Below are positions 1 through 37,285 of a DNA stretch of 37,285 nt, in pieces. The stretch spans positions 1 to 37,285 of the forward strand of contig NZ_DATIND010000078.1 in the NCBI RefSeq assembly GCF_035474595.1. Direction: 5' to 3'. The notes under the pieces were generated by a model that did no database searches, was not told where the DNA came from, and saw only the letters and a list, made by a program, of their open reading frames with translations. Both the position numbers and the translations under genes were made by a program. Every line of letters begins with the position of its first letter. Positions within the stretch are counted from its first letter, which is position 1. Origin of the DNA: Longimicrobium sp. GTDB taxonomy: Bacteria > Gemmatimonadota > Gemmatimonadetes > Longimicrobiales > Longimicrobiaceae.

Positions 1-329
1 CGAGGGGAAGCGGCCCGCAGTGCGGCGGTGCCATTGAATCGCAGTGGGGCAGAAAGACGCACAACTGCCCCTGAGGCGGGTTTTGCCCTCCTCCAGGCCC
101 TTGACACCGGCGCGTGCTCATAGAAGGGATGCGCGCCCGAAGGGCCGGGACGCCGCCGCGCCCGCGCCGATGCTGCGGGTCAACGGCGATCCCGTGCGCA
201 GCGGGGGCCCGGCGCGGTTGGCAACAGTCGTATCGTTGCCTACCGCGCGCGCAGCCCGGTTTGGCGCCTGAGCGCCAAACACGCCCAAAACCCCACCGTT
301 CGTCGTCATCCGAATCCCACAAACGCGAA
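1..329. other. Gene-free stretch with three hairpins
   Basis: I see no convincing gene here. The stretch lies beyond the terminator of the rplS operon. It holds three perfect inverted repeats: 46-52 with 65-71 (GGGGCAG/CTGCCCC), 220-225 with 235-240 (GGCAAC/GTTGCC), and 259-267 with 272-280 (GTTTGGCGC/GCGCCAAAC around a 4-base loop). A TTGACA at 101-106 looks like a -35 box but has no well-spaced -10. A small RNA is possible but unproven. Confidence 0.35.
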
Positions 330-367
330 TCGCGGGGCGCGCCTCGATGAAGAGGCACGCCCCGCGA
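330..367 (-). terminator. Terminator of the rplS operon
   Basis: A 16-bp stem joins 330-345 and 352-367 with one G-T wobble and a 6-base loop. Read on the minus strand it starts 33 bases after the rplS stop and is followed by a moderately T-rich tail (TTCGCGTTTG). Position and stability fit the end of the ffh-rpsP-rimM-trmD-rplS transcript. Confidence 0.85.
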
Positions 368-399
368 CCGGAAAGGACGATCCGGATCCGGCGCGACTG

Positions 400-747
400 T
401 TACCGCTTGCCGCGCTCGCGGATGCGGGCGGCCTTGCCGCGCAGCGCGCGCAGGTAGTACAGCTTGGCCCGGCGCACCCGGCCCTCGCGCACCAGCTCGA
501 TGCTGGCCAGCATGGGCGAGTGCAGCGGGAACGTGCGCTCCACGCCCACGCCGCCGCTGATCTTGCGGACCTTGAAGGTCTCGCTGACGCCGCCGTGCTT
601 GCGGCCGATGCAGACGCCCTCGAACGCCTGGATGCGCTCCTTGTCGCCCTCGCGCACGCGCACGTTCACGCGCAGGGTGTCGCCGGGGCGGAAGCTGGGG
701 ACGTTGTCCCGGAGATATTCCTTCTGGGTCTCGATGAACGGATGCAT
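400..747 (-). CDS. rplS: 50S ribosomal protein L19
   Basis: This 115-residue protein is L19, a large-subunit protein at the 30S-50S interface. It starts [20 protein letters not shown] and contains the family hallmarks [35 protein letters not shown] and the C-terminal [18 protein letters not shown]. Length matches the family (about 115). The ATG at 747 was chosen because AAAGGACG lies just upstream and the homology begins there; upstream in-frame codons are low-complexity. It is the last gene of the operon, 83 bases after trmD, and is followed by a strong terminator. Confidence 0.97.
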
Positions 748-830
748 GAGGCGTCCTTTCGGGTTCAGTGTGTGAGAGGTTGGGCGGGCCACGCGCCTCG
801 GGGCGGCGGCTCCGGTTCGGGCCCCAACGT

Positions 831-1535
831 CTAACCGTGCTCCGGGTGCTCCTCGAGGAGCAGCTCCGGCCGCCGCTCGCGCGTCAGGCCCAGGGCCCGC
901 TCGCGCCTCCACGCGGCGATCTTCGCGTGGTCGCCGGACAGCAGCACGTCCGGCACCCGCATTCCCCTGTATTCGGCGGGGCGCGTGTACGACGGCGGCG
1001 AAAGCTCGCCGTCGTAGAAGCTGTCGGTCGACGCGCTCTCGTGGTCCGAGATCGCGCCGGGGAGCAGCCGCACCACCGCGTCCAGCACCGCCAGCGCCGC
1101 CACCTCGCCGCCCGAGAGGATGAAGTCGCCCAGCGACAGCTCCTCGTCGGCCAGGTGCTCGGCCACGCGGTGGTCCACATCCTTGTAGTGCCCGCAGAGG
1201 AGCGTGAGCTCCGGCTGCACGGCCAGCCGCACCGCGTCCTCGTGGGTGAAGCGCTTCCCCCGCGCGGACATCAGCACGATCCGCCCGCCGGGGCGCGCGG
1301 CCCCTTCCGGAGCCAGCGACTCGACGGCTTCCCAGAACGGCTCGGGCTTCATCACCATCCCGCTCCCGCCGCCGTACGGCAGGTCGTCGACCGTCTGGTG
1401 GCGGTCGTGGGTGAAGTCCCGGAGCTGCACCAGGTCGTACGACACCAGCCCGGCCGCCGCCGCCCGCGCGGGGATGGACAGCGAGAGCGGCCCGCGGAAG
1501 AAGTCGGGGAAGAGCGTGACGACGTGGATGCGCAT
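831..1535 (-). CDS. trmD: tRNA (guanine37-N1)-methyltransferase
   Basis: TrmD methylates G37 next to the anticodon using S-adenosylmethionine, which prevents +1 frameshifting. The 234-residue protein begins [13 protein letters not shown] and carries the SPOUT trefoil-knot signature [16 protein letters not shown] followed by [13 protein letters not shown] and the [21 protein letters not shown] region. Its ATG overlaps the rimM stop codon by one base (TGATG), indicating translational coupling; GGAG of the rimM end serves as its ribosome binding site. The C-terminal part [17 protein letters not shown] is typical of the family. Confidence 0.97.
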
Positions 1536-2068
1536 CACAGCTCCAGCAGCCCCGCCGGCGGGTCGACCTCGACCACGCCTTCCGCCGGGTCCACCCGCGT
1601 CACCATCTCGCGGACGAAGGGGAGAAGGAGCTCCTTCTTCCCCTCCCGCTCCACGCCCAGGTACCACCCGCCCGGCGCGTCGTACACCTCGCGCACCACG
1701 CCGACCGGCTCGCCGGCGGCCAGCACGCGCAGCCCGATGAGCTGGTGGACGAAGGTCTCGTCCTCGGCCAGCGGCGCGGCGTCGCCCGCGGGGATCAGGA
1801 GCGAGCGCCCGCGGAGCGCGTCGAGCCGCTCGTCGCGCCCCGACAGCTCCGCGGTCTTCACCAGCAGCCCGCCCTTGAAGGGGCGCGCCCGCTCGATGGT
1901 GAGCGACCCCTCCACCGGGTTCCCGTTCGCGTCGCCCAGCCGGAGGACGCGTCCGGGGGCGAAGACGGCCGCGGGGTGGTCGGTTTCCACCCGCACGAAC
2001 AGCTCGCCCTTGATGCCGTGCGGCTTCTGCACCCCGCCGACGATCAGCCAGCCGGCCGCGTCCGCCAT
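1535..2068 (-). CDS. rimM: Ribosome maturation factor RimM
   Basis: RimM assists 30S assembly around the S19-containing head domain. The 177-residue protein opens with [20 protein letters not shown], the conserved RimM N-terminal barrel. The C-terminal PRC-barrel part includes [20 protein letters not shown] and [20 protein letters not shown]. Start ATG at 2068 follows GCGGAGCGGAG. It lies 20 bases after rpsP and overlaps trmD by one base. Somewhat degenerate C-terminal DGLLEL ending is replaced by DPPAGLLEL. Confidence 0.96.
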
Positions 2069-2088
2069 CTCCGCTCCGCCGTTGGGGC

Positions 2089-2805
2089 TCAGCTCTGCGC
2101 GGGCTCCTCGCCCTCGGCGGCGGCCGGCGCCTCGGCGGGCGCGGCGTCGTCGGTGATCTGCGCGTTCACCGCGGTGTCCTCGGCAGCCGGAGCGGCCTCG
2201 GCCTCGGCCGCGGGGGCCTCGACGGCCGCGTCGGCCGCGGTGGTGTCGTCCTCGGGCGCCGTCTCGTCGGCCGCCGAAGCCGCCACGGGCGCCTCGTCGC
2301 CGCCGGTCACGCGCTCGGCCACCGCCTCGGCCGCGTCCTTCACCGTCTCGACCACCGAGGTGGCGGCGCCGGCCACGGCCGAGGCCGCGTCACCCGCCAC
2401 GTCGGCCACCGCCGAGGCGGCGCTGCTGGCCGCGCCCGCCACGGCGGAAGCGACGGCCGAAGCCGCGCCGGCCGCCTTCGAGGCCGCGCCCTTCGCCGCC
2501 TTGCCCGCGGTCGAAGCCGCGCCGGCCACGGCGGTGGTCACGGTCTCCACCACGCCGGCCTCGTGGCCCACGCCCGCCTTGCGGAGGAGCGAGCGCACGG
2601 TGTCGGTGGGCACGGCGCCCTTGGCCAGCCACGCCTCGGCCTTCGCGTTGTCGACCTTGAGGGTCTCGGGCTTGGTGGTGGGGTTGTAGTGGCCGATGGT
2701 GGTCACGAACCGGCCGTCGCGCGGCATCGTGCTCTCGGCGATGACGATGCGGTAGTGCGGGGCCTTCTTCCGCCCCATGCGGCGGAGACGAATCTTCAGT
2801 GCCAT
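2089..2805 (-). CDS. rpsP: 30S ribosomal protein S16, extended
   Basis: Residues 1-80 are an ordinary S16 ([20 protein letters not shown], then [18 protein letters not shown] and SLLRKAGV). S16 usually ends at 80-90 residues, but this one continues to 238. Residues 85-167 are an Ala/Ser/Val-rich stretch with spaced Lys/Asp/Glu, resembling LEA or apolipoprotein-like amphipathic helix repeats ([20 protein letters not shown]). Residues 168-238 are acidic and Ala/Pro-rich with no visible motif. The ATG at 2805 follows GAGGAGATTCG. The frame stays open with no frameshift, so the tail is encoded as one protein. Function of the tail is unknown. Confidence 0.93.
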
Positions 2806-2888
2806 CGAATCTCCTCGGGTCGACTGGCGGTGGCGTCCAGCCCGGCCGCGCGGAACCGCTCCGCGGGCGCGAACGGACGATCGAAAGG

Positions 2889-2963
2889 AAGTGCGTGAGT
2901 GCGGAAGTGCGGGAGTGCGCGGGCTCGCAGAGAACCAAAGCGCACTTCCGCACTCACGCACTT
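2889..2963. repeat. 23-bp inverted repeat of degenerate octamers, ffh-rpsP gap
   Basis: The left arm 2889-2911 and right arm 2941-2963 are perfect reverse complements (23 bp) with a 29-base loop. Each arm is built from degenerate 8-mers of the AGTGCGNN type, the same unit as the direct array at 4451-4502. On the minus strand it begins 10 bases after the ffh stop and about 84 bases before the rpsP start, so it could act as an intra-operon attenuator, processing site or mRNA stabiliser. Confidence 0.85.
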
Positions 2964-2972
2964 TCGCACTCC

Positions 2973-4328
<1,356 letters not shown>

Positions 4329-4450
4329 GGCCCGGTTACCCCGAAATGACGAAAAACGCCGCCCGGCAGCGGAGTGCGCTCAGGCGGGAGCAGCAAAGCC
4401 TTTGATTATAGCGGGGATGCGGAAAACGGGCAACCCGGGCAACCCGGGCA

Positions 4451-4502
4451 GGGAGTGCGGGAGTGCGGGAGTGCGGGAGTGCGGGAGTGCGGGAGTGCGG
4501 GA
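4451..4502. repeat. Octamer tandem array GGGAGTGC
   Basis: Six perfect head-to-tail copies of GGGAGTGC (4451-4498) plus a partial seventh. There are no spacers, so this is a simple tandem repeat and not a CRISPR. The same unit in degenerate form builds the inverted repeat at 2889-2963, and the related AGTACGNN unit builds arrays at 19747 and 34536. Confidence 0.95.
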
Positions 4503-4613
4503 GCGGTGGTGGAACGCCACGTCTCGGCACCAGTGTGCCAGCGGTGGCGCAAATCGCACGAAGTGGTGCGGAGGATCGGGGGTGGAGCTATTTTCGGCGC
4601 GTAAGCCTTGGAG

Positions 4614-4649
4614 TAAGCCATTGACGCAGGTACGTCATTGGCTTATCCT
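4614..4649 (+). promoter_or_regulatory. Promoter and palindromic operator of the toxin-antitoxin operon
   Basis: A sigma70-type promoter reads TTGACG (4621-4626), a 17-base spacer, then TATCCT (4644-4649), giving a start near 4656, 16 bases before the toxin ATG. It is embedded in an inverted repeat: 4614-4626 (TAAGCCATTGACG) pairs with 4633-4645 (CGTCATTGGCTTA) with one mismatch and a 6-base centre. The palindrome covers the -35 box and touches the -10, as expected for autorepression by the HTH antitoxin. Confidence 0.8.
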
Positions 4650-4671
4650 ATGTCCATGCGCCGGAGGCACG

Positions 4672-5004
4672 ATGCTCATCGTCGAAACGCCGGTGTTCAC
4701 GCGGCAGGTGCTGGCCGCCCTTTCCGACGACGACTACCGCGGGCTGCAGCTGGCGCTGGTCATGAACCCCGAGCGCGGCGTGGTCATCCGCGGGTCGGGC
4801 GGGCTGCGCAAGGTGCGGTGGGGCGCCGAAGGGCGCGGCAAGCGCGGTGGGGTGCGCACCATCTACTCCTACGCGCCGCGGCAGCAGGTCATCGTCATGC
4901 TGTTCCTGTTCGCCAAGAACGAGCAGGAAGATCTCACGCCCGAGCAGCTGCGCCGGCTGCGCGCGGTGGTGGAGCACGAGTTCGAAACGCGGGTGCCGGT
5001 CTGA
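4672..5004 (+). CDS. RelE/HigB-family toxin
   Basis: This 110-residue protein looks like a type II toxin of the RelE/HigB (COG4737-like) group, mRNA interferases that cleave at the ribosome. Visible family features are the N-terminal VETPVFTRQVLAALSDDDY helices, the GGLRKVRWG strand (basic core), RTIYSYA, and the VIVMLFLFAKNEQEDLTPEQ strand-helix end. The ATG at 4672 follows GGAGGCACG. The gene order toxin then antitoxin, with the antitoxin start 26 bases after the stop, matches HigBA/NadS-type modules. Activity is inferred from family and context, not shown. Confidence 0.85.
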   Translation: MLIVETPVFTRQVLAALSDDDYRGLQLALVMNPERGVVIRGSGGLRKVRWGAEGRGKRGGVRTIYSYAPRQQVIVMLFLFAKNEQEDLTPEQLRRLRAVVEHEFETRVPV

Positions 5005-5030
5005 AACGCTACGGGACCATGGGAGGGATG

Positions 5031-5402
5031 ATGAAGGAGGAGATGTTCGACGAGCTGCTCGACAGCGTCCGCCAGGGCGGCGCCATCCTGCGCGGCGATG
5101 CGCAGCCGTCCCGCGCCTTCGAGTTCCCCGAGAAGGACGGTATCCCCGACGTGGCCGCCATCCGGGAGCGGTTCGGGGTGTCGCAGGCGCGCTTCGCGGA
5201 GATGATGGGGATCAGCCTCGGCACGCTTCGCAACTGGGAGCAGGGGCGGCGCGTTCCGGAGGGGCCCGCCAACGTCCTGCTGGAGGTGGCCTACAAGGCT
5301 CCCGACGTGGTCCGCCGCGTGGTCCGCGAGCGCCGCGCCCGCTTCGGCCAGCCGCTGGATCCGGCGGAGGCAGCCGATACCGGCGGCGATCCGGAGGAGT
5401 GA
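5031..5402 (+). CDS. HTH antitoxin (HigA/NadS-like)
   Basis: The 123-residue product resembles NadS/HigA-type antitoxins: an N-terminal toxin-binding part (MKEEMFDELLDSVRQGGAIL) and an Xre-type helix-turn-helix at about residues 50-85 (RFGVSQARFAEMMGISLGTL then NWEQGRRVPEGPA). It should neutralise the upstream toxin and repress the operon through the palindrome at 4614-4645. Three closely spaced ATGs (5019, 5028, 5031) are possible; 5031 was chosen because GGGAGG at 5021-5026 is best spaced for it and homologous proteins begin MK(D/E)E. The C-terminus is a poorly conserved acidic tail. Confidence 0.87.
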   Translation: MKEEMFDELLDSVRQGGAILRGDAQPSRAFEFPEKDGIPDVAAIRERFGVSQARFAEMMGISLGTLRNWEQGRRVPEGPANVLLEVAYKAPDVVRRVVRERRARFGQPLDPAEAADTGGDPEE

Positions 5403-5496
5403 CCCCCTCCCTTCCCCACCGCCGTTCTCGAGATTCCCGCGCTTCCGCCCTCTGCATCTAATCCCAAATCCGCTGAGACCTGTTTCACACAAATAA

Positions 5497-5530
5497 GCAG
5501 AGGAACAGAGATCTCTCTCCGCTCCTCTGC
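5497..5530. terminator. Possible bidirectional terminator hairpin
   Basis: GCAGAGGA (5497-5504) and TCCTCTGC (5523-5530) form an 8-bp stem, extended internally by CAGAG/CTCT pairing. It lies between the convergent antitoxin (plus) and DyP gene (minus). There is no clean T tract, so the call is tentative. Confidence 0.4.
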
Positions 5531-5568
5531 CCTCTCCGTGATCCCCATCTTTTCTTCTGGCGATCCAC

Positions 5569-8500
5569 CTACCGCGGGTCCGACAGGTATCCCAGCGCCT
5601 TGATGCCGGGCATGAACAGGTAGGCGCCGCCGCGGACGGTGACGAAGCGCGGAAGCCTGTCCACGCGGTGGCGGACGGGGCACCGCTGCACGGTGAAGTG
5701 CGACACCTCTTCCGCGTGCGTGGCCGGGTCGGCAGGGTCGCGGTGCGGCGCGATCACCGGGTCGGGGTCGGAGTACAGCCCGTCGAACTTCATGCTGTTG
5801 ACCCAGGTGCTCTGCACGAACTCGAACTGCCGCCCGATGTCGGTGTTGAAGCAGATGAAGTGCAGCCCGCGCTCACCCGCGCCGTCGCTTGCCAGGATGT
5901 CGGCAGGGTCGTACGACGCGGCCAGCGGCGGACCGTACGCGCGGCCGCGGCGCAGCAGGCGGTGGCGGTCGGCCACCAGCAGCGACTCGGCGGGGGTGGG
6001 GCCCATTCCGTCGCGCGGGTTGGTGCGGCGGATGTGCGAGCCCAGCGGGCAGCGCTCGCCGTGCAGGTCCTTCGCGTACAGGAACGCGTTCGCCTTCGCG
6101 GCGTCGAACTCCGCCGGCTCCTGGTCGGGCGCATCCTCCAGCGGCGTGCCGTTGGGCCACCGCCCCACCATCCGCGCGGCCAGCCACTTCCGGCGCACGG
6201 CGTCGTGCCCGGCCTTCTGGTCCATGAAGCTCCAGAACGCCTTCACGTCCTGCTCCATCTGCCGGAACACCACGTAGCTCCCGTTCTTCCCCAGGTCCAG
6301 CCGCTGGCCGAGCGTGGTGTCGTACGGGTCGGGCGGGGCCGCGGGGAAGAGCTTGCGCGCGGCGTCGGTCACGGGAACGCTCGGGGTCGCCGGCATGTTC
6401 CCGTACGCGTTGGGATAGCCGAGCACGACCTCGCCCGCGGGGACCTTCGGCTCGTTGCCGGGGGCGTCAGCGTCCGCCCGCAGGCCGTCGATGCGCGGCT
6501 GCGCGATGCCGTCGTGAAAGCCGAAATGCTCCCTGTCGCCCGCCAGCATCGCGCTCCCCAGCGGCGCGCCGAAGGTGGCGCCCGCGGCGGCCGCGTGCTT
6601 CGACTCCTCGTCCAGCAGCGCGCGCAGCCCGTCCGCCGTGGCGGCGAAGAGGAAGAGCATGGCATGCACGGTGGGGTTGTGCGGCCCGCCCCACGTCCAC
6701 GTTCCCGGCGCCACCGGGCCCGTGTCGCCCAGCACGCGCTGCCGGTGCTCGCCCGTCATTCCCTCGATGAACTCGCGGCCGAAGGTGCCGAGCGTCGTCT
6801 CGTCCAGCCCCATCGCCTGCACGCCGGCGAAGGTGAGCCCCACGTTCACCGCCCGCCCCTCGCGCTCCACCTCGGCGCTCGACTTCGACGCGGGGGTGAC
6901 GCGGCCGGCGAGCGCGCCGACCCACGCCCGCGCGGCACCGGGGTTCCGCGGGTCGGCGAAGTAGACGGGAACGTAGCAGGCCTCGCCCAGCTTCTTGTAG
7001 CTGCGGGCGACCAGCCCCTGCACGTCGGCCACTTCGATGGCCGGGGAGACGACCGGCTTCTCCGCCGGCGCCGTCGGGCTCGTGGCGCTCTGCGAGCCGT
7101 CGGCGAAGCGGCGCAGCCACTCCAGCGCGGCGGGCGCGTCCATCTCCTCGTACAGCCCCAGCCGGATGCGGCTGTTGTTGTTGATGTTGCTCACCGACAG
7201 CCAGCGGTAGGCGCTGTACCACACCTGCGTGGGGATCTGGCTGTCGCGCGAGTACGCCTTGAACTGCTGCTCGTTGGTCGCGCCGCCGCCGAACAGGCCG
7301 GTGGTGCGCGGGAAGCCGACGCAGTTGCTCCACACCGCCGTCAGCCCGTTGTGCGACTTGTCGATGAAGTCGCCCAGGTAGTTGTCCCAGCTCCCGTCGA
7401 AGTTGCTGAAGAACACCAGCCGCCGCCCGCCGTCCACGATCACCCACCGCGCGAAGTGGATGGAGGGGATGCCGGCCAGGTTCCCCTGGTTGCTCAGGTA
7501 CTTCGCCGAGAGGTCGATGAACTTGAGCACCGCCCGCAGCACCAGCCCCCTGAACCAGAGCGGCCGCTTGATGTAGATGACGGAGCTCATCTCGTTCTGG
7601 ACGATGCGGTCCTCGGTGCGCACCAGGTCGGCGGTGTGCTCCTTCACGTCGCCGCTCACGATCACCGGGTCGTGCGCGGCCAGCCAGAACAGGTACCCCA
7701 CCGCGGCGCCGGCCAGCACGGCGACGGCGGCGGCGACGCCGAGCGTTCCCCAGAGCGCGGCCGCGGGCCCGAACGCCCAGCGCAGCACGCCGTACAGCGC
7801 GGCGAACACGAGCAGGACGATCGCGATGGCGGCCTGCTTCAGCATCGACGGCGGGAAGGCCGGCATGGGGTACGGGCCCGGCTTCACCGCGGTCCACTTC
7901 AGGTCCTCCTGCTCGCCGATGAAGGCCAGGATGCGCCTGCGGATCTCCAGCGGGTCGCCGGGAAAGTCCGGCTTCGCGGTCTCGGCGTCCAGGAACGCCT
8001 CCACCCGGTCGCGCAGGTGCGCCTCGCGGCGGATCTGGTCCACCGAGCGGTGCATCGTCCCCGTGTAGAAGGTGTTGGAGGCGATGCGGTGGCGCATGAA
8101 GAAGGCGTGCGCTGCCCGCCGGTCGGCATGCCCCGGCCACTCCTCGCAGTGCCCGAACACCTGGTCCAGCCCCGGCCCGGCCTCGCGCAGCAGCTCGTCG
8201 AAGTGCGCCTCCAGCGGCCCGTCGAAGTCGGTGGAGAAGAGGAGCTTGGCGGGGATCTCGGGCCCGTCGGCCTGCGGCTTTCCGTCGTACACCGGGATCG
8301 GCGCGTCCTTGGACGGCGAGGGCTGGTGCACCAGGATGCGCATGAAGTGCACGGTGCGCAGCCGCGCGAACGGGATGATGGGGTTGACCTCGATGTCCTC
8401 GCTCTCGGGCCGCGCGATGCGGTCGAGCAGTTCCAGCAGGTCCTTCATGTGGCCGGACTTGATGCGCGGCATCACCAGCAGCGACGACTGCGAGGTGCGG

Positions 8501-8730
8501 CCGTCCTTCGCCGCCGACGCGAGGTCCTCCGCGGGCGTGCGCGCGAGCGCCTGCGCCACGCGCTCGCGGCGGGCGGCGCGCTCGGCCGCGGCGCCGCGGC
8601 GGGCTTCGTCTTCCGAGACGATGGCGATGTCGAGCGGAACGAGGGGCGTGCCCGCCGGCGCATCGGACTGCGTGGCGCCGGGTGCCGGGGGCTGCTCGCC
8701 GGGTTCGGCGGGATTGGAAACGTCGCTCAT
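5569..8730 (-). CDS. Membrane-anchored DyP-type haem peroxidase fusion
   Basis: The C-terminal half (about 565-1053) is a DyP-type peroxidase: the GXXDG motif GFHDG (737-741, catalytic Asp740), the proximal haem His899 in CPLGSHIRRTNPRD, a distal Arg near 930, and GLHFICFNTDIGRQFEFVQ (955-973). DyP enzymes use H2O2 to oxidise dyes, phenols or porphyrins. The N-terminal half is unusual: two similar segments, VHFMRILVHQ...LLFSTDFDG (127-170) and IHFARWVIVDG...LVFFSNFDG (424-446), flank two predicted membrane helices (299-318, 325-352). Normal DyPs are 300-500 residues. No signal peptide is visible. Start ATG at 8730 follows AGGAGG. The fused N-terminal module may be a duplicated ferredoxin-like fold; its function is unknown. 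Confidence 0.9.
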   Translation of the reverse strand: MSDVSNPAEPGEQPPAPGATQSDAPAGTPLVPLDIAIVSEDEARRGAAAERAARRERVAQALARTPAEDLASAAKDGRTSQSSLLVMPRIKSGHMKDLLELLDRIARPESEDIEVNPIIPFARLRTVHFMRILVHQPSPSKDAPIPVYDGKPQADGPEIPAKLLFSTDFDGPLEAHFDELLREAGPGLDQVFGHCEEWPGHADRRAAHAFFMRHRIASNTFYTGTMHRSVDQIRREAHLRDRVEAFLDAETAKPDFPGDPLEIRRRILAFIGEQEDLKWTAVKPGPYPMPAFPPSMLKQAAIAIVLLVFAALYGVLRWAFGPAAALWGTLGVAAAVAVLAGAAVGYLFWLAAHDPVIVSGDVKEHTADLVRTEDRIVQNEMSSVIYIKRPLWFRGLVLRAVLKFIDLSAKYLSNQGNLAGIPSIHFARWVIVDGGRRLVFFSNFDGSWDNYLGDFIDKSHNGLTAVWSNCVGFPRTTGLFGGGATNEQQFKAYSRDSQIPTQVWYSAYRWLSVSNINNNSRIRLGLYEEMDAPAALEWLRRFADGSQSATSPTAPAEKPVVSPAIEVADVQGLVARSYKKLGEACYVPVYFADPRNPGAARAWVGALAGRVTPASKSSAEVEREGRAVNVGLTFAGVQAMGLDETTLGTFGREFIEGMTGEHRQRVLGDTGPVAPGTWTWGGPHNPTVHAMLFLFAATADGLRALLDEESKHAAAAGATFGAPLGSAMLAGDREHFGFHDGIAQPRIDGLRADADAPGNEPKVPAGEVVLGYPNAYGNMPATPSVPVTDAARKLFPAAPPDPYDTTLGQRLDLGKNGSYVVFRQMEQDVKAFWSFMDQKAGHDAVRRKWLAARMVGRWPNGTPLEDAPDQEPAEFDAAKANAFLYAKDLHGERCPLGSHIRRTNPRDGMGPTPAESLLVADRHRLLRRGRAYGPPLAASYDPADILASDGAGERGLHFICFNTDIGRQFEFVQSTWVNSMKFDGLYSDPDPVIAPHRDPADPATHAEEVSHFTVQRCPVRHRVDRLPRFVTVRGGAYLFMPGIKALGYLSDPR

Positions 8731-9183
8731 GGGATGAGCCTCCTGCGGACGGGGACGGGGGACTGGAATGAAGGGAGATGCGCGGGGCGGCGCCCGCTGA
8801 GCCTGCTGCGTGAGCCGGAACGGGCTCCGGAGATGATCCGGTGACCGGCGATGCGGCCTGGATGCGCGCGGGTGGGATGGAGATGCGCGCGCAAGATGCA
8901 TATTGCCGCAGCGGGAGCGGAAACGCCAGTCTCTCGGCCGGCGGAATCCGGTCCGCGGCGGACGCGCGGAAGCCGCATCACCCCCCGCGACGTGCTGCGC
9001 GAGGCGGGGGTCCCGCCGCTGGCGCGATGCGAATCATCCCCGACCGGAAAAGGATGGCTCGCCCGTCATCCGGCGGCTCTGCGCTCCCGCACCCGCCGCC
9101 TTGCCGGATCGTCCGCGGCCGGCGGACGAGCGGAGAAATGCCGCTCTTCGCTCGCCTCGCCCGTACCGCAGCACGTCCCGCGA
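8731..9183. other. Gap between lectin and DyP genes
   Basis: I see no gene in this 453-base stretch; its reading frames look like chance frames of GC-rich DNA. It contains an inverted repeat at 9109-9116/9122-9129 (TCGTCCGC/GCGGACGA), about 55 bases after the lectin stop, which could be a weak terminator though it lacks a T tract. The AGGAGG ribosome binding site of the DyP gene lies at its left end. Confidence 0.5.
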
Positions 9184-10917
9184 TCAGCCGTTCAGGACGT
9201 TCGCCGCCCAGTCGCCGTAGCCCATCCGCGCGCCGCCGGTGTCGAGCGTGATGTACGCGGCGGGGCTCCTGGCTTCCCAGTCGTAGCGCCAGACGGGGCT
9301 CACCACTTCGGCGGCGCTCCCGTCGGCGTAGCGCCCCCGAACGCGGCAGCGGAAGCTCCACACGCCCGCTCCGCCGGCGGAAGCGGGAACGCACGCGCTC
9401 CATCCGCTGGCGCCGGGCGACATGACGGTGGGCTGCACCTGCGCGGCGTCCTGGCCCGGCGGCGCCACGTACACCATCACGCCGCCGGGGTCCGCGGTGA
9501 TGTACGTGCTCCAGTCGCCGTTCAGGTAGAAGCAGAAGCTTCCCCGCGCGCTGGACGCCGGCGTGGGGGCAGGGGTGGTGGCGCAGGCCTCGTTGCTGAA
9601 CGGCGACACCCCGTCGCCGCCGTACGCGCGCACCCGGTAGCAGTGCGTGGACCCGGCGCCCAGATTGGCGTGGTCGAACCCGGTCCGCCCCTGCGGGAGG
9701 CGGGCAACGAGGGTGCCTCCTTCCCAGACCTCGAAGCCGGCCTCGTTGGACGCGTTGTCCTGCCAGGTAAGGTGGGTGGCGGAGTCGGAGACGGCGCTCG
9801 CCTGCAGGTTCGTGGGCGCGGCGGGGATGGCGGCGGCGGGCCCGTACCAGGTGTGCAGCAGGACCTGGCTGCCGTCTCCCGCGATGGGGCTCGGTCCGGC
9901 GCCGAGCAGGTCCAGGCGGCCCGCACCCCACGTGGTGGCGGCCGGCGTGTCGAAGAACGTCGCGACCGGCTCCGGGAGCTCGCACCAGCCGCCGGCCTGG
10001 TTGGGGTACCACCAGTGGTTGCCGTGGACCACGCCGGTGAAGTAGTCGGTGTACTCGCTGAACACGTCCAGCCGGCCCGGCGCCCAGGAAACGGCGGCCG
10101 GGGCGGAGCCGGCAAGCCCCGCGAGCATCTCCGGGCCGCCCCAGCCGTTCTGGTACCACCAGTGGTGCAGCCGCTGGTCGGTGCCGACGGCGAACACGTC
10201 CAGCCGTCCCGCGCCCCACGACACGGCGGCGGGCGCGGGCGAGGGGCGCCCCGCGGCGGGTGGCACCGGAAAGCTGCCTCCGCGCGGCTCGGGGCCCTGC
10301 CACCCGTGACCCTCGTACCACCAGTGCCAGAGCGTCCGGTCGTCGCCGGCGGCGAACACGTCCAGGCGGTTCGGTCCCCACGCCACGGCGGTCGGCGCAG
10401 ACCACACCGTTCCGGCCAGCGGCTCGGGCCCGCCCCATCCGCCATCGAACCACCAGTGCAGGATGCGGCGGTCCTCGCCCACCGCGAATACGTCCAGCCG
10501 CCCCGCGCCCCACGACACCGCGTGGGGCCGCCCCAGCCAGCCGGCCGTGTTCCCCGCCAGCTCCTCGGGTCCTCCCCACTCCGACGTCCCCGGCCTGGGA
10601 TAGTACCAGTGATACAGCCGCCGCCCCTCGCCGATGGCGAACACATCCAGCACGCCGGGCGCGCGCGAAACCGCCACCGGCGAGGTGTTCGGCGCCAGCG
10701 ACGCAGGCCATCCCGGCCCCAGGTTCTCCGGCCCGCCCCAGCCGTAGCTCGTTCCGCCGGGATACCACCAGTGCGCCAGCGTGTTGGTGCCGCTTCCGGC
10801 CAGGCCGCCGGGCATGGCCAGCGCGAACACGTCCAGCCGGCCCGGGCTCCACGCCACCGCGGCCGGCGAAACACCGTGGATGTTGCCGCCGCGCGACTGA
10901 ACCGGGTTCCAGGGCAT
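9184..10917 (-). CDS. Seven-bladed PLL-like lectin with FN3 domain
   Basis: Residues 16-360 contain seven repeats of the pattern (A/S)PxAVSWGxGRLDVFAxGxDxxLxHWWYxxGWGGPExLAG, the signature of PLL-type (Photorhabdus lectin, DUF346-like) beta-propellers that bind fucose or methylated sugars between blades. Repeats start near residues 17, 79, 131, 174, 229, 272 and 324; blades six and seven are divergent. A fibronectin type III domain follows (366-449, TNLQASAVSDSATHLTWQDN ... YRVRAYGGDGVSPFSNEA), then a C-terminal domain (457-577) I do not recognise. No signal peptide is visible at MPWNPVQSRGG. Start ATG at 10917 follows AAGGAGGAGAG. Glycan binding is inferred from the fold. Confidence 0.85.
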   Translation of the reverse strand: MPWNPVQSRGGNIHGVSPAAVAWSPGRLDVFALAMPGGLAGSGTNTLAHWWYPGGTSYGWGGPENLGPGWPASLAPNTSPVAVSRAPGVLDVFAIGEGRRLYHWYYPRPGTSEWGGPEELAGNTAGWLGRPHAVSWGAGRLDVFAVGEDRRILHWWFDGGWGGPEPLAGTVWSAPTAVAWGPNRLDVFAAGDDRTLWHWWYEGHGWQGPEPRGGSFPVPPAAGRPSPAPAAVSWGAGRLDVFAVGTDQRLHHWWYQNGWGGPEMLAGLAGSAPAAVSWAPGRLDVFSEYTDYFTGVVHGNHWWYPNQAGGWCELPEPVATFFDTPAATTWGAGRLDLLGAGPSPIAGDGSQVLLHTWYGPAAAIPAAPTNLQASAVSDSATHLTWQDNASNEAGFEVWEGGTLVARLPQGRTGFDHANLGAGSTHCYRVRAYGGDGVSPFSNEACATTPAPTPASSARGSFCFYLNGDWSTYITADPGGVMVYVAPPGQDAAQVQPTVMSPGASGWSACVPASAGGAGVWSFRCRVRGRYADGSAAEVVSPVWRYDWEARSPAAYITLDTGGARMGYGDWAANVLNG

Positions 10918-11113
10918 ACGGGCTCTCCTCCTTCCTCGGGTGGATGAGCAGCGGCGAACTCGGTGGGGAGACGCATGGGAATTCCAGGCGGAAGATGCGT
11001 GTGCGGCGGAGCGGCCCGCAATCCGTCCTCCAATCGTGGGGAAAATCGGCTCACGCGTCCGGATGCGGTGCCGCGGCGGGGGGAGATGGGCTCCACGCGA
11101 GAGATCGATCCCG

Positions 11114-11141
11114 TTGCGTGGACGGCGTGCGGATGTAGCTT
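11114..11141 (+). promoter_or_regulatory. Candidate promoter of the acetyltransferase gene
   Basis: TTGCGT (11114-11119), 16-base spacer, TAGCTT (11136-11141). The -10 hexamer is the same as that of the better promoter before the Fur-family gene. The -35 is only a 3/6 match. Confidence 0.4.
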
Positions 11142-11192
11142 CGGCGCTCGGTGAAGGCTTGCCGCACCACACGACTTCCGAACCCGCGCCGC

Positions 11193-11765
11193 ATGATGCT
11201 CACGCCCCCGGTGATCGAGACCGAGCGCCTCGTCCTTCGCATGGCCGAGGTGCGCGACGCGCCGGAGATCGTGCGCTACTTCACCGGGAACCGCGCGCAC
11301 CTGGCCGGCTCGCGGCCGCGGATGCTGCCGGATTTCTTCACCGAGGACTTCTGGCGCTCGCAGGCGCACGCGGCGCTCAGCGAGTTCCGCACCGACCGCT
11401 CGCTGCGGCTGTTCATGTTCGAGAAGCCGGCGGGGACGCGGGTGATCGGCAACGTGAACTTCGTGCAGTTCCAGCGCGGCGCGGCGTACTACTGCACGCT
11501 CGGCTACGGCATCGCCGCCGACCGCGAGGGGCGCGGGATGATGCGCGAGGCGCTGGAGGCCGGGATCCGCTACATGTTCGCCGAGCTGAACATGCACCGC
11601 ATCCAGGCCAACTACGTTCCCTGGAACCGCCGCAGCGGCGGCCTCCTGCGCCGCCTGGGCTTCGTTGTGGAGGGCTACGCGCGCGACTACCTGTACCTGG
11701 ATGGGCAGTGGCAGGACCACGTACTCACCAGCCTCACCAACCCGCACTGGCATCCGGAGGACTGA
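11193..11765 (+). CDS. GNAT N-acetyltransferase, RimJ-like
   Basis: The 190-residue protein belongs to the RimJ/RimL branch of GNAT acetyltransferases, which acetylate the N-terminal alanine of ribosomal protein S5 and similar substrates with acetyl-CoA. Diagnostic segments are IETERLVLRMAEVRDAPEIV, VIGNVNFVQFQRGAAYYCTL, the acetyl-CoA loop region DREGRGMMREALEAGIRYMF, and LNMHRIQANYVPWNRRSGGL with LGFVVEGYARDYL near the C-terminus; the last is very close to RimJ. Start is uncertain: tandem ATGs at 11193/11196 precede the conserved N-terminus, and a GTG at 11151 would add 14 residues. No Shine-Dalgarno is obvious. Confidence 0.9.
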   Translation: MMLTPPVIETERLVLRMAEVRDAPEIVRYFTGNRAHLAGSRPRMLPDFFTEDFWRSQAHAALSEFRTDRSLRLFMFEKPAGTRVIGNVNFVQFQRGAAYYCTLGYGIAADREGRGMMREALEAGIRYMFAELNMHRIQANYVPWNRRSGGLLRRLGFVVEGYARDYLYLDGQWQDHVLTSLTNPHWHPED

Positions 11766-11979
11766 CTCTCGCGTCCCTTGATCCGCCGCGCGTGGGTCAT
11801 CGGTTGTCCCACCCGAAAGACATCGCACCCGCACGCCGACGGAGAGGAATCGGCCGCGAGAGGCGCATCTCCTCATCCCGCACCCACTTGACCGAACGAT
11901 CGCCGCGCCGGTGCGCGGGGTACGGCCGGTGCAGGACAGCGCATCCCCTTCCCTCCCCCTCCCGCAGGCAAGGTGGACC

Positions 11980-12831
11980 GTGCGCCTCGATCTCCTTCCC
12001 GTCCTCTCCCTTTCCCTGCTCGCCGCCGGCTGCGCGACCATCTCCGTCCCCGAGAACCAGTTCTTCCATCCCGGCCACGCCGCGCTCCCCGCCAACGCCC
12101 GCGCGATGGCGGCATCCGCCGGGCTGCAGATCGAGGACGTGTGGTTCCGCGGCGCCGACTCTACGCGGCTGCACGGGCTGTTCGTGCGGACGCCGGGGGC
12201 GCGCAACACCATGCTGTACTTCGGCGGCGACAACTTCCGGCTGGCCACCGGCGGCGCCCCGGCCGCGCTGCTGCTGCGCTCGCTCGGCGTGAACGGCCTG
12301 CTGGTGGAATACCGCGGCTACGGCGAGAGCGAGGGGACGCCCACGCTGCCGCTGGTGAAGGACGACGCGCTGCGGGCGTACGACTACCTGGCCGCGCGCC
12401 CGGACGTGGACCGCTCGCGGATCGTGGTGCACGGGCTGTCGCTGGGCAGCTTCATGGCGCCGTACGTGGCCGAGCAGCGCGGCGCGGGCGTGCTGGTGCT
12501 GGAGGCCTCGGCGACCTCGGCGCGCGGCTGGGCGAAGGACCGCACGCCGTGGTACCGCAAGCCGTTCGTCCGCGTGCGCATGTCGCCCGCGATGAGCGCC
12601 GAGGACAACGTGGCGCGGCTGCGGCGCTACCGCGGTCCGCTGCTGCTGGTGGTGGGCGCCAACGATCCCGTCACCCGGCCGGAGATGTCGCGGCGGCTGT
12701 ACCGCGCCTCGGCCACGCCGCCCGCGCGCAAGCGGCTGGTCGTGGCCGCGGGGAAGACGCACGGCGACGCGATGGCGAGCCCCGAGACGATCGCCGCCTA
12801 TCGCGCGTTCCTGGCGGAGATGCTGCCCTAG
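11980..12831 (+). CDS. Alpha/beta hydrolase lipoprotein
   Basis: This 283-residue protein has a lipoprotein signal (RLDLLPVLSLSLLAAGC, Cys18) and an alpha/beta hydrolase fold of the BEM46/ABHD13-like type. The nucleophile elbow is HGLSLGSF (Ser154), the oxyanion region YFGGDN, the acid is in VGANDPVTRP, and the His in AGKTHGD. GVNGLLVEYRGYGESEG matches the strand-helix before the elbow. The GTG at 11980 was chosen because AAGGTGG lies 6 bases upstream and gives a clean lipobox; an ATG-type start further up would bury the signal. Substrate is unknown. Confidence 0.88.
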   Translation: MRLDLLPVLSLSLLAAGCATISVPENQFFHPGHAALPANARAMAASAGLQIEDVWFRGADSTRLHGLFVRTPGARNTMLYFGGDNFRLATGGAPAALLLRSLGVNGLLVEYRGYGESEGTPTLPLVKDDALRAYDYLAARPDVDRSRIVVHGLSLGSFMAPYVAEQRGAGVLVLEASATSARGWAKDRTPWYRKPFVRVRMSPAMSAEDNVARLRRYRGPLLLVVGANDPVTRPEMSRRLYRASATPPARKRLVVAAGKTHGDAMASPETIAAYRAFLAEMLP

Positions 12832-12870
12832 AGTCGATGTGGTCCCGTAACTGACGTGCTGGACAGGCTA

Positions 12871-12937
12871 TAGATCCTTCGGCCTGCAACGTTCTGCGTG
12901 GGGACATTTACAGTGTGGCCGGCCTCAGGATGACGTC
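12871..12937 (+). repeat. Dispersed repeat A, copy 1
   Basis: It begins with TAGATCCTTCGGCCTGCA and ends with GTGGCCGGCCTCAGGATGAC. The two ends form inverted repeats ATCCT-TC-GGCC and GGCC-TC-AGGAT around a variable middle. The same frame recurs at 22630, 28898 (reverse) and 37131. Confidence 0.85.
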
Positions 12938-13002
12938 AGGGGGAGCGGTGCACATCACTCGCGCTCCCGGCGGGTTCGGGATACACGATGACGGATGGGG
13001 AT

Positions 13003-13052
13003 TAAAAGCCCGATCGCGCAGCCCCGGAATCCCCGAGGCTGCGCGATCGGCC
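13003..13052 (-). terminator. Rho-independent terminator of the Pro-rich lipoprotein gene
   Basis: A perfect 14-bp stem (CCGATCGCGCAGCC, 13010-13023, with 13037-13050) and a 13-base loop, followed on the minus strand by TTTT. It lies about 27 bases past the stop of the minus-strand gene at 13079. Confidence 0.9.
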
Positions 13053-13078
13053 TTCCATCTTCATCCCCCCTGATCCAC

Positions 13079-13954
13079 CTACCGCGGCGGGTTGCCGATG
13101 CGGATGGTGTCGCGCGGCATCTGGTACCGTGGGTCGTCCACCGTGGGCGGGGCGGGCGGCGGGGGCGGAGGCTGCGCGGTGTCGCGCTGGCGTCCCCGGC
13201 CGCGCCGCGGCTGCTGCTGCACCGGCGGCTGCGGCACCAGCAGCGTGTCGAAGGGCGCGGGCGGCGGCACCGTCACCGGCGGGATGTCCTCCGGCGGCGG
13301 AGGCGGCGGCGGCGGCGGAGTTGGACGCTCGCGCGGGCGCTCGTCCACCGGCGCCGGCGCGGGGGGCGGTGGAGGCGGCGGCGCGGCGGCGGGCGACGTG
13401 CCCTCGCCCTTGCTGCTGTCCGCGGGCGGCGGGGGCGGCGGCACGTAGCCGCGCAGCCGCACGAACGGCTGTCCGCGCGGCGTGTGCACCAGCGCCGCGC
13501 GCGTGCCCGGCGGCCAGCTGGCGGCCGAGGGGAAGCCGGTCAGCTCGATCCACATGGTGTCGCGCACCACGTGGCCGCTCACGAAATTGCCCACGCCGCC
13601 GGCCTCGAAGGCCACGAACGCGAAGATCCCGTCGCGCCGCACCTCGCCGGTGAACGGGAACGCCACCCCCTCGCGAACGTACTGCCCGGCCACCGAGTCC
13701 AGCCGCTGCGTGGCGATCTGGAACTCGCCCGGCGGCACCAGGCGGTACACCTGCTCGCGCACTCGCAGCGTGTCGCGCGCCGGGTACTCGAAGCCCGTGA
13801 ACAGCCACCTTCCCGACACCAGCGGCAGCCCCGCGCGCTCCTCGGGCGTGGGGCGGTGCAGCGGCGGAAGCGGCTCCACGTCCGCCTTCGCCTCGTTGCA
13901 CGCCGCCGCGCCCAGCAGCGCCACCGCCGCCAGCAACGCCTTCAACCGTCTCAC
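13079..13954 (-). CDS. Proline-rich lipoprotein, function unknown
   Basis: I do not recognise a family. The 291-residue protein starts at a GTG (13954) preceded by AGAGAGA; the signal peptide RRLKALLAAVALLGAAAC ends in a lipobox with the Cys at 19. Residues 30-170 look globular (SGRWLFTGFEYPARDTLRVR, then FAFVAFEAGGVGNFVSGHVV). From about 172 the protein is disordered: runs of 6-9 prolines separated by charged patches (DERPRERPTPPP, RRGRGRQRD). The tail could span or contact the cell wall. It is divergent from the Fur-family gene and ends at a strong terminator. Confidence 0.8.
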   Translation of the reverse strand: MRRLKALLAAVALLGAAACNEAKADVEPLPPLHRPTPEERAGLPLVSGRWLFTGFEYPARDTLRVREQVYRLVPPGEFQIATQRLDSVAGQYVREGVAFPFTGEVRRDGIFAFVAFEAGGVGNFVSGHVVRDTMWIELTGFPSAASWPPGTRAALVHTPRGQPFVRLRGYVPPPPPPADSSKGEGTSPAAAPPPPPPPAPAPVDERPRERPTPPPPPPPPPEDIPPVTVPPPAPFDTLLVPQPPVQQQPRRGRGRQRDTAQPPPPPPAPPTVDDPRYQMPRDTIRIGNPPR

Positions 13955-14061
13955 CGGCCGTCTCTCTCTGGGATTCTCTGATTCGTCAATCCGGGCGCAC
14001 CCGCGCGCTCCGCGGGACGCACGGGGCGTGCCCGGCGCCCCCGCCCGGACCGGCGGGAGAG

Positions 14062-14090
14062 TTGACATGGTACCGCCACCCGTCTAGCTT
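14062..14090 (+). promoter_or_regulatory. Promoter of the Fur-family gene
   Basis: TTGACA (14062-14067), exactly 17 bases, then TAGCTT (14085-14090); transcription would begin near 14097. The region between this and the ATG at 14145 contains a small hairpin followed by TTTT (CGGCG/CGCCG, about 14104-14121) that could attenuate transcription. Confidence 0.75.
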
Positions 14091-14144
14091 CGACAGGGAT
14101 ACACGGCGCTTTTTCGCCGCTTTTACGCCACCGCTAGCACAGCC

Positions 14145-14588
14145 ATGCCGACGATCGCGAGCGTCCTCCCGGAAGAAGCGGACGCGATGCTGCGCCGGGC
14201 GCTCGAGGCCCACGGCCAGCGCTTCACCGAGCAGCGCGCGGCCGTCTACCGCGTGCTGCGCGGCACCTGCGAGCACCCCACCGCCGACGAGGTCTTCACC
14301 GCCGTCCGCGGCGAGATCGCCGACATCTCCCTGGCCACCGTCTACAAGGCGCTGGAAACGCTGGTCAGCTGCAGCCTGGCGGTCAAGCTCACCTACGGCG
14401 ACGACTCGGCCCGCTACGACGCGCGCACCGACGACCACTACCACTCGCGCTGCCTGGCCTGCGGGGTGGTCCGCGACGTGGCCGCCGAGGCCACCGAGGT
14501 GCCGCACTTCGAGGTCGGCGGCGGCTTCCGCGTCGAGGGGTACCGCGTGGAGGTGGTAGGGTACTGCCCGGCGTGCGCGGGGGCCTAG
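14145..14588 (+). CDS. Fur-family transcriptional regulator
   Basis: A 147-residue member of the Fur/PerR/Zur family, metal-dependent repressors with an N-terminal winged helix and C-terminal metal/dimer domain. The DNA-binding helix is in ISLATVYKALETL (61-73), preceded by QRFTEQRAAVYRVLRG and HPTADEVF. The metal site is DDHYHSRCLAC (96-106), and the structural zinc pair is completed by CPAC (141-144). PerR-like features (short, HYH) are present, but PerR, Fur and Zur cannot be separated by eye. The TAG stop overlaps the first base of a GGGGACA tandem array. A promoter lies at 14062-14090. Confidence 0.93.
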   Translation: MPTIASVLPEEADAMLRRALEAHGQRFTEQRAAVYRVLRGTCEHPTADEVFTAVRGEIADISLATVYKALETLVSCSLAVKLTYGDDSARYDARTDDHYHSRCLACGVVRDVAAEATEVPHFEVGGGFRVEGYRVEVVGYCPACAGA

Positions 14589-14615
14589 GGGACAGGGGAC
14601 AGGGGACAGGGGACA
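14588..14615. repeat. Heptamer tandem array GGGGACA x4
   Basis: Four perfect head-to-tail GGGGACA units begin at the last base of the Fur-family gene stop codon. This follows the pattern of other 7-8 bp arrays in the window placed immediately after stop codons (19747, 27654, 35215). Confidence 0.95.
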
Positions 14616-14722
14616 GCAGGAAGGTAGTCCCCGCCGGCACATCATCTCCCCTGGTCCTGGAGATTCGGTAGATTGAGCGCTCTCCGGCCGTCCGCGCCGG
14701 GGGGCGTTCTCGTTTTCGGGAG

Positions 14723-16327
14723 ATGGAGATGGAGCCCAACCGCGCGCTGGAAGCGAAGCCCGACGCCGCCGCATGGCCGCGCCCGCCCGCCGCGGCACCC
14801 GCCCTCGGGCCGATCGACGGCTTCGGCGGGCTGTTCCTGCTGGAGGTATCGGCGCGGACGGCGTACGGGCAGGCGTCCGGCATCCTGAGCGGCCTTCCTG
14901 ACGCCGTCGCCGTTCCGCGCGACGCGGACGACGTGGCGGCGGTGGTGCGCTGGGCGGCGGCGCGCGGCCAGGCGCTCATCCCCCGCGCGGCGGGGACGGG
15001 GATGCCCGGCGGCAACGTGGGCCGCGGCGTCGCCGTGGACCTGCACCGGTTCTTCCGCGCCGCGCCGGAGATCGACGCCCCGGCGCGGACGGCGCGGGTG
15101 CAGCCGGGCGTCACCCTGGCCGAGCTGAACCGAGCCGCGGCGGGCGATGGACTGCTCTTTCCCGTCGATCCTTCCAGCGGCGACCGCGCCACCTTCGGCG
15201 GCATCGTCGCGAACAACTCCGGCGGCTCGCACACCGTCCTCCACGGCTCCGCGAGGGCGTGGATCCAGTCGCTGGACCTCGTGCTCGCGGACGGGACGAG
15301 GGTGGCGACGACGCGCGGCGAGGGCGAGCGGGATCCGCGGCTGGCCGAGATCCTGGCGCCGGTGGACGAGATGCTGGCGACGGGGCGCGGCGAGATCCTG
15401 GCACGCTGGCCGCGGGTGCGGAAGAACTCGTCCGGCTACGCGCTGAAGGAGTACCTGGAGAGCGGCGACGCGGTCGATCTCCTCGTTGGCAGCGAGGGGA
15501 CGCTGGCGCTGGTGACCGGCGCGACGGTGCGGCTGGCGCCGATGCCCCGGGCGCGCGGGCTGGCGCTGGTGGAGTTCACCGACCTGGCCGCCGCCGGCGC
15601 CGCGGTGGAGCAGATCCTCACGCTCCGCCCGTCGACCTGCGAGATCATCGACCGCACCTTCATCGACCTGGTCCGCCAGGGCGACGAGGACCCCGGCTAC
15701 CCGCTGCGCGAAGGGCTGGAGGCGATCCTGTTTGTGGAGATGGAGGGCGATTCGGAGGACGAAGTTGCCGCGAGGCTCCGCGCGCTGGAGACGGCGATGG
15801 CGGGCGTCGCGGACCGCGTGTCGATTGCGACGGATGCGGCGCAACGTGAGCGGTTCTGGCACGTGCGCCACGCCGCCAGCCCCATGATCGCGAAGCTGGC
15901 GGGCCACCGCGTGTCGATGCAGTTCATCGAGGACGGCGTCGTTCCGGTCGCGCGCCTTGCCGACTACATCCGCCTGCTGCGCCGCATCCTGGGCGAGCGC
16001 GGCCTTCCCGCCGTGATCTTCGGCCATGCGGGCGACGGCAACCTGCACGTGAACCCGCTGGTGGACGTGAAGAAGCCCAGGTGGCGCGAAGAGGTCGAGG
16101 AGGTCGTGTACGAGGTGGCCGAGGGGGTGGCCGCGCTGGGCGGCACGATGACCGGCGAGCACGGCGACGGCCGCCTCCGCGCGCCGCTGCTGGAAACCAT
16201 CTGGGGCACGGAGATGGTGGCCCGCTTCCGCGCGGTGAAGGACGCCTTCGACCCCGCCGGCATCCTCAACCCCGGCGTCATCCTCCCCCTCCCCGGCCAG
16301 CGCCCGCTGGACGGCATCCGATACTGA
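14723..16327 (+). CDS. FAD-linked oxidase, GlcD/D-lactate dehydrogenase-like
   Basis: The 534-residue protein is a vanillyl-alcohol-oxidase-family flavoenzyme that would oxidise a 2-hydroxy acid such as glycolate or D-lactate. The FAD-binding PCMH domain shows GLPDAVAVPRDADDVAAVVR, LIPRAAGTGMPGGNVGRGVA and FGGIVANNSGGSHTVLHGS. The C-terminal cap has VIFGHAGDGNLHVNPL and TMTGEHGDGRLRAPLLE, ending DAFDPAGILNPGVILP. There is no fused or adjacent iron-sulphur (GlcF) part, so the electron acceptor is unclear. Start ATG at 14723 is preceded by GGGAG; ATG 14729 is an alternative. It lies 134 bases after the Fur-family gene. Confidence 0.93.
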   Translation: MEMEPNRALEAKPDAAAWPRPPAAAPALGPIDGFGGLFLLEVSARTAYGQASGILSGLPDAVAVPRDADDVAAVVRWAAARGQALIPRAAGTGMPGGNVGRGVAVDLHRFFRAAPEIDAPARTARVQPGVTLAELNRAAAGDGLLFPVDPSSGDRATFGGIVANNSGGSHTVLHGSARAWIQSLDLVLADGTRVATTRGEGERDPRLAEILAPVDEMLATGRGEILARWPRVRKNSSGYALKEYLESGDAVDLLVGSEGTLALVTGATVRLAPMPRARGLALVEFTDLAAAGAAVEQILTLRPSTCEIIDRTFIDLVRQGDEDPGYPLREGLEAILFVEMEGDSEDEVAARLRALETAMAGVADRVSIATDAAQRERFWHVRHAASPMIAKLAGHRVSMQFIEDGVVPVARLADYIRLLRRILGERGLPAVIFGHAGDGNLHVNPLVDVKKPRWREEVEEVVYEVAEGVAALGGTMTGEHGDGRLRAPLLETIWGTEMVARFRAVKDAFDPAGILNPGVILPLPGQRPLDGIRY

Positions 16328-16392
16328 TCTCAGAATCCGGCGGAAGAATCCCGGCCTGAAATAGACAAGTTCGCCGACTCGCCCCCTCACCG

Positions 16393-16445
16393 GCGGCTGA
16401 AGCCGCAGCAACAACTACGGGAAGCCTCGCCAACTGCGCGAGGCT
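16393..16445 (+). repeat. Two-hairpin element B, copy 1
   Basis: Stem 1 is GCGGCT/AGCCGC (16393-16398, 16401-16406); the linker AGCAACAAC is at 16407-16415; stem 2 is AGCCTCGC/GCGAGGCT (16423-16430, 16438-16445). It lies between the convergent FAD oxidase and META genes. A leading segment (AAGTTCGCCGACTCGCCCCC) is shared with copy 3. Confidence 0.9.
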
Positions 16446-16514
16446 GATCCGCTCACTCCGCGGCATCGGCGCTGAATTCCCGGATTCGGTGATTTCTGGA
16501 TCTGGCATGAGAAG

Positions 16515-16547
16515 CGGCCCCGCGGAGATTTCATCGCCGCAGGGCCG
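16515..16547 (-). terminator. Terminator-like hairpin after the META gene
   Basis: CGGCCC-C-GCGG (16515-16525) pairs with CCGC-A-GGGCCG (16537-16547) with one mismatch and an 11-base loop; on the minus strand the tail is CTTCTCAT. It sits about 40 bases after the META-domain stop. Confidence 0.6.
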
Positions 16548-16585
16548 TCGGTTCTCGATCCGTCACTCGGCGGAGATGCCCGGGA

Positions 16586-17020
16586 TCAGGGCGCGGTGAA
16601 GCGGGCCAGCACCGCGCCGCCGTCGCCCAGCAGCTCGAGCGCGCCGCCGCTCAGGCGGTACGAGCGCGTGGCGGCGATGGCGGTGAGATACGCCTGCTCC
16701 AGTTCCATCCCCGCCGCGCAGGCCATCCGCGTGGAGACGGGCGCGGTGAACCGGAGCGCGGCGCCGCTCATCTCGTAGGTGCTGGAGAAGCGGTTGCACC
16801 CCGCGAAGCCGCTGGCGCGGTCGGGGGCGAGCTGCAGCGTGGGCGCCTCGCCGCCGGCGCCGGTTCCCGCCGGGCGCCCGTTCACCTCCACCAGCGTCCA
16901 CTGGCGCTCCCGGATGTCACCCATGCTTCCTCCGGCGGCCGCGTTCGTGTTGCGATGGCAGCCGGGGAGCGCCGTCAGCGCCGCCGCGGCGAGCAGAATT
17001 CCCATCAGCCGTCGTGTCAT
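16586..17020 (-). CDS. META-domain lipoprotein (HslJ-like)
   Basis: This 144-residue lipoprotein has a signal peptide ending LTALPGC (Cys21) and one META domain: RQWTLVEVNGRPAG, APTLQLAPDRASGFAGCNRF, a STRMAC strand-turn and LELLGDGGAVLARF. META proteins such as E. coli HslJ are small envelope proteins linked to heat or novobiocin resistance; the biochemical role is unknown. The paired Cys in GCNRF and RMAC could form a disulphide. It follows the DinB-like gene by 63 bases on the same strand and may share its transcript. Confidence 0.9.
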   Translation of the reverse strand: MTRRLMGILLAAAALTALPGCHRNTNAAAGGSMGDIRERQWTLVEVNGRPAGTGAGGEAPTLQLAPDRASGFAGCNRFSSTYEMSGAALRFTAPVSTRMACAAGMELEQAYLTAIAATRSYRLSGGALELLGDGGAVLARFTAP

Positions 17021-17083
17021 CGGTCACTCCTCGAATCCGGAATCTCCGCCCCTCGTCTTCCCTGTCCTACCCGCCCCGGGCGC

Positions 17084-17608
17084 TCAGGCTCCCGCCGCCT
17101 GTGCAAGATTGCGCGCAACCCTCGCGGTGGTGACGACCTGGCCGACGTGGCGCTGGGTGTGCTCGGCGGCGTGGAAGAGGAGGCCCAGGACGTTGCTGGG
17201 CAGGCGCTGGCGGCCGACTTCGCGCGGGTCCAGCAGCGTGGTGGGATCGGTGGCGCGGAGCTGGGCGAGCGCCTTCTCGATCGTCGTCTCCACGAGGTGG
17301 ATCAGCTCGCGCGCGGAGGGCGGCGGCTCGCCGGGCGACTGCTCGCGCGCGAGCGCGGCGAACTGCTCGTCGCCCAGCTGCTGGCCGCGCGCGTAGGTGA
17401 ACAGGCGGTCGAGCGAGCCGGCCAGGTGCATCGCGTGGAAGCCGGCGGACGCGGCGCCGCCGGGGCGCGACCAGAGCACGCCGCCCGGCAGGCCGGCGAG
17501 CGCGGCGGCGACGTCCTCGCGCGCCATGACCAGCGCGTGCGCGACCGGCATCAGCAGCGGCGGAATTCCCTCCGCGGGGCCGCGGAGCCACGGCTCGGGC
17601 TGGCTCAT
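17084..17608 (-). CDS. DinB-like metal-binding protein
   Basis: The 174-residue protein resembles the DinB/YfiT four-helix-bundle family, putative metal-dependent hydrolases or thiol transferases. Candidate ligands are His in GFHAMHLAGSLDRLFTYA and in LLFHAAEHTQRHVGQVVTTA, the typical helix 2 and helix 4 positions. The ATG at 17608 follows GGGAGATGACGAG; a TTG at 17623 would add five residues. Substrate and metal are unknown. It precedes the META gene and follows the CCA-adding enzyme by about 150 bases, a gap that holds element B copy 2. Confidence 0.85.
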   Translation of the reverse strand: MSQPEPWLRGPAEGIPPLLMPVAHALVMAREDVAAALAGLPGGVLWSRPGGAASAGFHAMHLAGSLDRLFTYARGQQLGDEQFAALAREQSPGEPPPSARELIHLVETTIEKALAQLRATDPTTLLDPREVGRQRLPSNVLGLLFHAAEHTQRHVGQVVTTARVARNLAQAAGA

Positions 17609-17668
17609 CTCGTCATCTCCCAACGGTTTCTGGATAGATAGAACGTGCGCGATCGGGCTTCCTCACCG

Positions 17669-17721
17669 GCAACTGAAGTCGCAGCAACAACCACGGGAAG
17701 CCTCGCAAACCGCGCGGGGCT
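17669..17721 (+). repeat. Two-hairpin element B, copy 2
   Basis: Stem 1 GCAACT/AGTCGC (17669-17682) has one A-C mismatch; linker AGCAACAAC 17683-17691; stem 2 AGCCTCGC/GCGGGGCT (17699-17721). It lies upstream of the DinB-like gene, on the opposite strand to it, and just after the CCA-adding enzyme gene. Confidence 0.85.
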
Positions 17722-17758
17722 GTTCGGCCGGCAGCGGTTTGGGAAGCCGGATCATCGA

Positions 17759-19132
17759 TCATTCGTCGTCGATCAGCTCGCTTTCGACGATCCGGGTGAG
17801 CGCGGCGGGGGTGTTTAGGGACGGGTCGTCGGTGACGCGCTCGAGGAGGGCGCGCAGGATGTCGCCCATGCGCGGGCCGGCGGCGATGCCCAGGGCGCGC
17901 AGCTCGGCGCCGCCGACGGCCAGGTCGCCGATCTCCAGCGCGGCGCCGCGGCGCATCTCCGCGTCGGCGCGGCGGCGGAGCGCCCCAGCCTCACGGATGC
18001 GCGCGGCGTCCGGATGGGCGCGGCCGCGCGCGTTCGCCATCTCCAGACGCAGCACGTCGTGCACGTACGCGCGCCCCACGCGGCGCAGCCACCGGCGCAC
18101 CTGCGGCGCGGGCGCGTCGTGCGCGGGAAGGTCCTCGTGCTGGGCCACCAGGTGCACCGCCTGGTCGCGGTCGGCGTTGGAGAACTTCAGCCGCGTCATC
18201 AGCCGCAGCGTGGCCGCGGCGCCGGCGGCGGCGTGGTCGGGGAACTCCGCGCGGCCGTCCATCTCCATCCGCGTCAGCGGCTTGCCGATGTCGTGCAGGA
18301 GCGCGGCGAGGCGCAGGTGCTGCTTCGCCTCGGATGCGTCCACCGTGCGCAGGAGGTGCGTCCACACGTCCTCATCCCCATCCCCCACCCCCACGCACGC
18401 CTGCAGCTCGGGGAACAGCGCGGCGAGCGCGCCGGACCGCTCGTACAGCCGCAGCGAGTCGGAGGGATTCGCGACGTGGCGCAGCACCTTCAGCAGCTCC
18501 TCGCGCACCCGCTCTGCGGAAAGGAGCGGGAGCTCGGGCGCGGCTTCCATCGCCGCCTCCCACGTGGCCGCATCGATGCGCATCGCGAACCGCCCGGCGA
18601 AGCGGAGCGCGCGGAGGACGCGCAGCCGGTCCTCGCGGAAGCGCTCGCGCGCGTCGCCAACGGTGCGGAGAATCCCCTCGCGCAGGTCGGCGGCGCCGTG
18701 GTGCGGGTCGCGCAGCTCGCCCGTGAGCGGGTGCCAGGCGATGGCGTTGATGGTGAAGTCGCGCCGCGACAGGTCTTCCTCCACCGTGTCGCTGAACGAG
18801 ACCTTCGCGTGCCGGCCGTCGGTCTCCACGTCGCGGCGGAAGGTGGTCACCTCGTACAGGTGCTTCCCGATCACCACGCCCACGGTGCCGTGCGCGATGC
18901 CGACGGGCACGGTGTGCCGGAAGATGCGCTGCACGTCGCGCGGGCGGGCCGCCGTCGTCAAATCCCAGTCGTACCTGTGCGGGTGGCCCGCCAGCCCGTC
19001 GCGCACCGCGCCGCCCACGGTCCACGTCTCGAACCCCGCCTTTTCCAGGCGCCGCACGATGTCCACGACCTCGGCGGGCGGGCGCAGATCCACGGCATGA
19101 GCGTCGGGAGATGGGGATCGGGAAGCGGTCAC
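17759..19132 (-). CDS. cca: CCA-adding tRNA nucleotidyltransferase with HD domain
   Basis: Adds or repairs the 3'-CCA of tRNA, or in some lineages only part of it. The polymerase head shows TVGGAVRDGLAG, the catalytic DWDLTTAA, RRDFTINAIAWHP, the neck DPHHGAADLREGILRTVGDA and RFREDRLRVLRALRFAGRFA. The C-terminal half is an HD-type domain (LAALLHDIGKPLTRM). Start is uncertain: I used the GTG at 19132, giving 457 residues, but GTG 19093 is also possible and no Shine-Dalgarno is clear. CCA-adding, CC-adding or poly(A) specificity cannot be separated by eye. Confidence 0.9.
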   Translation of the reverse strand: MTASRSPSPDAHAVDLRPPAEVVDIVRRLEKAGFETWTVGGAVRDGLAGHPHRYDWDLTTAARPRDVQRIFRHTVPVGIAHGTVGVVIGKHLYEVTTFRRDVETDGRHAKVSFSDTVEEDLSRRDFTINAIAWHPLTGELRDPHHGAADLREGILRTVGDARERFREDRLRVLRALRFAGRFAMRIDAATWEAAMEAAPELPLLSAERVREELLKVLRHVANPSDSLRLYERSGALAALFPELQACVGVGDGDEDVWTHLLRTVDASEAKQHLRLAALLHDIGKPLTRMEMDGRAEFPDHAAAGAAATLRLMTRLKFSNADRDQAVHLVAQHEDLPAHDAPAPQVRRWLRRVGRAYVHDVLRLEMANARGRAHPDAARIREAGALRRRADAEMRRGAALEIGDLAVGGAELRALGIAAGPRMGDILRALLERVTDDPSLNTPAALTRIVESELIDDE

Positions 19133-19221
19133 GGCTGCGGCGCGGGGCGGACGGAGCGGGGAATCATCCGATCCCCGGGAGCCGACTGAGACCGGCCGCA
19201 AGTAGCGCGACCGCAAAGGCT

Positions 19222-19250
19222 TGGCGAAACTGATACATAGGGTTATCTTT
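19222..19250 (+). promoter_or_regulatory. Promoter of the unknown gene at 19294
   Basis: TTGGCG (19222-19227), 17-base spacer, TATCTT (19245-19250). Transcription would start near 19257, giving a leader of about 37 bases. Confidence 0.6.
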
Positions 19251-19293
19251 TGCGGTCCACCCAAGGCCCTGTCCGCTCTCCCACCCGACCCGG

Positions 19294-19743
19294 ATGAGAA
19301 TCTTCGACCTGCTGGAGCGCTCCAGCGCGACGGAGCCGTTCCGCGACGCCGTGCTGCGCTTCGTCCGCGACGGGCGCTCGAACGACCGCATCGCGTTCAA
19401 CCGGGACTGCCCGGCCGTGAAGGTGGAACGCACCGTGACCAAGGTGCTGGAAGAATACCCGGAGCTGCACATCGAATCAATCGACGTGCGCGGCGTGTCC
19501 GGCTGCGAGTTCTTCCGCGGGGTGATGGAGGTGCACACGGGCGCCGAGCTTCGCCGCATCACCTTCCACTGGGACTGCAAGTGGAAGGCGCAGGAGATGG
19601 GGTGGCACGACTACTTCGGCTTCCCCGACCAGGCCCGCGCCGCGCGCGAGTTCGGCCACAACTGCTTCCGCACCTGGAACGAGGACGCGGTGAAGCTGAA
19701 GGGGATCGCGATGGCCGGCGAGCCGGAAGCGGTGCCCGCGTAG
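19294..19743 (+). CDS. Conserved-looking protein of unknown function
   Basis: I do not recognise this 149-residue protein. It has an alpha/beta pattern with conserved-looking aromatic and Cys/His positions: AFNRDCPAVKVERTVTKVLE, ESIDVRGVSGCEFFRGVMEV, ITFHWDCKWKAQEMGWHDYF and FGHNCFRTWNED. No signal peptide or membrane helix. A good promoter lies upstream, and a strong terminator follows, so it is a single-gene unit. Four Cys and several His could bind metal, but no standard motif is seen. Confidence 0.75.
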   Translation: MRIFDLLERSSATEPFRDAVLRFVRDGRSNDRIAFNRDCPAVKVERTVTKVLEEYPELHIESIDVRGVSGCEFFRGVMEVHTGAELRRITFHWDCKWKAQEMGWHDYFGFPDQARAAREFGHNCFRTWNEDAVKLKGIAMAGEPEAVPA

Positions 19744-19746
19744 GGA

Positions 19747-19779
19747 AGTACGAAAGTACGGAGAGTACGGGAGTACGAA
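19747..19779. repeat. Octamer tandem array AGTACGNN
   Basis: Four degenerate octamers (AGTACGAA, AGTACGGA, an AGTACGGG with one inserted G, AGTACGAA) start four bases after the upstream stop. The same unit recurs at 34536-34567. Confidence 0.9.
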
Positions 19780-19785
19780 ACGGAG

Positions 19786-19814
19786 AACGGCCGTCCCGGC
19801 GAGGGACGGCCGTT
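19786..19814. terminator. Strong bidirectional terminator
   Basis: A perfect 12-bp stem (AACGGCCGTCCC, 19786-19797, with 19803-19814) and a 5-base loop. It stands between the plus-strand gene ending at 19743 and the minus-strand VOC gene ending at 19876, so it may serve both. Confidence 0.85.
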
Positions 19815-19875
19815 TCTGCGCCGGTGATTGTCGCCGGCACCGTGCTCCACAGCGTCTGCGTGAAGCCCGGCTTTT

Positions 19876-20238
19876 CTACTTCGAGGAGAGGACGAAGGTG
19901 TTGCCGTCCGGATCCTTGAAGATGGCGGAGGTGCCCCAGTGCTCGGTCTTCGGCGGCTGCACGAACTCCACGCCGCGCGCGGACAGCTCGTCGTACGTCT
20001 TCTGCACGTCATCGCTGGCGAACGACAAGTTCATGAAGCCGCCGATGCGGTCCTCCTGGCCCGGCGGCGTGAAGAGCACGATCCCCGTGTCCGCACCGGG
20101 AATGCGCAGCTCGATCCAGCGCTGCTCGCCGAACGGCTGGTCGGTGACGACGCGGAAGCCCAGCGCCTGCGTGTAGAACTCGAGCGCGCGGTCCTGGTCG
20201 CGCGTGGGGATGCTGACGAACTTGACGGCCTTGATCAT
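19876..20238 (-). CDS. VOC-family (glyoxalase-like) protein
   Basis: A 120-residue vicinal-oxygen-chelate protein: MIKAVKFVSIPTRDQDRALE, FYTQALGFRVVTDQPFG, WIELRIPGADTGIVLFTPPG, then the second half-repeat FMNLSFASDDVQKTYDELSA and FKDPDGNTFVLSSK. The family covers glyoxalases, dioxygenases and antibiotic-binding proteins. Here a Glu in RWIEL may serve as a ligand, but the metal set is incomplete by eye, so the function is open. Start ATG at 20238 follows GGAGCCGGAACC. Confidence 0.9.
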   Translation of the reverse strand: MIKAVKFVSIPTRDQDRALEFYTQALGFRVVTDQPFGEQRWIELRIPGADTGIVLFTPPGQEDRIGGFMNLSFASDDVQKTYDELSARGVEFVQPPKTEHWGTSAIFKDPDGNTFVLSSK

Positions 20239-20377
20239 GGTTCCGGCTCCACGTTTCCTGTGGGTTTTCGACTGCGACGCGGCGACAACGAAACAGCCGG
20301 AACGCTTGCGCCACAAGGCGCGCAGCCGGCACTTTGGCATCGGTTGCCACAGCCGCCTCCCTCCCCCGCCACCGCCG

Positions 20378-20674
20378 ATGCCCATTCTCCTGGACGACTA
20401 CGTGGTCGAGACGCTGATGCCCGATCTGGTCGGCCACGACCGCCATCCCTCCGCCTTCCTCGTCTACCTCGCCCTCTGGCGCCTGACGGAAGGCGGTGAG
20501 CACGAAGCCGTCGCCTCCCTGCGCCAGCTGGCGGAGGAGACGGGGTTGTCGCGCCGCGCGGTGCAGGACGCCGTCGCCCGGCTGGCGACCCGCAAGCTGG
20601 TGGAGGTGGAGCGCGCGGGGATCACCGACGTGCCGGCGTACCGGGTGCTGCGTCCGTGGGCACGGAGCGGGTGA
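20378..20674 (+). CDS. Winged-helix DNA-binding protein
   Basis: A 98-residue protein with a short N-terminal helix region (MPILLDDYVVETLMPDLVGH) and a winged helix-turn-helix, SLRQLAEETGLSRRAVQDAV ARLATRKLVEVERAG. This is like the helix-turn-helix of replication-initiator or phage-type regulators and MarR-like proteins, but there is no effector domain. Start ATG at 20378 is predicted from the homology-like start; no ribosome binding site is visible. It is divergent from the VOC gene, 139 bases apart. Confidence 0.75.
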   Translation: MPILLDDYVVETLMPDLVGHDRHPSAFLVYLALWRLTEGGEHEAVASLRQLAEETGLSRRAVQDAVARLATRKLVEVERAGITDVPAYRVLRPWARSG

Positions 20675-20683
20675 CGGGCGGCG

Positions 20684-21907
20684 TCACGGCGTCCGCTCGC
20701 GCGCGATGCGGCAGAGCACGGCGGGGACGGGGCTGTTGTCCGGGGCGGGCGCCCACCTGTCGAACCCGGGCGGGGGCGGCTCGTTGTGCACGTCGCGGCC
20801 GCGGAACCGGGTGACGCGGCGCTTCATCCGCATCTGCCCGTTCGCGCAGTTGAACTCGAAGTCGAAGCGGGTGGCGTCCACCGGCCCGTACGCCGAGGTG
20901 GACGGCCTTCCGCTCTCCACCATCATGGTCGCGGCGTACACTCCGCCTCCCAGCGAGGTGATGGAGCCCGGCTGCAGCAGCCGCCGGGCCTCCACATCCT
21001 CGCTCATCACGATCCACCCGGGCGGCACCGGCCCGAAGGAGCGCACCGGCGCGGGCGCCGTCACCACCGCCGGCCCTTGCCCCGCCGCCCGGCAGACGGC
21101 GTCCAGCACACGCGCCGGGTCGGTGCCCGCGAGGGCCGGCACCCAGGCGGCCGCCGCAGGTGTATCGAAGCTCTTCCGCTGCCCGCGGAGGTAGACGGCT
21201 CCACCCATCACCCGCACGCGCCCCGCCGCGCAGTCGAACTCCATCCGGAACTCCACCCCGTCGAACTGGACGATTCCCACGGTGCGGGCGTTCACGTACT
21301 CGATGCGCGAGACCGCGGCCAGCACCCCGCCGACGCGCCGCTCCACCTGCGAGGTGTTGGCCAGGGTACGGCTTCCCGGCGCGGACCGCACCGTGGTCCA
21401 CCCGGCGGGAAGGCTCGGGAAATCCGATTCGCGGCGCTCCATCGCGTCGAGGAACGCCGGGCCGCGCCACTGCAACTGCACCGTGCCCTTGCCGGTGTGC
21501 GCATCCGGGATGACGGCCACGCTCAGCGACGTCAGCCCGTGCTCCCACACGCGCATCTCCGGCCGCTGGTCGATGGGTTCGCCGAGGAGCGCCTGCAACG
21601 AATCGACGAGGGCGCGGAACCGCGCCTCCACGCCCGCGCCGCGTGCGGCGTCGATCTGCACGAAGCGGATGACGCGGCTTCCGTCCACGTACACGTTCAC
21701 CTCGGCACGGTCGCGGCGGACGAACGCCAGGTCGCCCGACGGCGTGGCGGTGTGGAACGGCCACCCGAGCGCCTCGATCCGCGCGCGGACGCTGTCCACC
21801 GGCGTCTCCCACGGGATCCCGGCGAAGCGGATCTCCTGCGCCGGGAGCGATGCCGCGGTGCTCGCGAGGCACGGGAGAACGAAGAAGGCGGAGAGGATGC
21901 GTCGCAT
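20684..21907 (-). CDS. Secreted protein with an internal duplication
   Basis: The 407-residue protein has a signal peptide (MRRILSAFFVLPCLASTAAS, then LPAQ) and no lipobox. The N-terminal 150 residues (IPWETPVDSVRARIEALGWP) resemble a ligand-binding or DUF-type domain. The rest holds two similar beta-rich units, about residues 200-250 (EYVNARTVGIVQFDGVEFRM, then FDCAAGRVRV) and 340-390 (ATRFDFEFNCANGQMRMKRR), each with a single Cys. This pattern is reminiscent of surface-adhesin protein E-like domains; that link is tentative. It overlaps no neighbour and ends 9 bases past the winged-helix gene. Confidence 0.75.
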   Translation of the reverse strand: MRRILSAFFVLPCLASTAASLPAQEIRFAGIPWETPVDSVRARIEALGWPFHTATPSGDLAFVRRDRAEVNVYVDGSRVIRFVQIDAARGAGVEARFRALVDSLQALLGEPIDQRPEMRVWEHGLTSLSVAVIPDAHTGKGTVQLQWRGPAFLDAMERRESDFPSLPAGWTTVRSAPGSRTLANTSQVERRVGGVLAAVSRIEYVNARTVGIVQFDGVEFRMEFDCAAGRVRVMGGAVYLRGQRKSFDTPAAAAWVPALAGTDPARVLDAVCRAAGQGPAVVTAPAPVRSFGPVPPGWIVMSEDVEARRLLQPGSITSLGGGVYAATMMVESGRPSTSAYGPVDATRFDFEFNCANGQMRMKRRVTRFRGRDVHNEPPPPGFDRWAPAPDNSPVPAVLCRIARERTP

Positions 21908-21992
21908 GGGATGGGAGGTGGGATGAACGTGGGGAGCGGATGCCGCGGGACGGCGGGCGGAGAGGCAACCTACCCCCTCCTTCGGCGTCATT

Positions 21993-22559
21993 TCAAGAGG
22001 GCGGCGCCGGATCGAGGAGCCGCGGAGCGCCGAAGCGGTCCTCCACGTACATGCACCGCGCGGCGAGAACCCTCCCGCGTTCCGTCTTTCGCCCGCCTTC
22101 GAGGAGGATGAGCCGCTCTTTCGCCTCCAGCCCGCCGCCGTAGCCGGTGAGGGAGCCGTCCGAGCCGATCACGCGGTGGCAGGGGATGAGGATGGGGATG
22201 GGATTGGTCGCGTTCGCCCGGCCGGCGGCGCGGACCGCGCGGGGGTTGCCGGCCAGCGCCGCCAGCGCGCGATAGTCGATCGTGGCGCCGCAGGGGATCG
22301 ATTGCAGCGCGGTCCACACCGCCTGCTGCCACGGCGTTCCGCGCGGCTTCAGCGCGACACCGAACTCGCGCCGCGCGCCCGCGAAGTATTCGTCCAGCTC
22401 GCGGCGGACGTGCGCGCAGCGGGCATCGTCCCACGCCACGCCATCGGGCGCGGGCTGGCGCTCGAAGCGCAGCTCCATCAGCGCGCCGTCTTCATCCACC
22501 ACCGCCGTCAGCGCACCGATGGGCGAGGGGAAGGTGGAGGCGTATCTCATCTCCATCAT
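21993..22559 (-). CDS. ogt: Methylated-DNA-protein cysteine methyltransferase
   Basis: A suicide repair enzyme that takes the methyl group from O6-methylguanine onto a cysteine. The 188-residue protein has the helix-turn-helix GTPWQQAVWTALQSIPCGAT, TIDYRALAALAGNPRAVRAA and the active site IPILIPCHRVIGSDGSLTGY (Cys127 followed by His128). The C-terminal 40 residues after LLEGG are longer than usual and of unknown role. Start among ATGs at 22559, 22556 and 22550 is uncertain. Upstream on the minus strand lies a repeat-filled gap with elements A and B. Confidence 0.93.
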   Translation of the reverse strand: MMEMRYASTFPSPIGALTAVVDEDGALMELRFERQPAPDGVAWDDARCAHVRRELDEYFAGARREFGVALKPRGTPWQQAVWTALQSIPCGATIDYRALAALAGNPRAVRAAGRANATNPIPILIPCHRVIGSDGSLTGYGGGLEAKERLILLEGGRKTERGRVLAARCMYVEDRFGAPRLLDPAPPS

Positions 22560-22629
22560 CGACAAAAGATTTGAATCAGACGAAGGAAGGATCAGTGCAT
22601 GCGGCCAACTCACGTGCGGCCGCGCCCAC

Positions 22630-22687
22630 AGATCCTTCGGCCTGCAAGGTTTTGTGCTGATGCGAGTTGCAGCGTGGCCGGCCTGAA
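22630..22687 (+). repeat. Dispersed repeat A, copy 2
   Basis: It reads AGATCCTTCGGCCTGCAAGG at the left end and GTGGCCGGCCTGA at the right end. The right inverted-repeat arm (AGGAT) is missing, so this copy looks truncated. A CACGTGCGGCC leader upstream resembles those of copies 3 and 4. Confidence 0.75.
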
Positions 22688-22717
22688 TGGAAAGTTCGCG
22701 GGCTGGCCCCCTCACCG

Positions 22718-22770
22718 GCGACTAAAGTCGCAGCAACAACTACGGGAAGCCTCGCAAACTGCGCGAGGCT
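22718..22770 (+). repeat. Two-hairpin element B, copy 3
   Basis: Stem 1 GCGACT/AGTCGC (22718-22723, 22726-22731), linker AGCAACAAC (22732-22740), stem 2 AGCCTCGC/GCGAGGCT (22748-22755, 22763-22770). It is in the 5' region of ogt, antisense to it. Confidence 0.92.
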
Positions 22771-22870
22771 GTTCGGCTCGGCAGCGAGTTCCGATTCCGG
22801 AGGACGCCCCTTTCATCCATCGTGGTCGCGCGCAGCGCGGTGTTCGACTCAGGATGACGTCGGCGGGGGG

Positions 22871-22923
22871 ACGGAGGGAACGGAGGAGTTCTTCGTTCCC
22901 TCCGTTCCCTCCGTTCCCTCCGT
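22871..22923 (-). terminator. Tandem nonamer hairpin after the amidohydrolase gene
   Basis: ACGGAGGGAACGGAGG (22871-22886) is the exact reverse complement of 22908-22923. The right arm is part of three tandem GTTCCCTCC units (22895-22921). It lies 16 bases after the amidohydrolase stop on the minus strand and may end or stabilise its transcript. Confidence 0.6.
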
Positions 22924-22938
22924 GTAATTCACTTCAGT

Positions 22939-24678
22939 TCATCCCCCGCCGCGGCGGAGGCCGCGGCCGCCGCGCTGGCCGGTGATGCGCGCGTCGCGGA
23001 TCTCGGGGACGCCGTTCACGATCACGTGCTGGATGCCGACCGAGGTCTGCACGGGGTCGACGAAGGTGGCGCGGTCGCAGACGGTGTTGGGGTCGAAGAT
23101 GGTGAGGTCGGCGAACATCCCCGCCTTTACCACGCCGCGGTCGGCCAGCCCCACGCGCGCCGCCGGGAGCGCGGTGAACTTGCGGATGGCGTCCTCCAGC
23201 GTGATGACGTGCCGCTCGCGCACGTAGTGGCAGAGGATGCGCGGGAACGAGCCGTACGCGCGCGGATGCGGGTGCTCGGTGACCGTGCTGTCGGCGCGCC
23301 GCGCGCCCGCGTCGATCCCAACGCTCACCCACGGCTGGCGCATGGCGTACTCGATGTCCTGCTCCGACATGGAGAAGTAGATCGCCGAGGTGCGCGAGCG
23401 GTCGGCCAGGATCAGGTCGAACAGCGCGTCGACCACCGGCTGGTGGCGGGCGACGGCCACCTCGGAAAGGCGCATCCCCTGGTAGCGCTTCAGGCTGTCC
23501 TCGCCCACGCCCGCGATCATCACCCCGCTGGGGCCCCCGGCCGACGCGCCGATGTTCCAGTCGCCCCCGGTCGTCAGCTCGCCCGAGATGCGCCGGCGCA
23601 TGACAGGGTCGCGCAGCCGCGCCAGCATGCTGTCGGTGCCGCCCGCGTGCGCCCAGTTGGGGATGATGGCGTCCAGGTCCGTTCCCGACGCGGGGTAGGG
23701 ATACTGGTCGGCGGAGACGTCCACGCCGCGCGCGCGCGCCGCCTCGATGGCCGCCACCGCCTGCGGCATCTTTCCCCAGTTGGCCTTGCCGCTGGCCTTG
23801 AGGTGGTGGATCTCCACCCAGGTGTGCGCCGCCTCGCCGATGCCGATGGCCTCGTTCACCGCCTCCACCAGCCGGTCGCCCTCGCTGCGGATGTGGCTGG
23901 CGTAGCCGCCGCCGTACTGCCCCGCCACCTTGGCCAGCTCCGTGATCTCGTCCGTCGGCGCGAACGACGCGGGCGTGTAGATCATGCCGGTGGAGAGCCC
24001 CATCGCCCCCTGCCGCATGGCGTCGGCGACCAGGCCGCGCATCTGCTGCAGTTCGGCGGGGGTGGCGCGGCGGTCGGCGTCGCCCATCACGTAGCGCCGC
24101 ACCGAGCCCACGGTGACGAAGGTGGCCAGGTTGATGGCGGGGCGCGCCGAATCGAGCTTCGCGAAGTAGCCGTTCAGGTCGCGCCACGTCACGCGCGCGC
24201 GGGTGCTGTCGCCCAGCTCGCGCAGCGTGTTCTCGTTCACCGGGACCACGCTGGTCACCTCGCCCGTGATCTCCGTCGTGATCCCCTGCGTGATCTTGGA
24301 CGCGGCCTGCGGGTTGGTGAGCAGCGGATACTCGCTGTGCCCCAGCATGTCGATGAAGCCGGGGGCGATGACCAGCCCGGTCGCGTCGATGGTGTCGCGC
24401 GCCTGCGCCCCCGGCAGCAGCCCCACGGCGGCGATGCGGTCGCCGCGGATGGCCACGTCGCCGCGGTACCACGGGCTCCCGGTGCCGTCCACGATGCGCC
24501 CGCCGCGGATCAGCAGGTCGTACACGCCACCGGACGCGCGCCCCGGCACGGAAGCCGCCGACGCCGGTGCGGCGGACGCCTGCGCCGGTGCCGGCGCGGA
24601 GACAGGCTGCGGCTGCGGCGTGCACGCGGCCAGCGCGGCGGCGGCGGCCAGGACGATCGGGCGGCGGGAGATGGGCAT
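22939..24678 (-). CDS. N-acyl-D-amino-acid deacylase-like lipoprotein
   Basis: A 579-residue amidohydrolase-superfamily protein with a lipoprotein signal (MPISRRPIVLAAAAALAAC, Cys19). Family marks: DLLIRGGRIVDGTGSPWYRG, a metal-binding core with YASHIRSEGDRL, IHHLKASGKANWG, SADQYPYPASGTDLDAIIPN, and DLTIFDPNTV near the C-terminus. Compared with D-aminoacylases, the usual HTHxD after FID is replaced by FIDMLGHSE (residues 108-116), and the zinc-binding Cys region reads GITTEITGEVTS with Glu140. This suggests a subfamily with an altered metal site. It would release D-amino acids or process D-acyl peptides outside the cytoplasm. ATG 24678 has a weak GAG site. Confidence 0.9.
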   Translation of the reverse strand: MPISRRPIVLAAAAALAACTPQPQPVSAPAPAQASAAPASAASVPGRASGGVYDLLIRGGRIVDGTGSPWYRGDVAIRGDRIAAVGLLPGAQARDTIDATGLVIAPGFIDMLGHSEYPLLTNPQAASKITQGITTEITGEVTSVVPVNENTLRELGDSTRARVTWRDLNGYFAKLDSARPAINLATFVTVGSVRRYVMGDADRRATPAELQQMRGLVADAMRQGAMGLSTGMIYTPASFAPTDEITELAKVAGQYGGGYASHIRSEGDRLVEAVNEAIGIGEAAHTWVEIHHLKASGKANWGKMPQAVAAIEAARARGVDVSADQYPYPASGTDLDAIIPNWAHAGGTDSMLARLRDPVMRRRISGELTTGGDWNIGASAGGPSGVMIAGVGEDSLKRYQGMRLSEVAVARHQPVVDALFDLILADRSRTSAIYFSMSEQDIEYAMRQPWVSVGIDAGARRADSTVTEHPHPRAYGSFPRILCHYVRERHVITLEDAIRKFTALPAARVGLADRGVVKAGMFADLTIFDPNTVCDRATFVDPVQTSVGIQHVIVNGVPEIRDARITGQRGGRGLRRGGG

Positions 24679-25013
24679 CTCGGTGCGGGCTCGGCGTGGA
24701 GATAGGCAATCGGGAGGGCGATTGAAATCGCGGCAACAACGGCCCGAAGTCCGCCTTCGCGGACTCGCCGCCATGTATCCTCGCGGACGAGCGGGCATTG
24801 TCGCGGCGATGTGCGGGATGGGGAGATTTCGCGCGGCGGCGGCGCGGGCGCAAGTGGCCGGAATCGCCAGGATCGGGTGCGGAGATGGTGATCATCTCTC
24901 CAGATTCCGCATCTTCCGTATAAGAACTCCGTTGACTCCGTGTGACTTCTTCCCTTCCATCCTCCCGGCGGTCGGGAGATTGCGTGCGATCCGCGGCGGC
25001 ACCGGAGGTGGAG
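24679..25013. other. Divergent gap between the amidohydrolase and thpR
   Basis: No gene. It contains element B copy 5 (24718-24765) and a TTGACT near 24934 without a good -10. Short 9-mer repeats of ACTCCGTNG type occur at 24926-24950. Confidence 0.6.
24718..24765 (+). repeat. Two-hairpin element B, copy 5 (variant stem 2)
   Basis: Stem 1 GCGATT/AATCGC (24718-24723, 24726-24731), linker GGCAACAAC (24732-24740), stem 2 AGTCCGC/GCGGACT (24748-24754, 24759-24765). It starts about 40 bases upstream of the amidohydrolase ATG, antisense to it, so it lies in the likely 5' leader. Confidence 0.92.
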
Positions 25014-25574
25014 ATGGAGGGAGGCAGGGTGGGGCGCTTGTTCGTCGGCATCCCCTTTCCCGCGGAGCTGCGGGAGGGGCTGGAGGCGTACCTGCGCGCC
25101 ACGTTCGGCGAGCGGATGCCGGGGCGCCCTGTGCCGCCGGGCAACTGGCATCTCACCCTCCGCTTCCTCGGCGACACGGACGCGGCGCGGCATCAGGCAC
25201 TCGTCGACGAGCTGCGGGCGATCGAACCGGGGCCTGCGTTCGGCCTCTCGCTCGCGGGGCTCGGCGCCTTTCCGCGCGCGGCCCGGGCCACGGTGCTCTG
25301 GATCGGCGTGGGCGACGGCGCGGCGGAGCTGCGCGTGCTCGCGGCGAAGGTCGAGGCCGCGGCGGTGCGCGCGGGATTCGCGCCGGAGCCGAAGCCGTAC
25401 TCGCCGCACCTGACGCTGAGCCGCATCCAGCCGTCCGCCGACCTCCGCCGCGCGATCGAAGGCGCGGAGCCGTTCGGCGGGCGGATGACGGTCGATGGAT
25501 TCGTCCTGTTCCGCAGCCACCTGGGCGGTGGCCCGCCGCGCTACGAGCGGATGCTGGCGCTGCCGCTCGGCTGA
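25014..25574 (+). CDS. thpR: RNA 2',3'-cyclic phosphodiesterase (ThpR/LigT)
   Basis: A 186-residue member of the 2H phosphoesterase family, which opens 2',3'-cyclic phosphates of RNA and can act as a 2'-5' RNA ligase. The two signature HxT motifs are HLTLRFLG (46-53) and HLTLSRI (132-138). Other typical segments are RLFVGIPFPAELREGLEAYL and VDGFVLFRSHLGGGPPRYE. Start ATG at 25014 follows GGAGGTGGAG; a GTG at 25029 is an alternative. Followed closely by the pterin dehydratase gene (29-base gap), likely one transcript. Confidence 0.95.
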   Translation: MEGGRVGRLFVGIPFPAELREGLEAYLRATFGERMPGRPVPPGNWHLTLRFLGDTDAARHQALVDELRAIEPGPAFGLSLAGLGAFPRAARATVLWIGVGDGAAELRVLAAKVEAAAVRAGFAPEPKPYSPHLTLSRIQPSADLRRAIEGAEPFGGRMTVDGFVLFRSHLGGGPPRYERMLALPLG

Positions 25575-25603
25575 TCTCCATCCCCCCAACCCGCGACCGC
25601 ACG

Positions 25604-25933
25604 ATGGAACGCTATCCCGACGAGAAGGTGGCCGACCTGCTGAAGAGCCGGCTTCCGGAATGGACGCTGGAGCAGGTCTACATCGTCCGCACCTACGACA
25701 CGGGCGACTGGCAGCGCACGACCATGCTGGCCGGCGCCATCGCCTACCTGGGCGAGAAGGCCTTCCATCACCCCGACCTGTTCCTGAGCTACCCGCGGCT
25801 GAAGGTGCTGCTGACCACGCACGACGCCGGCGGCATCACCGAGCGCGACATCGCCCTGGCCGAGAAGATCGAGGAGATCGCCACCTGGAAGCCGGACTTC
25901 GAGGTGTTCAAAGAGGCGAAGAGCTGGTTCTGA
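25604..25933 (+). CDS. Pterin-4a-carbinolamine dehydratase
   Basis: A 109-residue PhhB/DCoH-family protein that dehydrates 4a-hydroxytetrahydrobiopterin. The active-site signature is AFHHPDLFLSYPRLKVLLTT (53-72) followed by HDAGGIT (73-79), with the histidines 55, 56 and 73 as expected. Length and the final AEKIEEIATW fit the family. There is no aromatic-amino-acid hydroxylase in the window, so the pathway partner is not visible; members without one may act in pterin or molybdopterin-related reactions. ATG at 25604 has no clear Shine-Dalgarno; it probably relies on coupling to thpR. Confidence 0.92.
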   Translation: MERYPDEKVADLLKSRLPEWTLEQVYIVRTYDTGDWQRTTMLAGAIAYLGEKAFHHPDLFLSYPRLKVLLTTHDAGGITERDIALAEKIEEIATWKPDFEVFKEAKSWF

Positions 25934-26083
25934 AAACGGTGGTGAGTAGCACGCATGCCTCACGTGCGTTTGTCGGAAAACATGCGGAAACGCAACAAAG
26001 CGGTACGTGCGGGCTGAAGTGCCAGACCGCATGTGTTCCGCACCCGTGCTGTCAAATCGATCCCGCTGATCGGAGAGAATTGC

Positions 26084-26716
26084 ATGAGTGCGATGAAAGT
26101 GGCACTGCTGTGTACGGTTTGTCTCAGTGGATGCGCCTATACGGTCGGGGCAGGAACTGCGGCGCCGTACTCAGCCGTTCTGACTGGGGCCTCACCTGCA
26201 GACGCCGTGGAGTACGGGAATCGGCTTGCGCAGTGTGTGGAGGCTTACGCGAACCTCCATCGAGGAGAGGTCGGGCGGGCCAAGAGAGATCTAATTCGAT
26301 CCGGAGGCGTGGCGACCGGTTTTGGCCTTGCGACCGCCACCCTAACGGGAACCTTCAAGGCCGAAGACACCAAAACTTGGGTCGGTGTCGGTGGTTCGCT
26401 AATTACAGCGGCCATCGGAGTTTATCAGATCTGGCGCGGAGCGGAGCGCGACGCAGCAGACTTCGTGTCGGAAGCGGCAATGGTTACGTCCGATTACCAA
26501 GCGGCCATCCAAACCGCTACGGACGACACCGCAAAGAAAAAGGCAGTCTCTGATCTCATCCTGAATGCTGGCGGACTTCAGCGGAAGTTCGCGCCCTACG
26601 CAGGATGGTCCGTCACGAACCCCCAGTGCGAGAATGGAGTTTCGCGACCGGCGCCGCTTCCGCCGCCGGCGCCTACGACCGTTCCGCCGAATGCTCCGCC
26701 ACCCGCGCCGTTGTGA
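26084..26716 (+). CDS. Low-GC-content lipoprotein, unknown
   Basis: The 210-residue product has a lipoprotein signal (KVALLCTVCLSGC, Cys17) after a start at ATG 26084 preceded by GGAGAG. Two glycine-rich, possibly membrane-inserting helices follow (GGVATGFGLATATLTGT and WVGVGGSLITAAIGVYQI, about 74-120), then a helical segment (SDYQAAIQTATDDTAKKKAV) and a proline-rich C-terminus (APLPPPAPTTVPPNAPPPAP). No family recognised. The region 25940-26850 is visibly less GC-rich and uses more A/T-ending codons than its neighbours, suggesting recent acquisition. Confidence 0.75.
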   Translation: MSAMKVALLCTVCLSGCAYTVGAGTAAPYSAVLTGASPADAVEYGNRLAQCVEAYANLHRGEVGRAKRDLIRSGGVATGFGLATATLTGTFKAEDTKTWVGVGGSLITAAIGVYQIWRGAERDAADFVSEAAMVTSDYQAAIQTATDDTAKKKAVSDLILNAGGLQRKFAPYAGWSVTNPQCENGVSRPAPLPPPAPTTVPPNAPPPAPL

Positions 26717-26866
26717 GGACGCGGTGGCAGCCCATTTCCATAACCAGCGCTTGGACTCGGGAACGTGCTTTGAGGACGCGCGCACCCGATTCGAGACCAT
26801 GGCACGCATCTCTCTACATCCTCCAAGTCTCTACACACCAGTGACATGCAATCGGAGGGGGATGGG

Positions 26867-27646
26867 ATGCAGCTCGAGGGGCGGGTGGCGCTGATCACGG
26901 GCGCGGGCGAGGGGATCGGGCGCGCGGCGGCGAAGATGCTGGCGAAGGAGGGCGCGCGGATCGGCGCGCTGGGCCGCACGCGCGACGACCTGGATTCGGT
27001 GGTGAAGGAGATCGAGAAGGACGGCGGGAAGGCCACCGTCCTCCTGGCCGACATCAGCAAGGCCGACGAGATGGAGGCCGCCGTGAAGCAGCTGGTGGAC
27101 GCGTACGGCCGCATCGACGTCGTCTTCGCCAACGCGGGGGTGAACGGCGTGTGGGCGCCCATCGAGGAGCTGAAGCCCGAGGAGTGGGAGCAGACCATCG
27201 CCATCAACCTTACCGGCACCTTCCTGACCATCAAGTACGCCGTTCCGCATCTCAAGAAGCAGGGCGGCTCGGTGGTCATCACCAGCTCGGTGAACGGAAC
27301 GCGCATCTTCAGCAACACCGGCGCGACGGCGTACTCGTCCACCAAGGCCGCGCAGGTGGCGATGGGGAAGATGCTGGCGCTGGAGCTCGCGCCGAGCAAG
27401 GTGCGGGTGAACATCATCTGCCCGGGGGCGATCGAGACCGAGATCGACGAGAATACCGAGAAGCGCGACCTGGAGAAGGTGAAGATGCCGGTGGAGTTCC
27501 CGGAGACCCACCAGCCGCTCACGCGGGGCCCCGGAAGCGCCGAGCAGGTGGCACGTCTGGTGCTGTTCCTGGCCTCCGACGCGAGCGATCACATCACCGG
27601 CACGGAGATGTGGATCGACGGCGGCGAGTCGCTGTTGAAGGGATGA
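26867..27646 (+). CDS. Short-chain dehydrogenase/reductase
   Basis: A 259-residue classical SDR. The NAD(P) site is TGAGEGIG (near residue 12), followed by LGRTRDDLDSVVKE; the NAG motif is FANAGVNGVW; catalytic residues are Ser in ITSSVNGTRI, and Tyr/Lys in YSSTK. The C-terminus shows VNIICPGAIETEIDENT and ITGTEMWIDGGESLLKG. Arg/Thr after strand 2 suggests NADP preference but this is not certain. Start ATG at 26867 is preceded by GGAGGGGG. Substrate is unknown. A repeat block follows. Confidence 0.93.
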   Translation: MQLEGRVALITGAGEGIGRAAAKMLAKEGARIGALGRTRDDLDSVVKEIEKDGGKATVLLADISKADEMEAAVKQLVDAYGRIDVVFANAGVNGVWAPIEELKPEEWEQTIAINLTGTFLTIKYAVPHLKKQGGSVVITSSVNGTRIFSNTGATAYSSTKAAQVAMGKMLALELAPSKVRVNIICPGAIETEIDENTEKRDLEKVKMPVEFPETHQPLTRGPGSAEQVARLVLFLASDASDHITGTEMWIDGGESLLKG

Positions 27647-27653
27647 AAAAAGA

Positions 27654-27681
27654 AGTCCCAAGTCCTGAGTCCTGAGTCCCA
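27654..27681. repeat. Heptamer tandem array AGTCCYR
   Basis: Four heptamers (AGTCCCA, AGTCCTG, AGTCCTG, AGTCCCA) start 7 bases after the SDR stop and are followed by AGTGAACTGAA. They face the opposing ACTTAGG array 43 bases downstream. The same units recur at 35215-35228. Confidence 0.92.
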
Positions 27682-27723
27682 AGTGAACTGAATCGGGCGG
27701 CGACGAACGGCGCGGAATCCGGC

Positions 27724-27770
27724 ACTTAGGACTTAGGACTTAGGACTTAGGACTTAGGACTTAGGACTTC
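27724..27770. repeat. Heptamer tandem array ACTTAGG x6
   Basis: Six perfect ACTTAGG units plus a partial one (ACTTC), then AGTTCCACTT. On the other strand this reads AAGTGGAACTGA then CCTAAGT repeats, the mirror of the array at 27654-27692. It ends 26 bases before the next gene. Confidence 0.95.
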
Positions 27771-27796
27771 AGTTCCACTTACGTTGGAGCGCACCC

Positions 27797-27982
27797 ATGC
27801 CTGCCGACCCCACCCCCGCGGCTCCCAACGACCTTCCCGCCACGCCGGGCGCCGCCGAGCGCGAGGCTGCGCACGACCGCGACGAGGCGGCGGTGGACGA
27901 GGCCAGCGACGAGTCGTTCCCCGCGAGCGACCCGCCCGCGTACACGCACACCCACGCCGGCACCCCGGACGCGGAGCGATGA
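27797..27982 (+). CDS. Small acidic SFPASDPP-motif protein
   Basis: A 61-residue acidic protein with almost no hydrophobic core. The central motif DEASDESFPASDPPAYTHTH matches a short motif (DEASxESFPASDPP) that I know recurs in small proteins of many Proteobacteria and other phyla, with unknown function. ATG at 27797 is preceded by GGAG at a good distance. Its stop overlaps the OsmC start (ATGA), so it is translationally coupled to OsmC and the DCC protein. Intrinsically disordered by composition. Confidence 0.8.
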   Translation: MPADPTPAAPNDLPATPGAAEREAAHDRDEAAVDEASDESFPASDPPAYTHTHAGTPDAER

Positions 27983-28365
27983 AGATCACCCTCCTTTCCG
28001 ACGACCGCATCCGCGTGGACGGCGGCGCCGGGCCCATGTCGGTCGAGGCCGAGTCGGCGGAGATGACCTACTCGCCCTACCACATGCTGGCGAGCGGACT
28101 GGCCACCTGCACCCTCTCCGTCCTCCACGCGTGGGCCACGAACGCCAAGCTCCCCGCCGACGGCTTGGCGCTGGAGGTGGGATGGACCTTCGTGGAAGAC
28201 CCGCACCGCGTGGGCTCGATGCAGGTGGAGATCGAGTGGCCGGGGCTCCCCGCGAACCGGCTCGCGGCGGCGAAGCGCGTGGCCGACCTGTGCACGGTGA
28301 AGGCGACGTTCGCGCATCCGCCCGCCATCTCCACCGACGTGAAGGCGGAGGCGAGGGCGGCATGA
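27979..28365 (+). CDS. OsmC/Ohr-family peroxidase
   Basis: A 128-residue OsmC-like protein that would reduce organic hydroperoxides with two cysteines. The first Cys is in YHMLASGLATCTLSVLHAWA and the second in VADLCTVKATFAHPP; EAESAEMTYSPY and PHRVGSMQVEIEWPG fit the family scaffold. ATG 27979 overlaps the stop of the upstream small gene, and its own stop overlaps the next start. Between Ohr and OsmC subfamilies I cannot decide. The coupling with a DCC thiol oxidoreductase suggests a thiol-redox unit. Confidence 0.92.
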   Translation: MKITLLSDDRIRVDGGAGPMSVEAESAEMTYSPYHMLASGLATCTLSVLHAWATNAKLPADGLALEVGWTFVEDPHRVGSMQVEIEWPGLPANRLAAAKRVADLCTVKATFAHPPAISTDVKAEARAA

Positions 28366-28832
28366 CCATTCCCGTGGTGCGCTTCGTGTTCGGCGGGCAG
28401 GAGGCCGACGCCGTGGGCAGCGGGCGGCCGTGGACGGTGGTGTACGACGGCCAGTGCAAGGTGTGCGGCCGCCTGGTGAAGCTCCTGCGCAAGTGGGACA
28501 CGCGGCAGGAGATCGAGCCCATCCCGTTCCAGAACACCTCGGTGCTCATCCGCTTCCCGTGGATCCCCGCCGAGGCGTACGCGCAGGCGATGCAGCTGGT
28601 CGGGCCGGGCGGACAGACGTGGCAGGGCGGCTACGCCATCGAGCAGCTGCTGAAGATCCTTCCGTACGGCGGGATGCTGGGGTGGGCGTTCAAGGTCCCG
28701 TTCTTCGGCGAGCTGTTCAACCGCTTCTACCGCTGGTTCGCGCGCAACCGCTACAAGTTCGGCTGCGGCGAGCACTGCGCCCTCCGCCCCCAGCAGCTCG
28801 ACTTCGGCGACCAGGATTCGATGGCGGCGTGA
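28362..28832 (+). CDS. DCC-family thiol-disulphide oxidoreductase
   Basis: A 156-residue DUF393 protein. The family motif is YDGQCKVCGRLVKLLRKWD (28-46), with Asp-x-x-Cys-x-x-Cys. Downstream, QGGYAIEQLLKILPYGGMLG and LFNRFYRWFARNRYKFGCGE match the DUF393 scaffold, with extra Cys in GCGEHC. The N-terminal 20 residues extend beyond the domain. Start ATG 28362 overlaps the osmC stop (ATGA). It probably reduces or oxidises disulphides, possibly supplying the OsmC protein; this is inference from coupling. Confidence 0.9.
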   Translation: MTIPVVRFVFGGQEADAVGSGRPWTVVYDGQCKVCGRLVKLLRKWDTRQEIEPIPFQNTSVLIRFPWIPAEAYAQAMQLVGPGGQTWQGGYAIEQLLKILPYGGMLGWAFKVPFFGELFNRFYRWFARNRYKFGCGEHCALRPQQLDFGDQDSMAA

Positions 28833-28897
28833 TCACCGGGGCGCAGTTGTAATATCGCATCTGGCAATCACCTGTGCATTACAAACGCACAGAGAGA

Positions 28898-28980
28898 CGT
28901 CATCCTGAGGCCGGCCAAGCCATTGTTGCCCCCGCACGAGCGGTTGCAGGCCGAAGGATCCATAGGCGAGGTCGCACGTG
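28898..28980 (-). repeat. Dispersed repeat A, copy 3
   Basis: On the minus strand it reads CACGTGCGACCTCGCC, then GGATCCTTCGGCCTGCA, then CCGCTCGTGCGGG and finally GGCCGGCCTCAGGATGACGT. It is nearly identical to copy 4 (37131-37210) throughout about 80 bases. Confidence 0.9.
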
Positions 28981-29059
28981 CGCTTCCGGATTACACGATC
29001 GATCTCCGAATTGGGGATGAAGGGCGGCTGACGACCGCGCCACCAATACCTGCGGTTGG

Positions 29060-29112
29060 AGCCTCGCGCGGTTTGCGAGGCTTTTCGTAGTTGTTGCAGC
29101 GGCTTCAGCCGC
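29060..29112 (-). repeat. Two-hairpin element B, copy 4
   Basis: On the minus strand stem 1 is GCGGCT/AGCCGC (29107-29112 with 29099-29104), linker GCAACAAC (29090-29097), stem 2 AGCCTCGC/GCGAGGCT (29075-29082 with 29060-29067). On the plus strand the stem 2 hairpin is followed by TTTT, giving it terminator-like form upstream of the cupredoxin gene. Confidence 0.92.
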
Positions 29113-29253
29113 CTTTGTATCCGGGGTGATGCGAAGAGATCCGGGGCCCACCAAACGTTTCCTCCGTACATCAACCCGGCCGATGTAGATTCGGGTGTGG
29201 CGGGCACGTCTCCCGTGCCGCGCGCTGTACTTCCCCGATCGGAGGCCAGCCTG

Positions 29254-29622
29254 ATGCCATACGCCCGCGTTCTCGCCCTTCCCCTCCTCGCCCTCCTGAC
29301 GCTCGCCGCCGGGCCGTCGGCCGCGGCGAAGCCGCCGCGCACCGTCGCCGTGCGGCTGACGGAGTACCGGATCGAGATGCCGGACAGCGTGCAGCAGGGC
29401 GAGGTGACGTTCTCCGTGACCAACGCGGGGCACGACCAGCACCAGTTCTCCGTGCGCGGCCACCGCGGCCTGCGCTCCACGCGCGTCCTGAAGCCCGGCG
29501 AGACCGTGAGCTTCCCCATGCGGCTGGTGGTGGGCGGCTACACGGCCTACTGCAACGTGCGCGAGCACAACGAGAACCATCGCCAGCTGGGGATGGAGCA
29601 CGCGCTCCGCGTCGTCTGGTAG
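29254..29622 (+). CDS. Secreted cupredoxin-like protein
   Basis: A 122-residue exported protein: signal peptide MPYARVLALPLLALLTLAAG with a cleavage near SAAAK, then a single cupredoxin domain (VAVRLTEYRIEMPDSVQQGE, VTFSVTNAGHDQHQFSV). The type 1 copper ligand candidates are His63 (or His60), Cys100 in TAYCNVREH, His105 or His109, and Met114 in HRQLGM. Compared with the usual C-x4-H-x4-M, four extra residues lie between the histidine and Met, so the copper loop is longer. GGAGG at 29241-29245 is a good ribosome site. It may carry electrons or bind copper. Confidence 0.87.
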   Translation: MPYARVLALPLLALLTLAAGPSAAAKPPRTVAVRLTEYRIEMPDSVQQGEVTFSVTNAGHDQHQFSVRGHRGLRSTRVLKPGETVSFPMRLVVGGYTAYCNVREHNENHRQLGMEHALRVVW

Positions 29623-29665
29623 CGCCGCAATCCCCCCATCTTCATCCCCATAACGACGAGAGCCG

Positions 29666-29692
29666 CGGAAGGACGTCCTGTCCTCCGCGGCC
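29666..29692. terminator. Bidirectional terminator hairpin
   Basis: GCCGCGGAAGGAC and GTCCTCCGCGGC pair with one bulged A. It lies between the convergent cupredoxin and degenerate-receiver genes. The coordinates are approximate by 1-3 bases. Confidence 0.65.
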
Positions 29693-29716
29693 CGGTTGCG
29701 TTCGACCGGATGCGTT

Positions 29717-30169
29717 TCACTGCCACTGCGGCGCGGGCCGATGGCGGAGGGCGCGCCGCATCGCGGCAGCCAGCCTCCGTGGCGAGCAGGGGAGCATCAG
29801 CACGCGCGCGGCCTCGGGCGCCAGGCGCCGGCAGTGCGCCGCGACGTACGGGTCGGTGGTGATGCAGACGATGGCGAACCCCGCGCCCGAGGCCAGGCCG
29901 GCAAGCTCGCGGAAGCTCTCCCACGGGAGGATGCCGCGGCGCCCCACGCTGGCCACCACCCCCGCGAACCCCATCGACCGCGCCAGACGGATGCACTCGC
30001 CAGGCGAGTAGGCGTGCACCAGCGCGAACCCGCGGGATTCGAGGAACGTTCCGTAGACGGCGTGCGTGTCCAGGTCTCCGTCGGCCATCAGGAGCACGTC
30101 CGCGCGCGAGCCGGGTGACGCGCCGGCCAGCCTTTCCGGCCCGCGGGGTTCCCTTTGCGGTGCGTCCAT
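29717..30169 (-). CDS. Degenerate response-regulator receiver protein
   Basis: A 150-residue protein with a receiver-like fold: RADVLLMADGDLDTHAVYGT (beta 1, alpha 1), GFAGVVASVGRRGILP (beta 3), FAIVCITTD (beta 4) and VLMLPCSPRRLAAAM (beta 5). The phosphoacceptor Asp is replaced (GVVASVG has no Asp at beta 3), and the conserved Lys of the KP motif reads LP. The Thr of beta 4 is kept. It should not be phosphorylated normally. The 24 N-terminal residues are disordered. ATG 30169 was chosen because the preceding residues are low-complexity. No output domain. Confidence 0.75.
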   Translation of the reverse strand: MDAPQREPRGPERLAGASPGSRADVLLMADGDLDTHAVYGTFLESRGFALVHAYSPGECIRLARSMGFAGVVASVGRRGILPWESFRELAGLASGAGFAIVCITTDPYVAAHCRRLAPEAARVLMLPCSPRRLAAAMRRALRHRPAPQWQ

Positions 30170-30501
30170 GTGCGCTCCTTTTCCCGTCCGCGACCGAGGC
30201 GTCGGCCGGGCCAGGGATGGCGCCGGCGCCGCGAGCAGCCTGCAACGGTCTTCGGGCGTGGAGGAGGGTGCAGCCCGTCTCCGCGACGCCCCCACGGATC
30301 GCGTAAATCCAAGCTAACCAAAGACTTCCATCAGGTGAAGAGCTGTAGCAGGCGGGAGCAGATGCGTCACCGCCCCAGGAACCGCGGATGCCGGGGCGCG
30401 GCTCGCAGGCCAGGGCGTGAGACCTCTTCCGGAACGGTTGTTGACGCACGGGCGCCGGCCGCTTCCATTCGATCGTCATCACTCCGACCCCGACGAGCAC
30501 G
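30170..30501. other. Divergent gap before the MBL-fold gene
   Basis: I see no gene or recognisable repeat in this stretch. It should hold promoters for both flanking genes, but none is convincing by eye. Confidence 0.5.
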
Positions 30502-31494
30502 GTGACCGAACGCCCGCCGCACCACGGCCCCGACGGCCGCTTTCGCATTCCCTGGCCGCTGGAGGTGGCGGACCAGCGCAGCGGCGGCAGCATCTTCCGC
30601 TGGCAGTGGGAGCGGATGCGGAACAGGCGCGCGCCCAATCCACCGCCGGAGCAGGTCCCCGTCGTCCCCCACGCCGTCGCCATGCCGCGCGCGGGGGACG
30701 AGATCCGCGTGACCTGGGTGGGGCATGCGTCGTTCCTCGTCCAGGCGGGCGGGCTGAACCTGCTCACCGACCCGCACTGGAGCCGCCGCGCGTCGCCCAG
30801 CCAGCGTATCGGCCCGGCGCGCTTCCAGGAGCCCGGCATCCCCTTCGACGAGCTGCCGCCGGTCGACGCCGTCCTCCTCTCGCACGACCACTACGATCAC
30901 CTCGATCGGGCGACGGTGGAGCGGCTGCGCGACCGTTTCGGCGCCGGGCTGCGGTGGATCACCCCGCTCGCGTACCGCGCCTGGTTCGGCGACCTGGGCG
31001 TGACGAACGTGACCGAGCTGGACTGGTGGGGGGAGACGAAGATCGGTGAAATCGCCGTCACCTGCGCGCCCGCGCAGCACTGGACGCGGCGGCGGCTGAA
31101 GGAGATGAACGACCGCCTGTGGGCCTCGTACGCGCTGCGCCTCGCTGACGGGCGCGGCATCTACTTCGGCGGCGACAGCGGGTATTTCCGCGGGTACGAG
31201 GAGATCGGGCGGCGGCTGGGCCCGTTCGACGTGGTGATGCTTCCCATCGGCGCGTACGACCCGCGCTGGTTCATGGCCCCGGCGCACATGAACCCCGAGG
31301 AGGCGGTTCGCGCCTACCGCGAGCTCGGCGGCCGCGGCGCCTTCGTCGCCATGCACTGGGGCACCTTCCGCCTTACCGACGAGGACCCGCTGGAGCCCCC
31401 CGTCCGCACGCGCGCCGCCTGGGCGGACGCCCGCCTCTCCGAGCGCGACCTCCACATCCTCCGCCACGGGGAGACGCTGGTCGTCGAAGGGTGA
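30502..31494 (+). CDS. MBL-fold metallo-hydrolase (NAPE-PLD-like)
   Basis: A 330-residue metallo-beta-lactamase-fold hydrolase. The two-metal motif is SHDHYDHLD (HxHxDH). Other marks are VTWVGHASFLVQAGGLNLLT near residue 70, TCAPAQHWTRR, FGGDSGYFRGYEEIG and VAMHWGTFRLTDEDPLEPP. This order is that of the NAPE-PLD/RomA/UlaG-like branch, which hydrolyses phospholipid-type or other phosphodiester substrates; the substrate here is unknown. The start is a GTG at 30502 with only a weak purine-rich site. A repeat B copy follows the stop. Confidence 0.92.
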   Translation: MTERPPHHGPDGRFRIPWPLEVADQRSGGSIFRWQWERMRNRRAPNPPPEQVPVVPHAVAMPRAGDEIRVTWVGHASFLVQAGGLNLLTDPHWSRRASPSQRIGPARFQEPGIPFDELPPVDAVLLSHDHYDHLDRATVERLRDRFGAGLRWITPLAYRAWFGDLGVTNVTELDWWGETKIGEIAVTCAPAQHWTRRRLKEMNDRLWASYALRLADGRGIYFGGDSGYFRGYEEIGRRLGPFDVVMLPIGAYDPRWFMAPAHMNPEEAVRAYRELGGRGAFVAMHWGTFRLTDEDPLEPPVRTRAAWADARLSERDLHILRHGETLVVEG

Positions 31495-31522
31495 TGGGGG
31501 AAGTCGCCGCTCGCGCCGTGGG

Positions 31523-31570
31523 GCGAATGAATTCGCGGCAACAACGGCCCGAAGTCCGCCTTCGCGGACT
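31523..31570 (+). repeat. Two-hairpin element B, copy 6 (variant stem 2)
   Basis: Stem 1 GCGAAT/ATTCGC (31523-31528, 31531-31536), linker GGCAACAAC (31537-31545), stem 2 AGTCCGC/GCGGACT (31553-31559, 31564-31570). Between the MBL-fold stop and the DUF1906 gene, in the same orientation as both. Confidence 0.92.
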
Positions 31571-31714
31571 GCACCCCCGGCATCGGTGCGCGGCCGGAGT
31601 CGGGAGTGCACCGAACCTGCCTTCGAATATCGGCGCCACGCCCAAACCCCATCCGGCCCGCGACTTGCCCGTGCATCGGCGCATCCTGCGATGACCCCGA
31701 TGCTCCGGAGAACG

Positions 31715-32638
31715 ATGCCGCGCCGTATCACCCCGATCCGCCTTGCCGCCATTCCGCTCGCCGCGATGGTCGCGGCGTGCGCGCAGCCGTCGTCCGTGCG
31801 GACGGGTCCGGCGCCGGTGCCGTCCGGGCCTACGAAGCCGACGGCGGCGGGGCATCCCGGCTTCGACACCACGATCTACCCCGGCGACGGGATCATGCGG
31901 GCGTGGCGCGACGCCTCGCCGTACGAGTGGGTGGGCTACTATCTCCCCGCCCCCTGCCACCGCGACCTCTCGTGGTCCGGCAAGCGCGACGCGCTGATCG
32001 CGATGGGATGGGGGACGGCGGCCATCTACGTCGGCCAGCAGGACTGGGGGCAGATGAACCGCGCCCCCGCGCAGCAGCCCGCGCTCGACACCACCACCGC
32101 CGCACAGCAGAATCCGCCCGCGCAGGCGCAGCCCCCGGCGCAGCCGCAGACGCAGGTGCAGGCCGCCCCCGCCCAGTGCTCCGCCGCGAACCTGGTCGCC
32201 GGCCGCGGCACCACGGACGCCGACGACGCGATCGCGCGCGCGGCGAGCGAGGGCTTCCCCGCCGGCTCCGTCATCTACCTGGACGTGGAGCGGGTGCAGG
32301 CCGTCTCCGCGCCGCTCGTCGCCTACGCGCGCGAGTGGGCGCAGCGGGTGCTGGCGGAGGGGCGCTACCTTCCCGGGCTGTACGTCCACCGCCTGAACGC
32401 CGCGCCGCTGACCGAGGCAATGCGCACCGCGTGGGCCGGCGCGGGGCGGAGCGACGCCGTGCCGGTGTGGGTGACGGCGACCGACGCGGGGTTCACGCTG
32501 GACCAGCGCCCCGGCGCGTCGGGGGTCGACGCCACCATCTGGCAGGGGCGGCTGGACCTGAACGAAAGCTGGGGCGGCGCCACGCTTCGCATCGACCAGA
32601 ACGTCTCCACGTCGCGCTCGCCCTCCGCGCCGCGCTGA
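31715..32638 (+). CDS. DUF1906 lipoprotein (Rv2525c-like)
   Basis: A 307-residue lipoprotein: RRITPIRLAAIPLAAMVAAC with the lipobox Cys near 23, then a glycoside-hydrolase-like DUF1906 domain (GFDTTIYPGDGIMRAWRDAS, YEWVGYYLPAPC, IYVGQQDWG, SVIYLDVERVQA, LPGLYVHRLNA, DATIWQGRLDLN). A Gln/Pro/Ala insert of about 40 residues interrupts the domain (QQPALDTTTAAQQN). Rv2525c-type proteins are thought to act in cell-wall turnover. ATG 31715 is preceded by CCGGAG; ATGs at 31691 and 31700 are further upstream but fit the signal less well. Confidence 0.87.
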   Translation: MPRRITPIRLAAIPLAAMVAACAQPSSVRTGPAPVPSGPTKPTAAGHPGFDTTIYPGDGIMRAWRDASPYEWVGYYLPAPCHRDLSWSGKRDALIAMGWGTAAIYVGQQDWGQMNRAPAQQPALDTTTAAQQNPPAQAQPPAQPQTQVQAAPAQCSAANLVAGRGTTDADDAIARAASEGFPAGSVIYLDVERVQAVSAPLVAYAREWAQRVLAEGRYLPGLYVHRLNAAPLTEAMRTAWAGAGRSDAVPVWVTATDAGFTLDQRPGASGVDATIWQGRLDLNESWGGATLRIDQNVSTSRSPSAPR

Positions 32639-32656
32639 AGCGCCCCGGACGCGCCA

Positions 32657-32679
32657 GCCCCCGCGCGGATCGCGGGGGC
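32657..32679 (+). terminator. GC hairpin after the DUF1906 gene
   Basis: GCCCCCGCG (32657-32665) and CGCGGGGGC (32671-32679) form a 9-bp perfect stem with a 5-base loop, about 20 bases after the stop. There is no T tract, so termination would depend on other factors. Confidence 0.5.
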
Positions 32680-32888
32680 GGCCGTCCCGGCGCGAAGCGG
32701 GTGCGGCGGTGACCGAATTGCCGCCGAAGGGGTTGCGGCATCGTCGGTTGGCTTCCAGTTTTGGTGCCCGCACTCCACGCGAGCGCTCCGCACCTTTCCG
32801 GCTCGCGCCGGGTCCCGGCAGTTCGCAACCCACCCACGCACCCGGCGGCACGCGCCTTTGGCGCAATCCGCGGCACCGGCTCTCAACC

Positions 32889-33371
32889 ATGGCCAAGCAG
32901 CCTCCCCTGACGGACCAGGACCTGTTCGAGATCGAGACGCTGGCGTGCGACGCCACGCCGGGACCGTGGGAAGCGCAGACCGTGCTGGACTTCCAGACCG
33001 GCGAGAGCATGCGCGTGGTGGCGCACGCCACCCCGGCCGGCGACGAGTACGTGTACGTGGTGGAGCGCGACGGAGAGGTCAGCGAGGAGGACCAGCGCTT
33101 CATTGCCACCATGCACCCCGACGCGGCGCTGCGGCTGGTGCGCGAGATCCGGCGGCTGCGGCGGGTGGAGGAGCGCTACCAGTCGCTCTGCTCGGTGCTG
33201 CAGCACCTGAACACCTTCCTGGAGCGCCGCGGCCTGGTGTCGCAGGCGCAGCGGTTCGTGGAGGTGCGCGCGCAGCTGGAGCGCATCCACCCCGAGTCGC
33301 TGGAGGCCGGCGCGCCCGGAACCGCACCCGCCCCGGCCGCCGGCCGGGCCCGTCCGGTGTCGGCCGTCTGA
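32889..33371 (+). CDS. Ea22-like (ATPGPW motif) protein
   Basis: A 160-residue protein with the ATPGPWEAQT segment (22-31) and EEDQRFIATMHPDAALRLVR near residues 66-85, the shared module of phage Ead/Ea22-like proteins and many small bacterial proteins. The C-terminal half (SVLQHLNTFLERRGLVSQAQ) is helical and ends in an Ala/Pro-rich tail. Role unknown. ATG at 32889 lacks a clear ribosome site. The following gene is 70 bases away, with a terminator hairpin between them. Confidence 0.8.
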   Translation: MAKQPPLTDQDLFEIETLACDATPGPWEAQTVLDFQTGESMRVVAHATPAGDEYVYVVERDGEVSEEDQRFIATMHPDAALRLVREIRRLRRVEERYQSLCSVLQHLNTFLERRGLVSQAQRFVEVRAQLERIHPESLEAGAPGTAPAPAAGRARPVSAV

Positions 33372-33378
33372 CTTTCCG

Positions 33379-33402
33379 GGGCGCTCCCATGCGGGGGCGC
33401 CC
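33379..33402 (+). terminator. Terminator after the Ea22-like gene
   Basis: GGGCGC (33379-33384) and GCGCCC (33397-33402) close a 12-base loop and are followed by TTTG, 8 bases after the stop. Confidence 0.65.
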
Positions 33403-33441
33403 TTTGCTCATCCGGACCGCGGAACCCGTCCGACCGTGATC

Positions 33442-33831
33442 ATGACCAGCCGCGCCATCCGCCTTCCCGACCGCTTCTACCTTCCGCGCACCGACCCCGA
33501 CGGCCGCGAGGTCCGCGACGTGATGCCGTGGGAGGGCGCCGTGAGCTACGCCACCGACGGCGAGCGCCTGGGGATCCAGTACGGCGACGGGCGCGTGGTG
33601 TGGCTCGGCAACGCGCCGGGGATGGATGGAGCGGCGGGCGACGAGGAGCAGCCGGACACCGCGCCCGCGCCGCCGTCGTTCGAGGACGACTTCGAGGGCG
33701 TGAACCTGGACGCGCTGGTGGACGGGCTGCGCAGCTACGTGGACATGCACCCCGTTCTCCGCACCGTCTGGCGCGAGGACCTGGCGACGCTCGAGGACCT
33801 CCGCCACAAGCACCACGACGACGAGAGCTGA
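33442..33831 (+). CDS. Hypothetical acidic protein
   Basis: I do not recognise this 129-residue protein. The N-terminal half is beta-rich (LPDRFYLPRTDPDGREVRD, AVSYATDGERLGIQYGDGRV), the middle is an acidic Pro/Ala linker, and the C-terminus is helical (NLDALVDGLRSYVDMHPVLR). GTG at 33436 or ATG at 33442 could start it. It ends at a large hairpin (33843-33895). It may work with the Ea22-like gene upstream, but only proximity supports this. Confidence 0.65.
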   Translation: MTSRAIRLPDRFYLPRTDPDGREVRDVMPWEGAVSYATDGERLGIQYGDGRVVWLGNAPGMDGAAGDEEQPDTAPAPPSFEDDFEGVNLDALVDGLRSYVDMHPVLRTVWREDLATLEDLRHKHHDDES

Positions 33832-33842
33832 GGCCCTCACCC

Positions 33843-33895
33843 GAAAAATGGAGAAGGGGAAGACAAAACCACCGTCTTCCCCTTCTCCATTTTTC
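33843..33895. terminator. Perfect 22-bp bidirectional terminator
   Basis: The arms 33843-33864 and 33874-33895 are exact reverse complements (22 bp) around a 9-base loop, with five A on the left end and five T on the right, giving an intrinsic-terminator form on both strands. It lies between the gene ending at 33831 and the convergent DUF892 gene. Confidence 0.95.
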
Positions 33896-33951
33896 GACCT
33901 CTCCCGACAGCAGGAGAGGTGAACGGCAATGGCAACTACGAGCGCCGCCCG

Positions 33952-34455
33952 TCAGCGGTAGCCGCCGTCCTCCGCCTTGGGGTTGATGATGCGCTCGGCG
34001 AGCGCGGTCAGGCGGTGGTCGGTCTGGCCCTCCTCGTCCAGCGTCTGCTGGAGGGTGCGGGCGTGGTCGGCCATCCCCAGCCGGTCGGCGTAGGTGCGCA
34101 CGCAGCCGTAGCCGGCGATCTCGTAGTGCTCCACCCGCTGCGCCGCGGCGATGAGCCCGGCGTCGATGGTGTCGGGATCGCCCTTCTCCTTCAGCATCTC
34201 CTGCCCTTCCTTCAGCAGCCCCTCCATCCCCTTGCAGTGGTGGCCGCCGGGCTTCTCGCCCATGCCGTCGAAGATGGCCTCCAGGCGCTTCACCTGGTCG
34301 TGCGTCACGCGCTCGTGCTCCTCGAACGCGCTGCGGAGCTCCGGGTTGTGCGCCCGTTCGGCCATCATCGGCAGCGCCTTCAGGATCTGGTTCTCGGCGC
34401 TGTACAGGTCGCGCAGCTGCTCCACGTACAGGTCCTTCAGCGAGTCCATCGGCAT
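33952..34455 (-). CDS. DUF892 ferritin-like protein (YciE/YciF family)
   Basis: A 167-residue ferritin-like four-helix protein: SLKDLYVEQLRDLYSAENQI, ELRSAFEEHERVTHDQVKRL and GLIAAAQRVEHYEIAGYGCV with the E-x-x-H metal-ligand helices. YciE/YciF proteins are stress-induced. A Cys/His cluster GGHHCKGMEG at about 70-79 is a typical insert. ATG 34455 is preceded by GGAGGGACG. The gene is convergent with the acidic hypothetical gene and divergent from the following lipoprotein. Confidence 0.92.
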   Translation of the reverse strand: MPMDSLKDLYVEQLRDLYSAENQILKALPMMAERAHNPELRSAFEEHERVTHDQVKRLEAIFDGMGEKPGGHHCKGMEGLLKEGQEMLKEKGDPDTIDAGLIAAAQRVEHYEIAGYGCVRTYADRLGMADHARTLQQTLDEEGQTDHRLTALAERIINPKAEDGGYR

Positions 34456-34535
34456 CGTCCCTCCTGGTCACGGGTCCGTCCACTCCGGGTGATTCCGGGG
34501 GCGGAAGGGGCTTGCAGGGTGTGTACCAGCCAGGA

Positions 34536-34567
34536 AGTACGAGAGTACGGAAGTACGGGAGTACGAT
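34536..34567. repeat. Octamer tandem array AGTACGNN
   Basis: Four octamers (AGTACGAG, AGTACGGA, AGTACGGG, AGTACGAT), the same unit and order of variants as at 19747-19779. It lies 51 bases before the lipoprotein start. Confidence 0.93.
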
Positions 34568-34617
34568 GCGGATCGGCGGCGGGGGATGGCCTTGGGCTCG
34601 CGGAGACGGTTATCTTC

Positions 34618-35229
34618 ATGCGCCGCTCCGCGTTCGCCCACACGATCCGCATCTCCCGCGTGCCGTTCCTCCGCCGATCCGCCGCCGCCCTCCTGTTTTC
34701 CGCGACGCTCGCCGGGTGCTGGTTCGGCGTGGGGCCGCCGCCGCAGCAGGCGCTCCGCTCCACCGTGCAGGAAGTCTTCTGGCGGCGGCTGACCCAGCTC
34801 TGCGGCCGTGCGTTCGAGGGGCGGATGGCGGAGGGCGCGGATTCTGTCTTCGTGCGCAACCGCCTGGTGATGCACGTGCGCGACTGCCGCGCGGACGAGG
34901 TGCGGATCGGCTTCGTGATCGGCCCCGACCCGTCGCGCACCTGGGTGGTACGCCGGGTGGACGGCGCGCTGGCGCTGACGCACGAGGTGGCGGGCGATGC
35001 GGTCAGCGGCTATGGCGGCGTGACGCGCGATGCGGGCACGCCGGAGCGGCAGGACTTCGCCGCCGACAGCGCCACCGCGCGGATGCTTCCGCCCGCGGCG
35101 CACAACGTCTGGTCGCTGGAGATCCTGGACGGCCGCACCTTCGCCTACACCGTCGGCCGCCCCGGCGTCCGCCAGCGCTTCCGGCTGGAGTTCGATCTGC
35201 GCCACGCGGTAGCGAGTCCTGAGTCCTGA
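34618..35229 (+). CDS. Lipoprotein, function unknown
   Basis: The 203-residue lipoprotein has a long n-region and a signal core RSAAALLFSATLAGC (Cys34). The body is beta-rich (DSVFVRNRLVMHVRDCRADE, RIGFVIGPDPSRTWVVRRVD, TFAYTVGRPGVRQRFRLEFD) and unrecognised. ATG at 34618 lies directly after TATCTT, a -10-like hexamer, so the real start may be the GTG at 34660, which gives a shorter, more typical signal. The stop codon is inside a heptamer repeat (35215-35228). Confidence 0.75.
   Translation: MRRSAFAHTIRISRVPFLRRSAAALLFSATLAGCWFGVGPPPQQALRSTVQEVFWRRLTQLCGRAFEGRMAEGADSVFVRNRLVMHVRDCRADEVRIGFVIGPDPSRTWVVRRVDGALALTHEVAGDAVSGYGGVTRDAGTPERQDFAADSATARMLPPAAHNVWSLEILDGRTFAYTVGRPGVRQRFRLEFDLRHAVASPES
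35215..35228. repeat. Two AGTCCTG heptamers overlapping a stop codon
   Basis: The units AGTCCTG AGTCCTG run into the lipoprotein TGA (35227-35229). The same unit builds the array at 27654-27681. Confidence 0.85.
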
Positions 35230-35363
35230 GTGCCTGCGACGGAAACCCGGTCACATCTCCGCCCGTAGAGCACTCCGTAAGCCGAAGCGCCCTCCCGACT
35301 TGGCCGCGCTGGACAAGCGGAGGCCGCACCAGCCTCCGATGTGCGCCGAAATGCCGAGGCCGC

Positions 35364-35410
35364 AGTCCCGCAGGGACTTTGTGCTGTTGTTGGGGGCGAA
35401 TTCCATTCGC
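35364..35410 (-). repeat. Two-hairpin element B, copy 7 (short stem 2)
   Basis: On the minus strand stem 1 is GCGAAT/ATTCGC (35405-35410 with 35396-35401), linker CCAACAAC (35386-35393), stem 2 AGTCCC/GGGACT (35373-35378 with 35364-35369). It lies about 100 bases upstream of the kinase gene, antisense to it. The linker differs by one base from the other copies. Confidence 0.85.
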
Positions 35411-35512
35411 CTCACCCGCCCCCGGCACTCCGGATCGGGCAGGCGAACGGGCCAGCTTGACGATTTTCTTCTTCCGGTTTCCGCACCCCTCAACCGCGGG
35501 ATTGATCTGTAG

Positions 35513-37060
35513 ATGTACGGGATCGCGGGACTGCTGACCGGGCGCACGCTGGCCGGCCGCTACCTGATCGAGGCGGTGATCGGGCGCGGCGGGATGGGCG
35601 CCGTGTACCGCGCCACCGACGAGCGCCTGTCGCGCCTGGTGGCGGTGAAGGTGGTCGGCGCCGTGACGACCGATCCGGACGAGCACGCGCGGCTGCGGCA
35701 GCGCTTCCAGCGCGAGGCGCGGGCGGCGGCGGCGCTCCGGCACCCCAACGTGGTGCAGGTGCACGACTTCGGCACCGATCCCGAGCTGGACCTGGACTTC
35801 CTGGTGATGGAGCTGCTGCACGGCGAGGACCTGGCCGCGCGGCTCATGCGCGGCGGCCCGCCGCCGCTGGCCGAGTCCATCTCCATCCTCCGCCAGGCGG
35901 CGCGCGGCCTTTCCGCCGGCCACCGCGCGGGGATGGTGCACCGCGACGTGAAGCCCGGCAACCTGTTCCTGGAAGAAGACGACGCGCATGGCGGCGACCA
36001 CGTGCGGGTGCTGGACTTCGGGATCGCGCAGGTGGGGGCCGAGGACGGGACGATGACGCAGCTCACCGTCTACGGCCGCTCGCCCTTCTCCCCCGCGTAC
36101 GCCTCGCCCGAGCAGCTGCGCGGCGACGACCACATCACCTCCGCGTCGGACGTGTTCAGCCTGGGCGCGGTGGGATACCACCTGGTCACGGGCACGCGCC
36201 CGTTCACCTCCGCCGACCCGTCGCGCGCCACCGCCGAGGTGGGCGAGGCCGTGCGCCTGCTGCGCCAGCGCGCCCCCGCGCTGGACGACGCCACCTACGC
36301 CGTGCTGGTGCGCGCCCTGGCCCGCACGCCGGTGGAGCGCTTCCGCGACGCGGGGGAGATGGCCGACGCGCTCTCCGGCGGCGTCCCGGCTTCCGCGCGG
36401 GCGCGCACCGTGGCCCCGCCCGCCGCCGCGCCCGCGCCGCAGCCCACCTACGCGCGCTCGACCCCGTCCGCCCCGCTCCGCCCCGTCCCCGACGACGAGC
36501 AGACGCGCATCTACGCCGCCGCGCCGCCGCAGCAGCCGGCGATGCGTCCGCAGCCGCAGCAGGTGCCGGTGCAGGCGGTGTATCCCACGCCGCGTCCCGC
36601 CGTGCCACAGGCAAACCCCGCGGGACTGTTCGCGCCCGCCGGGCAGCCGCCGGAATACGCCACGCAGCCGCGCCCCGGGCCGGTGCGCCGCTTCCTGCGC
36701 GCCCTGTCGGAGCTGGTGCTGACCACGGCGGCGGTCGGGCTCTTCGTCGCGTCGTGGGCGCTGGCCATCCAAGGCGTGGTGGAGGACCGGCACCGGCGCC
36801 TGATCGCCGGCGCGGTGGCGACGGTGCTGTTCACGCCGCTGGCCGTGCACCGGCTGACGGGCTCGCGCGGGCGGCTGCCGTTCCTGGTGGCCGGGTCGGT
36901 GTTCGCGACGGGGCTGGCGTGGTGGCTCGTGGGCCGCGGCGGCGACCCGGCGATCAAGCTGGCGGCCATCTTCGGGCTGCAGGTGCTCGCCAGCTTCTTC
37001 ATGTCGTGGCTCACCCGCCGCAAGCCCGCCCCCGAGTACCAGCCGTACAGCGAAGGCTGA
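35513..37060 (+). CDS. PknB-like Ser/Thr protein kinase with membrane tail
   Basis: A 515-residue protein kinase that phosphorylates Ser/Thr of other proteins. Catalytic marks: glycine loop GRGGMGAVY (24-32), Lys46 in VAVKVV, Glu68, HRDVKPGN (143-150), DFG (168-170) and SPE (198-200). A Pro/Ala/Gln-rich juxtamembrane stretch (about 295-385) precedes four predicted membrane helices (about 399-422, 429-445, 456-474 and 481-500), which is more than the single helix of many PknB-like kinases, and there is no extracellular PASTA domain. Start ATG 35513 has no Shine-Dalgarno. It is likely a sensor or regulator at the membrane; its signal is unknown. Confidence 0.93.
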   Translation: MYGIAGLLTGRTLAGRYLIEAVIGRGGMGAVYRATDERLSRLVAVKVVGAVTTDPDEHARLRQRFQREARAAAALRHPNVVQVHDFGTDPELDLDFLVMELLHGEDLAARLMRGGPPPLAESISILRQAARGLSAGHRAGMVHRDVKPGNLFLEEDDAHGGDHVRVLDFGIAQVGAEDGTMTQLTVYGRSPFSPAYASPEQLRGDDHITSASDVFSLGAVGYHLVTGTRPFTSADPSRATAEVGEAVRLLRQRAPALDDATYAVLVRALARTPVERFRDAGEMADALSGGVPASARARTVAPPAAAPAPQPTYARSTPSAPLRPVPDDEQTRIYAAAPPQQPAMRPQPQQVPVQAVYPTPRPAVPQANPAGLFAPAGQPPEYATQPRPGPVRRFLRALSELVLTTAAVGLFVASWALAIQGVVEDRHRRLIAGAVATVLFTPLAVHRLTGSRGRLPFLVAGSVFATGLAWWLVGRGGDPAIKLAAIFGLQVLASFFMSWLTRRKPAPEYQPYSEG

Positions 37061-37078
37061 GGATGGGCGATACGGAGA

Positions 37079-37115
37079 GCGAGGCCGGCATTCGTCGCAC
37101 GAGTGCCGGCCTCGC
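37079..37115 (+). terminator. Terminator of the kinase gene
   Basis: GCGAGGCCGGCA (37079-37090) and TGCCGGCCTCGC (37104-37115) form a perfect 12-bp stem with a 13-base loop, followed by TTCGTC, 18 bases after the stop. Confidence 0.8.
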
Positions 37116-37130
37116 TTCGTCATCCATCGT

Positions 37131-37210
37131 GCACGTGCGACCTCGCCGATAGATCCTTCGGCCTGCAGCCGCTCGTGCGGGAGCAACGAGGGTGTGGCCG
37201 GCCTCAGGAT
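37131..37210 (+). repeat. Dispersed repeat A, copy 4
   Basis: It reads GCACGTGCGACCTCGCC, ATAGATCCTTCGGCCTGCA, CCGCTCGTGCGGG and GTGGCCGGCCTCAGGAT, nearly identical to copy 3 on the other strand. It is the last recognisable item in the window; I see no gene after it. Confidence 0.9.
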
Positions 37211-37285
37211 TGGAGTTGCCCCACTTTCGTGGACACCTGGTTAGTGGGGATCAAGCGGCTTCGAGAAGCGGCGCGCGCGCCGCGT

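Follow-up and report, generated by a model that had tools for sequence, protein, structure and literature searches.

The window, the whole stretch of 37,285 nucleotides of Longimicrobium sp. DNA that was analysed, carries on its minus strand an open reading frame which runs from position 8730 to position 5569 and encodes 1053 amino acids. The preliminary description had reported a 1053-residue protein without giving its strand; the frame is open throughout, with no internal stop codon. A ribosome-binding sequence, AGGAGG, was read directly from the DNA 8 nt 5' of the ATG at 8730, and the coding score of 480 was the highest of all the genes called in the window. A chance open reading frame, or a wrong frame, was ruled out by this score, the AGGAGG site and the duplication within the encoded protein (E 9.7e-26). 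The features of the gene are as follows.

5569 to 8730, minus strand: the whole gene, encoding in order a tail, unit 1, a membrane hairpin, unit 2 and a DyP domain (open frame, translation, coding score, same-family loci)
8739 to 8744, minus strand: Shine-Dalgarno sequence AGGAGG (read directly)
8494 to 8730, minus strand: N-terminal tail, residues 1–79, rich in Pro, Ala and Glu (translation)
7981 to 8493, minus strand: unit 1, residues 80–250, predicted ferredoxin-like, with conserved H128 (strand 2) and D170 (model, duplication, conservation)
7675 to 7851, minus strand: predicted membrane hairpin, helices 294–320 and 322–352 (hydropathy and model helices)
7096 to 7617, minus strand: unit 2, residues 372–545, predicted ferredoxin-like (duplication, model, conservation)
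5572 to 7050, minus strand: DyP peroxidase domain, residues 561–1053 (TIGR01413, phmmer against the PDB, fold match to 8RE2)
6508 to 6522, minus strand: GXXDG motif, here GFHDG, residues 737–741, with catalytic D740 (G737 and D740 identical in 43 of 43 DyP rows)
6034 to 6036, minus strand: H899, expected proximal haem ligand (conserved in 43 of 43)
5950 to 5952, minus strand: R927, expected distal Arg (conserved in 43 of 43)

Directly downstream of the DyP gene, on the opposite strand, Pfam identified a RelE-like toxin and an Xre-type helix–turn–helix antitoxin pair (4672–5402, plus strand). A gene for a Fur-family regulator (14145–14588, plus strand) lies ∼5.4 kb away from the gene for the haem protein.

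The N-terminal half of the protein contains two related units, the first marked by HFMR (residues 128–131) followed by LLFSTDFDG, and the second by HFARW (residues 425–429) followed by LVFFSNFDG. Two copies of such a HF(M/A)R...FDG unit had been described previously, and a profile–profile comparison of unit 1 with unit 2 (E 9.7e-26, probability 99.7, 146 columns) bears this out; judged from their sequences, the units are true duplicates, far beyond chance. A hydropathy scan of the protein found hydrophobic stretches only between them, at residues 291–323 and 320–353 with a peak mean hydropathy above 2.1, and none in the tail (residues 1–79). The same stretches were modelled as helices 294–320 and 322–352, in agreement with the pair of membrane helices noted before.

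Residues 80–550 were modelled with AlphaFold2 from an alignment with 80 relatives (pLDDT 92.2, pTM 0.90). DSSP analysis of the model gave a ferredoxin-like fold for each unit. The model was compared with solved structures using Foldseek and VIA-align. The top match was WhiE-ORFI (Z 15.4 over 222 residues, covering both units), followed by the decarboxylase Abx(+)O (Z 11.2) and by tandem monooxygenase-like barrels (Z ∼10), while single ABM, IsdG and mutarotase barrels ranked lower. As the best matches span both units, the two together most likely form one alpha+beta barrel, the pairing being inferred from the match to WhiE-ORFI; for the same reason, a separate DyP-like or Cld-like barrel for each unit is not favoured. 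Structure prediction and a Foldseek comparison were among the checks that the preliminary description had proposed, and both the ferredoxin-like fold and the duplication withstood them. It had also suggested that the units could belong to the superfamily of DyP and chlorite dismutase. ABM, IsdG, Cld, DyP, EfeB and others do belong to one superfamily (PMC4835899), and the match to WhiE-ORFI upholds that assignment. The modelled fold, however, supports tandem ABM/SchA-like barrels as the nearest relatives, rather than DyP, EfeB or Cld, and one joint barrel in place of two. DyP and Cld were absent among the fold matches of the N-terminal module, which in itself excludes nothing.

No Pfam match was found for the N-terminal part and no NCBIfam match above cut-off for the units, which are therefore filed by fold and not in a named ABM family. 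Weak profile matches to ERD4, a plant channel (E 0.04), and to TagF (E 0.05–0.13) were treated as noise. Haem binding by the units has not been shown.

The C-terminal part is a complete DyP domain, as had been claimed. It scored 105.5 bits with TIGR01413 (E 3.2e-30) against a curated cut-off of 100.5, and in a phmmer search of the PDB the solved structures closest in sequence were DrDyP and DyP2. The modelled residues 562–1053 superimposed on DrDyP (8RE2) with Z 41.9 and an rmsd of 2.7 over 436 residues. The catalytic residues are intact, D740, H899 and R927 being identical in 43 of the 43 DyP rows compared; haem binding and peroxidase activity are inferred only. H899 is presumed to be the proximal haem ligand from the general DyP literature, and R927 is taken to be the distal Arg from its spacing from H899, by analogy with fungal DyPs. 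A model of residues 80–1053 (pLDDT 91.1, pTM 0.90) suggests that the DyP holds a fixed position against the barrel, with the reservation that only a global pTM was available and that the alignment contained fused sequences.

Relatives of the two-unit module were sought in 84,980 genomes, which yielded 443; the best 80, from at least 12 phyla, were analysed. In unit 2, H425, W429, N443, Y451 and R495 were identical in 81 of 81 sequences. The stretches IHF[AV]RW and FDG had doubled as search patterns, so that their conservation is partly built in; H128 of unit 1 lies outside the patterns and was kept in 78 of 81. The hairpin was present in nearly all two-unit relatives, a segment above the hydropathy threshold being absent in 4 of 80. 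With these exceptions, and with most single-unit proteins seemingly soluble, membrane anchoring is not universal.

The strong conservation of polar residues (H128, D170, H425, N443, D445 and R495) leaves it possible, though somewhat doubtful, that the two units form an enzyme in their own right, either a cofactor-free monooxygenase or decarboxylase of the ABM type or one with haem or metal in its cavity held by the strand-2 His, and that the DyP carries out an adjacent step on the same substrate. Among the best fold matches are a polyketide decarboxylase and several ABM monooxygenases, and siroheme decarboxylase, a member of the same superfamily, holds its ligand inside the barrel via a strand-2 His (PMC4835899); H128 and H425 are likewise on strand 2. 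However, ABM proteins can be non-catalytic (PMC6689052), the conserved positions have not been mapped to the barrel cavity, and the single-unit partners of DrDyP-type peroxidases keep the His but lack the Trp.

A partnership between the barrel and the DyP is well supported by gene order. The scan query was the two-unit alignment only and the loci were picked without reference to DyP, so the linkage was not built in. Among the best 80 of the 443 loci a DyP directly followed the module on the same strand in 79, seven of them in one open reading frame; in the remaining locus the contig ends at the module. The estimated gap was 50 nt or less in 65 of the 72 pairs in which the two-unit and DyP genes are separate. 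Six other genomes of the same family of Gemmatimonadota contain the two-unit module: three have complete fusions, one runs into the DyP until the contig ends, one has module and DyP in adjacent frames and one has separate genes (L032). A membrane-tethered multi-barrel haem enzyme had been called unusual beforehand; this holds for the full fusion, which is rare, but not for its parts, which occur widely as operons of two or three genes.

Single units show the same association. In loci L038–L043 and L045 the DyP is preceded by one single-unit gene or by two separate ones. In Deinococcus radiodurans the coding sequence of the 243-amino-acid hypothetical protein WP_051618841.1 stops one base short of the DrDyP gene. 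This protein matched the profile of unit 1 with E 1e-22 and that of unit 2 with E 7e-16, values obtained on a set of eight test proteins. In a plasmid collection, a unit was found near the DyP in 42 of 42 records with a DyP at least 33% identical to DrDyP, mostly within ∼1 kb and at most ∼2 kb away, as judged from match positions compared by eye and from profile checks of L131, L135 and L143. No unit was found near three more distant DyPs in the same collection (L141, L142 and L144). Separate units (L041, L134), a two-unit gene (L047), the full fusion of the window and proteins of the order P450–unit–unit–DyP (L126, L127, L128) can be arranged in a series that reads, on sequence comparison, as step-wise fusion, and this was counted for the partnership.

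Several of these loci had further peculiarities. Fusions from Myxococcota (L066, L068, L074, L080) have an extra unidentified part of ∼340 residues after the DyP, and in L127 and L119 an insertion of ∼55 to 105 residues divides the DyP, which therefore gives two profile matches. A conserved protein of 250–340 residues follows the DyP in single-unit operons (L043, 5406–6422; L045, 4936–5940; L039, 4619–5371) and had no Pfam match above cut-off.

Neighbouring families were taken from Pfam tallies, de novo clustering of open reading frames having been dropped when it was swamped by shadow frames. P450 genes were present in 30 of the 80 two-unit loci (the best 80 of 443) and also adjoined the fused genes in five relatives from Gemmatimonadota. 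A divergent P450 gene stands just upstream of the fusion in relatives from the same family (L027, L028, L029, L030 and L031); the corresponding place in the window (8731–11172) is filled by a gene with DUF346, FG-GAP and fn3 repeats (9184–11172, minus strand). No P450 was found among the open reading frames of the 37 kb window, either as a neighbour or in the same chain, nor was a close one found in the whole genome, where the best match was only 30% identical. In Pararhizobium qamdonense, Novosphingobium aromaticivorans and Sulfitobacter pontiacus a single chain contains, in this order, a P450, a unit, the hairpin, another unit and a DyP; DyP–P450 fusions are present in L040, L110 and L113. 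The tallies further contained glutathione transferase, catalase, caleosin and patatin, and no lipoxygenase was seen among them. A Methylorubrum populi locus has in a row an FAD oxidoreductase, a P450, a catalase-family protein, a unit and a DyP.

It was considered whether the neighbouring P450s are peroxide-driven, in the manner of CYP152 or CYP74. This was not supported: the I-helix Asp or Glu was kept in 34 of 42, with Pro in seven. Since they mostly have the usual acid–alcohol pair, they give no specific indication of peroxide-driven lipid chemistry. In the P450s fused to a DyP or a unit (L040, L110, L113, L126, L127, L128), unlike most stand-alone neighbours, the I-helix acid is replaced by Pro. 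The setting overall is that of an oxidative pathway rich in haem, one component of which is in the membrane. That the substrate is lipophilic is a reasonable but unproven guess, inferred from the neighbours alone; what DyPs act on in nature is itself an open question.

Of the systems compared, DrDyP (8RE2/8RE3, PMC10820274) is the solved DyP closest to the window domain in both sequence and fold. Its gene lies directly behind that of WP_051618841.1 and before a catalase-family gene, and the enzyme was studied without the unit neighbour. It differs from the window protein in not being fused, in having one unit with no hairpin visible by eye in the unit sequence, and in having Met at position five of GXXDG, where the window has GFHDG. 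WhiE-ORFI, of the SchA/CurD type (9LMN), and Abx(+)O (9LTX) resemble the window protein in having two ferredoxin-like domains in one chain that form one barrel, but they are polyketide pathway proteins without a DyP and only ∼11% identical in sequence. Neither is known to have a membrane hairpin separating its two halves. Fungal dioxygenase–P450 fusions (PMC13049297) join a peroxidase-like haem domain and a P450 in one chain, as do L126–L128, L040, L110 and L113; as described there, they belong to another peroxidase family and have no ABM barrel, and the window has no P450.

PitA of Haloferax volcanii (PMC5746218), like the window protein, fuses a haem barrel of the Cld/DyP group to an ABM-like barrel. 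It contains ChdC and not DyP, has the reverse domain order, a His-rich linker and no membrane hairpin, and serves haem synthesis; with a C-terminal DyP as its haem domain, the window protein does not qualify as a PitA-like ChdC–ABM protein. Protoheme was found in the ABM-like part of PitA, for which a role as haem carrier or store has been proposed (PMC5746218), and a similar role, loading the neighbouring DyP (and P450), could be envisaged for the present barrel: the neighbours are also haem enzymes and the strand-2 His is conserved in both units. We consider this unlikely, as other DyPs take up haem without such a partner and the haem His of IsdG and PitA types is on a helix and not on strand 2 (PMC4835899, PMC5746218). 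That the units are merely a scaffold, which ties the DyP to the vicinity of the membrane and leaves catalysis unaffected, would fit the hairpin seen in almost every two-unit relative and the predicted rigid docking but is improbable, given that partner conservation exceeds the needs of an anchor and that single units stay beside DyP with the same strictness although no hairpin is evident in them.

The reading we prefer, with a probability of roughly 60%, is that the window protein represents, in one chain, a haem-oxidase complex that is widespread in bacteria and docked on the membrane; its barrel would bind the DyP and either activate it or feed it a lipophilic substrate. Its domain make-up, duplication and fold, the operon and fusion linkage and the intact DyP catalytic residues were established by computation. 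The two units would fold into one ABM-superfamily barrel, which the helical hairpin would fix to the membrane, most likely at the cytoplasmic face, a topology that is inferred. This barrel would dock rigidly on a DyP of the long type (DrDyP, AauDyP, DyP2), as predicted by the model (pTM 0.90), and would be a dedicated, probably obligate, partner of that clade. It would thereby place the peroxidase at the membrane and either feed it lipophilic substrate or peroxide or switch its haem to the active state; activation, delivery and lipid substrate alike are inferences with no experiment behind them. In many genomes a P450 or catalase-family protein may share the pathway. The lack of a P450 within the 37 kb of the window counts against the complex.

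Each fold involved is known, as is a soluble fusion of a Cld-type haem barrel with an ABM-like domain (PitA, PMC5746218). Neither the libraries searched nor the open-licence papers contained the ABM–hairpin–ABM–DyP architecture, the unnamed unit family or its tight association with a single DyP clade, and no paper on the barrel–DyP pairing was found in the open-access literature, subscription journals being outside the search.

At pH 7.5, DrDyP purified by itself is inactive, with its haem six-coordinate and low-spin, and the authors of that study raise the question of what might activate it (PMC10820274). The low activity hints at a missing partner but is suggestive only, and may instead be explained by an acidic optimum. 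Such pH optima are common among DyPs. The broad form of the hypothesis, that the clade including DrDyP works only in complex with a membrane-docking, activating ABM-type barrel, that together with P450 and catalase-family enzymes it forms a haem-oxidase system at the bacterial membrane surface which acts on lipophilic substrates, and that the poor activity of DrDyP reflects the missing partner, is tentative and less likely than not. These data identify an undescribed protein family and link DyPs to P450s and catalase-family enzymes. The barrel is probably the missing working partner of DrDyP-type peroxidases, and a conserved, unnamed protein whose gene, in many phyla, adjoins the gene of a DyP of this clade or is fused to it is a concrete candidate for the trigger of DrDyP activation.
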